Shown piece by piece: positions 1-64,000 of a stretch of DNA of 64,000 bases. The translations under genes and the position numbers were made by a program. The notes beneath the pieces were generated by a model. The model was not told where the DNA came from. It saw nothing but the letters and a program-made list of their open reading frames with translations, and searched no databases. Every line of letters begins with the position of its first letter. The stretch's first letter is position 1. The stretch lies in assembly GCA_001917435.1 (NCBI GenBank), contig MNEA01000122.1, positions 1 to 64,000 of the forward strand, read 5' to 3'. This DNA comes from Acidobacteria bacterium 13_2_20CM_2_57_6. GTDB lineage: Bacteria > Acidobacteriota > Terriglobia > Acidiferrales > UBA7541.

Positions 1-1394
<1,394 letters not shown>

Positions 1395-1639
1395 TTTTAT
1401 TTGAAAATCTGTGCACCGCGCCGCTTGTCTGCCGCCGGCCCCGTGCGTTGCCCGCTTCCCGCACTTTTGGGGCCCGACCCCTGCCGCTAAACACAGTTAT
1501 ATAGATGCATTTAGCCGCAAAACCGTTACTCCCAAAACCCTATTACGCTACACGCTTAAGTCCCGTATCGTCAACATTTTAATTCGTGGATTTCTGTGCA
1601 AGACTTGACGCTCAGGGCTTACTCTCCAAGGGGTTTGGA

Positions 1640-2185
1640 ATGGCTTCCGCGTTCTCGCATGGGGTTGCAGCCTTCGGCATAGGGGCCTGTTTCTACCGCT
1701 CAGGTACGCCAAAGCGAGTTTGGGTCGCGGGCATGTTTTGCTCGGTGATTCCCGACTTTGATGTGATCGGATTCCGATTGGGCATCCATTACGGTGACTT
1801 CTGGGGCCACCGTGGGTTCACGCACTCACTTCTTTTTGCCGCTCTCCTGGCGAGTATTGTAATGTTTATCGGATTTCGGCGAGTCGCATCGGGCCTAACC
1901 CGGCTCCCCATGTGGGTCTATTTCTTCCTAGCGACCGCCAGCCATGGTTTCCTGGACGCTATGACCGACGGCGGTCTGGGCGTGGCCTTCTTCTCCCCGT
2001 TCGACAACCACCGTTTTTTCCTTCCCTGGACCCCCATTCGAGTGTCGCCGATTGGCGTTGGACGGTTTTTTACAGACCGAGGTCTTGCGGTTCTCCAAAG
2101 TGAGCTCCTATGGATTTGCGTGCCCGCCGCGCTACTGGCGCTCACAGCCTGGCTGATCCGCCGACGAGCTGCTCCTTCCGCGTAG
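1640..2185 (+). CDS. YdjM-like membrane-bound putative metal-dependent hydrolase
   Basis: Resembles the YdjM/PF04307 family of inner-membrane putative metal-dependent hydrolases. Visible signatures are an N-terminal SHGV, a PDFD motif at about residue 37 and HRGFTHS at about residue 57, all typical metal-ligand positions of this family, followed by several hydrophobic segments and a short basic C-terminus (IRRRAAPSA). About 181 residues, within the usual family size. I place the start at ATG 1640 because AAGGGG lies six bases upstream; the ORF-track start at 1586 adds 18 residues with no similarity to the family. The gene is on the opposite strand to dnaG and rpoD and splits that pair. The substrate is unknown. 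Family identity is fairly secure, function is not. Confidence 0.8.
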   Translation: MASAFSHGVAAFGIGACFYRSGTPKRVWVAGMFCSVIPDFDVIGFRLGIHYGDFWGHRGFTHSLLFAALLASIVMFIGFRRVASGLTRLPMWVYFFLATASHGFLDAMTDGGLGVAFFSPFDNHRFFLPWTPIRVSPIGVGRFFTDRGLAVLQSELLWICVPAALLALTAWLIRRRAAPSA

Positions 2186-2552
2186 CCCGGAATGTCACCC
2201 CAGTTTCGAGGCTCGAAAGCCGGAATCTGTCACCGCGCTCCTACTTTTTCTCTTGACTTCTGTTATAATTTGAGTATACTACCTGTTAGGTAAATCTGCG
2301 CGGTTCCCTGTGCATTGATTTAGTTTGAGACCGGCTGATCCCGTCGTGGCCGTGTCCCGTCGAAATTCGCGGTCCCAGAGTTCTCCCTTTCGCCGTGAGC
2401 AACTTCTTCAGAATCAACACTTATACAAACGCCCGCCAAGTGTTGATTTTAAACCACTTACGCAAACTCTAAGTTCTTTACATGCAACTTACAAAAACCC
2501 GGGGGAAGGGCCGGTTAGCCGCTCCGATTCACATCCGTGAGCGCTTCGCTGG
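2186..2552. other. Non-coding gap between convergent YdjM-like and dnaG genes, with repeats
   Basis: No convincing gene. The left part holds two similar blocks, GCCCGGAATGTCACC (near 2186) and GCCGGAATCTGTCACC (near 2219), in direct orientation, with the perfect palindrome TTTCGAG-g-CTCGAAA (2204-2218) between them. Further right, TATAAT (2264-2269) is followed by TACCT-gtt-AGGTA (2280-2292), an operator-like inverted repeat. The ORF at 2325-2540 has no recognisable protein character. Confidence 0.5.
2280..2292. promoter_or_regulatory. Operator-like inverted repeat TACCT-N3-AGGTA
   Basis: Perfect 5+5 inverted repeat beginning 10 bases after a TATAAT hexamer on the plus strand. The arrangement looks like a repressed promoter, but the only TTGACT upstream is 5 bases from the hexamer, far too close for a -35, and no gene starts downstream on the plus strand before the antisense dnaG end. 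What binds it, if anything, is unknown. Confidence 0.3.
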
Positions 2553-4319
2553 TCACCTCGCTGCGGCGAGCCGGCGCATCAATTCCTGTTTTTTCTCTAG
2601 CAGGCCGCGAAGCTCCGGTGCGGCCGGGTTTGCTTCGATGCTGCGCTGCACGTCGGCCAGCTCTCGCTCCGCTTGCCGGTGCTGCAGCGCCTCGATGCAG
2701 CTCTGGGCTTCTTCCCAAGTCGGTTCGTTGGCTTCCTCGAACAAAATCTCGAAGAGCAGCCGCCGGTCGCGGTCTTCCAGCATCGCTCCTACTTCGGCAG
2801 CTTGCACCGGCTGGCCGGACGAGCTGGCGATCACCAGCGCCGCGAAGATTTTCTCCGTTTCCAGCCCATGATAAAGACGTGCATTTTGCAGTTGCTTGGC
2901 AAGCTCCTGCCGGAAGCCTTCCGCTTCCGCAAGCATTCGTATCAGCCGCCGCTCGACGGGCTTGGCGGCGCGCGCGACGAGTTCCGGCTGGGTCTTTACT
3001 TGGCTGCGGCGTTCCGTAGCCGCCTTGCTCAAAGCGGCGCGCAGCACCGGCTCCTCCAAACGGAGCTGCTGGGCGATGCGCGTGGCCCACTCGGAGCGCA
3101 AGATGCGGTTTGGAATCTTCTGGACGTACGGGAGGAGAAAATTCACCGCGCGCAGCTTCCCTTCTCCCGTCGACAAATCCATTTGCCGCGCCCTCGCAAT
3201 TAGGTAGTCCACGTACGGCGGTGCTTCTTTCAGCAATTTGAGGTACGCCTCCGCCCCCATCTCACGAATGAATAAATCTGGATCAGCTTTTTTGTTGCCT
3301 ACCGGAGGCAGCGCGAGCACGCGCACTTCAAAATCCTGTTCGAGCAACAGAGCAAGCGAACGTTCCGTTGCGGTTTGGCCCGCCATGTCCGGATCGTAAT
3401 TTACGATCACGCGTTTGGTGAACCGTTGCAGCAGCTTGATCTGCGGCTCCGCCAGGCTCGTACCGCAGCTTGCTACCACGTTGCTGATCCCCGCGCGCGC
3501 CACGGCGATGGCATCCATGTAGCCTTCTACCAGGATTGCGAATTCCTGCCGCCGGATTCCTTCCTTCGCGCGGTCCATGTGATACAGCACGTTGCTCTTG
3601 GAATAGATCGGGGTCTCGGGCGAGTTGAGATATTTCGGCATGTCGTCGCCCAACGCGCGCGCGCCGAACGCCACGATTTTTCCTGATTCATTCGCGATGG
3701 GAAATGTGATGCGCCGCCGGAAACGGTCGAACAGTCGCCCGGCAGTTTGGTCGCGCGAGGCCAGCCCGGATTCGGCGAGCAACTTTTCGTTGTACTTGGA
3801 TTTCAAATGGCACAGCAGAGCGTCGCCACCGCTCGGCGCGTATCCGATTCCGAACCGCGCGATGGCGTCCTTATCCAGCCCGCGGTCCTCCAGATAGGCC
3901 CGCGCTGCTTTTCCTTCCAGCGTCCCTTCGAGCTGCTTCACAAAAAAAGTCTGCGCCTCGCGGTGCATCTCAACCAGCAGGGCTCGCTGCTGATTCTCTT
4001 TGCGCTCCTCGGGCGAGCGCTCCTTCTGCCGGGGAACGGCGATCCCGCACTTCTCCGCCACGATGCGAATCGCTTCGGGAAATGCGCACTTCTCCATTTC
4101 CATCACAAACTTGAAAACGTCCCCGCCCACGCCGCATCCGAAGCAGTGATAAATCTGTTTCGTCGGATGCACCGCGAACGACGGCGATTTTTCCGCATGG
4201 AAGGGACACAGCCCGGTAAAATTTTGCCCGCTTTTTTTCAGGCGGACGTATTCGCCGACAACCCGGACGATGTCCGCTTGCTGCTTTACCCGATCCGCAA
4301 ATGATCCGGCTTCTGCCAT
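2553..4319 (-). CDS. dnaG: DNA primase DnaG
   Basis: Synthesises RNA primers at the replication fork together with the replicative helicase. The 588-residue product shows the CHC2 zinc-binding domain at the N-terminus with ligands C38, H41, C59 and C62 (CPFH and HCFGCG), the catalytic core, and a Toprim fold beginning around residue 255 with LVEGYMDAIAV and the metal-binding NYDPDMAG. The C-terminal helical region, expected to contact the helicase, is rich in charged residues and ends RRLAAAR. Length is normal for the family. It starts 18 bases after the stop of the amidohydrolase gene on the same strand, so the two are probably co-transcribed. rpoD follows downstream after the inverted YdjM-like gene. 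Confidence 0.97.
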   Translation of the reverse strand: MAEAGSFADRVKQQADIVRVVGEYVRLKKSGQNFTGLCPFHAEKSPSFAVHPTKQIYHCFGCGVGGDVFKFVMEMEKCAFPEAIRIVAEKCGIAVPRQKERSPEERKENQQRALLVEMHREAQTFFVKQLEGTLEGKAARAYLEDRGLDKDAIARFGIGYAPSGGDALLCHLKSKYNEKLLAESGLASRDQTAGRLFDRFRRRITFPIANESGKIVAFGARALGDDMPKYLNSPETPIYSKSNVLYHMDRAKEGIRRQEFAILVEGYMDAIAVARAGISNVVASCGTSLAEPQIKLLQRFTKRVIVNYDPDMAGQTATERSLALLLEQDFEVRVLALPPVGNKKADPDLFIREMGAEAYLKLLKEAPPYVDYLIARARQMDLSTGEGKLRAVNFLLPYVQKIPNRILRSEWATRIAQQLRLEEPVLRAALSKAATERRSQVKTQPELVARAAKPVERRLIRMLAEAEGFRQELAKQLQNARLYHGLETEKIFAALVIASSSGQPVQAAEVGAMLEDRDRRLLFEILFEEANEPTWEEAQSCIEALQHRQAERELADVQRSIEANPAAPELRGLLEKKQELMRRLAAAR

Positions 4320-4337
4320 TCTGTTCTTTGGCGAAGG

Positions 4338-5696
4338 TCAGCGCTTCGCATATTCGTTCTTGTAGACAGCGCCAGCCTTCATCACGAATTTTACATGCTC
4401 GAGGAGAGTGACATCCTTCGTCGGGTCGCCGTCAACGGCAATAACGTCGGCCCACTTCCCTGCTTCCAGCGAGCCGACGAGATATTTCGGACCGAGCAAA
4501 TCGGAGGCGTTGATCGTGGCGGTCTGGATGGCTGCCAGGGGCGTCATTCCTAATTGGACGTAAACGTGAAGCTCTCCGGCGTTAAGCCCATGGGGATAGA
4601 CGGCCGCATCCGTCCCGAGCGCCACTTTCACTCCTGCTGCAAACGCCTTCCCGACATTCTTGCGCATGGCGGCGATCACATCGCGCATCTTTTGCTTTGA
4701 ATACTCCGGCACGTCGCTGCGATCCAGGTTCTTTTCCATGTATTCGCCAAGAAAAAGCGTTGGCACTAGATACGTTCCGTTTTTTTTGAGCGTTGCGATT
4801 GCTGCGTCGTCCGTCAGGTGGCCATGCTCGACCGAATCGACACCGGCCTCCGAAGCCCAGCGCACGCCCTCCGCTCCGTGCGCATGCGCGGCCACGCGGC
4901 GCCCCAGCCGGTGGGCGTCCGCCACGATCGCCTTCATTTCCTCCAGCGTGTATTGCGAAGCGTTCGGATCATCGCCCTTCGATAACACGCCGCCAGTAGC
5001 GCAAATCTTGATCACGTCCGCGCCGTACTTAATGATTTCGCGAACCTTATGTTGCACCGCCTCCACGCCGTCCGCCACCCCGCCTCCTTGAAAATGAAAG
5101 GCCGGCGGCAGCAAGTTTTCGTCACAGTGGCCGCCAGTGATTCCCATGGCCGGTCCCGAGGCCACGATGCGCGGCCCAATCACGTCGCCATCGTTAATCG
5201 CGTCGCGCAGCGCAATGTCCGCGTAGTCTTTCGCGCCGAGGTTGCGCACGGTGGTAAACCCCGCTTCGAGCGTCCGCCGCGCGTTCCTCGCGCCATGCAG
5301 CGCTTCGCGCGCCGTGGAAATTTTCAATCCTTCATACGAGAGCGAACTCAGTTCAAAGGTCAAATGCGTGTGCATGTCGATCAGACCGGGCAGCAGCGTG
5401 GCATCCGGCAGATCGATCGTCGTGTCTCCCACAGCCGCTCTTACCTCGGCGGAGGGCGAGAGCTGCGAAATTTTGTCGCCTTCAATCACGATCGCCTGAT
5501 TCGCGCGCAACTCACCCGTGCGCACATTCAGCACACGCCCCGCGCGAATTACTGTCCTCTTAGGCGCTTGCGCCTGCGCGACCGTCGTGATTGCCATTCC
5601 GGCCAAGATCATCAGAATTGCCACGAAGCCCGCTCCCCATCGGCTGATTTCCGGACTTGTTCTTGCGTACGATTTTGAATGCTTAAACAATTTCAT
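4338..5696 (-). CDS. Secreted amidohydrolase (imidazolonepropionase/prolidase-like)
   Basis: Metal-dependent amidohydrolase of the cytosolic-deaminase/Xaa-Pro dipeptidase-like group. Metal-ligand motifs are visible in order: DMHTH near the start of the barrel, the possible carboxylated-lysine strand DVIKICATGG, HAHG, EHGH, and the terminal aspartate in LGTDAAVYPHG. I choose ATG 5696 over the ORF-track start at 5795: it follows GAGGTG by a normal distance and places a hydrophobic export segment (FVAILMILAGMAITTVAQA) near the N-terminus, giving 452 residues. The protein is therefore probably periplasmic or exported. It lies between mutS2 (130 bases upstream) and dnaG (18 bases downstream). The true substrate, peptide or cyclic amide, cannot be told from sequence. 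Confidence 0.88.
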   Translation of the reverse strand: MKLFKHSKSYARTSPEISRWGAGFVAILMILAGMAITTVAQAQAPKRTVIRAGRVLNVRTGELRANQAIVIEGDKISQLSPSAEVRAAVGDTTIDLPDATLLPGLIDMHTHLTFELSSLSYEGLKISTAREALHGARNARRTLEAGFTTVRNLGAKDYADIALRDAINDGDVIGPRIVASGPAMGITGGHCDENLLPPAFHFQGGGVADGVEAVQHKVREIIKYGADVIKICATGGVLSKGDDPNASQYTLEEMKAIVADAHRLGRRVAAHAHGAEGVRWASEAGVDSVEHGHLTDDAAIATLKKNGTYLVPTLFLGEYMEKNLDRSDVPEYSKQKMRDVIAAMRKNVGKAFAAGVKVALGTDAAVYPHGLNAGELHVYVQLGMTPLAAIQTATINASDLLGPKYLVGSLEAGKWADVIAVDGDPTKDVTLLEHVKFVMKAGAVYKNEYAKR

Positions 5697-5826
5697 CCAG
5701 GCACCTCGTTGTGAATTTGGCTTTCGGAGCGCGGCGAGTATAGCAAACAGGGCCGCATACATCCTTCCACAGGCAACTTTCGGGTCCTGGTCCACCTCCT
5801 AATTTCCAATTTCTGATTCTCATTTC

Positions 5827-8241
5827 CTATCTTTGCAACGCCACGATGGTGATTGCTTGCCCTCCGTGCTCCTCCGTTTCAAACGAATGTTTCTCAACCA
5901 ACGGATGCGAAGCCAGAAACTCACCAATCCCCTTGCGGAGCGCGCCCGTTCCGTGTCCATGGATGATCCTGATTCGCGCCTTGTGTGCCAGTGCGGCGTC
6001 GTCCAGGAATTTGTCCAGGCGGTCGGTGGCTTCTTCCACGGTCATGCCAATCACATTGATTTCATCGGAGACGCCGGCGTCGCCGCGCTGCGAAGTCACC
6101 GTCACGCTCTGCAGCTTTGCGGCTGGCGAAGTTGATTTTGGCACCGGAGCAGCACCTTCAATGCCCGTAATTTCGCCCAGCGCCACTTTCATCCGCAGTG
6201 GTCCGGCTTCGATTTCCGCGGACGATCCATCGATCCGCCGCAACATCACCGGCTTGCTGAATCCGCGCACGCGAATCTTCGTGCCCGGTTGCAGCCGGTC
6301 CAAGCTCACCGTCTCCAAGGAAGCGGCATTCGCACCCAGATCAGCTTGCGATTCCGAGATGGTCTGCACGACGGCGGCATTGAGCTCTTCGCGAGCCTCG
6401 CCTCGCACGTCCTGCATTTTCCGCCGCGCCGTTTTTTCCATCTGTGCGCGAAGCTCGCGTTCTTTTACCGCTTCGACAACTCGCGAAACGTTTTCGTCAA
6501 AGCGCTTCTGCATTTCCGCGAACTGCGTTTCCAGATCGCGAATGCGCTTCTGCTGGCGTTCCACCCACTCGGTGCGCAGCTTCTTGCGTTCTTCTTCTAG
6601 CGCATGCCGCTCTTCCACCATTTGTTTTTGCATGCGATCCAATTCGTCGCGGCTGCGGTGCAAGTAAGCGATCAGGTCCGCGGCTTCACGCGATTCGGGC
6701 GTCAATAACAACCTTGCGCGCTCGATGATTCCTGCGGCCATCCCCAGCCGCCTCGCAATCGCGATTCCGCTCGAGCCGCCCGGCACGCCTACCATCAAGC
6801 GGTATGTGGGTCGCAGCTTCACGTCATCGAATTCCACTGCCGCGTTCACCACACCTGGGGTGGTCGAGGCATAGGTCTTCAGCCGGTCATGGTGCGTCGT
6901 TGCCAGCACGATGCAGTTCTTGGCGCGAAATTCGTCCAGCAGCGCCACCGCCAGGGCGGCGCCTTCCTCCGGCGCGGTTCCCGTGCCCATCTCGTCCACC
7001 AGCACAAGAGAATTCGGCGTCGCCGCCTCCAGCATGGTTTTCAAATTCAGCATGTGGGCTGAGAAAGTAGACAAATCTGCCGCGATCGATTGCTCGTCGC
7101 CGATGTCCACCAGGACGCGGTCGAAAAGCGGCAGCACCGCGTGCTGCGCCGCCACCGGAATTCCGGATTGCGCCGCGAGCGCCGCCATTCCCGTGGTCTT
7201 CAGCGCCACTGTTTTGCCGCCCGTGTTTGGTCCGCTGATGACCAGCACGCGTTCTTCGCCGCCGAGGGTTAGCGTCATGGGTACAATGGCGCGATTTTCC
7301 TTGCGGAGTTTGTCCTCCAGCACCGGATGGCGCGCGCCTTCCAAACGCAATTCATTCGTTGCAGAAAACTCGGGCATCGCGGCGTCAAATTCCCCCGCGA
7401 ATCGCGCCCGTGCAAACACGCTATCAAGCTCCGCAATGGTCCCTGCAGCAGTGAGGAGCGGCCCGCGGATCATTTGCAATTTCTCAGTGAGCTCGCGCAA
7501 AATCCGCAGAATTTCCGCAGCTTCATCCTCGGCAAGCTGCACCAGTTGGTTGTTGGCTTCGACGGTTTCGAACGGCTCCAGGAAGACCGTTTGCCCCGTC
7601 GCGCTGGCTCCGTGCACCACGCCGGGAATGCTCCTCCGATGCTCGGCACGCACGGGAATCACGAAGCGATCGTTTCGCAGCGTAACGTAGTCTTCCCCTG
7701 CTTCCGCGTTTCGCGCGCGCAAAATCTGCTTCAAATTTCTTTGGATGCTCTCGCGGGTTTCCGTAATGCTCGCGCGGATTCGCCGCAGCGCCGCCGACGC
7801 ATCATCCTTGATCTCGCCGTTCGGCAAGACGCAGCGGCGGATGGCCGCTTGCATTTCTCGAAAATCACCCAGCGAAGCACCCCGTGCCGCCAATAAAGGA
7901 AACTTCGCCGTTTCTTCGCGAAACTGTTGCCGCAGCCACGCTGCCGTTTCCAGCAGCGACGCCGCATCCAGGAAGTCGCCCGGCTCCAGCACCGCGCCCG
8001 TCCCTTCGATGCGTTCCAGCCAGCCTTGCGGATCGACCAGCGCACCAAATCCCAGCTCGCGCCCCGCGCGGAGCCACTCGGCTGCCTCGCGAATCAGCGC
8101 AAACACCAATTTTAAAGCCGCGCGATCCATCCGCGGTTCGAGGTCGTTCACGGCGCGCCGCCCGGGCGCGCACGTCGTCCTCAGCCGCAACAATTCCCGC
8201 AGCTTGTCGAACTCCAATACGTCTTGCACCGTTCGTGACAT
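5827..8241 (-). CDS. mutS2: MutS2 family DNA-binding ATPase/endonuclease
   Basis: MutS2 is a MutS paralogue lacking the mismatch-recognition domain; family members act on branched DNA to limit recombination or rescue collided ribosomes. In the 804-residue product, Walker A GPNTGGKT is at 337-344, Walker B LVLVDEMGTGT at about 412-422, a long charged coiled coil covers about 500-640, and the C-terminal Smr nuclease domain (about 725-804) has RIIHGHGTGALRKGI. I start at ATG 8241 (MSRTVQDVLEFDKL, the usual MutS2 N-terminus); the longer ORF from 8511 would run through the upstream LOG gene in another frame. Only two bases separate this ATG from the stop of the LOG gene, so translation is probably coupled. 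Confidence 0.95.
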   Translation of the reverse strand: MSRTVQDVLEFDKLRELLRLRTTCAPGRRAVNDLEPRMDRAALKLVFALIREAAEWLRAGRELGFGALVDPQGWLERIEGTGAVLEPGDFLDAASLLETAAWLRQQFREETAKFPLLAARGASLGDFREMQAAIRRCVLPNGEIKDDASAALRRIRASITETRESIQRNLKQILRARNAEAGEDYVTLRNDRFVIPVRAEHRRSIPGVVHGASATGQTVFLEPFETVEANNQLVQLAEDEAAEILRILRELTEKLQMIRGPLLTAAGTIAELDSVFARARFAGEFDAAMPEFSATNELRLEGARHPVLEDKLRKENRAIVPMTLTLGGEERVLVISGPNTGGKTVALKTTGMAALAAQSGIPVAAQHAVLPLFDRVLVDIGDEQSIAADLSTFSAHMLNLKTMLEAATPNSLVLVDEMGTGTAPEEGAALAVALLDEFRAKNCIVLATTHHDRLKTYASTTPGVVNAAVEFDDVKLRPTYRLMVGVPGGSSGIAIARRLGMAAGIIERARLLLTPESREAADLIAYLHRSRDELDRMQKQMVEERHALEEERKKLRTEWVERQQKRIRDLETQFAEMQKRFDENVSRVVEAVKERELRAQMEKTARRKMQDVRGEAREELNAAVVQTISESQADLGANAASLETVSLDRLQPGTKIRVRGFSKPVMLRRIDGSSAEIEAGPLRMKVALGEITGIEGAAPVPKSTSPAAKLQSVTVTSQRGDAGVSDEINVIGMTVEEATDRLDKFLDDAALAHKARIRIIHGHGTGALRKGIGEFLASHPLVEKHSFETEEHGGQAITIVALQR

Positions 8242-8243
8242 CG

Positions 8244-8801
8244 TTATGTCTGCTTCAACTTCGTGGTCAGATGACTTGCCACGTCCCCCGGCGTCGCTGC
8301 CACATAGACGAGCCGCCCATTCGCCTCCCCCCACGGCGCGTGGTGTCCCAATTCCACTTGCCGCACGCGATCCAGAACCGGCTCCCAGAAACTTCCGAGC
8401 ACTGCAAACGGTTTTTGCGGCATCACGGCCTTGTTCAGCATTTCCCACACGACCGCAAGCTCCACGAGCGTGCCCGTCCCGCCTTTGCACGCCACGAAAG
8501 CGTCCGCGCATCGGATGAGCTCGAAGAGCCTCTCTTCCCAGGTCTGCACCCGCACTTCCAGGTCAATCCAGGGATTCAGCTTCGCCGTCTTGAAAAAATC
8601 CGCGGTCACACCGTACGTCTTGCCGCCGGCTTCTTTCGCGCCGCGCGACACCGCTTCCATCACGCCGCCATAGCCGCCGCTGCAGACAGAGAATCCGTGC
8701 TTCGCCAAAGCACGCCCCAGCACGCGCGCCTCTTCATAGTCCGCGTCACTTTCGCGCGGCCGCGAACTTCCAAATACCGTGACGATAAGTTCTTTCCCCA
8801 T
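8244..8801 (-). CDS. LOG family protein (cytokinin riboside 5'-monophosphate phosphoribohydrolase-like)
   Basis: Rossmann-fold nucleotide-binding protein of the LOG/TIGR00730 group, long mislabelled lysine decarboxylase. Visible motifs are TVFGSSRP at the first beta strand, SGGYGGVMEAV, and KGGTGTLVEL, a variant of the family's PGGxGTxxE signature in which the proline is replaced by lysine and the glutamate is kept. LOG enzymes hydrolyse nucleoside monophosphates to the free base and ribose phosphate. The ATG at 8801 (MGKELIV) is preferred to the TTG at 8807 because GAAG lies about eight bases upstream. It follows dacB by 15 bases and precedes mutS2 by two, so a dacB-LOG-mutS2 operon is likely. 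The bacterial role of such proteins is often purine or signal-base salvage; here it is unproven. Confidence 0.85.
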   Translation of the reverse strand: MGKELIVTVFGSSRPRESDADYEEARVLGRALAKHGFSVCSGGYGGVMEAVSRGAKEAGGKTYGVTADFFKTAKLNPWIDLEVRVQTWEERLFELIRCADAFVACKGGTGTLVELAVVWEMLNKAVMPQKPFAVLGSFWEPVLDRVRQVELGHHAPWGEANGRLVYVAATPGDVASHLTTKLKQT

Positions 8802-8816
8802 CTGCAATCTTCGACC

Positions 8817-10436
8817 TTACTGTGGGTGTTTGCGCTCACGGCCGCGCTTTGGCGGCGTTACGTTGAACTCCTCGATCATCGCCACGCACAGTCCGGTCAA
8901 GGCATCCGCGGCTTCGTGACTCTTTCCACCCTGATTGTTGCTCAGAAACGAAAAAATCAGCCGCCGACCGCCCGGCGTTTCCGCAAATCCAGAGAGAGTT
9001 CTAACGTGTTCTACGGACCCCGTCTTGGCATGAATCCGCCCCGCCGCCGGCGTGTTTTTCATGCGGTCTTCTAGCGTGCCGTCTATTCCCGCCACCGGCA
9101 GCGAAGCAAAGTAGGGCCCGAACCAGGATTGTTTTTGCGAAAAGTTCAGCAACGTCACGATGGCCCGCGGCGTCACCAAATCGTGCCGCGACAATCCCGA
9201 AGCGTCCGTTTGAATCACATCGCCCGGTTCGATTCCCGCCGTCGCGTAGAAGTCCGCAGGAACTTTCATCAAATCATCCGGCGTGGCCCACATTCCGCTC
9301 TGTCGCGCCACGGTCCTCAGCAGCATTTCCGTGTGCAGGTTCTGGCTGATCTTGTTGACCAGCTTCAGCGCGTCGCCCAGCGGCACCGAAACGTGCTCCG
9401 CCAGCACAACTGGATCGCCGACGGGTTCTGCGTGATTGTGCCGCGCCCTGGCCACGCCTACGACTCTTACTCCTCGTTCCTCCAGCAATCGCTTCACGAT
9501 GGCCGCGGCATGCTGCGCCGGCTCTTCGATTGCCAAAACCAGTTTCCGCGGCGCGCTCTTCGCCGGCAAGGTGCCTTTGACGACCACCAGATGCGATCCC
9601 GGCTCACGCGTGAGGGTCAGATCCGATTTCACGTCCGCAGCGGAAGTGCTCACATCATTTTGAACCATGAAATCCGGTGTCGCTGGACTTACCGCCGCTT
9701 GCACCGGATTGCCCGCCTGTTCGCCAGGCGTGAGCGTCAGCGCGACGGTATTGTCATCCACAACGATCGCGGAAATGGCTGCACCGTATTCCCAAACCAT
9801 GTCGTCGATTTCCCAGCCATTCGGATAGCGTTCCCGCGGAAAGTAGCTGTCATCACCGATAACGTCTCCCGATATTTCTTTGACTCCTTTGGCCACCAGC
9901 GCGTCGGCGAGTTCCAAGAGCGCTTTCTCCGGCGGACCGTCAAACTCTTCCTTCCGTTCATAGGGAAATTTTCTGTTCGATAGATTCGGATCGCCGTGAC
10001 CTACCAGCGTGACGTCTCCGCGCAGCGCTCCCTCACTCGAAATGGCGTCTTGCGTCTCCAGCGTCGTATGGAAGCGGTACTCCGGTCCGAGTTTCGCGAG
10101 GGCCAGCGCCGTGGTGAACAACTTCATGTTGGAAGCCGGCACGAAATATTTGTCCGCATTCTGCTCGTAAAGAGTCTCACCGCTCTCGGCGTCCGCAATG
10201 AGCAGTCCCCACTCTCCTTTGCTTGTGGGCGTGGTGGCGAGCAAAGCATCCGCGCGCACAGCGAATTTTGCGGTGGCCTTCTTGGAAGCCCCGCTCTTTT
10301 TCTTTGCGCCGCAACACGCCGGTTGTGTTTTTGCCTTCGCTTGCGCGCGAAGGAGTGGCGCGCCAATTCCGCAAACCCACACGACAGTCGCCACCGCTAC
10401 TATCGCCAATCGCTTCAAGATTCTTTGGATGTTCAT
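8817..10436 (-). CDS. dacB: D-alanyl-D-alanine carboxypeptidase/endopeptidase (PBP4, family S13)
   Basis: Penicillin-binding protein of family S13 that trims or cleaves peptidoglycan cross-links in the periplasm. All three active-site motifs are present: SxxK as SNMK with the nucleophile at S102, SxN as SQN around residue 365, and KTG in HAKTGSVEH around residue 485. The N-terminus is a clear export signal (LAIVAVATVVWVCGIGAPLL) followed by a lysine-rich linker containing two adjacent cysteines (PACCGAKKKSG) that is unusual for the family. Length (539) is slightly above the typical 450-500. First gene of the probable dacB-LOG-mutS2 unit; divergent from the SYLF gene with a 196-base promoter gap. 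Confidence 0.94.
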   Translation of the reverse strand: MNIQRILKRLAIVAVATVVWVCGIGAPLLRAQAKAKTQPACCGAKKKSGASKKATAKFAVRADALLATTPTSKGEWGLLIADAESGETLYEQNADKYFVPASNMKLFTTALALAKLGPEYRFHTTLETQDAISSEGALRGDVTLVGHGDPNLSNRKFPYERKEEFDGPPEKALLELADALVAKGVKEISGDVIGDDSYFPRERYPNGWEIDDMVWEYGAAISAIVVDDNTVALTLTPGEQAGNPVQAAVSPATPDFMVQNDVSTSAADVKSDLTLTREPGSHLVVVKGTLPAKSAPRKLVLAIEEPAQHAAAIVKRLLEERGVRVVGVARARHNHAEPVGDPVVLAEHVSVPLGDALKLVNKISQNLHTEMLLRTVARQSGMWATPDDLMKVPADFYATAGIEPGDVIQTDASGLSRHDLVTPRAIVTLLNFSQKQSWFGPYFASLPVAGIDGTLEDRMKNTPAAGRIHAKTGSVEHVRTLSGFAETPGGRRLIFSFLSNNQGGKSHEAADALTGLCVAMIEEFNVTPPKRGRERKHPQ

Positions 10437-10632
10437 TTATCGCTCGCGGCAAATCCGCCTCGCAAAAGTATAGTCGAAAGGCAACACTTTCCGTCGCTTC
10501 GGCGTCCAACGTAAAGAACTAACCCCTGCATCACGGCCATCGCGAAGGCTCCGTTCTCAAGGCGCAAGGTTGCGTCTGACCAGTGAGCACTCTATGATGG
10601 CTCTAGCCCAGAAAACTACGAAGAGGTGAACT

Positions 10633-11352
10633 GTGATTCAGCGAATGATCTCTACCCTGGTGGCGTTGGCCCTGGTCGCTCTGCCGCTTTCCGCCGCGGA
10701 CGAACAGAAAGAGGCCGATCGCCTGGACAATTGCGGCACGGTTCTCAAGGAAATTCTCGATATCCCCGACAACATTCCCACCGACCTCTTGGACAAGGCC
10801 GAGTGCGTCATTGTGATTCCGTCCGTGCTTAAAGCGGCCTTCGTTATCGGCGGAAGTTACGGCAAAGGGGCAATGACCTGCCGCACGGGAGAACACTTCA
10901 CCGGCCCGTGGAGCGCCCCGGCGATGATGAGGCTGGAGGGAGGAGGCATCGGCTTCCAGCTCGGCGGCCAAGCCACCGATTTCGTCATCCTGGTGATGAA
11001 CCCGCGCGGCGCCAAAGCGATCCTAAAGAGTAAAGTCAAGATCGGCGCGGATGCCGCTGCCGCCGCTGGTCCCAAGGGCCGCGACGCCGCTGCCGCCAGC
11101 GACGTGACCATGCGCGCTGAGATGCTCACGTATTCCCGCTCTCGCGGCTTGTTTGCGGGAATCTCCCTGGAGGGCTCGACGCTTCGCCAGGACAACGGCG
11201 CGAACGAAAGGCTCTACAAAGGTAAGGTTACAGCCGAGCAGGTTGTACGCAAAGGCGCCGTTGCCGTGCCCCCTTCCGGCCAGGAAATGATCGCACTCCT
11301 GAACAAGAAATCTCCCAAGAATCTGTCGGATCCCAACTCTCTCAAAGAATAA
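10633..11352 (+). CDS. Secreted SYLF (Ysc84) domain lipid-binding protein
   Basis: A 239-residue exported protein of the SYLF/Ysc84 family, which binds phosphoinositide-like lipids in eukaryotes and is a common periplasmic protein of unknown role in bacteria. The N-terminus is a short signal (LVALALVALPLSAADE). The SYLF core follows with CVIVIPSVLKAAFVIGG, YGKGAMTCR, the GPWSAPAMMRLEGGGIGFQLG block and FVILVMNPRG, then SRGLFAGISLEGSTLRQD near the end, all characteristic of the family. The start is a GTG preceded by GAGG at normal spacing. An alanine-rich stretch around residue 140 (AAAAAGPKGRDAAAAS) is a loop often seen in bacterial members. Monocistronic: a hairpin terminator follows. Confidence 0.9.
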   Translation: MIQRMISTLVALALVALPLSAADEQKEADRLDNCGTVLKEILDIPDNIPTDLLDKAECVIVIPSVLKAAFVIGGSYGKGAMTCRTGEHFTGPWSAPAMMRLEGGGIGFQLGGQATDFVILVMNPRGAKAILKSKVKIGADAAAAAGPKGRDAAAASDVTMRAEMLTYSRSRGLFAGISLEGSTLRQDNGANERLYKGKVTAEQVVRKGAVAVPPSGQEMIALLNKKSPKNLSDPNSLKE

Positions 11353-11378
11353 TCCTGAGATAGGTTTTTGGCTCGAGG

Positions 11379-11406
11379 CACCCCGGCTTCCACCGGGGTG
11401 TCTTGC
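11379..11406 (+). terminator. Putative intrinsic terminator after the SYLF gene
   Basis: Perfect 8-base stem CACCCCGG / CCGGGGTG with a six-base loop, followed by TCTTGCGTTTG, a weak T-rich tail. It separates the SYLF gene from the tetR promoter. The same CGGCTTCC stem-loop text recurs near 26885. Confidence 0.6.
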
Positions 11407-11454
11407 GTTTGCGGTGGCCTCCGCACACAGCTTGGCCACGGGCGAAGAAAGGGC

Positions 11455-11507
11455 TTGACATTCCAAGCGAAATGACCTATAGTCATCTATGGTTAATGGT
11501 CATCTAT
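11455..11507 (+). promoter_or_regulatory. tetR-exporter promoter with overlapping operator
   Basis: Textbook sigma-70 promoter: TTGACA (11455-11460), 17-base spacer, TATAGT (11478-11483). A palindrome ATGAC-ctata-GTCAT (11472-11486) covers the -10 element, and GTCATCTAT occurs twice (11482-11490 and 11499-11507), 17 bases apart. Expected transcription start is near 11490, leaving only about 19 bases before the tetR ATG. The arrangement strongly suggests autorepression by the TetR protein encoded next. Confidence 0.75.
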
Positions 11508-11508
11508 T

Positions 11509-12201
11509 ATGCCTTCTGGTTCCAAATCGCTCTCTTCCGCCAGGACGGCGGTACCACAGGCGGCTCCGGATCGCCGCCAGCGCCGCAGCGCCGAAATCCG
11601 TGAACGGCTTTTCCGCGCCGCACTCCAGCTTTTCGCTCAAAAGGGATTCCTGGAAACCACTGTCGAGGACATCACCGAGGCTGCCGACGTGGGCAAAGGG
11701 ACCTTTTTCAATTATTTCCCGAGCAAGGACCACATTCTTCTGGCGTTCGGCGAGATGCAGCTCGGCAAACTGGAAACAGCCGTCAAGACGGCGCGCCAAA
11801 CCAACGAACCTATGCCGGAGTTCCTCCGCTCCCTCGGCATCCGCATGACTCAGGAGCCCACCCGCAATCCCGCCATCATTCGGGCCCTTCTTCAGGCCTA
11901 TCTTTCGACGACCCCAGTTCGTGAGGCCATGATGGACTTGCAGAGGCGGGTTCATGCTCTGCACACCGAGATGATCCAGCTTGGTCAAGACCGTGGCGAA
12001 ATCCGCAGCGACCTGCCAGCCGCGGAGATCGCCCAGGTATTTCGCCAAACCATCTTCGGAACGCTTCTGATCTGGTCGCTGTACGGCGACGCCACGCTGC
12101 ATTCCCGGATCGAGACTGCCTTCAACTTGCTCTGGACTGGCTTGACGCCTCGCGGCCATCCGGCTCTGCCACCAGTGCCTCTGTTCACTTCAGGAGATTA
12201 G
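11509..12201 (+). CDS. TetR/AcrR family transcriptional regulator
   Basis: One-component repressor, 230 residues. The N-terminal helix-turn-helix is plain: IRERLFRAALQLFAQKGF, then TVEDITEAADVGKGTFFNYF, the family's recognition helix, at roughly residues 28-75. The C-terminal ligand-binding half is helical and begins with a polar tract after the DNA-binding domain. The residues before the HTH are Ser/Ala/Arg-rich and probably disordered. It is the first gene of a four-gene operon with an HlyD-type adaptor, an ABC ATPase and an ABC-2 permease (stop to next ATG, five bases). The order matches the E. coli cecR(ybiH)-ybhGFSR module, so control of drug or toxic-compound export is the likely job. 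Operator sites overlap its own promoter. Confidence 0.93.
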   Translation: MPSGSKSLSSARTAVPQAAPDRRQRRSAEIRERLFRAALQLFAQKGFLETTVEDITEAADVGKGTFFNYFPSKDHILLAFGEMQLGKLETAVKTARQTNEPMPEFLRSLGIRMTQEPTRNPAIIRALLQAYLSTTPVREAMMDLQRRVHALHTEMIQLGQDRGEIRSDLPAAEIAQVFRQTIFGTLLIWSLYGDATLHSRIETAFNLLWTGLTPRGHPALPPVPLFTSGD

Positions 12202-12205
12202 TTTC

Positions 12206-13303
12206 ATGAACCGTAAGCTCGTCCTGATTCTTGTCGCCGCTGCCGCTGTTCTGGCGGCCACTGGCCTTTATGCTGGTTGGTTCCGCCGCGACACGGCCTT
12301 GCGAGGTTCCGGCACCGTCGAATCCCGCGATATCCGGGTTGGCTCCAAGATCGGAGGCCGCATCGACAAAGTTCTGGTCCGCGAGGGCGATGCCGTCCAG
12401 CCGGGCCAAGTGTTAATCACGTTTGACGACAAGGAATTGCAGGCCTCCCTAGCCCAGTCCCGCGCCAACGCGGAAAAAGCCCGGCGCGGCTATCGTCCCG
12501 AAGAAATCGCGGAAGCTCGCGCCGCTGCGGCTCAAGCTAAAGCCGACTACGAATTAAAAAGGAACGGTTATCGCCAGGAAGACATCGCTTCCGCGCAGGC
12601 CGAACTCGATCGCGCGAAGGCTGACGAAGTCCGCACGCATCTGGACTTCGACCGCTACGACGCGCTCGCAAAAAAAGATCTCGTCTCCAAGCAGCAACGG
12701 GATACCGCCGAGGCCAATTGGAGAGTGGCCGTCGCCCAGCAACAGAGTGCGCGCCACAAACTCGATGAACTTCAACGCGGCTACCGTCCCGAGGAAATCG
12801 CCTCCGCCGAAGCCCATTACCATCAAGCACAAGCCAACCTGGAAATGCTTGAGCGCGGCAACCGCCGCGAAGACGTCGAACTCGCCAAAGCAGCGTACGC
12901 TTACGACGAAGCCCGCTTCCGTGAGCGCCAGGTTATCGCTCCCTCCGCCGCGACCGTGGAAGTTCTCGACGTTCGCCCCGGCGACCTGATTGCGCCCAAT
13001 ACGCCCGTTGCCACTCTACTGGAAAAGGATCAGACCTACGTTCGCATTTACATTCCCGAAACCGAAATCGGGGGCATCAAGGTTGGCCAGAAAGCCGAAG
13101 TTCGCGTCGATTCGTTTCCCAACACGGCTTTCGATGGCGTCGTCGAGCAGATCAATCAGCAGGCCGAATTTTTGCCGCGCAACGTTCAAACTCGCGAAGA
13201 GCGCGTTCACCAGGTCATTGGCATAAAAATCCGCATCAATGATCCCGCCGGCCATGTTCTTGCAGGCATGGCTGCCGACGTGAAACTGAAAGCGGGGAAT
13301 TGA
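12206..13303 (+). CDS. HlyD/YbhG-like membrane fusion protein with repeated coiled-coil arms
   Basis: Periplasmic adaptor subunit of a tripartite or ABC-linked exporter. One N-terminal membrane anchor ([21 protein letters not shown]) is followed by the first half of a lipoyl/barrel-sandwich domain ([18 protein letters not shown]), a long alpha hairpin (about 78-240), the second lipoyl half ([20 protein letters not shown]) and a beta-barrel region ([18 protein letters not shown]). The hairpin contains four copies of a G-Y-R-x-E-[ED]-I-A motif, starting at residues 94, 120, 191 and 217: a 26-residue period on each arm. It lies five bases after tetR and five before the ATPase gene, clearly one operon. 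Length 365 is usual. Confidence 0.93.
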
Positions 13304-13307
13304 AATC

Positions 13308-14291
13308 GTGGCCGGGGCTCCCCAAATGAGCGTAGCAGTTGCCATCTCCGCCGAGCATCTCGTTCGACGCTTCGGTAACTTCACGGCCGTCAACGATGTC
13401 AGTTTCCGCGTCCAGAAAGGTGAAATCTTCGGCTTCCTAGGCCCTAACGGCAGCGGAAAGACCACCGTCATCAAAATGCTGACCGGCCTTTTGCCGCTGA
13501 GCGGGGGTGAGGCTAATGTCGAAGGCCTGGATGTCCGCACGGATTCCGAATCCGTTCGCGAGCGCATCGGCTACATGTCCCAGAACTTCAGTCTTTATTA
13601 CGATCTGACGGTAACGGAAAACTTGCAGTTCTACGGCCGCATTTACGGCCTCGAGCCCGCGCGCCTCAAGCGCCGCATGGACGAAATCGTCCAGCTCAAC
13701 GGCCTCGAACCTTACTTGAATCGCCTGGCCGCACAACTTTCAGGCGGCTGGAAGCAACGCCTCGCTCTCGGCTGCGCCATGTTGCACGAGCCGAAACTTC
13801 TTTTCCTCGATGAGCCCACTGCCGGCATCGACCCCGTCGCGCGCCGCCAGCTTTGGGATCTTCTCTTCGAACTTTCCGGTCACGGCATCACCTTCTTTGT
13901 CACGACACACTACATGGATGAAGCCGAGCGCTGCAGCCATGTCGCGTACATTTATTACGGCAAGCTCATTGCCGATGGCACGCCCAATTCGCTGCGCGAG
14001 CTTCCCGACGTCCAGCCGCACGGCACGTTGCGCGTCGAAATCACGACGCCGGAGGTCACCCGCGCGCTGCGCTTCGCGAGGCACCTCCCCGGCATTCGCA
14101 GCGCCACCATTTTCGGCCAATCCATCCATGCGCTCATCGAAGATCGCTTCAATCTCGACGATCTCCGCCAGCAGCTCTTGAAGAACGGCATCGCTGTTAG
14201 CGAAATTCGCCCGCTGGCTCCCAGCCTCGAAGACGTCTTCGTCGAGCTCACCTACAAACACCAGGCTCTGCTGGAGGCCGCCCGTGCGTAA
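13308..14291 (+). CDS. ABC transporter ATP-binding protein (YbhF/CcmA type)
   Basis: Nucleotide-binding subunit that powers the adjacent ABC-2 exporter. Walker [11 protein letters not shown]-loop in [14 protein letters not shown], signature [12 protein letters not shown], Walker [13 protein letters not shown] and the switch histidine in [11 protein letters not shown] are all present within the first 230 residues; the remaining 90 residues form the C-terminal extension common in exporters of this class and end in a DVFVELTY motif. The annotated GTG at 13308 follows GGGGAA; an in-frame ATG at 13326 ([12 protein letters not shown]) is an equally possible start. It encodes a single ATPase domain, whereas E. 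coli YbhF has two in one chain. The end overlaps the permease gene by eight bases. Confidence 0.95.
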
Positions 14292-15405
14292 CTTCTTCCG
14301 CGGTTTCGGCGCCGTCTTTTACAAGGAAGTCCTGCATGTCCGCCGCGATCCCGCGACGCTATTTTTCTCTCTTGTCATTCCGCTGCTGCAAATGGTGGTG
14401 CTTGGTTTCGGCATTGACACCAACATCCGGCAGATCAACACCATCGTATTCAACGCCGATGGCCGCCGCGAGAGCCGCGAGCTGCTCGATCGCCTGAAGA
14501 ATTCCGACACCTTTCATATCATCCGTTACGTCGAGAATGATGGCGACCTCAATGACGCCATCATTGCAGGTAAGGCACGCGTCGGCATCAAAATCCCTGT
14601 CGACTATTCCGACCGCCTGCTTCACAACATGAGCGCCCAGGTGCTCGTCCTCATCGACGGGTCAGACTCTTCTGTCGCCGGCCAGGCCATCAATGTAACC
14701 ACCGCAATCGGCCTCGACGAATCACTTCGCCGCGTTCTCCAGGACCGCGCCAGCTTTGCCGTCGATATGCGCCCCAAAATGCTCTTCAATCCTGACTCCC
14801 GCTCCCCGAATTTCTTTTTGCCGGGCCTTACCGCCATTCTGCTTCTCAATGTCACCACCTTCTTGACCGCTTTTTCTATCGTCCGTGAAAAAGAGCGCGG
14901 CACCCTCGAACAGCTCTTCGTCACGCCCGTTCGCCCCATGGGCTTGCTCTTCGGCAAGCTTCTTCCCTACCTGGCGATTGGTTTTTCCGAGCTCTGCCTG
15001 ATTCTCACGTTCATGCGCTTCGTCTTTCAGGTTCCCATTCACGGTAACGTTCTGATTCTTGCGTTTTTGTCTCTGCCCTATCTTTTCGTCTCCCTTTCCA
15101 TCGGCATTCTCGTTTCCAGCAAGGCCAATTCGCAGTCCGAGGCCATCCAGCTTGCCTTCCTCACCTTTCTCCCCAGCATTTTTTTCTCCGGCTATATCTT
15201 CCCGCGGGAGACCATGCCCGTCATCTTCTACGTCATCAGCTATTTCATTCCCGCAAGCTATTACATCAACATCACGCGCGGCATCATTCTGCGCGGCGCC
15301 GGACTCTCTCACCTTTGGCTGGACGGCCTAGCCCTCTACGCCATGGGATCCATCCTTCTCCTCATCGCCGCCCGCCGCTTCCAGAATAAAGTCATCATGG
15401 CTTAA
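14284..15405 (+). CDS. ABC-2 type transporter permease
   Basis: Membrane subunit of the exporter, 373 residues with the ABC-2 permease topology: one N-terminal helix ([20 protein letters not shown]), a large extracytoplasmic domain of about 150 residues (ending near the SPNFFLPG motif), then five hydrophobic helices. The conserved [14 protein letters not shown] coupling helix and the [18 protein letters not shown] segment before the last helix are family hallmarks. The GTG start overlaps the ATPase stop by eight bases, indicating translational coupling. Only one permease gene follows, so it should work as a homodimer, unlike the ybhS-ybhR pair of E. coli. Substrate unknown. Confidence 0.94.
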
Positions 15406-15746
15406 TAAGACCCCTCAGGTTTTTTCATGAGCTAGGTTTGCGCTGTTCACCTGCTTGCGAGAAAGCCCGCCTTCTATATCGTGTCCGTGTCATCAAGAAA
15501 CGGGGCGTCCAAGAGCCGAACGGCCTGTCACCCTCTTGTTTCCTGTGGGGTCTCGCCCTCCTCGTGCTCGGTGTCCGTCGGCCAGGGTGGAAAGGCATGG
15601 CTGAGGCGGGCGCTCGGCAAGGTCGGATGCCGAAGTCAGATTCGTGTTGGACTCGCCTGCTTGCTCCGGCAGCCAAACGTTCCGGCTTGCGTTCGTTTTC
15701 TTTCCGATAACCAGGTTTCAACCAACTAGATGGAAGGAGCCGTATC
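15406..15746. other. 341-base gap between exporter operon and Asp-box gene
   Basis: No supported gene or known RNA motif. Right after the permease stop, CCCCTCAGGTTTTTTC could weakly terminate transcription. The overlapping small ORFs on both strands have no recognisable motifs. The last bases (GGAAGGAG) are the ribosome-binding site of the next gene. Confidence 0.4.
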
Positions 15747-17513
15747 ATGAGAAAGTCAGTACTCGCGATCCTCTTTGCAGATGTCCTGCTACTCGCCCTC
15801 GTTCCGCTGCTACTGCAACTCGGCCCCCCCAGCCAGTTTCATGTCATGGCGCAAAGTTCCTTCCCCGACCCAGCCAACGAGCACGCCTGCCCCAGCCAGA
15901 CCGGCGCGGGCGGCGGCGCCGAAGCGATTCCTGCCTTTGTCGGCCCGGGCAGCGACGGTTTCAGCCCCAATCAAAGCTTGTGCTTGCCTCAATTGGCTCC
16001 CGTTCCCACTGGCCTGAGTCCCCTCGCCTTCATCGTGCAAGGCTTGGAACCCGGTGACCGAGTCGATTCCCAAGGGACGGTCTACGTGGAATCCATCCGT
16101 GGTGTGCCGGGTGGTGTGGACCTGTGGCGCTGGTCCCAACCCATTGATGGCACGCCCAACGCCAACGGGACTTTGCCCTTCAAATATGAAGGCCAGCCCG
16201 ACAATTGCGGCATTTTTGGATTGACCGGCGGCGGCTGCGTCAATAACGTCGGCAGTCCTAGCAATCTTGGTGTGGCACCGGGCGGCGGCGATGCCGACAT
16301 CGCGGTGAATGCGCCCGACCCCAACAATTCCGCTATTCCGAACCTAGCCTTCAGCAGCCTGACGCTCGCCCCAGGTGTGACCGCCACCAATTCCAGGAAT
16401 CGCGGCGACACTTTCTTCACCCCGCCCAACGTCGTCGCGGCATTAGTCCCCGGCGACGACCGCATGTGGAACGATGCCGCCGATGATCCCTCCATCGGGT
16501 ACATCAGCTACCACGATGTGGCTACTTTCAACATCGAAGTGCAGCGCTCCAACAATGGGGGCCTTACTTATCTTGACGGTGCCGGTGAAGGCATTGACGC
16601 GGCCACTCTTCCCGCGGCAGGAAGCCTCGTTCCCACCGATAGTGGAAACGTCGCCGCCCAGATTAAGGTCGACCGCAACACCAGCTCCTGCCCGAGCAAA
16701 GGAAATCTCTATGTCGCCTTCGTGGCGCCCGATAGTGCGACCGAAAACGCCGCTAGCGGACCGCTCCGCAGCGTATACGTTGCCGTGTCCGCGGACGCAG
16801 CTCTCGGTGCGCCAACCTTCACTTTTACGGATCACAAGGTCTTCACCGGCTCGGCTAGCGCCGCCAACATCTTCCCTGCGCTTGCCGTCGACAACTTCGG
16901 TAACGTCTACACCGTTTGGTCAGACAACCAGAACATCTTTCTCTCTTCGTCTTCGGACCTCGGAAACACCTGGAGCTCTCCCGTGCGTGTGAACGGGGAC
17001 GGCACGGTTGGAAAGTCCAACGTTTTTCCCTGGGTCGCGGCAGACGCCTATGGCCATGTTGTTGTGACCTGGTTGGGCTCTAGCCTCGCCGGCAACTCCA
17101 ACGATGTCGGCGCCATGCAGCCGACGTGCGCCGATGGCACCACCAATTGCTGGGCTCAGTGGAGCGTCTACATGGCGGAATCCCTCAACGGCAATGCGGC
17201 CTTTCCGTCCTTTACGCAGCACGTGGCCAGCGATCATTTCATTCACGCTGGAACCGTGTGTACCAACGGCACGGGCTGCTCCAACGGCGACAGCCGCGCC
17301 CTCGCGGACTTCTTCCAGGTAGCTCTGGACACGCAACATCGCGCCAACATTGCCTTCTCCGATGACCACCTCGCCAGCCCGCTCTGCTCGCAGCAAAGCC
17401 CGGGCCACTGCGCTAACAACGATCCTCAGTCGTTTCGCGTGGCCGTTCCGTACTTCACTTATCAGCTCAAGCCCAGTAAGCATGTCGTAACCACGGGCCT
17501 TTGCGCCAGATAA
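15747..17513 (+). CDS. Secreted Asp-box (BNR/sialidase-like) repeat protein
   Basis: A 588-residue exported protein, very poor in lysine and rich in Ala, Gly, Ser, Asn, with a signal peptide (VLLLALVPLLLQLG). The second half has beta-propeller features: the Asp box SSSDLGNTWSSP, a related block around residue 260 (VQRSNNGGLTYLDG), and repeated FPALAVDNFGNVYTVWSDN / FPWVAADAYGHVVVTWLG strands, as in exo-alpha-sialidase-like (BNR) proteins. At least ten cysteines suggest disulfides outside the cytoplasm. I see no clear sialidase catalytic set (no FRIP motif), so binding or structural roles are as likely as enzymatic ones. GGAAGGAG gives a strong start. It stands alone between a non-coding gap and a strong terminator. 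Confidence 0.78.
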   Translation: MRKSVLAILFADVLLLALVPLLLQLGPPSQFHVMAQSSFPDPANEHACPSQTGAGGGAEAIPAFVGPGSDGFSPNQSLCLPQLAPVPTGLSPLAFIVQGLEPGDRVDSQGTVYVESIRGVPGGVDLWRWSQPIDGTPNANGTLPFKYEGQPDNCGIFGLTGGGCVNNVGSPSNLGVAPGGGDADIAVNAPDPNNSAIPNLAFSSLTLAPGVTATNSRNRGDTFFTPPNVVAALVPGDDRMWNDAADDPSIGYISYHDVATFNIEVQRSNNGGLTYLDGAGEGIDAATLPAAGSLVPTDSGNVAAQIKVDRNTSSCPSKGNLYVAFVAPDSATENAASGPLRSVYVAVSADAALGAPTFTFTDHKVFTGSASAANIFPALAVDNFGNVYTVWSDNQNIFLSSSSDLGNTWSSPVRVNGDGTVGKSNVFPWVAADAYGHVVVTWLGSSLAGNSNDVGAMQPTCADGTTNCWAQWSVYMAESLNGNAAFPSFTQHVASDHFIHAGTVCTNGTGCSNGDSRALADFFQVALDTQHRANIAFSDDHLASPLCSQQSPGHCANNDPQSFRVAVPYFTYQLKPSKHVVTTGLCAR

Positions 17514-17559
17514 CGAGACAAGCTCGAATCAGGTATCGACTTCCTCTCTGTAGGCAGTC

Positions 17560-17602
17560 GGCCCCTGAGCTTATTTACCCTGTTCAGGGGCCGCTTTCCT
17601 TT
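17560..17602 (+). terminator. Intrinsic terminator after the Asp-box gene
   Basis: Perfect nine-base stem GGCCCCTGA (17560-17568) / TCAGGGGCC (17584-17592), 15-base loop, followed by GCTTTCCTTT. Position 47 bases after the stop and stem strength support termination on the plus strand. Confidence 0.7.
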
Positions 17603-17726
17603 CGGCTGTGGAAACTCGCTTTCCGGACCAATCTCATCCTGGCGTGAGCCGTTGTTCGGCGCCTTTTGTCTTTTGCCGCAGCGCGGCGTATCCTGCTCAA
17701 TTGTTCCAGAACAATGAGGAGACTCC

Positions 17727-18365
17727 GTGTCCTGTCCGATCTGCGAAAAGCGCAAACCGGCCCGCTTCTGCCCAGCCAAAGGCGAAAAAATTTGCGCGGT
17801 CTGCTGCGGTACGGAGCGCGAAGTCACCATGGACTGCCCGTCTGACTGTTCTCATCTCGTCGCCGCCCACCGCTACGAAGACGGCCATCAGCGCTCCCTG
17901 CCCGCGGACACTCCGTTGCTCGAGGAAAAAATCCCCCAGGATATCGTCTACACGCACCAGCAACTCATGGCCGCGCTGGCCTTCTCCATCGCAAAGTTTT
18001 GTGCTGTCCAGCCCGCCGCCGTGGATACCGATGTGCTCGCCGCCGTCCAGGCCCTAGCCCAGACCTACAAAACGCTGAGCACCGGGATCATCTACGAAAA
18101 ACCGCCGGACGCGCCGTTGCCGCGAGAGCTTTATGCCGCACTTGGAACCTTTATCTCCGAGGTCAAGAAACAGCAATCCGAACGGGCTGGCTCCACGACC
18201 CTCAAGGACTCAGAAGTCTTCTACCTATTGGTCTTTCTCTACCGGATGGGTTTGCTGCGCACTAACGGCCGTCGGCGTTCGCGCCGCTTCATCGAATTCC
18301 TGCGCGGCCAGTTCCCCCAATCCCCGGAACTCCAGCGCGAAGAATCCCACATCATCGTCCCGTAA
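17727..18365 (+). CDS. Conserved hypothetical protein with N-terminal Cys-rich zinc-binding motif
   Basis: A 212-residue cytoplasmic protein. The first 45 residues hold eight cysteines and a histidine in the pattern CPICEKRKPARFCP, ICAVCCGTERE and CPSDCSHL, a likely treble-clef or double zinc site. I recall the same CCGTxRE-CPxxC pattern in uncharacterised proteins of other environmental bacteria but cannot name a family. The rest is alpha-helical, with FSIAKFCAVQPAAVD and FYLLVFLYRMGLLRTNG as the most hydrophobic stretches, and a basic patch NGRRRSRRFIEFLRG near the end that could bind nucleic acid. Start ATG 17727 follows GGAG. It is convergent with the radical SAM gene. Function unknown. 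Confidence 0.75.
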   Translation: MSCPICEKRKPARFCPAKGEKICAVCCGTEREVTMDCPSDCSHLVAAHRYEDGHQRSLPADTPLLEEKIPQDIVYTHQQLMAALAFSIAKFCAVQPAAVDTDVLAAVQALAQTYKTLSTGIIYEKPPDAPLPRELYAALGTFISEVKKQQSERAGSTTLKDSEVFYLLVFLYRMGLLRTNGRRRSRRFIEFLRGQFPQSPELQREESHIIVP

Positions 18366-18395
18366 TCGCGAAACAGCAGTCGCTTGTCATTCTGA

Positions 18396-18416
18396 GAGCA
18401 TCCGATCAGGATGCTC
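18396..18416. repeat. REP-like palindrome between convergent genes
   Basis: GAGCATCC-gatca-GGATGCTC, a perfect 8+8 inverted repeat embedded in TTGTCATTCTGA...GAAGAATC. The flanking text resembles repetitive intergenic elements I remember from acidobacterial genomes (from memory, unchecked). It lies where the zinc-finger gene and radical SAM gene converge and overlaps the end of the latter. Confidence 0.55.
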
Positions 18417-19755
18417 GAAGAATCGCAAGGTTCGATTCAACTCCACCTGGCACGTGTCCGATCTCTTGCGCCACTGCCGCCGCATCCCAGCTCAAAGGCA
18501 ACTGCGCGCAGCGCGCCGAGTGTCTCTTTTCCACCCACGGCCGCGATCGAAATCCATATTTTTCGCGGATCCGCGCCACGCGCTCCGAAGCTTTGCGCCG
18601 GTACTCTTCCGGAGCATAGCCGTTTTTCGCAAACCACTGCTCATACTGTTTCGCCAGGCGGGGAAATTTCTCCCCTACAAACGGAAGGAATTGCTTTGCC
18701 GACGAAGACATCAGGAACAGCACGCCGGAGAAAAACCACTGCGCTCCCGCCTCCTGCGCCGCCGCCGCTACGGCTTCTAATTCCCCATCGCGGTCGGTGA
18801 TCCCCGGGATCAGCGGAGACGCCGAAACTCCAACGGCCAGCCCCGCCTCCCGCAATTGCTTCACTGCCGCCAGCCGCAAGCTCGGTTGCGGCGCGCGCGG
18901 CTCCAGCAATCGCGCCAGCCTCGGCCGCAGCGTCGTCACGGTGATATCAATCGCCAGGTCCGAGCGCTCCGCGATGCGTTCGAGCACATCGATATCGCGC
19001 ACGATTTGATTCGATTTCGTAATGATCGAAATGCTCATCCCTTCGCGTTTCGCAAGCTCCTCGAGGCAAGCTCGCGTCACACCATACTCTCGCTCTGCCG
19101 GCTGGTAAGGATCCGTTGCCGTCCCGATAGCAATGTGCTCCGCTCGTGTTCCTCCCGAAGCTTTCGATGCGTATGAGTATTTGTGCGCCACATCCCAAGC
19201 CAGCAGCGGCGCAGCGTCCTTCTTCACATAAATCTTTTTCTCAAACTCCGCGCCATCCAGTTCCATGTATTCGTGCGTGTACCGCGCATAGCAATACTTA
19301 CAGGCGAACTCGCATCCCCGGTATGGATTGATGGTCCAATCAAAAGGAACGCGGTCTGAGTCGCACTGGTTCAAGATGGACTTCACCGGCAGCACAAAAT
19401 ATTCCGGTTTTCCCGGCGACTTCCTTCGCGTTTCTGCCGGTGGGGAAGATGCTGCGAGGCGGGCTATGCCAACCAGTCGCGCGTTAGCGCTTTCGCTGTG
19501 GTTCGCAACGCCAACTCGAATCGGACCTTCGGCGCGGTCTTGGTTTCCGTGCGAGGTCGTTAGTACCGGGGGGCAATCCGGCACCGGCCGATTCGAATCG
19601 TCGTTGTGTTGGCCCATAGTCCGGGCAGGACTCTGGGCCGCTTGCTTTGGGCTTAGGGCATCAGGGCACTCAGGAAAGAGTACGGCTGTGGTTGGAGAAA
19701 CGCGGCGGCGGCGAATCCGAAAACTCGTCGCCGATGGGGAGTGAACTGGAGGCAT
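18406..19755 (-). CDS. Radical SAM protein, SplB/Rv2578c-like
   Basis: Radical S-adenosylmethionine enzyme of the spore-photoproduct-lyase-like/Rv2578c group. The [4Fe-4S] motif CxxxCxxC is seen as GCEFACKYCYAR at about residue 150, preceded by TINPYRG as in this group; IAIGTATDPYQPAE and SIITKSNQIVRDID are further group signatures. The 449 residues include an unusually long, Pro/Ser/Arg-rich N-terminal extension of about 100 residues with no visible fold. The upstream start at 19755 is kept because GAGGTGGG lies just before it; a later ATG at 19617 lacks a ribosome-binding site. The reaction is unknown: most members of this group are uncharacterised and the photoproduct-lyase activity should not be assumed. 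Confidence 0.87.
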   Translation of the reverse strand: MPPVHSPSATSFRIRRRRVSPTTAVLFPECPDALSPKQAAQSPARTMGQHNDDSNRPVPDCPPVLTTSHGNQDRAEGPIRVGVANHSESANARLVGIARLAASSPPAETRRKSPGKPEYFVLPVKSILNQCDSDRVPFDWTINPYRGCEFACKYCYARYTHEYMELDGAEFEKKIYVKKDAAPLLAWDVAHKYSYASKASGGTRAEHIAIGTATDPYQPAEREYGVTRACLEELAKREGMSISIITKSNQIVRDIDVLERIAERSDLAIDITVTTLRPRLARLLEPRAPQPSLRLAAVKQLREAGLAVGVSASPLIPGITDRDGELEAVAAAAQEAGAQWFFSGVLFLMSSSAKQFLPFVGEKFPRLAKQYEQWFAKNGYAPEEYRRKASERVARIREKYGFRSRPWVEKRHSARCAQLPLSWDAAAVAQEIGHVPGGVESNLAILRAS

Positions 19756-19960
19756 AGCCCACCTCTAAGCACGCGCTGAGTATTTCGCTTTTTGTTCGCT
19801 ACGTCAAGCACTATTTTCGTTTTTTGTTCGCTAGCGGCTATCGCAGCGTCGAATTTCCACCGTGCCTCCCTGGATACGCATTCTTTCACCAAGCCCCAGA
19901 GGCAATTGCCTCCCTCGTTCCCGCAGGGTATTCTCGTTGTCCGGGGGAACCGTCATCCGC

Positions 19961-21340
19961 ATGCGCATTCGGCCCAGAAACGTTTTGCTTGCTATATCCC
20001 TGCTCTTAGCTGGGCTACCTGCCGTTACTATTGGCCAGAATCCTCCGCCGCCAAAGAAGCTGCCTGCGGGTCCTGCAGCCCCTCAATCGACCCACTACCC
20101 CATTTTTATCCTCGCCTTTGGCAACGATCCCAACTGGAGCCTGCGCATCGGCCTGAAAGGCCCGGAACGCATGGATCGCCCCGGGTATCCTCCAGTTCCT
20201 CTGGAAGCGGCGGATGTTACCCACGAAGCCGCTGCTGAATCCTGGACCTATCACGCCAAAGATTCCGCCACTGGGGCGGCCGTCGCCATCCACCTCACGC
20301 GCGAAGCTTGTACTGACGCTAAAAACGACACGCTGACTCCTACTCCGCCACCGTCGGGCAAGTATTCCTTCCGCTCTTCCGTCGAACATGCACAACTCGG
20401 CTCGATGATCGGTTGCGCGCGCATCGCCGCCGAACTGTTCCCCAAGATCAACAATCAGCCCGATCAGGAAGAAGAAGACGACGCCAAGAAGAAACCGCCC
20501 GTCCCGGTTTCCTCGGTCACCAGTTTCAAATCCCCGGTTTCTGTGGCTTATGTTAATCCCGGCGGAAAGATCGTTTTCAAGCGTGGCGCTACAACTCATG
20601 TGATCGCGTCGGAAGGCTCCCAGTTAGCCGTTTCCCATGACGGCAAGCGGCTTCTCTACACACATGAGGATAAGCCGGAAGACCGGGCCATTTTTCTCTA
20701 CGACTTCGCTACCGAAAAGTCCACCGAACTCGTTCGTGGGCAGGTCCAGCAAGCCTTCTGGTCGCCTGACGACGCCCGCTTCGCATTCATGAAATTCGTC
20801 GATGGCAAGTGGCACCTGTGGTCCGCACCTGTCGCTTCGCCGGAGACCGCGACTTCCGTTTTCCCCGGCGATATCGTCTCAATTCATGGATGGGTCGATG
20901 CTCAGACAATTCTCGTAGACGACCTGCAGCAGCTATCCTGGGTGACGGACGCCGGAACCATCCAACAGGCGATTCCCGAGAAGGACATTCTCGGTGATGC
21001 TTTCGGTTCCTCCAGCGCAGACACGTTCCGCGTCCATCCTCTCAATCCGGACCTGCTGCTCGTCTCCGCAGAGTGGCTGAAGCCGCCTGCCGGTGTTCCC
21101 ACTGACACGCACACGGGGGGTGGCCTCGGCTTTTTCCTTTACGAAATACGCTCGAAACGGCGTACCTTGGTGAGCCCATCGAATATGTTCGCCCAATACG
21201 GAGAATGGTCCCGCGATGGGTTCCAGGTCTTCTTCACCGGCGCCGATTCTTCACGGCGTTACGCCATTTATCATATGTTCTGGGATGGCATCGGCTTGCA
21301 AAAATACGCCTCCGGTACCTCGCTTGTAATCGGCCAGTAG
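19961..21340 (+). CDS. Secreted COG3650-like plus beta-propeller protein
   Basis: Exported protein of about 459 residues. I start at ATG 19961 (MRIRPRNVLLAISLLLAG), which gives a proper signal peptide; the longer ORF from 19862 adds 33 residues unlike any export signal. Residues about 40-155 resemble the COG3650 (putative lipoprotein) domain: SWTYHAKDSATGAAVAIHL, a cysteine in TREACTDAKND and a second in GSMIGCARIA, likely disulfide-bonded. The rest has WD/TolB-like propeller strands (GSQLAVSHDGKRLLYTHED, QQAFWSPDDARFAFMKF, YGEWSRDGFQVFFTG). An acidic-lysine linker (DQEEEDDAKKKPP) joins the two parts. The fusion is unusual to me; a periplasmic binding or scaffold role is inference only. Confidence 0.72.
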   Translation: MRIRPRNVLLAISLLLAGLPAVTIGQNPPPPKKLPAGPAAPQSTHYPIFILAFGNDPNWSLRIGLKGPERMDRPGYPPVPLEAADVTHEAAAESWTYHAKDSATGAAVAIHLTREACTDAKNDTLTPTPPPSGKYSFRSSVEHAQLGSMIGCARIAAELFPKINNQPDQEEEDDAKKKPPVPVSSVTSFKSPVSVAYVNPGGKIVFKRGATTHVIASEGSQLAVSHDGKRLLYTHEDKPEDRAIFLYDFATEKSTELVRGQVQQAFWSPDDARFAFMKFVDGKWHLWSAPVASPETATSVFPGDIVSIHGWVDAQTILVDDLQQLSWVTDAGTIQQAIPEKDILGDAFGSSSADTFRVHPLNPDLLLVSAEWLKPPAGVPTDTHTGGGLGFFLYEIRSKRRTLVSPSNMFAQYGEWSRDGFQVFFTGADSSRRYAIYHMFWDGIGLQKYASGTSLVIGQ

Positions 21341-21433
21341 CCGCCTCGCGGCGCCGTTTCAAGCGCGCCAAGCCACCCTTGCCCCATACGTCGCAGCCAC
21401 TTGATTCCCTACCTTTTGGCCACGCATTGAGCG

Positions 21434-21439
21434 TATACT
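21434..21439 (+). promoter_or_regulatory. Extended -10-like TATACT just upstream of a GTG start
   Basis: TATACT ends ten bases before the GTG at 21449; transcription starting at the usual distance would begin within about three bases of the start codon, and there is no ribosome-binding site. This suggests a leaderless or nearly leaderless message. No good -35 is visible. Confidence 0.4.
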
Positions 21440-21448
21440 CTTAGTATT

Positions 21449-22072
21449 GTGAGTACTAGTCCCACTCCCACACCGACCCCGCAGCAGGTTGGCATTCTTG
21501 TCCTCGACGACAATGCCCAAGGCTCCAGCGCGGTCAAACAGATCCTGGATTCCGAGGGATGGCGCGTCCGTGTCGTCTCCGATACCCAGATGCTTCTTGC
21601 GGAGCTGAAAACGGGGGAATGGTCGCTCGTGATTGCCAATGTCGTTCTCACCGGAGTCGAGGGGCACGCCTTCGTCATCTTGCGCGAGCTTGCCAGCGTT
21701 TCAGCCGCGGATGGCGCCCGCATCCGAGTCCTGTACCTGATCCCGGAGGCAACCAGTAGCCAATATTTGGTTCATTTGGAAGCTGCGCGCCTTCCCTATG
21801 TGCTTCGCCCTTATCACCTGCACGACTTTCTCGAAAAAGTGAGCGATCTGCTCGTCGAAGTAAAGGCCATCGAAGGCCCCATCCGGCAGGTCCGCCATGA
21901 ATTCGGCGCGTTGCGTAAGAAGAAGAAACAAGCTGGGCGCAACTCCATGTTTGCTTCGCGCGACACCTTCTCCTACACCGACGAAGAGCTCGCCGAATAC
22001 GAAAAACAGGAAAGCGAAGCCTCTAAGTCCAGGCGCAAGCCCCGTATCAACCTCGGCGACCCCAACCGCTAA
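21449..22072 (+). CDS. Degenerate response-regulator receiver domain protein
   Basis: A 207-residue protein with a CheY-like receiver fold at about residues 13-135: strand VGILVLDDN with the acidic pair, then helix SSAVKQILDSEGW, strand RVRVVSD and ELKTGEWSLVIANVVLTG, where the phosphoacceptor aspartate is replaced (IAN-V instead of D). The later conserved Lys-Pro is Arg-Pro in YVLRPYHL. It should therefore not be phosphorylated in the normal way. The C-terminal 75 residues are basic and charged (FGALRKKKKQAGR, SKSRRKPRINLG), with no output domain I recognise. The GTG start has no ribosome-binding site. It stands alone between a beta-propeller gene and the ARPP-1-like gene. A phosphorylation-independent interaction module is likely. 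Confidence 0.78.
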   Translation: MSTSPTPTPTPQQVGILVLDDNAQGSSAVKQILDSEGWRVRVVSDTQMLLAELKTGEWSLVIANVVLTGVEGHAFVILRELASVSAADGARIRVLYLIPEATSSQYLVHLEAARLPYVLRPYHLHDFLEKVSDLLVEVKAIEGPIRQVRHEFGALRKKKKQAGRNSMFASRDTFSYTDEELAEYEKQESEASKSRRKPRINLGDPNR

Positions 22073-22197
22073 TCGATCCGCCCAAAGTTTTCACGAGACA
22101 GTGGGTGCAAGGAACTCACTCAGCCCCGTTCTAACCCTGAGTCGTGTCCCCGCTGGTTCGCTCTGACCAGGCAGGGGCTCACACACAGGAGGCTTTC

Positions 22198-23337
22198 ATG
22201 GAACGTTCGATTTTCGCCGCCCTAATTGGCGGACTTCTCGGTATCACGGCTCTTGGCGGACTGGCTTTTGTCGGCTCGGCGCCGGGCTCACCATCGGCCC
22301 TTCCTTCCCGTCCAGAGGGCGAATGGCGCCTGCTTGATCCCGTCGTCTACGAAAACATCTCCATCTTCCCTGTCGTCAGCTCCCAGGGCCAGGACACCAG
22401 CCCCTTTCTTACTCTGGAGGAAGGTCTCGCGACCGGCGAAGTGACCGTCGCTGAGCAAGGCGCACAAATCTTGCAGCGCTCCCGCGACGGTCGTCCTATC
22501 TATCCTCCTCAGTACAACACCGGCGCTTCCGTCAACCAGCTTGTTCTGATCAATCGCAGCCGCCGCCCGCTGTTGCTCCTTGCCGGTGAACTCGTCAGCG
22601 GAGGCAAACAAGACCGCGTCATCGGCAAAGACCGCATCGTTCCCGTCGGCGCGCCTCCGCTTCCTCTCGACGTCTTCTGCGTGGAGCACGGCCGCTGGAC
22701 CGGCGCCGCGCAGTTCGCCGCCGCGAATACCATCGTCCATCCCAGCGTCCGCGAGAGAGCGGCCGTCGATCAGAAGCAAGCGGAAGTTTGGGACGCCGTC
22801 CGCAGCGGCACCACGGCTAGGTCAGCACCATCGGACCCACGCCCACAAATATCCTCTGAGAATCTCCAAGCCGCTATCGCCGGTAATGGGCGCACTGAAG
22901 CCTACGAAAAAATTTACGTTTCGCAGGCCGTCGGCGTCTCTATCGATGACTTCGTGAACGAAGTGCAGCGACGCTTTGTCCAAGCCACTTCCGGTTTGAA
23001 GAATGAGCGCGTCGTCGGCGTGGTCGTTGCTTACGGCGGTGAAGTCGCCTGGAGCGACATTTTCGCCTCCGGCGATCTCTTCGATCACTACTGGCGCAAA
23101 CTCCTTCGCAGTTACGCTGTCGAAGCTCTCACACGTCCCACCTATCGGCAGGCTGCCTCACGCGACAACGCCGCCGAGTTCTTGCGCCGTTTGAACGGAC
23201 GCGAAACGCAAGAAACCGAGCCGGGCGTCTACCGTTGGCGCGAAATCAAGGAAGGCCAGCTCGCCCAAATCGAACTGGACGCCCTGCAGCCCAAACCCAT
23301 CACGCTGCACCGCCTGCTGCTCCATCGCACCAGTTGA
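22198..23337 (+). CDS. ARPP-1 (DUF6569)-like protein with N-terminal hydrophobic segment
   Basis: A 379-residue protein. The core resembles the ARPP-1/DUF6569 domain: NISIFPVVS, FLTLEEGLATGEVTVAEQG, VNQLVLINRSRRPLLLLAGE and GGKQDRVIGKDRIVPVG followed by FCVEHGRWTG are its conserved landmarks, and the family's later helical half is present. Its molecular role is not established. The start at 22198 (MERSIFAALIGG) is fixed by CAGGAGG eight bases upstream, and the first 30 residues are hydrophobic (LIGGLLGITALGGLAFVG), an export or anchor signal that places the domain outside the cytoplasm. Convergent with folK; a long perfect palindrome lies between the two stops. Confidence 0.75.
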   Translation: MERSIFAALIGGLLGITALGGLAFVGSAPGSPSALPSRPEGEWRLLDPVVYENISIFPVVSSQGQDTSPFLTLEEGLATGEVTVAEQGAQILQRSRDGRPIYPPQYNTGASVNQLVLINRSRRPLLLLAGELVSGGKQDRVIGKDRIVPVGAPPLPLDVFCVEHGRWTGAAQFAAANTIVHPSVRERAAVDQKQAEVWDAVRSGTTARSAPSDPRPQISSENLQAAIAGNGRTEAYEKIYVSQAVGVSIDDFVNEVQRRFVQATSGLKNERVVGVVVAYGGEVAWSDIFASGDLFDHYWRKLLRSYAVEALTRPTYRQAASRDNAAEFLRRLNGRETQETEPGVYRWREIKEGQLAQIELDALQPKPITLHRLLLHRTS

Positions 23338-23362
23338 CGCCGTTTCGTTGGATGTAGCCGAA

Positions 23363-23384
23363 GGGGCACGACATATCGTGCCCC
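23363..23384. repeat. REP-like palindrome / bidirectional terminator
   Basis: GGGGCACGA-cata-TCGTGCCCC, a perfect 9+9 inverted repeat with a four-base loop, between the convergent ARPP-1-like and folK genes and touching the folK stop codon. The stem is strong, but there is no T-run. I recall nearly the same sequence (GGGGCACGACATG-type) as a dispersed intergenic repeat in acidobacterial genomes; this is memory, not a search. Confidence 0.65.
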
Positions 23385-23872
23385 TACTCCAACCCTCGCA
23401 CGACGCTCTGATCCGGCGTCTGCCTGAGTAACTGCCGGACAGTGAGCTTCATTGCAGGATGCATAACCTCAGCCGCAATTTCCGCCAGCGGCACGAGCAC
23501 AAACCGCCGCAAATGCATCCGCGGATGCGGCACCTGCAATTCCGGCGTGTCAATCGTTTCCGACCCGTACAGCAAAATGTCCATATCGATTTGCCGCGGC
23601 CCCTTCGCGACCAGCTTCTTGCTGCCCATTTTTGTTTCGATTTCGCGCAAAGCCCGCAACAACGTCATGGCATCGAAATGCGTTTCCGCCTCCACGGCGC
23701 AATTCAAAAACCACGGTTGCTCCCGCAAATCCACTGGCTCGGTTTCATAGAGGGACGACACTTTTTTCACCGCCACGCCCGCATGTGGCAGCTCCTCAAT
23801 CGCCCCGCGTAAGTTCTTGGCGCGATCTCCGACATTGGATCCCAGCGACAAGTACACTCTTTTCTCAACCAT
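23384..23872 (-). CDS. folK: 2-amino-4-hydroxy-6-hydroxymethyldihydropteridine pyrophosphokinase
   Basis: Transfers pyrophosphate from ATP to hydroxymethyl-dihydropterin, the step before dihydropteroate synthase in folate synthesis. The 162-residue product shows the family signature throughout: YLSLGSNVGDR at the N-terminus, SSLYETEPV, QPWFLNCAVE, and the ATP/metal motif GPRQIDMDILLYG, with the two aspartates, then VPHPRMHLRRFVLVPLAEIA. Length is normal. The gene lies 18 bases after the GlcG-like gene on the same strand and may be read from the tannase promoter, an odd neighbourhood because neither folP nor folB is present. Confidence 0.96.
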   Translation of the reverse strand: MVEKRVYLSLGSNVGDRAKNLRGAIEELPHAGVAVKKVSSLYETEPVDLREQPWFLNCAVEAETHFDAMTLLRALREIETKMGSKKLVAKGPRQIDMDILLYGSETIDTPELQVPHPRMHLRRFVLVPLAEIAAEVMHPAMKLTVRQLLRQTPDQSVVRGLE

Positions 23873-23890
23873 ACTTTGTTATTGAGGAGT

Positions 23891-24382
23891 CTATTTCGCC
23901 GTGTCCGCGCCGGCCTTGGCGCACTGCGCGTCTTGCGCGCTCGTTGCGCCGCTAACGCCGATCGCGCCCACAATCTTTCCGTCCATCACCAGGGGAATTC
24001 CGCCCTCCACGGCCGTCACACCCTTCAGCGTCAGAATCCGCAGCCCTTCTCCTCCCGCGGCCAGAGCGTCCTGCAGTGCTTTCGTCGGCCTCTTGAAGAG
24101 CGTCGCCGTGCGAGCCTTGTCAATGGCCACCTCCGCGCTTCCAAGTTGCGTGTTGTCCATTTTCTCGTAGTAAATGAGCGTGCCCGCCGGACCGACAATC
24201 GCCACCGCCACTCTCCAATTATTTTTCGCCGCCTCCGCCAGCGCCGGTGCAGCCGCCTTCTTGGCATTTTCCAGGCTGATGGCCGGCCCGTACGGATTCG
24301 GCATTTGCGCTACCGCGCTCGCCAGCGCACCAAGCGCAAACATCACCGCGGCAACAAATCTCACCATAACTTTCTGTGACAT
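23891..24382 (-). CDS. Secreted GlcG/HbpS family (DUF336) protein
   Basis: GlcG/HbpS-like protein of 163 residues. Members include the haem-binding HbpS of Streptomyces and GlcG of glycolate operons. Visible are the helix ISLENAKKAAAPALAEAAKNNWRVAVAIVG, LIYYEKMDNTQLGSAEVAIDKARTA, GLRILTLKGVTAVEGGIPLVMDGKIVGAIGVSGATSAQD (conserved glycine-rich second half). The start at ATG 24382 is clear: GGAGGAGAGAAA precedes it, and a signal peptide (FVAAVMFALGALASAVAQ) follows. The gene is 51 bases downstream of the tannase gene and 18 upstream of folK. Haem binding has not been shown for this copy. The pairing with a tannase is probably a shared exported-protein operon. Confidence 0.88.
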   Translation of the reverse strand: MSQKVMVRFVAAVMFALGALASAVAQMPNPYGPAISLENAKKAAAPALAEAAKNNWRVAVAIVGPAGTLIYYEKMDNTQLGSAEVAIDKARTATLFKRPTKALQDALAAGGEGLRILTLKGVTAVEGGIPLVMDGKIVGAIGVSGATSAQDAQCAKAGADTAK

Positions 24383-24433
24383 TTTCTCTCCTCCTCGCAT
24401 TCCAACTCGAATTTCACACTCAAGGTTTTTCGT

Positions 24434-26071
24434 TCACTTACTCTCCGCCGTACAAACAAAATTGCCTGCGTCGTTCGTATCGCCCGTGCCCTTGTACCTC
24501 GCAATCTGCGGATAGGGACAGAGCGGCCTAGTCATCTTCACGCCCGTGGAGGCGTCTCTGCCCTGGTACTTCGTCGCCACGATCGCATTGGGCGCAATCC
24601 CCTTCTCCACCCACTGTTCAAGGGCCGTCTCCACATTGTGCTGCGCGTCCTTCGCATCCGCTCCCCCTTGTCCGAAGGAATCTGCCCCTGGACCGCCGCT
24701 GCAGTGTTGCATTCCCGGCACCATATAGAGCCGCGCGAACGCCTCCGACTCGCGCGCGCCCATCTTGCTCAACACAGAGTCGTAATAATTGATCGTGTTG
24801 AGCGCCGAAATCGCCGCATCGTTCCATCCATGATAGAGGATCAGCTTCCCGCCGCGCGCCTTGAAGGCTTTGAGGTTGCGCTCCGTTGCGTTCAGTATTT
24901 TCGCGGTCTTCTCATCAGCCGTTTTCATCGCTTGATCGACATTGGCGTCCTTGTAATTCCAGTCCGCCTTTCCATAAACGAAGTTGGAGAAGTATCCGTC
25001 GCTGAACGCGAACAGCAAGCTCTTTTGTGGCTCCGGCCCGGTGATCCACGTCTCCCATCCTCCGGGCCCCTCCTCCGCTCCCGGGACGTACCCCGGAAAA
25101 ATCTTTCGCCCTTTGGCGTCGTTGGGCCCTTCGTACAATTTTTTCAGTGCGGTCACCTGCGCTGCCGTCAGGCACTTCAATGAATCGCCTTCTTTGCAAA
25201 GCAATGCCGCAGGATCGAAGTGGCATTTCTTCGGGTCGTTTACAATTCCATCGCTCACACCGTCCTGCGCGTCGCAGGCAGCGTTCACCGCGCGAGCGAT
25301 CGCCGGCAATTTGCCCGGCGGGATGTAACTTGCCGGATCCAGAGTGGTCGCCTGCGCATCCGCAAGTGCTTTCGTCAATAGGTGCGTCCAGAAATTGGCT
25401 GGCGCTCCCGCCAGAATCCCATCGTAATCTTCGGGGAAGCGTTGCGCCTCCATCAACGCTTGCCGCCCGCCGTTCGAGCAACCCCAGAAATACGAATGCT
25501 GCGCATCCTTGCCGTAATAGGCCTTGACCGCCGCTTTCGCCACCAGCGTCATTTCGTGGATTCCCCGGTATCCGAAATCGACCACTTTTTCGGGATGTCC
25601 AAGCGCCCAACTTGCTTCCACCGCGGTCCCGGAGTGACCCGTATCGGTGCCGGCCATCGCATAACCTTGCGACACACCCGTTCCCAATTGCTGGTAAGCA
25701 ATCTCTCCGGCGAATCCTCCGTTGCCACGGCCTTGCAATTTCCCGTTCCACCCGCCGTCTTTCGCATCACTGGCGGGCATCCACACTTCGATCTTGATCG
25801 AGGAATCTGCGCTCGGCGTCGCTTCCGCTACTAGGCGGCAGAACGTCGGAAGCATTTTGTAGAAAGTGGGATCGCCGGTCGCTCGGGAGTTGGTATTCGA
25901 CGGCGGTGTGAACGCTCCCGCCGCGACCGTCTGGGCCGAAAGGATTCTTGCTCCGAGCAATTCCAGTTGCTCCAAATCTTCGCAAGAATGCGTTCCAGAG
26001 GCCGCGTTTTGCCCATACGCCCCGCTGGATAGCAGCGCCGCGCTAACCACCGCGAGAGTCATCTTCCTCAT
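24434..26071 (-). CDS. Secreted tannase/feruloyl esterase family protein
   Basis: Exported esterase that probably hydrolyses gallate or hydroxycinnamate esters of plant phenolics. The family's catalytic Ser is in GCSNGGRQALMEAQ and the His in VPGMQHCSGG; each is adjacent to a cysteine, as in the CS-D-HC disulfide arrangement of fungal-type feruloyl esterases, and the acid lies in the block ending AISALNTINYY. A calcium-loop-like segment (ACDAQDGVSDGIVNDPKKC) lies in the middle. I start at ATG 26071 (MRKMTLAVVSAALLSSGAYG) because GGGAGG precedes it and the signal peptide begins there; 545 residues. First gene of a probable tannase-GlcG-folK run. Ester specificity cannot be deduced. Confidence 0.93.
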   Translation of the reverse strand: MRKMTLAVVSAALLSSGAYGQNAASGTHSCEDLEQLELLGARILSAQTVAAGAFTPPSNTNSRATGDPTFYKMLPTFCRLVAEATPSADSSIKIEVWMPASDAKDGGWNGKLQGRGNGGFAGEIAYQQLGTGVSQGYAMAGTDTGHSGTAVEASWALGHPEKVVDFGYRGIHEMTLVAKAAVKAYYGKDAQHSYFWGCSNGGRQALMEAQRFPEDYDGILAGAPANFWTHLLTKALADAQATTLDPASYIPPGKLPAIARAVNAACDAQDGVSDGIVNDPKKCHFDPAALLCKEGDSLKCLTAAQVTALKKLYEGPNDAKGRKIFPGYVPGAEEGPGGWETWITGPEPQKSLLFAFSDGYFSNFVYGKADWNYKDANVDQAMKTADEKTAKILNATERNLKAFKARGGKLILYHGWNDAAISALNTINYYDSVLSKMGARESEAFARLYMVPGMQHCSGGPGADSFGQGGADAKDAQHNVETALEQWVEKGIAPNAIVATKYQGRDASTGVKMTRPLCPYPQIARYKGTGDTNDAGNFVCTAESK

Positions 26072-26332
26072 GACGAATACCTCCCATCTGGGCCTCGCAC
26101 CCATCCGCGCCGAAGCGCACGTTAGCCCAAGTCGAAACTTCAGCGCAATCTTTTTCACGCTGGATGCGTGCCTACAGCCCTTATCCATAGCATTGGGGTG
26201 CAACATTGGCGTATTCACACGCTCTTAGTGCTTCATCTCCTGCAATTTCGGCAGGAAGGGCCTCCCTCAATCGAGAAGGCGCAATCCTCGATTTAGTCGT
26301 TTTGCGACGGGAGGTGGTTTAGAATCCCGCCC

Positions 26333-26875
26333 ATGCGCAAGGTTGTCCTCGGCCTCGGCATCAGCCTCGATGGCTACATCGCCCGTGCCGATGGCGCGGT
26401 CGACTTTCTCTTCATGCCCAAGGACTATTCGATGGGCCCATTCTTCGCCACCATTGATACCGCCATCATGGGGCGCAAGACCTACGACGACGCTCTCAAA
26501 ATGGGCGGAGGCGACTTCAGCGGCTCAAAGATGAAGAATTACGTCTTCTCCCATTCCCAGTCGCCTGGCGAGCGCGGCGGCGTCACCTTCGTCAACGAAT
26601 CCCCAAAACCTTTTATCGAGAAGCTTCGCAAGCAACCCGGAAAAAATATCTGGCTAATGGGCGGCGGCGAACTTGCCCGCGACTTCCTCAAAGACGACGT
26701 GGTTGACGAGCTGTATATCGGAATTGTTCCCATCCTGATCGGCGAAGGCCGCCCGCTCTTCCCCAGCGGCTTCCCCCAGCGCGAATTTGCTCTCCTTGAA
26801 AACAAAACCTTCTCCAAAGGCTTAATCGCCCTCAAGTACGCCCGCACCCGAAAGAAACCCAAACGCAAAGTGTAG
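26333..26875 (+). CDS. RibD C-terminal/DHFR-like reductase family protein
   Basis: Dihydrofolate reductase-fold protein of the YwjB/RibD C-terminal type, 180 residues. Hallmarks: VLGLGISLDGYIARADGAVDFL near the start, TAIMGRKTYDDAL (cofactor-binding helix), and IWLMGGGELARDFLKDDVVDELYIGIVPILIGEGRPLFP in the second half. Such proteins bind NADPH, but few have a known substrate; many are not true dihydrofolate reductases. The C-terminus is very basic (RTRKKPKRKV). Divergent from the tannase operon, which starts 261 bases away on the other strand, and convergent with ruvB. Confidence 0.92.
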   Translation: MRKVVLGLGISLDGYIARADGAVDFLFMPKDYSMGPFFATIDTAIMGRKTYDDALKMGGGDFSGSKMKNYVFSHSQSPGERGGVTFVNESPKPFIEKLRKQPGKNIWLMGGGELARDFLKDDVVDELYIGIVPILIGEGRPLFPSGFPQREFALLENKTFSKGLIALKYARTRKKPKRKV

Positions 26876-26982
26876 AGGCCGGGCTTCCGCTCGGCTCTTT
26901 TTCGATCTTATAGGCGACTTTAGGTCGCTACACTTTCGTTTGTCTTTGATTGCCTAGCGCCGTCCCTTTAGGGCGGCATCTT
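26876..26982. repeat. Short inverted repeats between convergent reductase and ruvB genes
   Basis: The gap carries GCCGGGCTTCCGCTCGGC (26879-26896, one mismatch), then GCGAC-tttag-GTCGC near 26913-26927, and GTGTAG (26870) complementary to CTACAC (26928) at the outer ends, so the whole region can fold into a long irregular hairpin. It looks like a composite of small dispersed palindromes rather than a single terminator. Confidence 0.5.
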
Positions 26983-28038
26983 TCAGAACAGTCGCGGCTG
27001 GCGGCGGGGAAGTTCGCGGCCAAAGTATTCGTAGGCGAGGGAGGTAGCCACGCGGCCGCGCGGGGTGCGGTCGATCATGCCGATTTGCATCAGGTAGGGC
27101 TCGTACATCTCTTCGATAGCGTCTTCTTCTTCAGAGAGCGCGGCAGCGAGCGTGCCGAGGCCAACGGGGCCGCCGGCGTACTTATCGAGAAGCGCGATCA
27201 TCAGGTTGCGGTCGACTTCGTCGAGGCCGCGTTCGTCCACGCCCAGCATTTGCAGCGCCTCTTGCGCAACGGCTCGCGTGATGCGGCCCGCCGCGCGCAC
27301 TTCTGCAAAATCGCGCGCGCGCCGCAGCAGACGGTTGGCAATGCGCGGGGTGCCTCGGCACCGGCCGGCGATTTCTTCCGCGCCCCCTTCGTCCATCTGG
27401 ATATTCAAGATTTTCGCCGAGCGGTGAATGATGATCAGCAAATCCGCCGGTTCGTAGAAATCCAGCCGATGGACGATGCCAAACCGCGAGCGCAGCGGCG
27501 CGGTAATCAAGCCCGCGCGGGTCGTCGCGCCGATCAGCGTGAAATGCCCCAGCGGAAAGGGATGAATCCGCGCGCCCGGTCCCTGGCCGATAATCAGGTC
27601 CACGCGAAAATCTTCCATCGCCGGGTACAGCACTTCTTCCACCGCGGGCTGCAGGCGGTGAATTTCATCCAAGAAGAAAACCTCTTTTTTTTCAAGCGCG
27701 GTCAAAATCGCTGTCAAGTCCCCCTTGCGCTCCAGCAAGGGCCCGGCGCTGGTCTTTATCGGAACGTTCAATTCGTTGGCGATGATTTGTGCCAGGGTCG
27801 TTTTTCCAAGACCTGGTGGTCCGTAGAGCAGCACGTGGTCCAGCGCCTCGCCACGGCTTAGCGCGGCATCGATGGCGATCTGAATATTTTCTTTGACGCG
27901 TTTCTGACCGATGTATTCGTCAAGGCGCTTGGGACGCACGCTCACGTCGATGCGTGCGTCTTCGTCAAAGGCCTGCCCGGAGACAATCCGTTCAGGTTGT
28001 CTCTGTGGCATCATCCGTTTTGCCGTTCCATCCGCCAT
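26983..28038 (-). CDS. ruvB: Holliday junction branch migration ATPase RuvB
   Basis: Motor of the RuvAB complex that drives branch migration of Holliday junctions. The 351-residue chain shows [18 protein letters not shown], Walker [15 protein letters not shown], Walker [24 protein letters not shown], the sensor block [21 protein letters not shown] and a C-terminal winged-helix domain with [27 protein letters not shown]. The N-terminus ([14 protein letters not shown]) has a short unconserved tail. It follows ruvA by 65 bases in the same direction. No ruvC is present near by. Confidence 0.98.
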
Positions 28039-28103
28039 TCTTCTTCGTATTTCCTCAGAGCGCTCGGCGTCTCTGTGTTATCTTTCTTCGCTCGGATTGC
28101 TCG

Positions 28104-28724
28104 TCACGCTCCACGCGCGGCCCGCCCCTTCGGCGCGCTCAACGACTGCAATGCGCCGCGCAGCAGCTTCTCAAAATTTCCGGCGCCGGCTTCGCGCTTC
28201 GCTTCCCCGACCGCCGTTTCCGCCGCGCGGCCATCGTATCCCAGGTTCACCAGCGCGGAAATGACATCCACTTCGATTCCTGCGGGCGAAGACGCCGCCG
28301 GTCTCTCTGCCTCTACGGCCACGGCTTCCAGTTTGTCCTTCAATTCAACCACCATGCGCTCCGCCGTCTTGCGGCCCACGCCGGGAATTCTCGTCAACCG
28401 CTCTAGGTCGCTCCCGCGAATCGCGGGCACGAGTTCTTCGACGCTCATGCCGCTCAATATTTTCAGCGCCAGCGTCGGTCCCACTCCGGAAGCCGAAAGC
28501 AGCATCTCAAAAAAATGTTTTTCCCGCGCGGAGACAAATCCATACAGCGCCAGCGCATCTTCGCGCACATGGGTGTGGATCAGGAGGGTGACTTCAGCAT
28601 GCAGTTCGCCGAGCGCGGCATACGCCGAGAGCGGCACTTGCACGACGTACCCCACGCCGCCCACGTCGATGAGCACTTGGTTCGGTCTTTTTTCGGCAAG
28701 CCGTCCGCGAAGCTGGCCAATCAT
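28104..28724 (-). CDS. ruvA: Holliday junction binding protein RuvA
   Basis: Binds four-way junctions as a tetramer and loads RuvB. The 206-residue chain has the OB-fold N-terminus (MIGQLRGRLAEKRPNQVLID, then GVGYVVQVPLS), two helix-hairpin-helix motifs (ASGVGPTLALKILSGM and RIPGVGRKTAERMVVELKDK), an acidic flexible linker and the C-terminal RuvB-binding domain (DVISALVNLGYDGRAAETAV). It lies 52 bases after the PEBP gene. Start at ATG 28724 is conventional. No LexA-type box is visible upstream; SOS control is not indicated by the sequence. Confidence 0.98.
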   Translation of the reverse strand: MIGQLRGRLAEKRPNQVLIDVGGVGYVVQVPLSAYAALGELHAEVTLLIHTHVREDALALYGFVSAREKHFFEMLLSASGVGPTLALKILSGMSVEELVPAIRGSDLERLTRIPGVGRKTAERMVVELKDKLEAVAVEAERPAASSPAGIEVDVISALVNLGYDGRAAETAVGEAKREAGAGNFEKLLRGALQSLSAPKGRAARGA

Positions 28725-28775
28725 CGCTCGCCAGTATTGCCGCTTTTCTTTCGCCCGTCAACGCGAAGTCGAATG

Positions 28776-29237
28776 TCAGCGGCCATATTTGCCAATGAGT
28801 TCGGCTTGCGCCAGGATGTGGCCCTTCATGGCGCGTTCGACGTCGGCCTTCGTCGCGCCGGCTTTCAAACCGAGTTTCGCGTCGAGAGCATACAGTTTGA
28901 AGAAATAGCGATGCGGCTTTCCGGGCGGCGGGCACGGACCGCCATAGCCAATTTTGCCGAAATCATTCCGGCCCTGGCGCGCTCCGCTCGAAAGCTGATC
29001 TTGCTTCGCCACTCCTTCCGCAAGTTCTCGCGTATTCGCCGGAAGATCGTAGAGCACCCAGTGGACCCAGGTGCCTGCGGGAGCGTCTGGATCGTCCATG
29101 ATCAGCGCAAAGGCTTGGGTATTTGCCGGCGGATCATCCCATTTCAATTGCAGGGAGACGTCCGGGCCGTCACAAGTAAATTTTTTCGGGATCGCTTGGC
29201 CGGCGGAAAAGGCCGTGCTGGAAATCTGCAGAGGCAT
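28776..29237 (-). CDS. YbhB/YbcL family PEBP protein
   Basis: Raf-kinase-inhibitor-like (PEBP) protein, 153 residues, a ligand-binding beta fold of unknown bacterial role. Signatures: IPKKFTCDGPDVSLQLKWDDPP, ALIMDDPDAPAGTWVHWVLYDLP, and YGGPCPPPGKPHRYFFKLYALD, all from the anion-binding pocket. The start is decided by AGGAGAAAGGAGGAACC directly before ATG 29237 (MPLQISS), which gives the standard cytoplasmic length; the longer ORF from 29435 (or ATG 29336, with a signal-like stretch) lacks such a site, so an exported form is less likely. It is between an ankyrin-repeat gene and ruvA on the same strand. Confidence 0.9.
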   Translation of the reverse strand: MPLQISSTAFSAGQAIPKKFTCDGPDVSLQLKWDDPPANTQAFALIMDDPDAPAGTWVHWVLYDLPANTRELAEGVAKQDQLSSGARQGRNDFGKIGYGGPCPPPGKPHRYFFKLYALDAKLGLKAGATKADVERAMKGHILAQAELIGKYGR

Positions 29238-29349
29238 GGTTCCTCCTTTCTCCTGGGCAAAGAGCTCTCCGGAAGGCCACGGAGAAAAACGGAGAGCGAA
29301 AGCAATGAGGACTGCAACTTTAATGCGCGCTGACATTTCCCGAACTCTC

Positions 29350-30015
29350 TTACGCGGCCCCATGGCTGCGCAAAAATTCGGCGACGTCGGCATGGCCGCG
29401 TTCCTGCGCGAAAGTAAGAGCCGTCTTTCCATCATTCGTCTTGACCTGCAAATCGGCGCCGCTTGCCAGCAAGATGCTTACGATTCCCAGGTGGCCATTC
29501 GCGGCGGCGGTAAGAAGCGGGGAGTAGCCGTTTCCGTAACGGTAATTCGGGTCCGCGCCATTGGCCAGGAGCCACGACACGATGGCGGTGTGGCCGCTGG
29601 CTGCGGCTCCGGTCAACGCGTTGTAGCCCGTTCCATTCGTCGCTGCCGCGTTGACGTCTGCGCCCTTCTCAAACAAATATTCGGCAACTTCGAGATGCCC
29701 AAACACGGCGGCCAGCGCAAATACGGGAAACCCGTCGGGCGAGTACGTCTTGGCCTCAGCCGGAATTTCTTCGACAAGCTGTTTTACGCGCTCCAGCCGC
29801 CCCAGCGCCGCCGCTTCGTGCAGTTCGAGCGGAACTCCGCAAGCCAGAAGGACATCGCAGAGCTCCTTGTTGCCGCTGTACGCGGTAAGCAACAAAGCCG
29901 ATTGTCCCTTTTCGTTGCGAGCGCCTGCCAGTTCCGGCTCGGCCGCCAGCATTCTTCTGGCGGCAGCAGTATCCCTGGTTTGGATGACCTGAAAAAATTT
30001 GTCGGCGCTGCTCAT
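29350..30015 (-). CDS. Ankyrin-repeat protein
   Basis: A 221-residue protein built almost entirely of ankyrin repeats. I count about six: repeats start around residues 12, 39, 66, 99, 132 and 165, with clear copies NGTGYNALTGAAASGHTAIVSWLLANGADPN and GYSPLLTAAANGHLGIVSILLASGADL. There is no signal peptide or membrane segment, so it is likely cytoplasmic and mediates protein-protein contact. The third repeat is degenerate (LHEAAALGRLERVKQLVEE). It is 91 bases downstream of the aldolase gene. The partner is unknown. Confidence 0.93.
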   Translation of the reverse strand: MSSADKFFQVIQTRDTAAARRMLAAEPELAGARNEKGQSALLLTAYSGNKELCDVLLACGVPLELHEAAALGRLERVKQLVEEIPAEAKTYSPDGFPVFALAAVFGHLEVAEYLFEKGADVNAAATNGTGYNALTGAAASGHTAIVSWLLANGADPNYRYGNGYSPLLTAAANGHLGIVSILLASGADLQVKTNDGKTALTFAQERGHADVAEFLRSHGAA

Positions 30016-30106
30016 GCTTGCACGGCTCCGAGTCCGCTTGGTCTACGAAAAAAGGAGAGTAGCAGCAAACGCCTGCTTGCTGCCGAGGAATTTGGCGGCG
30101 CAAAGC

Positions 30107-30916
30107 TCAGCGGCGGGTGCGGTCTTTGCGCACGGCTTCGTCGATCAGCGCATCGAGTTCGCTGCGCGTGAGCGTCACGTCATCGCCCGAGTTTTCTCCG
30201 GTGTCGCGGGTGATGGGCAATTCCGCTCCGCCGCCCGGCGGAGGCGAAACGAAGTAGCGGGGACGCGCCGCCATGAGCTTGGCAACTTCGCGGCTGGAGA
30301 GCAACGCCGGCTCACCAGCCATTTCCGCGGCCAGCGTGATCTTTGCGCAGTGCTCGATGGTCTCCATTCGAAAGAAGGCAGTGAGCAAATCCGGGCCGCA
30401 CGTGACGGCGCCATGATTGGCAAGAAGGAGCGCGTCGTAGTGAGGCACAAACGGCTCGATGGCCTCGCTCAATTCCTGGGTTCCCGGCGTGGCGTATTGC
30501 ACCAGGGGAATCTGTCCCAGTCCCACGACGACTTCGGGGAGCAGCGCATGATTCAACGCGCGCCCGGCGACCGCAAAACCGGTGGCGGTGGGGGGATGGC
30601 CGTGGCAGATGGCCATCACATCGGGGCGCATACGGTAGAACAAGAGATGCATCGCGAGTTCAGAAGAAAACTTGCGGTCGCCGGAGAGCTGCCGCCCGTG
30701 TAAATCGGTAATGACCAAATCCTCGGGAGAGAGCATTCCTTTATTCATGCAGGTCGGAGTGGTGAGAACGCTACCGTCATCGAGACGTACCGAGATATTT
30801 CCTTCGCAGGCGACGATGTGTCCACGCTCGTACATCCATCGTCCAGCGACACAGATATCGCGGCGGTGCTGCTCTTCGCTTTTCGCATGGCCTGACAAAA
30901 GTGAGTCCGGCGTCAC
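30107..30916 (-). CDS. Class II aldolase/adducin family protein (fuculose-phosphate aldolase-like)
   Basis: Zinc-dependent class II aldolase of the L-fuculose-1-phosphate aldolase type. Zinc ligands are visible as HGHPP (ICHGHPPTATGFA) and HG in LLLANHGAVTCG; the catalytic acid is in FSSELAMHLLFY. GNISVRLDDGSVLTTPTCMNKGML is the phosphate-binding loop region. I choose the GTG at 30916, because AGGAAGGAG lies eight bases before it, giving 269 residues; the track start at 30979 adds 21 unconserved residues. A C-terminal tail of about 50 residues (PPPGGGAELPITRDTGENSG) extends beyond the family core. Substrate (fuculose, ribulose or methylthioribulose phosphate) cannot be decided. Confidence 0.88.
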   Translation of the reverse strand: MTPDSLLSGHAKSEEQHRRDICVAGRWMYERGHIVACEGNISVRLDDGSVLTTPTCMNKGMLSPEDLVITDLHGRQLSGDRKFSSELAMHLLFYRMRPDVMAICHGHPPTATGFAVAGRALNHALLPEVVVGLGQIPLVQYATPGTQELSEAIEPFVPHYDALLLANHGAVTCGPDLLTAFFRMETIEHCAKITLAAEMAGEPALLSSREVAKLMAARPRYFVSPPPGGGAELPITRDTGENSGDDVTLTRSELDALIDEAVRKDRTRR

Positions 30917-31068
30917 GGGCGCACTCCTTCCTGGCTCAGAATGATTTCCGAGCCGTTCAGTTTGAATTGGTCCAGGCACAGTCCGTAGCGGAGTTACGGA
31001 AAGGCCCCCGCCGACCCCTTTGGAACGGTGGGAGCGAAAAAGAAACTAATACAAGTTGCCTCCAGAAG

Positions 31069-32340
31069 CTAGGCATAAATACCGCGGAGCTTGAGGGCGC
31101 GGGCGACCCGGTCGATGGCCAGCATATAGGCGGCAATGCGGTTGTTGACTTTGTGTAGTTCCGCAAAGCGCACTACTTCATCGAAGGCATTTTCCATCAC
31201 GTCGAGGAGGCGCTCGTTCACTTCGCTCTCGCGCCAGAAGAAGCCTTGGCGGTCCTGGACCCATTCGAAATAGCTGACGGTAACGCCGCCGGCGTTGCCC
31301 AGAATGTCCGGCACCGTGAAGATCCCTTTGGCATCGATGATCGCGTCAGCTTGCCAGGTAGAGGGGCCGTTGGCCCCCTCGCAGAGAATTCTCGCCTTGA
31401 CCTGATCGGCGTTTTTCTCGGTGATCTGATTTTCGATGGCCGCGGGAATGGCGATTTCGCAGGGCTGGAAGAGAACGTCACGGGCGCTCATCTTTGTTCC
31501 ACCGCCGGGGAAATCCTGGAGCGGCTTCTTCTGGGCGTACACCCAATCGATGACCTTCGGCACGTCAAGACCCTTTTCGTTGTAAAGACCGCCGCCGATG
31601 TCCGCGAGGCCGATAATTTTGTAGCCGGCTTTCTGCATCAGGTCTGCGGCCATGGAGCCCACGTTGCCGAAGCCTTGCACCACGACGCGGCAGCCAGCTT
31701 TCTTGATGCCGAGTTTCGCGAGGGCCTTGTCACAGCAGATCATCACCCCGCGGCCGGTTGCCTCTTTTCTTCCGCGCGATCCGCCGAGTTCAATAGGTTT
31801 GCCAGTGACGACAGCCGTGGTCGCCTGACCCACGTGCATCGCGTAAGTGTCCATGACCCAGGCCATGGTTTGCTCACCAGTGCCCACGTCCGGCGCTGGA
31901 ACGTCGCGCTCCGGACCAAGCCAGTTCGCGAGCTCCGCGGTATAACGGCGGGTGAGCCGCTCGAGTTCGCCGCGGGACATTTTCCGCGGATCGCAAATCA
32001 CTCCGCCTTTCGCGCCGCCAAACGGAATATTTACCACCGCGCACTTCCAGGTCATCCAGGTGGCCAGCGCGCGCACTTCGTCAATGGAAACGTCTGGAGC
32101 AAACCGGATTCCACCTTTACCCGGCCCGCGCACGGTGGAATGCAGCACGCGGTATCCGGTGAAGACTTCCAGAGTTCCGTTATCCATTCCGATGGGAATG
32201 TAGAGAGTGATTTCTTTGCTGGGATACTTGAGATAGCGATAAAGCCCCTGTTCGAGTCCCAGCTTTTCCGCGGCGACTTCAAAGCGCGCTTCGGCGTTCT
32301 GGTAGACATTCATCTCTTCCGGCATGGGAGCTTGCGACAT
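31069..32340 (-). CDS. gdhA: Glu/Leu/Phe/Val dehydrogenase, likely glutamate dehydrogenase
   Basis: Interconverts glutamate and 2-oxoglutarate plus ammonia. The 423-residue chain shows the glutamate dehydrogenase core: [13 protein letters not shown], the catalytic lysine K111 in [32 protein letters not shown], the Rossmann nucleotide site [11 protein letters not shown], and the substrate-side [10 protein letters not shown] and [17 protein letters not shown] hexameric NAD(P)-enzyme is expected from the length. The gene stands between a class II aldolase (downstream) and a CocE-type hydrolase (upstream, 290-base gap). It complements the amt-glnK-glnD block 13 kb away in ammonium assimilation. 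Confidence 0.96.
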
Positions 32341-32630
32341 GCGAAATTCTCCTTTGGTGCGGACAGCCCTGCTTCCGTCTTTTCGAACGGAGTGAAAAAT
32401 CTCTCTTCGCTGGATTCCAGAGCAGAATCGATGCTTCGGCTGCGTCAGCTCTGTTTTGTCAGGCCAAGGAAGGTGAGCACCAGCGGTCTACCCCACCGCA
32501 GGAACCGCCAATTGGCCGGGCCGCCAGTATACGAACCTGGTTCGCATCCCGCAAGCCGGAGTGCCTGAGGGCGTCGCGCCAGATTTTCGAAACAGAAGTG
32601 CACGATAGCTTCCGGGTCGCCGCTGATTAT

Positions 32631-34439
32631 TCATCTCGGCGCGGCGGCTCCGGCGGGAATCACAGGAAGCAAGAGCGCCGAAGGATGCTCGGCGTCGTGC
32701 AGGATCATGTTGGTGGCGGAGACGAACTCTCGGCTCGTTGCCTGATCCGCGCCGGTGTTCAGGTTGCGATCAAAACGCGGGAAATTGCTGCTGGAAACTT
32801 CCAGGCGAAGGATGTGGCCCTTCTTAAAGACGTTGCCGGTGGCCCACAGGTCCACCGAAATTTTGTAAATCTGGTCCGGATTCATCAACTCGGGCTTCTC
32901 CTGCGAATCGCGATAGCGCATGCGGAGAACTCCGTCCGTGAGATTCATGGCGAACCCCCCGGGTGAGACGTCCACAAGCTTTGCCGTGAAATCGGTGTCC
33001 ACCGCGGAAGAACTGGCCCAGAGCTCGAACGTGACCGGCCCGGTGACTTCCATATCTTCGGCAAGTGGCTTGGTGGAATAGACAAGTACGTCGTTGCGGT
33101 TTTCAACAGCGCGCTGGTCGCGCGGGCCCGGCTCGTAGTGCGCCGCGTCGCAGCACAGCGAGCCCCCGATCGTGGGCACGGGGTTTGCCGGATCGTACGT
33201 GAATTTGTCGGGCGTCTCTTTTTTTGGCGGCGTGAGGGAAAGGCCGCCGTCCCCGCGCAGCGAATTGGCCGAACCGCTCGAGTGCAAGTAGTAGCGCGTG
33301 AGTTTATTTTCCGGCGGAGGCCAATCCGATTCCTGATGGTACTTATTCTCTCCCATAACAAAAATGCGCACGGGCACGGTGGCAAACTCGTTCTGCACGC
33401 CCTTGAAAAGATAGTCATACCAGGCAAGCACGACATCCGTAGAAGTAAATTTGAGCGCGTCATCGCCGAATTCGACGTCGCCGATGCGGCGCCCGAAGCC
33501 GGCGTGCCCGCCAATCTGCACCAGCAGGCGCTGGCCTTTGCGGGCCTCGTCCGTAGCGCCGTGCGCCTTGATTCCCATGTAATTCCTCAGTGTGCCGGCC
33601 AGAAAAATGTCGTACCAGCCGCCGATGTGAAGAGCCGGGATTTGAATGTCCGAAAAATGCTCCTCGATGGACCATTGCTTCCAATACCCGTCGTAGTCGG
33701 GATGCGCGAGCCAATCAAGATAATACGGAGCCAGCTGGGCCGTGGCGTCGGGGCCCGCTGGAAGCGAGGCGTAATTGAAGGTCGGATAGTGAGTGAGCGG
33801 AAGCACGGGTGCGCCCAGCAGCGCGTTTGTGTTTTTCGCGATCCATCGCCACATCGTGTTCGTGGCGAGCTGCGTCGTCCAATTTTGATCGAACCACTGT
33901 TCAAGCGCTCCGCCCTGATATGTCCAGCCGTCGTGATAATTGCTGGCCGTGACCACCGGGCAGATTCCCGCGAGGTGCGGAGGATGGGCAATCGCGGAGA
34001 GCATCTGTGTCGCGCCGACGTAGGAACCTCCCATCATGCCGACTTTGCCGTTCGAGGATGGCAACGCAGCAGCCCATTCGATGGTGTCGTAGCCGTCGTT
34101 GGACTCATGACGAAACGGATACCAGTCCCCTTCCGACGTGTAACGCCCACGAACATCCTGCACGACGACGACATAGCCGTGCGTGGCAATCTGATAGGCA
34201 GGCGCGGCCGCCCAGCCCACGCTTTTATCGTAGGGCGTGCGCATCAAGATGACCGGAAATTTCCCGTCCGCCTTCGGACGGTAAATGTCCGAATAGAGTG
34301 TGACGCCGTCACGCGTTTTCATCGGGACGCCATTCTGCGTGATCACCGCATAGCTTTGCTGTGCACGAACGCCATGCGGCGCGGTTAGGACCACGGCATA
34401 GATGGCCAGAATCGCACATAAGACTCTTCGCTGGATCAA
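32631..34439 (-). CDS. CocE/NonD family secreted hydrolase (S15/X-Pro dipeptidyl-peptidase fold)
   Basis: Serine hydrolase of the CocE/glutaryl-7-ACA acylase (peptidase S15) family, exported. GGSYVGATQM is the nucleophile elbow at about residue 150, with GNVFKKGHILRLEVSSSNFPRF in the C-terminal jelly-roll domain. Other marks are YDKSVGWAAAPAYQIATHGY and VVQDVRGRY. Start: I use TTG 34439, because AAGGAGG lies six bases upstream and the next residues are a clean signal peptide (IQRRVLCAILAIYAVVLTAP); this yields 602 residues. The ORF track's start at 34559 would put 40 unconserved residues before it. Substrate is an ester, amide or peptide; not resolvable. Confidence 0.9.
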   Translation of the reverse strand: MIQRRVLCAILAIYAVVLTAPHGVRAQQSYAVITQNGVPMKTRDGVTLYSDIYRPKADGKFPVILMRTPYDKSVGWAAAPAYQIATHGYVVVVQDVRGRYTSEGDWYPFRHESNDGYDTIEWAAALPSSNGKVGMMGGSYVGATQMLSAIAHPPHLAGICPVVTASNYHDGWTYQGGALEQWFDQNWTTQLATNTMWRWIAKNTNALLGAPVLPLTHYPTFNYASLPAGPDATAQLAPYYLDWLAHPDYDGYWKQWSIEEHFSDIQIPALHIGGWYDIFLAGTLRNYMGIKAHGATDEARKGQRLLVQIGGHAGFGRRIGDVEFGDDALKFTSTDVVLAWYDYLFKGVQNEFATVPVRIFVMGENKYHQESDWPPPENKLTRYYLHSSGSANSLRGDGGLSLTPPKKETPDKFTYDPANPVPTIGGSLCCDAAHYEPGPRDQRAVENRNDVLVYSTKPLAEDMEVTGPVTFELWASSSAVDTDFTAKLVDVSPGGFAMNLTDGVLRMRYRDSQEKPELMNPDQIYKISVDLWATGNVFKKGHILRLEVSSSNFPRFDRNLNTGADQATSREFVSATNMILHDAEHPSALLLPVIPAGAAAPR

Positions 34440-34663
34440 GACCGCCTCCTTGTTCGAAATGGAATGAAGTACCATCCGAACCAAAGTCCGGATTTTATCC
34501 CGCAAGGACGCCTGCAGTTCAGAAAAATCTGGGCGTGCATTCGCCGTCTCTCTCTGCATCAGTGACTGAATGTGCGAGGGCTCCCGAAAGGGAATTCCTC
34601 AGGCGGCGAGAGCACACACCCGCGGCTTGGGAGGCTTTATCGTCATCGTCGAATTGTAGAGAA

Positions 34664-36979
34664 CTACTGCAAGCGGAACTGGACGGTCACCGTCAGGTGC
34701 ATAGCTACAGGTTTGCCGTCCAGCGTTGCGGGCTGATACTTCCACTGCTTCAAAGCGTCCATGGCCGCCTGTTGCAGCAGCGTGGGGCCGGAGACAATTT
34801 TCATGGTAGTGACGCGTCCGTTGGCATCGATCAGCGCGTCAACCATGACGTTGCCCGAGACATGCTGGTTCTTCGCGAGCATTGGATAGACCGGAGGAAC
34901 GGAAGAAATCAATTTTGCCTGTTTCACATCACCGCCAACGGGGAGCGGAGCCGCGGGCGCGGATGGCTGATTGTTGCTGACGGCGAGGCCGGTGTTAAGA
35001 GATTCCGCGTCCGGCTGATCGTCGCTGGTTAAATTGATGCCGGCGTCGGGTTCTCCAACGGTCTGCGTGCGCCTGCCCGGCGAGACTTTAGGTTTCGCGA
35101 GATGAATTTCGCCGAGGACGGGTTTCTTTGGCTCCTCCACCGGAGGCTGGGCCGAAGCCGATGTCGCCACGCCCGCACCGGATTTTGCCGAGTTCAAAAT
35201 GGGTTGCGAATTGCGCGCTGGCGGCGCCGATTGAACCGCCGGAACAACGCTCAGGGTATTCGAACTCGATTTCGCTTGAGCGGAAGCGTTTGTGAGCGCC
35301 GGAGGGTTTGATTGCGCCGGAGGATTCACCTGCGGCGGCGCACTCTGCTGGGTTTGTGATGGCGAACTCGCGACGGGAAGCGCGGCCACGGAAGCCTGCA
35401 CATTCGACGCAGGCTCAGAACCCGCCTGGACGCCCCCGGACTGCCGTTGCATATACCACCAACCGCCGCCGGCGAGGACCAGGACACCAGTCGCAATCGC
35501 TCCCATCAAAAGGCCTTTGCCGGAATTCCCGGATCGGCTTTCGCGCATGCCTCTAACTTCGTCGAGCGGGAGCGCGCTGCCGAACGTGGGAGGCAGCAGC
35601 TCGAAAATGTGATTTTCTGCGGCAGGTGCAGCGGCCTCCGCGGTAGTTTCTTCCACGTGAGGTTGTTCCACAAGGCTCTTTGTCTTTTCCTTGTCGACCA
35701 GTCCCTGGGGCGAGGAAGGCGCGGCATTGCGAGCGAGAGGCTCGAGCCATGCTGGAATTTTCAGCTCTTCGTGCTCGAGCAACGACTTCGTTGACGCGGT
35801 CTCAAATTGCACGGGTTCTACGCGTGCGGGAGGCGGGAGCTCAGGAGCGTGAATTTTGGATTGTTCCACAGCTTTTGCACCGCTATCCGCAAGTTCTTTT
35901 TGTATGACCACGGGTGACGCGTGTGGAATTTGAACTGAAACCGTTTCTTGCGTCTCAGGTTCTCTGGAGAACATGATGTGCGAAAGCTCTTCCTGAAGAC
36001 GCGCGGTGTGCTTCTTGAGCGTTTCGGTTTCCGTGTCGACGCAAATCTGCACAGCGGGAGGGGCATCGACCTCAGGAGTAGCCGGTTCGCCTTCGAAAAG
36101 CGCGAGCAGATTCGGAACCGTGGGTACCACCGGAGCGACCGGGGTCTTGGCTGGCTCCAAGAAGGAGGCCTGCACTTCCGAAGCGCGCGGCGAATCAATC
36201 AAGGCGGAAGCAGGAGTGATGAGCTGCGCTGGCACGGAATTCACGGGTGCTTGTGGAGCAGGCGAAACCGGCACGGCCGGCACCACCGGGACGACGGGCG
36301 CAGCCGGCGCAGTCGTCCGAACGCTGAGTGGGGCTTCGGGATCGAACGACGAAGACAATGTGGACGAGAGCGGCGCAACGGGAGCGACTGGTTTCTGCGG
36401 AAGGACGTCTTCCAATTTCGGCGCCGCGGGAGCAACGGATTTCGTTTCGGCCGGCTTTAGCACAGCCTCTTTCACAGCAGAGACCGGAGCGGCCGGCTTT
36501 GCTGGAACTGCGCTGGGAGTAGCGTTGGCCGCAAGAGCGGGTCTCGCGTGTTGAGGAGCCGGACTGATACGGTCACCCGGAAAACGCATGCCCCAAAAGC
36601 CGACCACGGACTCGGTGAATTCAAGCTCGACGTAGCCGCTGACGCTGCGGTAGTTCTTGGATTTGACGACCTGGCAGACCACTTCTTTCTTGGTTTTCTC
36701 GTTGGTGAGAAATAGCAGCTGTCCCGGGGCAACGGCAGAGGAAAGACGGATGACAGCGCCGCTTCCGAAAATCAAAACAGTCTTTGTGGACTCGGAGAAA
36801 GGCTCGCGTTTGTCGCTGCCGTCGAGGGCGCGCGCGCCATTGACAGTGACGGGAACTTCCAGCGCGACGGGCTGCTGCTTAATGGCCGAGTCGCCGGAGC
36901 CTGATGTGGCGCGTGCGGACCCGTCCGGTTTGGGGGCCAAGTTTTCGGCGTCTTTCGCAATAGGAGGCATGGCTGGCAC
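34664..36979 (-). CDS. PilZ-like/TonB fusion protein
   Basis: A 771-residue protein with an unusual domain order. Residues about 40-130 form a PilZ-like beta barrel (FGSGAVIRLSSAVAPGQLL, VSGYVELEFTESVVGFWGMRF), then comes a very long Pro/Ala/Val-rich segment (about 140-490). One transmembrane helix (LLMGAIATGVLVLAGGGWWYM) follows at about 505, then a second Pro/Ala/Ser-rich linker, and the C-terminal TonB domain (PPVYPMLAKNQHVSGNVMVDAL ... MDALKQWKYQPATLDGKP). So the PilZ part is cytoplasmic and the TonB part periplasmic. No RxxxR/DxSxxG c-di-GMP motif is visible, so ligand binding is uncertain. Start is GTG 36979 or ATG 36970. Confidence 0.85.
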   Translation of the reverse strand: MPAMPPIAKDAENLAPKPDGSARATSGSGDSAIKQQPVALEVPVTVNGARALDGSDKREPFSESTKTVLIFGSGAVIRLSSAVAPGQLLFLTNEKTKKEVVCQVVKSKNYRSVSGYVELEFTESVVGFWGMRFPGDRISPAPQHARPALAANATPSAVPAKPAAPVSAVKEAVLKPAETKSVAPAAPKLEDVLPQKPVAPVAPLSSTLSSSFDPEAPLSVRTTAPAAPVVPVVPAVPVSPAPQAPVNSVPAQLITPASALIDSPRASEVQASFLEPAKTPVAPVVPTVPNLLALFEGEPATPEVDAPPAVQICVDTETETLKKHTARLQEELSHIMFSREPETQETVSVQIPHASPVVIQKELADSGAKAVEQSKIHAPELPPPARVEPVQFETASTKSLLEHEELKIPAWLEPLARNAAPSSPQGLVDKEKTKSLVEQPHVEETTAEAAAPAAENHIFELLPPTFGSALPLDEVRGMRESRSGNSGKGLLMGAIATGVLVLAGGGWWYMQRQSGGVQAGSEPASNVQASVAALPVASSPSQTQQSAPPQVNPPAQSNPPALTNASAQAKSSSNTLSVVPAVQSAPPARNSQPILNSAKSGAGVATSASAQPPVEEPKKPVLGEIHLAKPKVSPGRRTQTVGEPDAGINLTSDDQPDAESLNTGLAVSNNQPSAPAAPLPVGGDVKQAKLISSVPPVYPMLAKNQHVSGNVMVDALIDANGRVTTMKIVSGPTLLQQAAMDALKQWKYQPATLDGKPVAMHLTVTVQFRLQ

Positions 36980-37071
36980 ACTCGCGAAGCTAGACTTTCG
37001 GACACGCCCTGCTCGAAACAGGACTCCCCGGTAACATCTATATGTTCCGCCTCAGGGGAGAAGCCCAACCA

Positions 37072-37087
37072 TAGTACGTGCGTACTA
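37072..37087. promoter_or_regulatory. Operator-like palindrome TAGTACG-tg-CGTACTA upstream of the PilZ-TonB gene
   Basis: Perfect 7+2+7 palindrome about 93 bases upstream of the PilZ-TonB start. Its centre is 33 bases, about three helical turns, from the centre of a second perfect palindrome with the same two-base spacer (37104-37121). No promoter hexamers are evident next to it. Confidence 0.45.
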
Positions 37088-37103
37088 CCGTGCTGCAGAA
37101 ACA

Positions 37104-37121
37104 CCTGTCCGCACGGACAGG
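37104..37121 (-). terminator. Palindrome CCTGTCCG-ca-CGGACAGG, possible terminator of the AhpD-like gene
   Basis: Perfect 8+2+8 inverted repeat, 51 bases after the AhpD-like stop when read on the minus strand, followed there by TGTTTCTG. It may be a terminator hairpin or, with 37072-37087, a paired operator. Confidence 0.4.
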
Positions 37122-37172
37122 CCAGCATTTCGCGGCGCGTCAGCCGTTGCGAGTGACGATAAGATGCGAGTG

Positions 37173-37580
37173 CTAGCGCGGAAGAGGTGGCTGGAAACGC
37201 TGGTCGATTTCGACCTGATAGCCGGTAACGAGCTTGTTGGTTTCATTGGCCATGCCGATGATGGCCTGCAGTTCCTTGAACATGGCGTCGGTCATTCCTT
37301 TGCCGAAGGCGGAAGCGGTGTGCGAAGCGATGCAGTAGTTGCAGTTGTTGGTCACGCTGACGGCGATGTAAATCAGTTCTTTGGTGAGCGGGTCGAGCGC
37401 GCCGGGCGCCATAATCTGCTTGATGCTCTCCCAGGTGCGCTTAAGCAAAGCGGGATCGTGCGCGATGGCCTTCCAGAAATTGTTGATCCAATCGGTTTTG
37501 CGCGTGGCCATGATGTCGTCGTAGATGGCGCGCACCTGGGGCGAGGCGTCTTCGTATTCAATCAATCCGAATGTGGCCAT
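37173..37580 (-). CDS. Carboxymuconolactone decarboxylase/AhpD-like protein
   Basis: AhpD-fold protein of 135 residues. The redox motif CxxC with following histidine is in NNCNYCIASHTASAFGKGM, preceded by PLTKELIYIAVSVT; this is the alkylhydroperoxidase/CMD signature. The Cys pair suggests a thiol-disulfide function (peroxide defence) rather than carboxymuconolactone decarboxylation. I start at ATG 37580 (MATFGLIEYEDAS), with GGAGA eight bases upstream; the earlier ORF start adds 34 unconserved residues. It lies upstream of PilZ-TonB on the same strand with palindromes between, so it is probably a separate unit. Confidence 0.9.
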   Translation of the reverse strand: MATFGLIEYEDASPQVRAIYDDIMATRKTDWINNFWKAIAHDPALLKRTWESIKQIMAPGALDPLTKELIYIAVSVTNNCNYCIASHTASAFGKGMTDAMFKELQAIIGMANETNKLVTGYQVEIDQRFQPPLPR

Positions 37581-38022
37581 GAGGGTCTCCGAAGTTAGCT
37601 GAAGTAAAATTCTTGGAAGAAGGTAGCAGGAAGCGGCGGCAGATGGGTAGTGACGAGTGCGCAAGAAGGTTGGAAGGCTCAAATTTGCGGGCAGAAGTCA
37701 ACGAAAAAACGCTCCGCAGGAGCGCCCAGGCGATGAAATTTTTGGGTTCGTGGAATAAAATTCATTCTCCTTGACATGGAACGCAGGAGCGAGTTAAAAA
37801 TCAGACACCACAGCCATATTGGTCGTATTGCTGAATTGTTTTTTTTGAAGGAAGGGCGAGCTGGTCCGGGGGGCTTGTCCTTGTTTGCAACAGGTCACGA
37901 TCCACAAACAGTAAGCGATTGGTCCGCGGTGCAACTTGCTTTTTCAAGCGTGCCTCGACCGAGTGGGGGCAGGCCGGTGCTGTCGGTTATAGTTCGATCT
38001 CGATGAGGGGGGTGTTGATCAT
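37581..38022. other. 442-base intergenic region upstream of the Oar-like receptor
   Basis: Holds a hairpin with T-run on the minus strand (37704-37724), a TTGACA at 37771-37776 with TTAAAA 17 bases further, and TATAGT at 37988-37993, a likely -10 for the receptor gene. No convincing coding sequence; the 76-codon ORF at 37776-38006 has no recognisable composition or motif. Confidence 0.5.
37704..37724 (-). terminator. Orphan intrinsic terminator, minus strand
   Basis: On the minus strand CGCTCC-tgc-GGAGCG is directly followed by TTTTTT, a standard intrinsic terminator. No minus-strand gene precedes it for 3.4 kb; only antisense transcription of the receptor gene or of its leader could reach it. 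It lies 124 bases upstream of the AhpD-like start. Confidence 0.65.
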
Positions 38023-41000
38023 ATGAAGCGCTTAGTCTTAGCAATTGTGGTTGTTCTGTCGCTCGCAGTGGGGATGAACGCGCAGACGTTCCGCGGCTCC
38101 ATCAACGGAACAGTGACGGATCCGTCCGGGGCGTTAGTACCCAATGCCGCAGTGAAAGCCACGGAAAGTGCCACAGGGATTGACCACACTACAACAACAA
38201 CTAATGATGGAGCCTTTTCCTTTCAGGACATTCCGCTGGGCCAGTACAAAATCACGGTGACAGCGACGGGTTTCCCAGCCTACACCGTGGACAAGGTGGA
38301 AGTTAGCGCGGGCCAGATCTATACACTGAACGTCAGACTTTCGCTGCAACAGCAGACCACGACAGTAGAAGTATCCGCCGCTGCCCTGACTCTCGACACC
38401 ACAACACAGACGCAGACAATGACCATCCCCGACGATGTGGTGCAGAACATTCCTCTCAACGGCCGGGACTTCACGCAGATGATCGGTGTTGCACCGGGCT
38501 TCGGCGGCTACAACGTGGGCGGCTTCGGTTCGCTCAATGGCACCCGGCCTAACCAGATCAACTGGCAGATCAACGGTGTGGACAACAACGACTTCTGGCA
38601 CAACATTCCGGCCATCAATCAAGGCGGCGTCTCGGGCATCGCCGGCACCGTTCTGCCGATTGACGCAACTGAGGAATTTTCAGTACAAACCTCCTCCGGA
38701 CCCGAAGGCGGGCGCAACGCAGGCGGGACAGCCAACATTGTCCTGAGGTCCGGAACCAACGACATTCATGGGTCACTTTATTACTACAATCGGAACGAAT
38801 ACTTCGCTTCCCCCTCGCCCTTCTTTATTCCCGCGCCCGGAACCAAGGCGCCAAGAGAGCGCAACGAAAACTACGGCTTCTCCGCGGGTGGCCCGATCAT
38901 CAAGAACAAGACATTTGCCTTTGTCACCTACGAGAAGAATGACTTCGTGTTTGGTCTTTCCGGAATTGCAACGGAACCCTCGGATGCCTGGGTGAACCAA
39001 GCTCTGGCAGTGCTTGCCGCCCATGGCGTTACCGAAAGTGCCGCATCGAAGACCGCCATTGGAACGAGCGGTTTCTGGCCCCGGAGCGGGAGCTCAAGCA
39101 TCGCAGGCCTCCCCGCTACCGCCGGCAATTTCTTCAGCCCCAGCTCCGAGTTTGGATATAGCTACAACGGCGTGGCTCGGGTCGATCATCAGATTTCTGA
39201 CAAACATCATCTTTCTCTACACGCCATCATCGGTCAAGGTAACCAGACGGCTCCACTGGGCGGCAGCCCAGCGCTGGGAACGGCCAGCTCGAATTTGGCG
39301 TACTACTTCGAGGTTGCGCCGCTCCACGACGGTAACTATGGCGCAGTCTTGAACTCCGCGTTGTCGTCGAGGTGGACCAATCAATTTCTTTTTGGCGCCA
39401 GCTACTTCAATCAGCTCTTCCATGACAACAACAATGGCTTCGATACCAAGGCCATGGGAATATTTCTTAGCCCGGACGCCACCGCCCACGGACAGCCCAT
39501 CCACGGCGCTCCCAATATCATCATCGCGCCTCCTTCCAAGGGCGGTTCGGGGGGATTTGAACAGATAGGTCTGACGCCGCCGGAGGGCCGAAGCGACCTG
39601 ACCTTGCACTTTACCGACATCGTTTCCTACAGCATCGGAAAGCACCAGTTCCGCTTCGGAGCCGAATACCGCCACGGAAAACTCAATGAGTTCTATCATC
39701 GCCGCGGAACGGGAAAGTTCGTCTTTGATGGCTCGTTCGGGCCATGGGCTAACGATCCGGTGACTGCAACGGAAACCCCGTTAACAAAGGCCCTAGCCGA
39801 TTTTCTGGCAGGCGACGTTTCTTCGTGCACCGATGCACTTCATGTCAACAATAGCTTCACCTGCGGCTCCACAATTGCCGTCGGTGACCCAGAGCGCTGG
39901 GTGCACGTCAACGCTTTCAACGCCTATATTCAGGATTCGTGGCAGCTCACCAGGAAGCTCAACATTAGTTACGGCTTGCGCTATGAATACTTTGGTCCGA
40001 TGCAGACTGATAAGAAAGACATAGCCAACTTTGTTGGAGCCTTGAATGGTTCTGGCACGGGATTTGTGGTTCAGGACGGCAGCCATGCCCTCTTCAACCC
40101 CGGTAAGGATCATTTCGCTCCTCGCCTCGGCTTTGCTTATCAGCCCACCGCGAAGGGTGACTTGGTTGTCCGCGGAGGCTTTGGCGTCTTCTATGACCAG
40201 ATTAACCTGAACCCCTTTCTCGATTTCCGGCCGCCCGTCTCGGCACCTTCAGGGATTCAGGGCAACCCATTTGGCGCGACCCCCGTCTCCACCTACTCAC
40301 GTAGCGGCTATAACTGGGATGCGGTCCAAGCTGGTGGGGCGTCGATCTTTCCCGGCGTCAAGGGCTGCAGCAATCCCCTCTGCGCTGCCGCAGGCGATCC
40401 TCAGGGCCTCGGCGCCTATTCGGTCAGCTCGAACTTCCGCACACCGTATTTCTATAACTACAACTTGCAGGTGGAGAAGAGTTTGGGCAACTCCGCTATA
40501 TTCCAGATCGGGTATGTTGGCAGTCAAGGCCGCAAGCTAAATATCGTTTCCGATATCAACCAAGCAGGGGCGTTTACGCACTTTGGGCACATTCTGCAGC
40601 TCAACACTATTGGCACATCAAACTACAACGCTTTGCAAACCATTTTCCGGACAAGGGCCTGGCGCGGGCTAAGCACCCAGTTCGCTTACACCTGGTCGCA
40701 CGCTCTGGATGAAGTCAGCGAGTACCGCGGTCAAGTACTGGACGATGCTTTTAACCTTAAGGCGGACTATGGAAACAGTGATTTCGACACAAGACACCTT
40801 TTCACTGTCAGTGGTACGTATGATATTCCCAAGGCGCCTTGGGCTACCTCTGGCCTGACAAAGCGCGTCTTTAACGACTGGCAAATCAGCAGCGTAATGA
40901 ATTGGCACAAGGGGCAGCCCTCCGACGAGACACTCTCGGGACTGTCTCTAATCGGTAATCCGTATGCCAGTGTCAGTCACAAATTCGACCCGACCTTTGG

Positions 41001-41415
41001 GACGCAATGGTGGAACCCCGCTGCGTTCTGCCTTCCGAATGCAAACCCGGCGCTTTCGACAGCGTGCCCAGGTGCGGCTAACCTCTCTCGAAACAAATTT
41101 ACCGGGCCCGGTTTTGGCGATGTGGACTTGTCTTTCATCAAGAACATCCCAATCACCGAGCGGGTCAAAGTCCAGCTTCGAGCAGACTTCTTTAACCTCT
41201 TCAACCGCATTAACATGGCGTCTGGAGTCGGCTCCGTGGGCGGCGTTTGCGCGCCGGCTGCCCCAATACCCCCAGCAACCACGGCAACAGGGGTCTGCAC
41301 CGCCGCCAGTGGCTTTGGTCAGGTGACGGACACGATCGGCGACTTCAACGGTGCCCCGGCCATTGGCCCTGGCGAAGCCCGCAACATCCAACTTGTGGCC
41401 AAGATCATCTTCTAA
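38023..41415 (+). CDS. Oar-like TonB-dependent receptor with carboxypeptidase-regulatory-like domain
   Basis: Outer-membrane beta-barrel transporter of the acidobacterial Oar/SusC-like group, 1130 residues. After a signal peptide (LAIVVVLSLAVGMNAQ), a carboxypeptidase-regulatory-like beta sandwich spans about 25-115 (GTVTDPSGALVPNAAV, NDGAFSFQDIPLGQYKITV). The plug follows (IPLNGRDFTQMIGVAPGF, NGVDNNDFW, STSSGPEGGRNAGG-like AGGTANIVLRSGTNDIHGSLY) and then a long barrel with alternating strands, Tyr/Phe-rich, ending NIQLVAKIIF with the usual terminal Phe. TATAGT at 37988 is a plausible -10 and GAGGGGGG supplies the ribosome site. Likely takes up carbohydrate or peptide complexes using TonB energy; both TonB-like proteins near by are candidates as partners. 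Confidence 0.95.
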   Translation: MKRLVLAIVVVLSLAVGMNAQTFRGSINGTVTDPSGALVPNAAVKATESATGIDHTTTTTNDGAFSFQDIPLGQYKITVTATGFPAYTVDKVEVSAGQIYTLNVRLSLQQQTTTVEVSAAALTLDTTTQTQTMTIPDDVVQNIPLNGRDFTQMIGVAPGFGGYNVGGFGSLNGTRPNQINWQINGVDNNDFWHNIPAINQGGVSGIAGTVLPIDATEEFSVQTSSGPEGGRNAGGTANIVLRSGTNDIHGSLYYYNRNEYFASPSPFFIPAPGTKAPRERNENYGFSAGGPIIKNKTFAFVTYEKNDFVFGLSGIATEPSDAWVNQALAVLAAHGVTESAASKTAIGTSGFWPRSGSSSIAGLPATAGNFFSPSSEFGYSYNGVARVDHQISDKHHLSLHAIIGQGNQTAPLGGSPALGTASSNLAYYFEVAPLHDGNYGAVLNSALSSRWTNQFLFGASYFNQLFHDNNNGFDTKAMGIFLSPDATAHGQPIHGAPNIIIAPPSKGGSGGFEQIGLTPPEGRSDLTLHFTDIVSYSIGKHQFRFGAEYRHGKLNEFYHRRGTGKFVFDGSFGPWANDPVTATETPLTKALADFLAGDVSSCTDALHVNNSFTCGSTIAVGDPERWVHVNAFNAYIQDSWQLTRKLNISYGLRYEYFGPMQTDKKDIANFVGALNGSGTGFVVQDGSHALFNPGKDHFAPRLGFAYQPTAKGDLVVRGGFGVFYDQINLNPFLDFRPPVSAPSGIQGNPFGATPVSTYSRSGYNWDAVQAGGASIFPGVKGCSNPLCAAAGDPQGLGAYSVSSNFRTPYFYNYNLQVEKSLGNSAIFQIGYVGSQGRKLNIVSDINQAGAFTHFGHILQLNTIGTSNYNALQTIFRTRAWRGLSTQFAYTWSHALDEVSEYRGQVLDDAFNLKADYGNSDFDTRHLFTVSGTYDIPKAPWATSGLTKRVFNDWQISSVMNWHKGQPSDETLSGLSLIGNPYASVSHKFDPTFGTQWWNPAAFCLPNANPALSTACPGAANLSRNKFTGPGFGDVDLSFIKNIPITERVKVQLRADFFNLFNRINMASGVGSVGGVCAPAAPIPPATTATGVCTAASGFGQVTDTIGDFNGAPAIGPGEARNIQLVAKIIF

Positions 41416-41437
41416 CGGCTGCACAAACCTTTAACGC

Positions 41438-41474
41438 AAAGGGCGCTCCGACCGGGTCGGACCGCCCTTTTGCT
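41438..41474. terminator. Bidirectional terminator between Oar-like receptor and YvcK-like genes
   Basis: AAAGGGCG-c-TCCGACC-...-GGTCGGA-c-CGCCCTTTT: a 15-pair stem with one mismatch, flanked by A and T runs on both sides, so it can act in either direction. It lies 23 bases after the receptor stop and ends at the YvcK-like stop. Confidence 0.85.
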
Positions 41475-41475
41475 T

Positions 41476-42357
41476 TTAGTGGCGGAGGAATCGTTCGAGG
41501 AGGAGACGGGAGAGGCGGCGGGTGTTGTGGCGGAGGACGCCGTGCTCCTCGAGGAGATTGTCGAGGATGACGCGGAAGCCGAGCTTCTGGAGGGCCGGGG
41601 GATCGACGGCCACAGGTTCGGCGCCCTGCGCGCGATAGCGGCGGGCCACGTCGGGCGACACGGGCTGGCGATTGGCAACGACGAAATCGATGACGCGCTG
41701 CGGGACGTGCTTCTGGATGGCGCGAAGATGATCGGCGAGGGCGTAGCCGGCGGTTTCGCCGGGCTGGGTCATCAAGTTGGCGACGTAGACGCGCGGGGCC
41801 TTGGATTTGGCGATGGCGGCGGCAATTTCCGGGATCATCAGGTTCGGAAGGATGCTGGTGTAGAGCGAGCCCGGGCCGAGCAGAATCAGATCCGCTTCCT
41901 TGATGGCTTCGACGGCCCTGGGGAGTGGACGCACGCGGCGCGAGGAAAGCTTGAGCCTCTTGATGGGCGCGCGGCTGGCGGTGATGCGCGTTTCGCCGTG
42001 AACGGTGCGGCCGTTTTCGAGCGTGGCGACGAGATGCACGTTCGAGAGCGTCGACGGGAAAATCCTGCCGCGAATCGCCAGCACTTTGCTGCTGACGCGA
42101 ATGGCTTCCGTAAAATCGCCGGTAACGTGCGTGAGCGCAGCAAGGAAAAGATTTCCGAAATTGTGGCCGATGAGGCCGCGGCCAGCGTGAAAACGATATT
42201 GGAACAGGCGGCCGAGAAGGGCTTCATCTTTCGAGAGAGCCACCATGCAATTGCGAATGTCGCCGGGAGGAAGGATGCGGTTCTCGCGGCGCAAGCGGCC
42301 GGAGCTGCCGCCGTCATCGGTGACGGTGACGATTTGGAATCGCAGAAGCAGCTTCAT
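41476..42357 (-). CDS. N-terminally truncated YvcK/CofD-like (gluconeogenesis factor) protein
   Basis: Homologue of YvcK (UPF0052/CofD fold), a cytoplasmic UDP-sugar-binding factor needed for growth on gluconeogenic carbon and for cell shape. Family landmarks are present: TVTDDGGSSGRLRREN, ILPPGDIRNCMVALS, HNFGNLFLAALTHVTGDF, DLILLGPGSLYTSILPNLMIPEI and VYVANLMTQPGETAGY. However, family proteins normally begin with a beta strand and glycine-rich loop (GGGTG) about 25 residues before DDGGSSGRLR. Here only MKLLLRFQIV precedes it, and an in-frame TAG lies seven codons upstream of the ATG, with no alternative frame supplying the missing part. So the nucleotide-binding loop is lost: a broken gene or a shortened variant. 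293 residues versus about 320 or more. Confidence 0.8.
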   Translation of the reverse strand: MKLLLRFQIVTVTDDGGSSGRLRRENRILPPGDIRNCMVALSKDEALLGRLFQYRFHAGRGLIGHNFGNLFLAALTHVTGDFTEAIRVSSKVLAIRGRIFPSTLSNVHLVATLENGRTVHGETRITASRAPIKRLKLSSRRVRPLPRAVEAIKEADLILLGPGSLYTSILPNLMIPEIAAAIAKSKAPRVYVANLMTQPGETAGYALADHLRAIQKHVPQRVIDFVVANRQPVSPDVARRYRAQGAEPVAVDPPALQKLGFRVILDNLLEEHGVLRHNTRRLSRLLLERFLRH

Positions 42358-42550
42358 TTCACGGAAAAGAATCTAACACAGCGCGGCGGAGCCGCAACCA
42401 AAAGCAAATGACCCATACATCGGAAGGTACTGCGACGGACGACAACATTTTTGCGCGGCGCACAACGAATTTGAGGATTAGTAGTACGGAGGACGCGGAG
42501 TACACAGAAACACGGAGAGGAAAAAACCGGCCAAGCTAAAGCCTGTCTCA

Positions 42551-43186
42551 CTAGCTGGCGAGGCCGTCTTTCTCTGGATAAAGCAGTTCGGTGAAGCGCG
42601 GGTCTTCCTGGAGGAACGCAAAATCCTCGTCATTGCGCGCGTGATAGCGGTTTTCCGCGCGTAGCTGAATCGCCACCTTCAGATTGGCCAGCGCGGAGTC
42701 GGCTTCGCCGGTAAGGCAATCGAGCGCGGCCAGCGCGTAGTGAATGTGGTCTGCCTTGGGCGCGGCTTTGCGGGCTTTGTCGAGACTTTCGCGCGCGTCG
42801 TCCCAGCGTCCGATGTTCATCATGGCAACGCCACGCTGATAATGTTCTTCGGCGGTGCGCGGATTCTGTTCGTGGGACGGCTTCATGCGCTGCTCGGCGA
42901 TTTTCACGTGCATACGCGCGCGGTCCGCGAGTTCCTTGCTGGGGCCTTCGAGAACTTTTTCGAGTTCCTGCTTGGCTTTGGCAAATTTTTGCTGGTGGAA
43001 CAGCGACAAAGCCTCATCGTAAAGTTTGAGCTGCGCTTGGACGAGCGGGTCAACCAACTCGACACCTCCACGTTGGGCGGGCGGCAGGGGAGGGAAAGGC
43101 TTCTTTTTCAGTGACTTAGACGGACTCCGCGCCGCGCCCTTGGAATGCCCGGATGACCCTGAGGAGGGCTTATGCGCTTTGGCCAT
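42551..43186 (-). CDS. TPR-repeat protein
   Basis: About 211 residues. The N-terminal third is Lys/Ser/Pro-rich and probably disordered (KAHKPSSGSSGHSKGAARSP). Helical pairs follow with tetratricopeptide character: LYDEALSLFHQQKFAKAKQELEKVLEG, ERYQRG-like HYQRGVAMMNIGRWDDARESLDKARKAAP and IHYALAALDCLTGEADSALANLKVAIQL. No signal peptide. ATG 43186 is used rather than the TTG at 43222. The gene is divergent from the MglA-like GTPase gene; a 231-base promoter region separates them. A scaffold role is likely, partner unknown. Confidence 0.83.
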   Translation of the reverse strand: MAKAHKPSSGSSGHSKGAARSPSKSLKKKPFPPLPPAQRGGVELVDPLVQAQLKLYDEALSLFHQQKFAKAKQELEKVLEGPSKELADRARMHVKIAEQRMKPSHEQNPRTAEEHYQRGVAMMNIGRWDDARESLDKARKAAPKADHIHYALAALDCLTGEADSALANLKVAIQLRAENRYHARNDEDFAFLQEDPRFTELLYPEKDGLAS

Positions 43187-43417
43187 GGGGCGAATGCTAG
43201 CAGAGCAGGATTCTCGCGTCAAATCGTGTGAGCGGAGGCGCTCCTTAGCGCTTCAGGCGTTACCGAACGGAGGCATGGCCGAAAATAGCACGTGGAGTTC
43301 AGCGCCGAATCGCGGAAACTATATGCAGTTCGTGCAACTTACCACGCGGGGCTGGAAAGCTGGCCTGCCTGCGCCGCGTATGCTATAAGTTTGTGGCCAA
43401 TCCTGGTTAACGACAAA

Positions 43418-44005
43418 GTGCCTTTCATCAATTTTCCTGCGCGCGAAATTAACTGCAAGCTGGTGTACTACGGTCCAGGTCTGGGCGGAAAAACCGCCAA
43501 CCTGCAATGGATCTATGACCACACGGGGCAGAATCAGAAGGGCAAAATGGTGTCTCTGGCCACGGAGACGGACCGCACGCTGTTCTTCGACTTCCTGCCA
43601 TTGGATTTAGGGACGGTGCGCGGGTTCAAGACGCGCTTTCATTTATATACTGTGCCCGGGCAGGTGTTCTACGAAGCCAGCCGCAAGCTGATCCTGAAAG
43701 GCGCGGATGGCGTGGTGTTCGTGGCGGATTCGCAGGAAGAACGGCTGGACGCGAACTTCGAAACCATGGAAAACCTGCAGGAACATTTGAAAGAGCACAA
43801 CCTGAATTTCGCGACGATTCCATACGTGCTGCAACTGAATAAACGCGATTTGCCAAATGCAATGGCCGTGCCGGAATTGACGAAGGAGTTGCAGAAAAAA
43901 GGCGAGCCGGTCCTGGAAGGCATAGCGATTCAGGGAGTGGGCGTGTTTGAGACGCTGAAGGAAGTAGCCAAGCTGGTGCTCGCCGAACTGAAAAAGGGCG
44001 GGTAG
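43418..44005 (+). CDS. mglA: MglA-like Ras-superfamily GTPase
   Basis: Small GTPase of the MglA family, which sets cell polarity and motility direction in Myxococcus and is widespread in other phyla. Starting at GTG 43418 gives 195 residues and aligns with the known MglA start ([20 protein letters not shown]). G1 is [10 protein letters not shown] at 19-28, the family's [15 protein letters not shown] follows, then [15 protein letters not shown], with [12 protein letters not shown] and the G4 motif NKRDLP at about 138. The longer ORF from 43292 adds 42 unconserved residues. No mglB is adjacent; the GTPase-activating partner, if any, is elsewhere. GTP hydrolysis is expected to be slow, as in the family. 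Confidence 0.93.
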
Positions 44006-44056
44006 AAACTTCCTGTATAACCTTCTTCTGAGATTCAAGTGCAGCTCACCAAAGGC

Positions 44057-44977
44057 TTAATAGAGGTGGAAAGTGGTTTCGGTTTCGACCCGAACTGAAA
44101 TAGGCCTGCCGTCTTTCTGCCCCGGTTTGAAGCGCCAACCTCGCGTTGCTTTAATTGTCTGAGCAGTCAGGCCAAAAGGCGCTCCCTTCAAGACATAGAC
44201 AGACGTGACCTGTCCTTCTGCGGTGACCACGACTGACAAAATCACTGTTCCTTGGAATTTGGCGGCCCTGGCCGCGTCCGAATAGTCTGGTTGCGGACAA
44301 TAGCTGCAGACAGGTGATGCAACCCCCGGGCTACCGGACCTAACGACATCCGGCTCCTCCGGAATTTCGTGGGCTCTGCGAGCGTAGTTGGGGCCATGCT
44401 GGTAGAGCATCGCACGCATGTTTTCACTCGTGGCAAAACGAACCCTTTCATCCGTCGCTTCAAATGGGTCTGTTCTATTAGCGACCGGACCAAATCCTTC
44501 GAGGTGGATTGTGAGACTGATCTGGCCGTTCTCCTCATACAGAGTCCCCAGAATGACTCCTGTTGCCCCCAATTGTCGGCCAATCAGCAAACATACGTCT
44601 CCAGACTTGAGATCCTCGAGTGTCGTCCACTCTTTGATCAAATAGTCTTCGAGAACGTTGCGATCCAGAATTTTCAATCCCGCCGAATATGCAGACAGTG
44701 ATTCAGAAAAGTGATCTGAGAGCAGCGTGCCTAATCGCGACGAACTGCCTGGTGAACTTCGGAAGAAATCAATTACAAGAACATGAGGCTCTATCTCCTC
44801 GAGTTTCGCCTGTCGAATCCTTTGCGCTGTGTGCAATGCCAGGGAATCGAGGTCCGCTTCTTCCGAGCGAGTCAAGGCCAAGCCGGACGACTGGGAAAGT
44901 GCACTTACAGGCATCGCCAAGTGAGCCGCCACGATAATCGGTAGGAGCCCAAGACGGAAGCTCGAGTGTCGAGCCAT
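44057..44977 (-). CDS. Exported CsgG/FlgO-like protein with C-terminal TonB domain
   Basis: A 306-residue exported protein. Signal peptide (LLPIIVAAHLAMPVSALSQ), then a CsgG/FlgO-like N-terminal fold: VLVIDFFRSSPGSSSRLGTLLSDHFSESLS, LKILDRNVLEDYLI, GRQLGATGVILGTLYEENGQISLTIHL. The C-terminal 90 residues are a TonB/TolA-type domain (QPDYSDAARAAKFQGTVILSVVV, VTSVYVLKGAPFGLTAQTIKATRGWRFKPG). A CSYC pair sits at the junction. There is no inner-membrane anchor after cleavage of the signal, so it cannot transmit energy like classical TonB; a periplasmic outer-membrane-linked role is more likely. It converges with mglA and is upstream-adjacent to the STAS gene on the same strand. Confidence 0.83.
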   Translation of the reverse strand: MARHSSFRLGLLPIIVAAHLAMPVSALSQSSGLALTRSEEADLDSLALHTAQRIRQAKLEEIEPHVLVIDFFRSSPGSSSRLGTLLSDHFSESLSAYSAGLKILDRNVLEDYLIKEWTTLEDLKSGDVCLLIGRQLGATGVILGTLYEENGQISLTIHLEGFGPVANRTDPFEATDERVRFATSENMRAMLYQHGPNYARRAHEIPEEPDVVRSGSPGVASPVCSYCPQPDYSDAARAAKFQGTVILSVVVTAEGQVTSVYVLKGAPFGLTAQTIKATRGWRFKPGQKDGRPISVRVETETTFHLY

Positions 44978-45038
44978 ACATGGAAACTATCACACGAGAT
45001 GCTAGCCCGAAAACGATTACGAGAAACGCGCGGTTCAA

Positions 45039-45395
45039 TTACGCGAAGTTTTGCAGGGCCGCGGATTCGGATTCGAACGTGGGGATAGCCTCGATGAGGC
45101 GCGTGACGGTGAGGGCGTCGCGGACGCGGCCCGGGCCGCAGACGAGGCGCAGCACGCCGCCTTCGCGGGCCAGCTTGATGGAGATGCGCACCAGCGTGGA
45201 AATGCCGGAGCTGTCAATCTGCGGGATGCCGTTCAGGACCACAACCACTCTCTTCGCGCCGCCCTGGACCACGGACTCAAGCGCGTCGTGAAGCTGCTCG
45301 GCGGGCTCGCCGATAGTGAGCCGGCCGTGAACTTCCAGGACAGGCACTCCAGCGGTTTCGCGAACGTTGATTTCCATGGGCGGACGCTCAGTCAT
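45039..45395 (-). CDS. STAS domain anti-sigma factor antagonist
   Basis: Single STAS domain protein of about 118 residues, SpoIIAA-like. Landmarks: MEINVRETAGVPVLEVHGRLTIG, VVVVLNGIPQIDSSGISTLVRI, with the phosphorylatable serine in DSSG, and VLRLVCGPGRVRDALTVTRLIEAIPTFESESAALQ. It should bind an anti-sigma kinase and be switched by serine phosphorylation; no kinase or sigma gene is next to it. Start is uncertain among 45419, 45395 and 45377, because none has a clear ribosome-binding site; 45395 is a compromise. Divergent from amt. Confidence 0.85.
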   Translation of the reverse strand: MTERPPMEINVRETAGVPVLEVHGRLTIGEPAEQLHDALESVVQGGAKRVVVVLNGIPQIDSSGISTLVRISIKLAREGGVLRLVCGPGRVRDALTVTRLIEAIPTFESESAALQNFA

Positions 45396-45710
45396 GGCGG
45401 TGGGTGAGTCTATCCTCATTAAGGCGACGATGGTGATTCGCCAGGCCGGACGGCATTATACGCTGTAGCATAAGCTGCACAAAGTAAGTTAGACGGAGTT
45501 AAGCCGGACAAGTTAAGCCGAAAAAAGAGAAGCATTTCAGAAGTTTACAAGCCAATTCGCCCAAACCTACAGAGGACGGCGTATCAGAAAAACAAATCTA
45601 CGGAATGAAAATTTCAAACGGTGTCCAGGGGCGCGCATGCGTATAATGTTGGCCGGCAAAGTAGCGGGTCCCCGGTAGTAGAATCCAGAGCCAGCGGAGC
45701 AGACACATCT
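45396..45710. promoter_or_regulatory. Divergent promoter region of STAS gene and amt operon with a direct repeat
   Basis: Contains AGTTAAGCCG twice (45497-45506 and 45511-45520), a 14-base period, followed by AAAAAAG. The repeat could be a binding site for a regulator of the nitrogen operon. No sigma-54 (GG-N10-GC) box is evident. No other gene is seen. Confidence 0.4.
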
Positions 45711-47171
45711 ATGAAGTGCGTAGGATGGAAGTGTAGTTTCAGCCTTCTCCTGGTGCTTGGGGCCATCCTATTCACTGGAATTCCCCTCTCCGCACAGCAA
45801 ACGCCTGCCCCCTCAAGCACCCCTCCAACAATGATGGCCTCCCTCGCCGCACCGGAAACCGCCAAAACTGTTTCCGAAAAGCTGGCGCAACTGGATAAAG
45901 ACGTGAAGGCAGCACAATCCTCGGCGGACAACGCCTGGATGCTGGTCAGCGCGGCGCTGGTCTTGATGATGACCGGGCCGGGGCTGGCGCTGTTCTACGG
46001 CGGCCTGGTACGGCGGAAAAATACCCTGGCGATCATGATGCAGAGCTTCGCGCTGATGGCGTTGATCACGGTGATGTGGGCGTTGGTCGGCTACAGCCTG
46101 TGCTTTGGCGGCGATGGACATTTTATCGGTAACTTCGAGCACGCCTTCCTGCGCGGCGTGGGCGCGGACCCGAATCCCGATTACGCGGGGACGATTCCGC
46201 AACTCACGTTCATGGTCTACCAACTGATGTTCGCCATCATCACGCCGGCATTGATTACCGGCGCAACCGCGGAGCGGATGAAGTTCAGCGGCACGGTACT
46301 GTTCCTGACGCTGTGGTTCCTGGTGGTCTACGCGCCGCTGGCGCATATGGTATGGGGCAAAGGCGGGCTGCTGAATGCGTCGCTAGGTGGAAAATTTCCG
46401 ACGCTGGATTTTGCCGGCGGCACCGTCGTGCACATTTCTTCGGGCGTCTCGGCGCTGGTGTGCGCGCTGTATTTGGGCAAGCGCACCGGATACCCGAAGC
46501 AGCCCATGCCGCCGCATAGCCTGGTCCTGAGTTTCATTGGCGCGTGCTTGCTGTGGGTGGGATGGTTCGGTTTCAACGCGGGCAGCGCGCTGGCGTCAAA
46601 TTCACTGGCCAGCAGCGCGTTTGTTGCTACGCACTTCGGGGCAGCAGCGGCGGCACTGAGTTGGAGCGCGGCGGAATGGATCAAGAACGGGCGCGCCAGC
46701 GCGCTGGGCGCGATTTCCGGCGCAGTTGCGGGGCTGGTGGCGATCACTCCTGCTGCCGGTTTTGTGGGGCCGATGCCGGCGTTGGCAATCGGCATTATTG
46801 CCGGGGCGGTGTGCTATTGGATGGTGACGAAGGTGAAGGCTCTCTTCGGGTATGATGACGCGCTGGATGCTTTCGGGGTGCATGGCGCGGGCGGCACGAT
46901 CGGAGCTTTGCTTACCGGAGTTTTTGCGCAACAGGTGATCAACCCGATTTTTGGAGCGGGTAAGCCAGTAGGCGGTCTGGATGGGCATTGGGGCCAGGTC
47001 GGCAACCAACTTGCCGGCGTCTTAGTCGCCTGGATTTTTGCGCTGGTGGGAACGCTGGTGCTGCTTAAGATTGTGGATTTGCTGACTGGCATACGCGTGC
47101 CGGAAGAGCACGAGATCGAAGGTCTGGACATTACGCAGCACGGCGAAGAGGCTTATAACCTTGAGTCTTAG
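45711..47171 (+). CDS. amt: Ammonium transporter
   Basis: Amt/MEP/Rh-type ammonium channel. The start at ATG 45711 gives a signal-like segment (CSFSLLLVLGAILFTGIPLS), a linker, and then eleven hydrophobic spans of the Amt core beginning at NAWMLVSAALVLMMTGPGLALFYGGLVRRKN. Landmarks: ATAERMKFSG, DFAGGTVVHISSGVSALV (twin His site half), SFIGACLLWVGWFGFNAGSAL, and DAFGVHGAGGTIGALLTGVFA. Two conserved His residues sit in the pore. The track's earlier start at 45621 adds unconserved residues. glnB/K follows 49 bases after the stop and glnD after that; this is one functional cluster. Confidence 0.96.
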   Translation: MKCVGWKCSFSLLLVLGAILFTGIPLSAQQTPAPSSTPPTMMASLAAPETAKTVSEKLAQLDKDVKAAQSSADNAWMLVSAALVLMMTGPGLALFYGGLVRRKNTLAIMMQSFALMALITVMWALVGYSLCFGGDGHFIGNFEHAFLRGVGADPNPDYAGTIPQLTFMVYQLMFAIITPALITGATAERMKFSGTVLFLTLWFLVVYAPLAHMVWGKGGLLNASLGGKFPTLDFAGGTVVHISSGVSALVCALYLGKRTGYPKQPMPPHSLVLSFIGACLLWVGWFGFNAGSALASNSLASSAFVATHFGAAAAALSWSAAEWIKNGRASALGAISGAVAGLVAITPAAGFVGPMPALAIGIIAGAVCYWMVTKVKALFGYDDALDAFGVHGAGGTIGALLTGVFAQQVINPIFGAGKPVGGLDGHWGQVGNQLAGVLVAWIFALVGTLVLLKIVDLLTGIRVPEEHEIEGLDITQHGEEAYNLES

Positions 47172-47558
<387 letters not shown>

Positions 47559-47611
47559 CCATTCACTCTTGGCCGCCCAGCAGCCGATTTGCTGACCGCA
47601 GGACGCTCAAC

Positions 47612-50260
47612 GTGACTACCGCTGCACGCCCCAGTCGTACTCCGGGCATCCCACCCGAAAAAAACATGCAAGGTTCCCCAACGCCCTTGTCCGTGCTCGG
47701 CCCGCAGGCGGAGGCCGAACGGCAACGTATCCGTCAACAATTTGAGGCGGGTACCGGTCCGCGAGAAACGCTTCGGGCGTTGTGCGAACTGGCGGATCAC
47801 AACGTCCAGCAAATTTTTGGGGAACTCCTGCGCGTCCACGGCCACGACGCGCAAGGACTTTGCCTGCTGGCGCTCGGCGGGTATGGGCGGCGGATGCTCT
47901 TTCCGTACTCCGACCTCGATATTCTGTTTTTGCTGGGCAATGAAAAAGTAGAGCAGGAATCGCGGCCGCTCATCTCCGAGTTTTCGCGGACGTTGTGGGA
48001 CATCGGATTCCGCGTCAGCTCGGCCGGGCGCACTCTAGAAGAGTGCAAGCGTATCGAAGAGGACAACGCAGAATTTCACCTGGCTTTGCTGGATCGCCGG
48101 TTCCTGGCGGGCGATGCTGCGTTGTTTGAGAAGCTCGACGCCAAAGTTTTGCCCGCGTCGGAAAAGCAGGCGCGGCCGTTCCTCCTTGCACAAATCCATC
48201 GGTTGACCCGGGAAAGGTTGACGCGCTACGGAAATACGATTTTTCACCTAGAGCCCAACGTGAAAGAGTCGCCGGGAGGCATGCGCGATTATCAAGCGAC
48301 GATTTGGTTGCGGCAAATCGTAGAGGAAAAGAGAGGGATTCGAAACGTCACTGCAGCGGAGGAAGAGCTTTCCGCAGCGGCAGTGGATTTTCTTAGCGCC
48401 ATCCGATGCTTTCTACACTACAGCAACGCACGGAACGATAACACGCTCACCTATGAGCTTCAGGCGGCGGCCGCAGAACAAGCGCTGGGCGTGGGCGACG
48501 GATTGTCGCGAACCCCCGCCGAATGGATGCGCCAGTATTTCCGCCATGCGCGCACCCTCAACCGGCAACTCCTGCGCTATCTCGAGCAGAAGGCTCCCGT
48601 ACCGTTAACGCTGCGGCAGCGCTTGTTTAACGCGGCCCGCTCGGCCAAGAGCGAACCCGCAGGCGGCAGATATTCTTCGGTGCGGGACGGCTTGCTGGAG
48701 GTTGTCGATCTTCCGTCGCTCTCGGACCGCGCCATCACCTATTCCCTCTTCGCGGAAGCGGCTCGCACGGGGACTCCGCTGAGCCGCGAGGCGGAACGCA
48801 GCATCGGTTACATCCTGACGCATCCGGAACTCCCTCCGAAGAACACGCAGATTTCCTGGGCCACGTTGCGCGAGATTCTGGGCTCGGATTATCCGGGAGT
48901 GGCCTTGCGCTCGATGCAGCGGCTGGGGCTGCTGACGGAAGTTCTGCCGGAATTTGGAAGGATCGACTCGCTGGTGGTGCGCGATTTTTATCATCGCTAC
49001 ACGGTCGACGAACATTCGTTGCGCACCATCGAGCACCTGCAGGAATTGGCGTCGCCGCCGGACGAGCGGGGAGCGCATTTCGCGCCGCTTTGGAAGACCG
49101 TTGAGCGGCGGGATTTGCTGATCCTAACGCTGCTCTTGCACGACGTAGGCAAAGGAATGCCGGTGGAGAATCACGTTACCGGCAGCCTCACTGCGCTTGA
49201 AAGCACTGCCAAGAGATTGCAACTTTCGCCGGAAGAAAAGGAAGAAGTCCATTTCCTCATCGAACATCACCTGGAAATGTCCGCAACTGTGCAACGAAGA
49301 GACATCTTCGATCCCGCCACTGTTTCTGCTTTTGCGCAGTCCGTCACGACGCTGGAGCGCCTGCAAAGATTGTGCCTGCTGACCTATGCGGACATTCACT
49401 CCGTCAATCCGGAAGCGTTGACGCCCTGGAAAGCGGAAATGCTGTGGCAGCTTTTCGTGGCCACTTCCAACCACTTCAGCCGCACGCTGGACCGCGACCG
49501 CTTGCATGCGCCGGATGAAGGCTCGCTCCTGGAGCGCGTAAAGGCCAAAGCAACCGCCGCCTCCATCGAGGAGATCGTGCGGTTCCTGGAAGGATTCCCG
49601 CGGCGATATCTCGCCGTGCATTCGGCAGCAGAGATTGCGGCGCACTTTGAGCTTTACCGCAAGCTGGGAACGGATCCTGTGCAAACGGAACTGCTCGCCA
49701 CGCGCCATGGTTTCTCTTTGACATTGCTTACCGCGGACCGCCCAGCGCTTTTTGCCACGATTTCAGGGGTGCTGGCCGGCTGGGGCATGAACATCAACAA
49801 GGCGGATGCCTTCGCCAATGCTGCCGGCGTGATCCTGGACACTTTTCATTTTGCGGACTTGCACCACACTCTGGAGCTGAACCCCAGCGAAACCGAGCGC
49901 TTCCGCAGGAGCCTCGCCGATGTCGTGAACGGAGCCGCGCCGCTGGAACCGCTGTTGAAAAGCCGCGTGAGCGCGAGCCGAGCGCGGGCGCCGAAAGTCG
50001 CCGTCGAAACACGCATCAACTTCGACGATTCCTCATCCGCGCACAGCACACTACTCGAAATCGTCACGCAGGATCATCCCGGATTGCTCCACGAGATCGG
50101 CGCGGCGCTGGCACGGCTAGGATGCAACATCGAAGTCGCGCTGATCGATACGGAAGGCCATAAAGCCATCGACGTGTTCTATCTTACCGGGCAAGGCAAG
50201 AAGCTCACCACGCAAAAACAGGAACTCCTCCGCGAAGTGCTCCAGGGAACCTTGGTCTAG
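47612..50260 (+). CDS. glnD: Bifunctional [PII] uridylyltransferase/uridylyl-removing enzyme GlnD
   Basis: Main glutamine sensor; modifies PII at Y51. An 882-residue chain with the expected four parts: nucleotidyltransferase domain with GGYGRRMLFPYSDLD at about 89-103, PII-uridylyl-transferase helical domain, HD hydrolase domain with LLLHDVGKGMPVENH at about 508-520, and two C-terminal ACT domains (SLTLLTADRPALFATISG at about 699 and LLEIVTQDHPGLLHEIGAA at about 810). Start is a GTG at 47612 with GGACG upstream; ATG 47666 is possible. The gene follows glnB/K by 53 bases. Its location beside amt-glnK rather than elsewhere in the genome makes a compact nitrogen-sensing unit. Confidence 0.96.
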   Translation: MTTAARPSRTPGIPPEKNMQGSPTPLSVLGPQAEAERQRIRQQFEAGTGPRETLRALCELADHNVQQIFGELLRVHGHDAQGLCLLALGGYGRRMLFPYSDLDILFLLGNEKVEQESRPLISEFSRTLWDIGFRVSSAGRTLEECKRIEEDNAEFHLALLDRRFLAGDAALFEKLDAKVLPASEKQARPFLLAQIHRLTRERLTRYGNTIFHLEPNVKESPGGMRDYQATIWLRQIVEEKRGIRNVTAAEEELSAAAVDFLSAIRCFLHYSNARNDNTLTYELQAAAAEQALGVGDGLSRTPAEWMRQYFRHARTLNRQLLRYLEQKAPVPLTLRQRLFNAARSAKSEPAGGRYSSVRDGLLEVVDLPSLSDRAITYSLFAEAARTGTPLSREAERSIGYILTHPELPPKNTQISWATLREILGSDYPGVALRSMQRLGLLTEVLPEFGRIDSLVVRDFYHRYTVDEHSLRTIEHLQELASPPDERGAHFAPLWKTVERRDLLILTLLLHDVGKGMPVENHVTGSLTALESTAKRLQLSPEEKEEVHFLIEHHLEMSATVQRRDIFDPATVSAFAQSVTTLERLQRLCLLTYADIHSVNPEALTPWKAEMLWQLFVATSNHFSRTLDRDRLHAPDEGSLLERVKAKATAASIEEIVRFLEGFPRRYLAVHSAAEIAAHFELYRKLGTDPVQTELLATRHGFSLTLLTADRPALFATISGVLAGWGMNINKADAFANAAGVILDTFHFADLHHTLELNPSETERFRRSLADVVNGAAPLEPLLKSRVSASRARAPKVAVETRINFDDSSSAHSTLLEIVTQDHPGLLHEIGAALARLGCNIEVALIDTEGHKAIDVFYLTGQGKKLTTQKQELLREVLQGTLV

Positions 50261-50448
50261 CTCGTCCGTCCCGGTGGCAGTGAAGGGCTGGGCGAAATAT
50301 GCTGCCGTGAAAAGCGGAAAATACCCATACCGGAGAAAGTACCTCGAAGCCTTGACCCTTCATCGAATAGCAATCGAGAATACGGCGCGGGGCAACAAGT
50401 CTTTCCGTCTTTGTGCCATCTGTGAAACCATTCACCCGAGGAAGCCAC

Positions 50449-51843
50449 ATGTCACGATTCGCAAGCACACTGCCGATCGTATCTCTGGCAGCAAGTATGC
50501 TGTTGGGCGGGGCAGCAGCGCAGGAGCCGGCCGCGCTGCCGTCGGCCGACCAGCGCTACAAAGTGGATCTCATGCTCGTGGTGGCGCATCCGGACGATGA
50601 AGGAGCCGCGACAGCGTATCTTGCGCGCGCGCTGGACGAACACAAGCGTGTGGCGGTGGTTATCAGCACGCGTGGCAGCAGCGGCGCGAATAAAGCTGGC
50701 ACCGAGCAAGCCGCGGCGCTCGGGGACATCCGGGAGATCGAAGCGCGCAACGCCTTGGCGACGCTCGGCATCACAAACGTCTGGTTTCTCGATGGAAAGG
50801 ATACGGCTTCGCAGAACGTCTTGCAGTCGCTCGCCAATTGGGGTCATGGCGTTGCACTCGAAAAGCTCGTGCGCCTCATTCGACTGACTCGCCCGGAAGT
50901 CATCCTTACTTTCTTGCCTGGAACTTTTATTGGCGAAGACCACGGCGACCACCAGGCTTGTGGCGTCTTGGCCACGGAAGCGTTTGATCTGGCGGGCGAT
51001 CCTACCACCTTCCCGGAGCAGGTTGCTGGGCCGGCCAATCGCCGCGAGTTGTTTCTTGAAAATCTGCGGCCGTGGCAGCCAAAGAAAATCTATTATTTCC
51101 CGGACGCGGACCGCGAGGACCTCTTTCGCGGCAAAGGCCCAAGCTATTCCGTGAAGGAAATCTCAAAATCTACCAAACAGCCATACTGGCGGATCTCGTT
51201 CGACTCCTTCCGCGCCCATCAAACGCAGGCAAAGGAATTCCTGGACTCCGTCGCCCAAATGGACGAAGCACAAATTGAAAAGATGGCCGCCTCGGACGGC
51301 TGGACGGATGACATGCGATTTGTGCTCGGTAAATCGCTGGTTGGCGGCAGTGTGACCGGCGACATTTTTGATGGCATCACCCAGGGCGCGATTCCCTTCG
51401 GCCGGCCTGAAGTTTCTCCGGAACCCGCGCGGCCGGAACTATCAGTGGAACTCGGAGGCCCGTACAGCTTCTACGCGGACTTTCGGCGCGCTCATGGACT
51501 CGGGAATCTTCCGCATCCCGAGCCGCCGGAGATTGCGCTGCAAGCGCCCGGCACACTGGTGATTCCCCTATGGGTTCGCAATCGCACCGCGAAGACTCAG
51601 GAAATCACTCTCTCCGCCGTGCTGCCGGCGGGGGGGACAGCGCAAAGCGGTGCCGGGAAATTCACGGTCGCTGCGAAACAAGTGGCGTCCGCGCGCATCG
51701 AAGTCAATTTGCCCGCGCCAGCGGAAAACAGCGCCAAAAAACCAGAGCCTCAGGAAGTCACTGTTCGCGCCGATTCGAACGGGCAATCCATAGGAGAGAT
51801 CAAACTTCGCGTTGAACTTCGAAAGCGGGCGCTGCCTCAGTAG
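50449..51843 (+). CDS. Exported PIG-L/LmbE family deacetylase
   Basis: Zinc-dependent de-N-acetylase-like protein, 464 residues. Zinc site motifs AHPDDEGAATAYLAR and EDHGDHQACGVLA are clear. After the PIG-L domain (about 30-290) comes an Ig-like or NPCBM-like C-terminal beta domain (LVIPLWVRNRTAKTQEITLSAV, EVTVRADSNGQSIGEIKLRVEL). Signal peptide: LPIVSLAASMLLGGAAAQE. The start at ATG 50449 has GAGGAAG six bases upstream. It probably deacetylates an extracytoplasmic sugar or glycolipid. It follows glnD by 188 bases; the intergenic text contains TTTGTGCCATCTGTGAAACC, similar to dispersed intergenic text elsewhere. It ends seven bases from the SDR stop. Confidence 0.88.
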   Translation: MSRFASTLPIVSLAASMLLGGAAAQEPAALPSADQRYKVDLMLVVAHPDDEGAATAYLARALDEHKRVAVVISTRGSSGANKAGTEQAAALGDIREIEARNALATLGITNVWFLDGKDTASQNVLQSLANWGHGVALEKLVRLIRLTRPEVILTFLPGTFIGEDHGDHQACGVLATEAFDLAGDPTTFPEQVAGPANRRELFLENLRPWQPKKIYYFPDADREDLFRGKGPSYSVKEISKSTKQPYWRISFDSFRAHQTQAKEFLDSVAQMDEAQIEKMAASDGWTDDMRFVLGKSLVGGSVTGDIFDGITQGAIPFGRPEVSPEPARPELSVELGGPYSFYADFRRAHGLGNLPHPEPPEIALQAPGTLVIPLWVRNRTAKTQEITLSAVLPAGGTAQSGAGKFTVAAKQVASARIEVNLPAPAENSAKKPEPQEVTVRADSNGQSIGEIKLRVELRKRALPQ

Positions 51844-51850
51844 CTATTCG

Positions 51851-52702
51851 TCATTTTCTCGCGCGCTCGGCTTCCATCTGTTCCCAGGCAGCTTCGGGCA
51901 ACAGAGACAGGTCGTTGAATTCTCCTGCGCCGCGCAACCATTGCGCGCCGTCAATCACGACGCATTCGCCGTTGATGTACTCCGCCATGTCGCTGATGAG
52001 AAATGCGGCCAGGTTCGCCAGCTCCGCATGTTTTCCGAAGCGTTTCATCGGATGCTTGTCCTTGGCGTGCTCTTCAAATTGCTTCGAGGGCATCAGCCGC
52101 GACCATGCGCCTTCCGTCGGAAATGGACCCGGTGCGATGGCGTTCAGACGGATGTGATACTTCGCCCATTCCACGGACAGCGAAGTGGTCAGCGCCAAAA
52201 CGCCAGCTTTGGCGCAAGCCGACGGCACGACAAATCCCGAGCCACAGTTGGCGGCTGCGTACGTCGTCACGATATTCAGCACATTGCCGCCGAGTTTTCG
52301 AGAAATCCAGCGTTTGCCAAAAACCTGCGTGCAGTGAAAGGAGCCGTTTAGTACGATGCCGACCACGGCGTTGAAAGCGTTGGGAGTCAGTTTTTCCGTG
52401 CGCGCCATGAAATTCCCGGCGGCGTTGTTGACCAGCGTATCGATTTCGCCGAATTGTTCCTCGGCCTTCGCTGCCGCGGTTTCCACAGCGCCGTAGTCGC
52501 GCACGTCGCAAGTCGTGTATGCGGCGGAGCCACCTATGCGGTGAATCTCTTCACACGTTTCCCGCAACGGATCTTCCCGCCGGCCGACGAGAAAGATCCG
52601 CGCGCCCAACTCCGCAAACCGCAATGCCATCGACTTGCCAAGTCCGGTTCCCCCGCCGGTGAGGAACACGGCGCGGCCCTTCAATAATTCCTTTTGAAAC
52701 AC
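51851..52702 (-). CDS. SDR family oxidoreductase (2,4-dienoyl-CoA reductase-like)
   Basis: Short-chain dehydrogenase fold, 283 residues. NAD(P) site VFLTGGGTGLGKSMA, strand motif DTLVNNAAGNF, and the loop GGNVLNIVTTYAAANCGSGFVVPSACAKAGV. The usual SDR catalytic Tyr of YxxxK is not there: the lysine remains in SACAKAG. This matches mammalian/fungal 2,4-dienoyl-CoA reductase, where Tyr comes from elsewhere, and NAAGNF is that subfamily's mark. The last 40 residues (GAQWLRGAGEFNDL) also fit. So it may reduce dienoyl-CoA intermediates in unsaturated fatty acid degradation. Start at 52702 is reasonable. Convergent with the deacetylase gene. Confidence 0.85.
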   Translation of the reverse strand: MFQKELLKGRAVFLTGGGTGLGKSMALRFAELGARIFLVGRREDPLRETCEEIHRIGGSAAYTTCDVRDYGAVETAAAKAEEQFGEIDTLVNNAAGNFMARTEKLTPNAFNAVVGIVLNGSFHCTQVFGKRWISRKLGGNVLNIVTTYAAANCGSGFVVPSACAKAGVLALTTSLSVEWAKYHIRLNAIAPGPFPTEGAWSRLMPSKQFEEHAKDKHPMKRFGKHAELANLAAFLISDMAEYINGECVVIDGAQWLRGAGEFNDLSLLPEAAWEQMEAERARK

Positions 52703-52834
52703 TTATCACCGCCTTATTTAGAAATGATCGACCGCGCGTGGACCACTTGAGCGCGATTCTATTCTATTCGCGAGAATAAGGATGATTTATTCGACAGCCG
52801 CCTGGCCCGGGGGACAGAAAGCATGCCAACAACC

Positions 52835-53716
52835 TCAGGGATGCATTTGCGCGGGAATGGGCCGGCCCATGGCTTTTGCGTACTCGGCGGCGTAGAGCGG
52901 GCTTTCCGGAAATTCCTCGCTCAATTCGCGCAAAAGTCTCTGCGCCAAATCATCTTGTTTTTGCCGGCGCGCGGCCAGCGCCAGGAGAATTTTTGCAAAC
53001 GGCTTCAGGTACCGTCCGCTTTCAATGGTCTTTCCAAGTTGCTCCATGCCGAGCTTCTTGTCGCCATGAATTCCGCCGAATCGCAGGAGGAAGCGCGTGC
53101 CGCCGGAGAGGCTTCCAATAATGTAATTGGCCGCCCCCAGCGCGACATACGCGTCATTGGCGTCCGGCTGCTCCGCCAGCAATCGCTTGGCTTGTTCATT
53201 GGCTTCCTTGAGCCGCTTCAACGCTTCGATATGCTCCTTCTTGAGAATCATATCGGCGTCCGATTCCATTCCAGACGACAAGGCCAGAGCGAAGAGCGCT
53301 TCCGGGTCGCGTTCATCTTTTTCGAGGCGCCGGCGCGCGAGCGTTCGAGCGAGCCGGATGGCTTCCTGAAAACTCTTCATGCGCGCGGCGTCGGGTTTCC
53401 CCTCAATGCCGTGCAGGAATCTTTTTTCATTCAAGAAAAAATCGCTGGAGAGAACATCCTGGCGATAAAACTCCTCAAAGAGGTAGCTGGCGGCCACAGC
53501 AACTTCGCCGAATGGCTCGTCCGGATGCTGCGTTTCCCAGCTGGAAAACTTTTCGCGAGCTTCTGTGAAGTTCTGAATGTACAAGGAGCGAAACCCCGAA
53601 GCGAGTTCAGGCACGTTGGTGAATGCTGGGGTGGCACCGTCGGTCTCCGCTCGAGCGTTGCAGACGGCCGCTGAAAACAGCAGCATGAACGCCACGCAAT
53701 GGCTTCGCCCGCGCAT
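52835..53716 (-). CDS. Exported TPR-like protein of the PKS operon
   Basis: Hypothetical secreted protein, 293 residues. Signal peptide (VAFMLLFSAAVCNARAE), then helical repeats with TPR-like spacing: SLYIQNFTEAREKFSSWETQHPDEP, FQEAIRLARTLARRRLEKDERDPEALFALALSSGME, EANEQAKRLLAEQPDANDAYVALGAANYIIGS and ILLALAARRQKQDDLAQRLLRELSEEFPESPL. It follows the methyltransferase gene by 14 bases and so belongs to the same transcript as the type III PKS. No enzymatic motif is seen. It may act as a periplasmic adaptor for the product or simply be co-transcribed. Confidence 0.78.
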   Translation of the reverse strand: MRGRSHCVAFMLLFSAAVCNARAETDGATPAFTNVPELASGFRSLYIQNFTEAREKFSSWETQHPDEPFGEVAVAASYLFEEFYRQDVLSSDFFLNEKRFLHGIEGKPDAARMKSFQEAIRLARTLARRRLEKDERDPEALFALALSSGMESDADMILKKEHIEALKRLKEANEQAKRLLAEQPDANDAYVALGAANYIIGSLSGGTRFLLRFGGIHGDKKLGMEQLGKTIESGRYLKPFAKILLALAARRQKQDDLAQRLLRELSEEFPESPLYAAEYAKAMGRPIPAQMHP

Positions 53717-53730
53717 TTATGTCCCGCTCT

Positions 53731-54327
53731 TCAGAACAGCCCAGGCAAGAAACGCGGCTTGCCGGTCATTGCCGCGCGATAGTCAGGATTGGCGGAGAGC
53801 ACGCGCTCTTCCGTGGAGAGCCGCTGCGCCAGGACTCCAATGTGCGCGAACGCTCCTGCTGCCGCGGTGATCCAGGCCGTGTGAATCAGCGGAAGAGCGA
53901 GCATCTCCGCAAAGACCGCCGCATAGTTAGGATGGCGAACGTAGCGAAAGGGTCCGGAGGTCACCACGCCCAGGCGCGTCGAATCCACCACCTGAACGTT
54001 CCAGTGTTCCCCGAGCGAGCGTATGACCCACCAACGCACCGCGTTTGCCGCTAGAAAGAGGCTAAACATTGGCGCAGCCAGCCACAAAATAAAGGGACGC
54101 CGCAGAACAACGACTTCCAGTGCTGCGCCAAGCAGGACCGCTGTATGCAGCAGCACCATCCAGCGGAATTTTGGCTCATCGATTTTCGCCGCGCCCCGTG
54201 CGGCCATTTCCTTCTGATGCCGCTTGGAGATGCGCAGTTCGACCAGCCGGAGCAACGCCACGGCAAGAAGCAGCCCGAGAAAGGCAGCCGTAGTACGGTC
54301 GCGCAGCAAATTAATGCTCAGGTCCAT
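53731..54327 (-). CDS. Isoprenylcysteine carboxyl methyltransferase family protein (BpsB-like)
   Basis: Membrane methyltransferase of the ICMT family, 198 residues with about five hydrophobic segments (TTAAFLGLLLAVALLRLVEL, VLLHTAVLLGAALEVVVL, FILWLAAPMFSLFLAANAV). The S-adenosylmethionine site is GPFRYVRHPNYAAVFAEMLALPL, which matches the family's RYxRHPNY motif. Its gene starts ten bases inside the end of the type III PKS gene, so the two are translationally coupled. In Bacillus subtilis BpsA-BpsB, the same pair makes alkylpyrones and O-methylates them; this is the likely analogy. The free substrate here is unproven. Confidence 0.88.
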   Translation of the reverse strand: MDLSINLLRDRTTAAFLGLLLAVALLRLVELRISKRHQKEMAARGAAKIDEPKFRWMVLLHTAVLLGAALEVVVLRRPFILWLAAPMFSLFLAANAVRWWVIRSLGEHWNVQVVDSTRLGVVTSGPFRYVRHPNYAAVFAEMLALPLIHTAWITAAAGAFAHIGVLAQRLSTEERVLSANPDYRAAMTGKPRFLPGLF

Positions 54328-55412
54328 TGCAATAGCAAAAATTCGGCGCTGAATCCCGGTCCAAAGGCCGCCGCCACGGCATACTCACCGGCGTGGAGCG
54401 GTCTTTTCTCGAGCCACTCCTGCAGGATGAAAAGGATCGTCGCGCTGGACAGATTTCCGACGTTTCCAAGAATGTCCCAGGAAGGCTGCGTGTCGCACTT
54501 GCACAAGCCGAGCTCCGTCTCGATGTTTCCGAGCAGCCGCGCTCCGCCGGGATGCAGGATCCAGCCCTTGATCTCCTCGCGCTTCCGGCCGTTGCGATCC
54601 AGGAAGCCCTGCACCAGCCCGCCAATTTTTCCGCCGATCATTTCGGGGACATCTTTTGCCAGCAGGATGTGGAATCCGGAATCGCGCAGATCAAATCCCA
54701 TCGCGCCCAGCGAATCAGGAAACGTGTAGGTTTCCGTTTCCAGAATCTTCGGTCCCTGCATCTGTTTTCCGCTGACGACCACAGCCGCGGCACCGTCGCC
54801 GAAAAGGATCGAAGAAATCAGGTTCGCTTGCGAAATGTCCTTGCGCTGAAAAGTGAGCGAGGGTAGCTCCACCGCGATGATCAGGACGTTTCCCCCCGGT
54901 TCGGCCTTCAAGAAATCCGCCGCTCGGCCCAGCGCCATGGCGCCCGCCGCGCAGCCTAGTTCCGTGAACGGCATGCGGCGCACATTCGAGCGGAACCCCA
55001 TCAGGTTGATAAGGTGGGCGTCCAGCGACGGAATCATGAAGCCCGTGCAAGACACCGTGATGATCATATCGATCTGATTGGGCTTCAAGCCGGCGCGCTC
55101 CAGGCATTTTTCCGCCGCCTCCCGGCCGAGCTTCACCGCGTGCTCGATGTACTCGTTGTTGGTTTGCGAGAGCGGCCGCGGCTCGATGGTGTAGTCGAGC
55201 GGGAAAATAGCATGGCGCGTATGGACCTGCGCGTTGTCCACAATGCTCATCATCGCTTCGAGGCGGCGCTCCGGGATGTCAAAGACGCGCCCCATGTATA
55301 CCTTTACGTCCTCGCGGGTGATGGTGTAGGGCGGCAAGGCGGTGGCCGTCGCAGCGATGGTGGGATACGAGGATGCGGCAGCTTCTGTGGATCGATTGCT
55401 CGGGGATTCCAT
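54318..55412 (-). CDS. Type III polyketide synthase (chalcone/stilbene synthase-like)
   Basis: Homodimeric thiolase-fold enzyme that extends acyl-CoA starters with malonyl-CoA. From the ATG at 55412, preceded by AAGGAGACTG, the protein is 364 residues. The catalytic triad is present: C122 in VSCTGFMIP, H287 in WILHPGG, and N320 in GNVGNLSSAT. The signature GFGPGFSAE near the C-terminus is AAFGPGFSAEFLL. Active-site details suggest a bacterial alkylresorcinol/alkylpyrone synthase (BpsA/ArsB type) but starter and product are not deducible. It heads a three-gene unit with ICMT and the TPR-like gene. Confidence 0.95.
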   Translation of the reverse strand: MESPSNRSTEAAASSYPTIAATATALPPYTITREDVKVYMGRVFDIPERRLEAMMSIVDNAQVHTRHAIFPLDYTIEPRPLSQTNNEYIEHAVKLGREAAEKCLERAGLKPNQIDMIITVSCTGFMIPSLDAHLINLMGFRSNVRRMPFTELGCAAGAMALGRAADFLKAEPGGNVLIIAVELPSLTFQRKDISQANLISSILFGDGAAAVVVSGKQMQGPKILETETYTFPDSLGAMGFDLRDSGFHILLAKDVPEMIGGKIGGLVQGFLDRNGRKREEIKGWILHPGGARLLGNIETELGLCKCDTQPSWDILGNVGNLSSATILFILQEWLEKRPLHAGEYAVAAAFGPGFSAEFLLLQWT

Positions 55413-55761
55413 CAGTCTCCTTGGGCACAACGTTGCGCCCGCAGTCCCCCGGCCGCATCAGCCTATGCGGATGCAAGGTTTTCAAACTGGGCTGCGTTCG
55501 AGCCACTGACTTTACATCAAATCGTAGCTCGGAGCGAACTAGTTTGAATATGGCGAACGAAGGGGTTACCGGGAGAAAGGAAACCGTGATCGGAAACCTG
55601 CGCGAAGTCGCTTAGCGCCCTCGCACTCGGTCGCGCCTGCATATCCGTTGTTCCCGACCACGGCTTCATCATGACCTGCGCACCCAGGAATTTATTCCCG
55701 TAGCCCGACGATGAAAATCATTGCCGGAGCATGCTAGATTCTCTGGCTGGAGAGGTGCCTC
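55413..55761. other. 349-base divergent promoter region
   Basis: Between the type III PKS gene (minus) and the MetX-like gene (plus). Short ORFs here have no visible motif; no strong -35/-10 pair or palindrome was recognised. GAGAGGTG at 55750 is the ribosome-binding site of the plus-strand gene. Confidence 0.4.
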
Positions 55762-56856
55762 ATGCCGGGAAATGCGTTTCGTTCGTTTGCGCTGGCAGCG
55801 GCGGTCCATCTTTTGTTAAGCCTGCCAACGCACGGCCAGGTCGCCAAGTGGCCTGGAACAACTGAAGGCGATTTTACCGTCAAGGATTTCAAGTTCCAGT
55901 CGGGCGAAACGCTGCCGGAGATGCGCTTGCATTACACCACGCTCGGCAACGCTGTGCGCGACGCGCAGGGCCGCGTCACCAACGCCGTTCTGATTCTGCA
56001 CGGTACCGGCGGAACCGGCCATCAATTCCTCACGCCGATTTTTGCCGGCGAATTATTTGGACCGGGACAGCTTCTAGACGCGACCCGCTACTTCATCATT
56101 CTTCCCGACGGTATCGGTCACGGGAAATCCTCGAAGCCGAGCGACGGCCTGCACGCTCATTTTCCGCAATATGACTATGACGACATGGTCGCCGCGCACC
56201 ACCAGCTTCTCCGCGAGGGCCTCGGCGTCAATCACTTGCGCCTCATCCTCGGCACTTCCATGGGCTGCATGCATTCCTTTGTGTGGGGAGAAACCTATCC
56301 CGATTTTATGGACGCGTTCATGCCGCTGGCTTGCCAGCCGGTGCAGATTGCGGGACGCAATCGCATCTGGCGCAAAATGGTGATGGACGCGATTCGCAAC
56401 GATCCGGAATGGAAAGGCGGGGAATACTCGGCGGAGCCGCAACAAGCGCTGCGCACAGCGCTCGACCTTCTGCTGATTGCCGGCAGCGCTCCCCTCTACC
56501 TGCAGAAGACTTTGCCCACGCGCGACGCCGCGGACAAATATCTGGACGACTATTTCAAGGCGCGCATGGCGGGCTTGGACGCGAATGATCTCATGTATGC
56601 AGTAAACGCCTCGCGGAACTACGATCCCTCGCCGAACCTCGAGAGAATCACCGCGCCGGTCATGTTCATCAATTCCGCCGACGATTTCATCAATCCGCCG
56701 GAGCTGGACATAGCGGCAACCGAAATTAAAAGAGTCAAGAACGCGCGCTTTGTGTTGATCCCCGTCAGCGACGAAACGCGTGGTCACGGCACGCATACTC
56801 GCGCTGTCGTTTGGAAGCAGCACTTGGCGGAGCTGCTCGAAAAATCAGCGTATTGA
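55762..56856 (+). CDS. Exported alpha/beta hydrolase, homoserine O-acetyltransferase (MetX)-like
   Basis: Alpha/beta hydrolase of 364 residues with MetX-like order: LRLHYTTLG-type strand (MRLHYTTLGNAVRDAQG), VLILHGTGGTGHQFL (oxyanion region), YFIILPDGIGHGKSSKPSDG, nucleophile S166 in LGTSMGCMHSF, then acid in NSADDFINPPE and His in RGHGTHTRAV. A signal peptide (LAAAVHLLLSLPTHGQ) puts it outside the cytoplasm, which MetX is not, so it probably is a hydrolase of other esters. It sits opposite typA, 13 bases from its stop. ATG 55762 has GAGAGGTG upstream. Confidence 0.87.
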   Translation: MPGNAFRSFALAAAVHLLLSLPTHGQVAKWPGTTEGDFTVKDFKFQSGETLPEMRLHYTTLGNAVRDAQGRVTNAVLILHGTGGTGHQFLTPIFAGELFGPGQLLDATRYFIILPDGIGHGKSSKPSDGLHAHFPQYDYDDMVAAHHQLLREGLGVNHLRLILGTSMGCMHSFVWGETYPDFMDAFMPLACQPVQIAGRNRIWRKMVMDAIRNDPEWKGGEYSAEPQQALRTALDLLLIAGSAPLYLQKTLPTRDAADKYLDDYFKARMAGLDANDLMYAVNASRNYDPSPNLERITAPVMFINSADDFINPPELDIAATEIKRVKNARFVLIPVSDETRGHGTHTRAVVWKQHLAELLEKSAY

Positions 56857-56869
56857 GAAAACTGCGCAG

Positions 56870-58705
56870 TCAGCTTGTGGTGGCCTGGCTGGCGCGGATT
56901 TCCTGCCAGCGGCGCGGCCGCTTGTTGGCTTGCAAAACTTTCTTGCGCAGACGGATGGACTTCGGCGTGATTTCCACGAACTCGTCGTCGGCAATAAACT
57001 CGATCGCTTGCTCGAGGCTCAATTCGCGGTGCGGAATCAAACGGATGGCCTCGTCCGCGCTGGACGAACGCATGTTGGTTTGCTTCTTTTCTTTCGTCAC
57101 GTTGACGTCCATGTCCTGCTCGCGCGAGTTTTCGCCCACGATCATACCTTCATAGACTTCAATCGCCGGCCCGACGAACAGCTCGCCGCGTTCCTGAATG
57201 TTCCACAGTGCAAATGCGGTCGATGGTCCGCCACGGTCCGCCACCAGTGCGCCCGTGGGACGCAGCGCCATCTCTCCGCCGTATTCCATCCAGCCCTCAA
57301 AAATGGAATGAATGAGCGCCGTGCCGCGCGTGTCCGTGAGCAACTGACTGCGCAGTCCGATCAATCCGCGTGATGGGATTTTGAAGTCCATGCGCACACG
57401 GCCCGAGCCATGATTGCTCATCTTGAGCATCTCGCCGCGCCGGCTGCCGATGGTTTCCATGATGATGCCGATAAAATTCTCGGGCACGTCGATCACCAAC
57501 CGTTCGAGCGGCTCGAGTTTCTTGCCGTTCTCCGTGCGCACGACGATCTCAGGTTTGCCCACCATCAGCTCAAAGCCTTCGCGCCGCATGGTTTCGATCA
57601 GAATCGCGAGCTGCAATTCGCCGCGCCCCAGCACGCGGAAGGATTCCGGCGTGTCCGTGTCTTCCACCCGGATGGACACGTTCGTCAAAAGCTCCTTTTG
57701 CAAGCGGTCGCGGAGGTCGCGCGAAGTCAGAAACGTCCCCTCTTTTCCGGAAAGTGGACTGCTGTTCACGGTGAAAATCATCGCCAGCGTGGGCTCGTCG
57801 ATCAGCAGTGGCTCCAGCGGCATGGGGTTCGCCAGATCCGTGATGCTTTCTCCGATGTTGATGCCCTCAACGCCTGCAATCGCCACCAGGTCGCCCGCGG
57901 GAACGGCTTGCGCTTCATCCCGCTCCAGGCCGCGGAAGGTATACAGCTTGGTGATGCGCGTCGGCGTCAGCTTGCCATCCAGCTTGCTGATACCTACGTC
58001 CGCGCCGCGCTTCAGCGTGCCGTTGAACACACGCCCGATCGCAATTCTTCCCAGGAATTCGCTGTAATCCAGGTTCATGACCTGAATTTGCAAGACGCCT
58101 TCGGGATCGCCCGGAGGTGCGGGAATGTGTTTTACGATGGCCTCGAAAAGCGGCAATAAATCCTTTGAGCCGTCGCCCGGCGTCCGGTGGGCCACGCCGT
58201 CGCGCGCGTTCGTATAAATGACGGGAAAATCGAGTTGATCTTCGGTCGCGTCCAGATCGATGAAGAGATCATAGATTTCGTCCAGGACTTCCTTGGCCCG
58301 AGCATCGGCCCGGTCAATCTTGTTGAGCACAATGACCGGAGGCAACTTCGCCGCCAGGGCCTTTTGCAAAACGTAGCGCGTCTGCGGCAGCGGCCCTTCG
58401 CTCGCGTCCACCAGCACTACGACGCCGTCCACCATGCGCAATGCGCGCTCCACTTCGCCGCCAAAGTCGCTATGCCCGGGAGTGTCCACGATATTGATTT
58501 TCGTGTCATGAAAAAAAAGTGCAGTATTTTTCGCGAGAATAGTGATGCCGCGCTCGCGTTCCAAGTCGTTCGAATCCATCACGCGCTCGATGACGGCTTC
58601 GTTGGCACGAAAAATTCCGCTCTGCTTGAGCATGGCATCAACGAGCGTAGTCTTGCCGTGGTCCACGTGCGCGATGATGGCGATGTTACGAATCTTTTCA
58701 CTCAT
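56870..58705 (-). CDS. typA: Translational GTPase TypA/BipA
   Basis: Ribosome-associated GTPase of the elongation factor G group, involved in stress and low-temperature growth. Start at ATG 58705 ([21 protein letters not shown]), with AGGAATT upstream; 611 residues. G1 [10 protein letters not shown] at 12-21, G2 [12 protein letters not shown]3 [15 protein letters not shown]4 NKIDRADA; later, the EF-G domain II ([16 protein letters not shown]) and domain V/C-terminal TypA block ([34 protein letters not shown]). The ORF track's start at 58831 adds 42 unconserved residues from the leader. It converges with the MetX-like gene. The 90-base leader holds a hairpin followed by a T-run (58766-58792). 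Confidence 0.97.
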
Positions 58706-58765
58706 AATTCCTGCTTGTCGTGGCTCCGGCTGACCTGGGGCAAACTCCTCTAAGAGACAAAAATA

Positions 58766-58793
58766 GCTGCTGAAACAACCAGCAGCCTTTTTG
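58766..58793. terminator. Hairpin with T-run upstream of typA, possible attenuator
   Basis: GCTGCTG (58766-58772) - aaacaac - CAGCAGC (58780-58786); read on the plus strand it is followed by CTTTTTG, on the minus strand by TATTTTTG. It can thus terminate either way. It lies within the likely 5' leader of typA, so it could attenuate that gene or shield it from antisense transcription. Confidence 0.55.
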
Positions 58794-58813
58794 AATGTAC
58801 CCTTTATGTAGGT

Positions 58814-58830
58814 TGACCGCCCGGCGGTCA
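58814..58830. promoter_or_regulatory. Operator-like palindrome TGACCGC-ccg-GCGGTCA upstream of typA
   Basis: Perfect 7+3+7 inverted repeat about 110 bases before the typA start on the minus strand. GC-rich TGACCG-type palindromes are common TetR-family operators. Here it may also be a small dispersed repeat. No regulator gene is next to it. Confidence 0.4.
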
Positions 58831-58994
58831 CACATCCTTAGGTGCGGTGCAGCGATCTACAGTTTATCAGATGTAATCCCCTCCGGCCAAGCCGGAAGAG
58901 GCAAGAACAGAGGCGTTAGCTCAGTAGTTCACCCTAACCACATTCAAGTGTTTACCTGATTGTTTCCGAAGTGGGAATGTAAAAGATACCATCT

Positions 58995-59243
58995 ATGCTG
59001 GACGACTGGCTCGGGGAACTCGCGTTTGTCCATTACTGGCGGGTACTTGAAGAGCACGGCTGTGGCGTGATGAAGGCGCCAGAGTTTACGCATTTAAGTC
59101 TCGCAGAGCGCCAGGCCTGGGTAGAGGCCGCGAAAGCGATTCAGGAACAAGCCCGCGGGAGTTCCTGGCTGGCACGTTCGTTGGACGCCCCACCGGGCCC
59201 CGGAGACGGTTTCTCCCATCCTAATCAACACGCAGGGCGATGA
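58995..59243 (+). CDS. Small hypothetical protein, overlapping the permease 3' end
   Basis: An 82-codon ORF whose first part has protein-like composition (LGELAFVHYWRVLEEHGCGVM, LAERQAWVEAAKAIQEQARG). The last 23 bases run into the end of the permease gene on the other strand. There is no recognisable motif or good ribosome-binding site. It may be a real small gene or a decayed one; low confidence. Confidence 0.35.
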   Translation: MLDDWLGELAFVHYWRVLEEHGCGVMKAPEFTHLSLAERQAWVEAAKAIQEQARGSSWLARSLDAPPGPGDGFSHPNQHAGR

Positions 59244-61863
59244 TGGGGTCCACCCGCGACGCGCGGCGCGCCGGAACGTAGCAGGCTACCAGCGCCGCCA
59301 AGCCGAGAACGACTGCAACTCCTAGATACGTCAGCGGATCCGTCGGTGCCACTTCAAAGAGCAGTTGCTGCAAGAGCCGCGTCAGCCACAGCGCTCCGAA
59401 CAAGCCAAGAACCACGCCAACAAACGCTAGAGCCAAGCCCTGCTGCAGAATCATTTGCAGGATTTCTCCCGGTCGAGCGCCGATGGCCATGCGTACCCCA
59501 ATCTCATGCCGGCGCTGGCCAACAGCCAATGCCATCACGCCGCTGATGCCCGTTGCCGCGATCGCCAATGCCAGCAAGGCGAACAACCCTAGCAAGTTGG
59601 CAGTCAACCGCGGCGCGGCCACGGATTCCGCGCGCACCTGCTCGAGCGATTGCACTCGCGCGGCCGGCTGATTCGGATCGATGGCATAGAGCAATTCGAT
59701 GATGCTGCGCGCAATGCTCATGGGCTCCGCGGCCGTTTTGACTACCAGGATGCCGTCCAGCAGCGGGCTTTGCGCCAGCGGCACATAAATTTCGTCGGGC
59801 ACGTCCTTGTCCAGCCCGTACTGCTTAATGTCGCCCACAATCCCCGTGATCTGAACCCAGCTTTTCCCGCCGTCCACCGTGAAGCGTTTTCCGACCGGAT
59901 TCTGTGCGCCCCAGAAGTGGTGCGCGGCCGTCCGGTTCACTACCGCCACGGCCGGCGTGTTTGGCCGGTCGGCGCGAGTAAATACCCGGCCATCGAGAAC
60001 AGGAACGTGCAACGTCTCAAAATAGCGGGGACTTACCACCCGAAAATCTGCCACCGGAAGCGCTTGCCCGGGAGTTGGCGACTGCCCTTCGATCTGGAAA
60101 TCGTTGGTCATTCGCATGTTGCCGCTGAGGGGAATCATCATGGAGACGGCTGCGGATTTCACCCCGCTCTGCGCCTGGATCCTGTCGAGCAGCGTCTCGA
60201 AAAAGGCCAGCTGCTTTTCGTTAGAGCCGTATTTGGTGAAGTCTAGGCCGATTTGCATCGTCAACACGTTTTCCGGCTGGAAGCCCGGGTTCACATGCTG
60301 CAGCTTTGCGAAGCTGCGCAGCATCAACCCTGCGCCAATCAAGAGGAGGAATGACACGGCCACTTGCGCCACGATCAGCAAGCTTCTCATCCGGTGCCTG
60401 CCGCGCCCGATCGTGGATTGCACGCCGCCCTCTTTCAGGCCACCCACAACCGTCTCGCGCGCCGCCAGGGCCGGGGCCGTTCCAGACAGCATGCTGGTCA
60501 GAAGCGCAACGCCAAGCGTGAAAAGCAATACCGTGGCGTCTAGATGAATCTCTCTAGCTCGTGGCGTGAATCGCGCCGCGAAAGCCACGAGTAGGCTCAG
60601 CGTTCCCCAAGAGAACAAAAGCCCCAAGCCGCCCCCAATTAGCGCCAGCAGCGAACTCTCCGTCAGCAATTGACGGAACATCCGCACGCGTCCCGCACCC
60701 AGCGCCGCGCGGACGGCCAGCTCGCGTTCCCGCCGCACCATGCGCGAGAGGTTCAGGTTTGCAACGTTGGCGCACGCGATCAACAGAACAAAACCAGCCG
60801 CCCCAAGAAGCACCAGCATCGTCGGTCGGGCGTTGTGCGTCAGTTCTTCCTCCAGCGAGGATGTAGCCAGGGAGTAATCAACAGATGGCGGATAGTCGTT
60901 CGGATAAGCTTTCTGCAGGTTAGCTGCGACGCCATTCAAATCGGCACGCGCCTGGTTCACGCTGATTCCCGGCTTCCTGCGGGCAAACGCTTGCATCATG
61001 CGGGCCTGCCGGTTGGCAATGAACGCGGGGCGCGATCGGAACGGGCACGCCGTCGTCGGCATGTACACGTCATTTTCGTCCGGATATTGCGGCACCGGCG
61101 GCAATATTCCGACGACTTTATGGGGCTTGTCGTTCATGGTGAACGCCTTGTTCACCACCGTCGGGTCGCCGCCGAAGCTCCTGATCCAGTATTCATAACT
61201 GAGCATCAGCACGGCAGGCGCGCCCGGCTGTTCATCCTCCGGACGAAAGGTGCGGCCAAAGAGCGGCTTCACGCCGAACACGTCAAAGTAGTTCCAAGAA
61301 ACAACTCCCGTTTCCACGCGTTCCGGCTCGCTGCGTCCCAGGAGAATGAAATTCATGTTGTGGTATTCGACGAGGCCATCCAGGGAATGGCTCTGCGCGC
61401 GGTAATCATTGATCTCCGTCACCGAGAAGGGCTGATTCAACAATCCCGCGCGCGGCGCTTGCTGTTGTAGCGTCACCAGTCGCTCGCCATGTTCGTACGG
61501 CAGCGGTTTCAGCAGCACCGCATGCACAACGCTGAAGATCGCTGAATTCGCCCCGATTCCCAGGCCCAGGGTGAGGATCGCCGCAAGCGTGAATCCCGGG
61601 CTCTTGCGCATCATTCGCAGCGCAAACCCCGCGTCCTGGTGGAACATCGCCAGGTGCTCGCCCGGTGCCGTCCGGAAAATTCCCACAATCGTTTCCCACC
61701 ACAGCCGCAGGACACCGGTGGTTCCGTTGCGCCGCCCTGCTTCCTTGTGTTGTTCCTGGAAAACGGTTTCCATTTCCGGGCCGAAGTCGCTCCGGAAATC
61801 GAAGGGGAGAAGCCGAAGGAGTGCCCGATAAATTCGCGCCGCTCTGGAATCAGCCGCTGCCAT
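59221..61863 (-). CDS. MacB/FtsX-type permease, acidobacterial duplicated orphan permease (ADOP)
   Basis: Large ABC permease of 880 residues with two FtsX/MacB core units in a single chain, no ATPase gene near by, as in the acidobacterial ADOP family. Residues 1-85 form the ADOP N-terminal domain (ARIYRALLRLLPFDFRSDFG). The first core starts with FALRMMRKSPGFTLAAILTLGLGIGANSAIF (about 78-110), followed by a MacB periplasmic domain (about 130-340) and three membrane helices. The second core has VSFLLLIGAGLMLRSFAKLQ, a second periplasmic domain and FALLALAIAATGISGVMALAVGQRRHEIGVRMAIG at about 760. Start at ATG 61863 is set by GGGAGG eight bases upstream. Its partner regulator PadR lies 82 bases upstream, the usual pair. 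Confidence 0.93.
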   Translation of the reverse strand: MAAADSRAARIYRALLRLLPFDFRSDFGPEMETVFQEQHKEAGRRNGTTGVLRLWWETIVGIFRTAPGEHLAMFHQDAGFALRMMRKSPGFTLAAILTLGLGIGANSAIFSVVHAVLLKPLPYEHGERLVTLQQQAPRAGLLNQPFSVTEINDYRAQSHSLDGLVEYHNMNFILLGRSEPERVETGVVSWNYFDVFGVKPLFGRTFRPEDEQPGAPAVLMLSYEYWIRSFGGDPTVVNKAFTMNDKPHKVVGILPPVPQYPDENDVYMPTTACPFRSRPAFIANRQARMMQAFARRKPGISVNQARADLNGVAANLQKAYPNDYPPSVDYSLATSSLEEELTHNARPTMLVLLGAAGFVLLIACANVANLNLSRMVRRERELAVRAALGAGRVRMFRQLLTESSLLALIGGGLGLLFSWGTLSLLVAFAARFTPRAREIHLDATVLLFTLGVALLTSMLSGTAPALAARETVVGGLKEGGVQSTIGRGRHRMRSLLIVAQVAVSFLLLIGAGLMLRSFAKLQHVNPGFQPENVLTMQIGLDFTKYGSNEKQLAFFETLLDRIQAQSGVKSAAVSMMIPLSGNMRMTNDFQIEGQSPTPGQALPVADFRVVSPRYFETLHVPVLDGRVFTRADRPNTPAVAVVNRTAAHHFWGAQNPVGKRFTVDGGKSWVQITGIVGDIKQYGLDKDVPDEIYVPLAQSPLLDGILVVKTAAEPMSIARSIIELLYAIDPNQPAARVQSLEQVRAESVAAPRLTANLLGLFALLALAIAATGISGVMALAVGQRRHEIGVRMAIGARPGEILQMILQQGLALAFVGVVLGLFGALWLTRLLQQLLFEVAPTDPLTYLGVAVVLGLAALVACYVPARRASRVDPIIALRVD

Positions 61864-61945
61864 GGTGTCCTCCCGCGGCGCCACCACAGCACCGCTCTCG
61901 GACCTCTCGCTGTTTCTAAATCCGCCCGTCCGATTCCGGATTTTC

Positions 61946-62314
61946 TTATGCCGTTCGAATTTTCTTTAACAAATTTCTCGACCGCGCGATGGATAGGATT
62001 TCATCCATCCTCTCCGCTTCCGCGGTTGCCACTTGCCGGCCTTGCGGCGTCAAGCGGTAATAGCGTCGCCGTTCGTCGTCGTTGGATTCCGCGGGCCGCG
62101 AACGCAACTCCACGACCAAGCCATCATTCAGCAGGCGCTTGATAATCCCGTAAAGAGTCCCGGTGCTCAGGCGCACCTTGCCGCCGGTGCGCAGCTCCAC
62201 TTCTTTGAGAATGGCGTAGCCATGAAGGTCGTCGCCAGCGAGCGCCAGCAGCACGTGGAACATGGCAGGCGTCAGTGGCCCGAAGGATTCCGCTTTGTCT
62301 TGAGCAGCACCCAA
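61946..62314 (-). CDS. PadR family transcriptional regulator
   Basis: Small winged-helix regulator, 122 residues. PadR hallmarks: PLTPAMFHVLLALAGDDLHGYAILKEVE, the wing region RLSTGTLYGIIKRLLNDGLV, and SNDDERRRYYRLTPQGRQVATAEAERMDEIL. Start is a TTG (62314) with GAGGAG about nine bases upstream; an in-frame ATG inside the first helix would be too late. PadR plus ADOP permease is a recurrent pair in acidobacteria; PadR most likely represses both until an effector binds. A -35/-10 pair lies just upstream. Confidence 0.92.
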   Translation of the reverse strand: MGAAQDKAESFGPLTPAMFHVLLALAGDDLHGYAILKEVELRTGGKVRLSTGTLYGIIKRLLNDGLVVELRSRPAESNDDERRRYYRLTPQGRQVATAEAERMDEILSIARSRNLLKKIRTA

Positions 62315-62352
62315 AGGCTTCCGCTCCTCGGCAAGTATTCAGTCGTCACACG

Positions 62353-62380
62353 CTATATCGTCGTACGCCATAGTGTCAAG
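62353..62380 (-). promoter_or_regulatory. padR-permease promoter
   Basis: On the minus strand, TTGACA (62375-62380), 16-base spacer and TATAGC (62353-62358). Expected start of transcription is near 62346, 32 bases before the TTG. The spacer contains CGTACG, a self-complementary hexamer that could belong to the PadR operator. Confidence 0.55.
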
Positions 62381-62411
62381 GGAAATTTTCGCAGTGTCAT
62401 CCCTAATAAAA

Positions 62412-63335
62412 CTATGGCTTCGCTGGCTCCGCTGCGGTTTTCTCTGCGGGCATCTCGCTTAGGTGCACCACGCACGCAGCCGCAGTAAACCGCACTACGT
62501 CTTTACTATCATCCAAAGCCGGAATAACCTGGGAGGCAAGCGAGCGATCCCCTCGTAGGGCAATGGCTTCCAGCGCTGCCGCCCGCACCGCCCAGTTCTT
62601 GTCCGTACTGGCCTTTACCAGCGCTTTCGAGGTACTGGGGTCCGGATCATGGGCGAGTTGTTTCGCCGCCGCCGCCCGTACCGGCGAAGAATCGTTCTTC
62701 GTTACCGTCTTGAATGCCTCGTAGCCCATTCCCGCAAATGGGATAAACCCGATGCCTTGTTCGAACCCAAGCTCCGCCAATTTCTTCTTGTCTTTGAGGG
62801 TGTCGAGTTCTTCTTTGATCAGGCCCTTGTTGGCGCGCCTTTCACCGGTCAACACGTCGTAGTAAACGTCATAGCCGATCTTATCGTGGAGCAGAAGCAG
62901 CGAATTTGCCGCTGCCAGGACCACCGCTGGTTCGGAGTCTTGGAGGGCGCCTTCCAATTCGAGATTGGCGTGTTGGGCCTGCATGGACCCTAGCGCCGTG
63001 GCCGCCGCTATCCGCACGTTCGGTTTCTTATCCTGAAGTGCACTCAATGCCGCTTTTTCTGCTTCCGCGTTTTGCGCTAAGAGACCCAAGACCCTCACTG
63101 CCTTGGCCCGCTTGTCCGCGTTTTCGTCCTTCGAGCCATCCCGCAATATTCCCCAGGCTCTCTCGTCGGCAGACTTCGAAGCCGGCAGGTAAGTGTTGTC
63201 GGCAGGTAGTTTTGGCGTCTCTTGCGCCGGAGAAGGTGTCTGTGCTGAGGCAGACGAGTCGGCCACACCCAGTAAACTCAGGATTCCACTTAGAACAAGA
63301 TTCAGGTGACCCGCGGCCCTAGATCGTCTGTTCAT
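62412..63335 (-). CDS. Exported HEAT-repeat protein
   Basis: About 307 residues. Signal peptide (LNLVLSGILSLLGVADSSA), then HEAT/PBS-lyase-like repeats: KRAKAVRVLGLLAQNAEAEKAALSALQDKKPNVRIAAATALGSM, NLELEGALQDSEPAVVLAAANSLLLL, VRAAAAKQLAHDPDPSTSKALVKASTDKNWAVRAAALEAIALRGD and QVIPALDDSKDVVRFTAAACVVHL. Between them, a central non-repeat helix (GFEQGIGFIPFAGMGYEAFKTV) includes a glycine-rich hydrophobic patch. Repeats such as these serve as scaffolds. Start ATG 63335 has AAGGGGAAG upstream; the GTG at 63356 is possible. It precedes padR by 97 bases on the same strand. Confidence 0.85.
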   Translation of the reverse strand: MNRRSRAAGHLNLVLSGILSLLGVADSSASAQTPSPAQETPKLPADNTYLPASKSADERAWGILRDGSKDENADKRAKAVRVLGLLAQNAEAEKAALSALQDKKPNVRIAAATALGSMQAQHANLELEGALQDSEPAVVLAAANSLLLLHDKIGYDVYYDVLTGERRANKGLIKEELDTLKDKKKLAELGFEQGIGFIPFAGMGYEAFKTVTKNDSSPVRAAAAKQLAHDPDPSTSKALVKASTDKNWAVRAAALEAIALRGDRSLASQVIPALDDSKDVVRFTAAACVVHLSEMPAEKTAAEPAKP

Positions 63336-63375
63336 CGTTTTCTTCCCCTTCTTCACCCCTGCTGATATAAATCAC

Positions 63376-63392
63376 ATCTAAATTTATTAGAT
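63376..63392. promoter_or_regulatory. AT-rich palindrome ATCTAA-attta-TTAGAT
   Basis: Perfect 6+5+6 inverted repeat 41 bases upstream of the HEAT-repeat gene start, in an unusually AT-rich stretch (63361-63400). It may be an operator; the divergent winged-helix regulator gene 160 bases away is a candidate to bind it. Confidence 0.45.
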
Positions 63393-63552
63393 TTCGCCAT
63401 GTAACAACCTGGTTTTGAGGCCTTTCCGCATCTCCCTGCTCTGCTCCAGTTCCAGCCAGACGATTTCACGGAACCTATGTATGAAATTTTTCGTAAGACT
63501 AGAAAACACTCTAGCGGCTTTTACGTCTATACACCATAAGGGTGGGCGTCTA

Positions 63553-64000
63553 TGTCAACGGAAGTGATCTCAATGCGAGAGCCGGAGGAACCGGCCGTGT
63601 CGGAGCGGACACTCCTGTCATCCGGCCGATATGTAAGTTTTGGGCCGTTTCGGATTGACCAGCAGCGGCAGGAAGTGTTGCGCAATGGCTCCCGGCTGAA
63701 GCTGCAGGGTAAAGTTTACCAGGTTCTTGTTACACTCCTAGAAAAACCGGGCGAAGTCGTCACCCGCGAAGAGCTGCGTACGCGCCTGTGGCCCGCCGAT
63801 ACGCATGTCAACTACGATGCCAACGTCAATACCACCGTCAACAAGCTCCGCCAGGCGCTGGGCGACTCCTCTGACAAGCCGCTTTACATCGAGACCATTC
63901 CGCGCAAAGGGTACTGCCTCCTGGTCCAGCCGGAGGTTTCTGACAAAGCCCCTCACCCCCGCTTCGCGCAGAACGGGCACTCCGCTGAGTCCGCTCGCGA
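63553..64000 (+). CDS. Winged-helix (CadC/OmpR-type) transcriptional regulator, partial
   Basis: Reads open from ATG 63553 to the window edge (149 codons), absent from the ORF track for lack of a stop. Residues about 24-118 are an OmpR/PhoB-type DNA-binding domain: YVSFGPFRIDQQRQEVLRNG, LKLQGKVYQVLVTLLEKPGEVVTREELRTRLWP, NYDANVNTTVNKLRQALGD and YIETIPRKGYCLLV. A receiver domain is absent. Acidobacterial members of this type usually continue with a membrane segment and TPR or TolB-like propeller, but that part is outside the window. A TATACA (63528-63533) is a possible -10. It is divergent from the HEAT-repeat gene. Confidence 0.92.

Follow-up and report, generated by a model that had tools for sequence, protein, structure and literature searches.

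The window (the whole stretch of DNA analysed, 64,000 nucleotides) comes from a 4.46 Mb MAG of a member of the Acidobacteriota resembling Candidatus Acidiferrum; among named organisms, gp2 Acidobacteria and Candidatus Acidiferrum stand closest to it. The minus strand of the window carries an operon of three genes encoding, in order, a type III polyketide synthase (PKS), an ICMT-family methyltransferase and a probably exported TPR protein (Table 1).

Table 1. Features of the PKS-ICMT-TPR operon, numbered along the window
Feature	Position	Strand	Basis
Type III PKS, 364 aa, ATG start	54318..55412	-	ORF; Pfam PF00195/PF02797; triad Cys154-His287-Asn320
ICMT-family integral-membrane methyltransferase, 198 aa	53731..54327	-	ORF; PF04140 2.5e-21
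Exported TPR protein, 293 aa, repeatedly linked to type III PKS genes	52835..53716	-	TPR_14; all-alpha model; linkage
PKS/ICMT overlap, 10 bases, ATGGACCTGA	54318..54327	-	ORF ends; spacing kept in relatives
Sec-type signal peptide of the TPR protein, ~23 aa	53648..53716	-	Judged by eye

The start of the ICMT gene sits in the end of the PKS gene. The PKS stop codon TGA (54320-54318) falls within the overlap sequence, which is thus exactly 10 bases long, and a spacer of 14 bases (53717-53730) follows between the ICMT and TPR genes. The original prediction had described this arrangement, with a secreted TPR protein as the third gene, and the ORF coordinates agree with it to the base. The -10 spacing between PKS and ICMT is common to nearly all of ~30 relatives, and the two genes are probably translationally coupled through the overlap. 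Values of dN/dS against four relatives are low for the PKS (0.02-0.08), ICMT (0.07-0.11) and TPR (0.08-0.14) genes, so that all three are under purifying selection. A scan for promoters and terminators gave no signal above chance for the operon.

The downstream SDR gene (51851-52702, dienoyl-CoA-reductase-like) was considered as a fourth member of the operon and rejected. Its distance from the operon varies from ~70 to >1000 bp and it persists where the TPR gene has been lost; it is therefore taken as a neighbour. An antisense ORF of 283 aa (52823-53674, plus strand) lies opposite the TPR gene; this is typical of high-GC coding DNA and it is not a gene candidate.

The synthase and the methyltransferase

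Assignment of the enzyme classes of the operon by homology is well supported. The PKS has both the N- and C-terminal domains of the chalcone/stilbene synthase superfamily (Chal_sti_synt_N, 4e-23; Chal_sti_synt_C, 2e-20), and C154, H287 and N320, corresponding to the Cys-His-Asn triad of a type III PKS, are invariant in an alignment of 19 sequences. The best match in the PDB is Pks11 of Mycobacterium tuberculosis (PDB 4jao, 8.9e-66). This is the closest solved PKS and can be aligned over the full length, yet it is distant. Pks11 is an alkylpyrone synthase.

In a profile search the PKS also matches 1u0m, a putative PKS of THN-synthase-like type, and it scores 181 of 425 bits against the DpgA model. 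These matches would suit a product that is a short polyhydroxyaromatic of THN or DHPA-CoA type, methylated by the ICMT-family protein. Such a product is very improbable given that the best match is Pks11, that the partner methyltransferase belongs to an integral-membrane family, and that the ACP and KAS genes found beside the PKS in relatives fit a fatty-acyl starter. As a class, an alkylresorcinol or an alkylpyrone would be expected, the sequence fitting either ring. A tryptophan near the catalytic histidine (W284; compare Trp281 of ArsB in PMC9927152) was tried as a predictor of resorcinol against pyrone and rejected; it is also present in Pks11 and absent in L075, a TPR-linked relative.

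Two members of the genus have second copies of a type III PKS gene without a TPR gene (G369:C28:22479-23567 and G349:C25:21598-22521). That of G349 adjoins an FAD hydroxylase gene.

The second protein has the ICMT domain and the RHPNY...E motif of the ICMT/PEMT membrane methyltransferases, and residues R128, H132-P133-N134-Y135, E141, R169 and E173 are invariant in alignment with its relatives. It scores 46 bits against the NCBIfam model for true protein-S-isoprenylcysteine methyltransferases (NF040696, cut-off 160), and a score so far below the cut-off fits another lipid as substrate. The N-terminus of the window protein (~54289-54312) contains an insert of eight residues after MDLSI that is absent from 17 of 17 aligned relatives.

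In BpsA-BpsB of Bacillus subtilis a type III PKS and a methyltransferase make alkylpyrones (PMC5686519). In the window operon a type III PKS gene and an ICMT-family gene likewise lie side by side in the same orientation, the PKS triad is present, and the product is likely an aliphatic polyketide. The predicted resemblance to that pair thus holds in the sense of working alike, on the grounds of gene class, adjacency and the triad. The operon differs from BpsA-BpsB in its exported TPR protein, its Gram-negative host, and an FAD hydroxylase-YceI pair encoded at another place in that genome.

The TPR protein and its linkage to type III PKS genes

The third protein is formed of TPR repeats (TPR_14, 1e-7 in Pfam) and is modelled as an all-alpha solenoid (pLDDT 87.5). 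Its N-terminus is of Sec type, with two arginine residues, a hydrophobic stretch from residue 10 and A-R-A before residue 24. The signal peptide was assigned by eye and from hydropathy, and an N-terminus of this type is common to the window protein and its 23 relatives. Beyond the signal peptide the protein shows neither another membrane-like stretch nor a consistent lipobox. A Foldseek search with the model returned generic TPR proteins (TM <0.65), and its resemblance to many such proteins offers no specific clue; a sequence-profile search of the PDB gave no real match, and no lipid-binding signature was found in the protein. Kinship with the lipid-transfer TPR proteins RMD1-3/PTPIP51 was considered on the strength of a weak top Foldseek rank and discarded, there being no PF21033 match at the window locus. 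A search for the TPR gene on plasmids found none.

The closest relatives of the window TPR protein outside the genus (L087-L093) are not encoded beside PKS genes. Unlinked paralogues adjoin sigma-factor, pstS/ppk-like or lipocalin-like genes; at L094, L095 and L099 the TPR gene is followed directly by one for a pstS-like phosphate-binding protein, and beyond that by a polyphosphate-kinase-like gene, a further partnership that recurs in this family. The family must therefore have other roles. The window TPR protein groups by sequence with unlinked ones, suggesting that linkage to PKS has been gained or lost several times, on FastTree topologies that are rough, several deep TPR nodes having low support.

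These paralogues would fit a general factor of outer-membrane or periplasm biogenesis, merely co-regulated with the lipid pathway, for example under envelope stress. Some members of the family give weak matches to the NCBIfam YbgF and BamD models, with E ~1e-3, which is what any TPR protein may give. We think such a role distinctly unlikely, as the repeated presence of YceI and PKS genes beside members of the family points to a part in handling lipids.

The PKS and TPR genes occur together in 30 of the 36 genomes examined from the genus, the PKS alone in two and the TPR alone in none; four have neither. In one of the two with PKS alone (G347) the PKS gene lies at the end of a contig. Genes for TypA, SDR and PIG-L are also syntenic within the genus, so synteny there is by itself weak proof of a TPR partnership. 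L026 (also G372) lacks the TPR gene, and in L027 (also G355) a frameshift or deletion has split it; the PKS and ICMT genes of both loci are intact. The contig of another locus, L012, is labelled Betaproteobacteria; its gene content and identity clearly place it in the acidobacterial clade, and it is thus probably a mislabelled MAG.

The wider survey drew evenly on the phylum, with 347 Acidobacteriota genomes. Besides the window's genome, 19 in this sample have a TPR gene of the same family beside a type III PKS gene, always upstream and on the same strand, the aligned stretches being 11-731 bp apart. Within the same class the TPR gene adjoins the PKS in 17 of 21 genomes with a strong PKS match. 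A further family (G389) has the TPR gene directly upstream of the PKS, bringing the total to 20 other genomes; its locus L166 is a single-strand run ACP-KAS-TPR-PKS, suggesting a dedicated supply of acyl starter. In the PKS tree, also rough in topology, the TPR-linked enzymes fall into at least three deep lineages. One is the window clade, to which G278 is sister, another a Terriglobales-like clade, and the third is represented by G211 within a clade of ICMT-linked enzymes. The gene order is reshuffled (PKS-ICMT-TPR in the window versus TPR-PKS elsewhere) while the linkage is retained. The TPR gene is a genuine partner of the type III PKS, the rearranged linkage outside the genus being the stronger test.

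It might be argued that the operon is a plain two-gene system of BpsA-BpsB type making methylated alkylpyrones, with the TPR protein an envelope housekeeping neighbour that shares the transcript. Adjacent PKS-ICMT pairs without a TPR gene occur at ~27 loci elsewhere in the phylum (the pair is thus of a known kind), and the loci with lost or broken TPR genes and the general synteny of the genus are in keeping with such a view. We nevertheless regard it as unlikely, since the TPR-PKS linkage is seen again in other families with a changed gene order and spans three PKS lineages, and no member of the genus has the TPR gene without the PKS.

That the TPR gene is new to the BpsA-BpsB picture, as originally proposed, is borne out and extended by its linkage to PKS outside the genus. 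Its conservation with the PKS-ICMT pair holds in part. It is kept with the pair in 30 of the 32 PKS-bearing genomes of the genus; outside, it accompanies the PKS but not ICMT. The combination of TPR and ICMT is seen only in the window's genus, the TPR gene being found elsewhere with genes for an FAD hydroxylase, YceI, or ACP and KAS.

An FAD hydroxylase and a YceI lipocalin at a second locus

In one relative (G121, locus L078) the operon reads TPR-PKS-FAD-YceI, and in another (G278, locus L075) it reads TPR-YceI-PKS, with genes for ACP and KAS running divergently. Next to these ACP-KAS genes of G278 is a gene of the fatty acid hydroxylase superfamily (L075:10991-12037). At L096 and L097 the TPR gene is followed by YceI without a PKS. 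A YceI gene near the PKS, confirmed with Pfam at the loci, is found in nine genomes, where a rough estimate for ~66 loci would give ~0.2.

Since TPR/PKS loci elsewhere carry FAD and YceI genes, the window's own genome was searched for both, and both are present. At G000:C41:11583-12677 an FAD_binding_3 hydroxylase is encoded that belongs to the PKS-linked family (498 bits), with a YceI gene ~20 bp downstream. The hydroxylase is 51% identical to that of the TPR-PKS-FAD-YceI operon, and the FAD-YceI pair is kept in seven of seven other loci checked in the genus. PKS and FAD genes occur together in 27 genomes of the genus, the PKS alone in five (detectable FAD gene absent in five of 32 PKS-bearing members), the FAD gene alone in one and neither in three (Fisher p = 0.028, ignoring kinship among genomes). 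YceI is thus genetically tied to the pathway, through the pair in the window's own genome and through its position near the PKS in nine others.

A proposed pathway encoded at two loci

Operons of PKS, methyltransferase and FAD oxidoreductase make alkylresorcinols in Planctomycetota, with a relation to the cyanobacterial hierridins (PMC10896814), and polyketide quinones in actinobacteria (PMC9927152). The window's genome encodes what may be the same toolkit as HidABC and the planctomycetal operons (PMC10896814) and as SrsABC and PkqABC (PMC9927152), whose products are alkylresorcinols or polyketide quinones; its FAD_binding_3 protein is a candidate counterpart of HidB, SrsC and PkqC. It differs from these one-operon systems in that the FAD gene (contig C41) is unlinked to the PKS (contig C37) and paired with YceI, and in having a TPR gene in the PKS operon.

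The type III PKS operon of 'Saltatorellus ferox' carries genes for a lipoprotein and a lipid/isoprenoid-binding protein alongside the PKS and methyltransferases (PMC10896814). No TPR protein is reported there, the phylum is another and its envelope genes are unstudied. In searches of the literature for a TPR or YceI partner of a type III PKS, this remark was all that was found. A tetratricopeptide gene near the loseolamycin PKS was rejected as a precedent, since it is separated from the PKS by six gene positions and its surroundings are ordinary. Among the lipids that YceI lipocalins bind in the periplasm is ubiquinone-8 (PMC9113575). The LcoA-BcnA system resembles the present one in tying a periplasmic YceI lipocalin to a membrane redox-lipid process, the partner there being cytochrome b561 and here a type III PKS pathway (PMC9113575).

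From the known PKS-methyltransferase-FAD operons, the lipid binding of YceI and the 'S. ferox' operon (PMC10896814; PMC9113575; PMC9927152) we infer a split pathway. On balance we favour the operon being one of two loci of such a pathway, making a membrane phenolic or pyrone lipid, with TPR and YceI proteins in the periplasm. The PKS would extend a long-chain acyl starter and cyclise it to an alkylresorcinol or alkylpyrone. The ICMT-family enzyme, probably coupled to the PKS, would methylate this product in the inner membrane, and the C41 hydroxylase could then hydroxylate the ring, possibly leading to a polyketide (hydro)quinone. The predicted product is a methylated, probably hydroxylated alkylresorcinol or pyrone, perhaps a polyketide quinone. 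YceI may act as periplasmic carrier of the lipid or quinone, with the TPR protein as a putative scaffold or docking partner, either passing the lipid across the periplasm or retaining it in the envelope. The original suggestion that the TPR protein may move or anchor a lipid product outside is thus plausible and strengthened by the recurrent YceI partners, while still a conjecture.

To call the operon an undescribed biosynthetic system, as was proposed, is too strong. The biosynthetic core is of a familiar type; what the literature searched does not describe is the TPR partner and the TPR-YceI tie. The TPR protein is likely a real but undescribed envelope component of a partly known lipid pathway. 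More tentatively, the Acidobacteriota might possess a Gram-negative polyketide-quinone or antioxidant phenolic-lipid system, in which a TPR scaffold and a YceI lipocalin together form a dedicated periplasmic shuttle, ferrying a redox lipid between inner membrane and remaining envelope. Within one genome, the PKS-ICMT-TPR locus and the FAD-YceI locus are predicted to serve a single pathway. The type III PKS lipids of Gram-negative bacteria have mostly been described through their cytoplasmic enzymes, and the route and work of the products in the envelope have been little covered. The conserved TPR protein, probably exported, and the lipocalin, both linked to the synthase, provide two concrete genes with which to approach this question, in a phylum that is abundant in soils.
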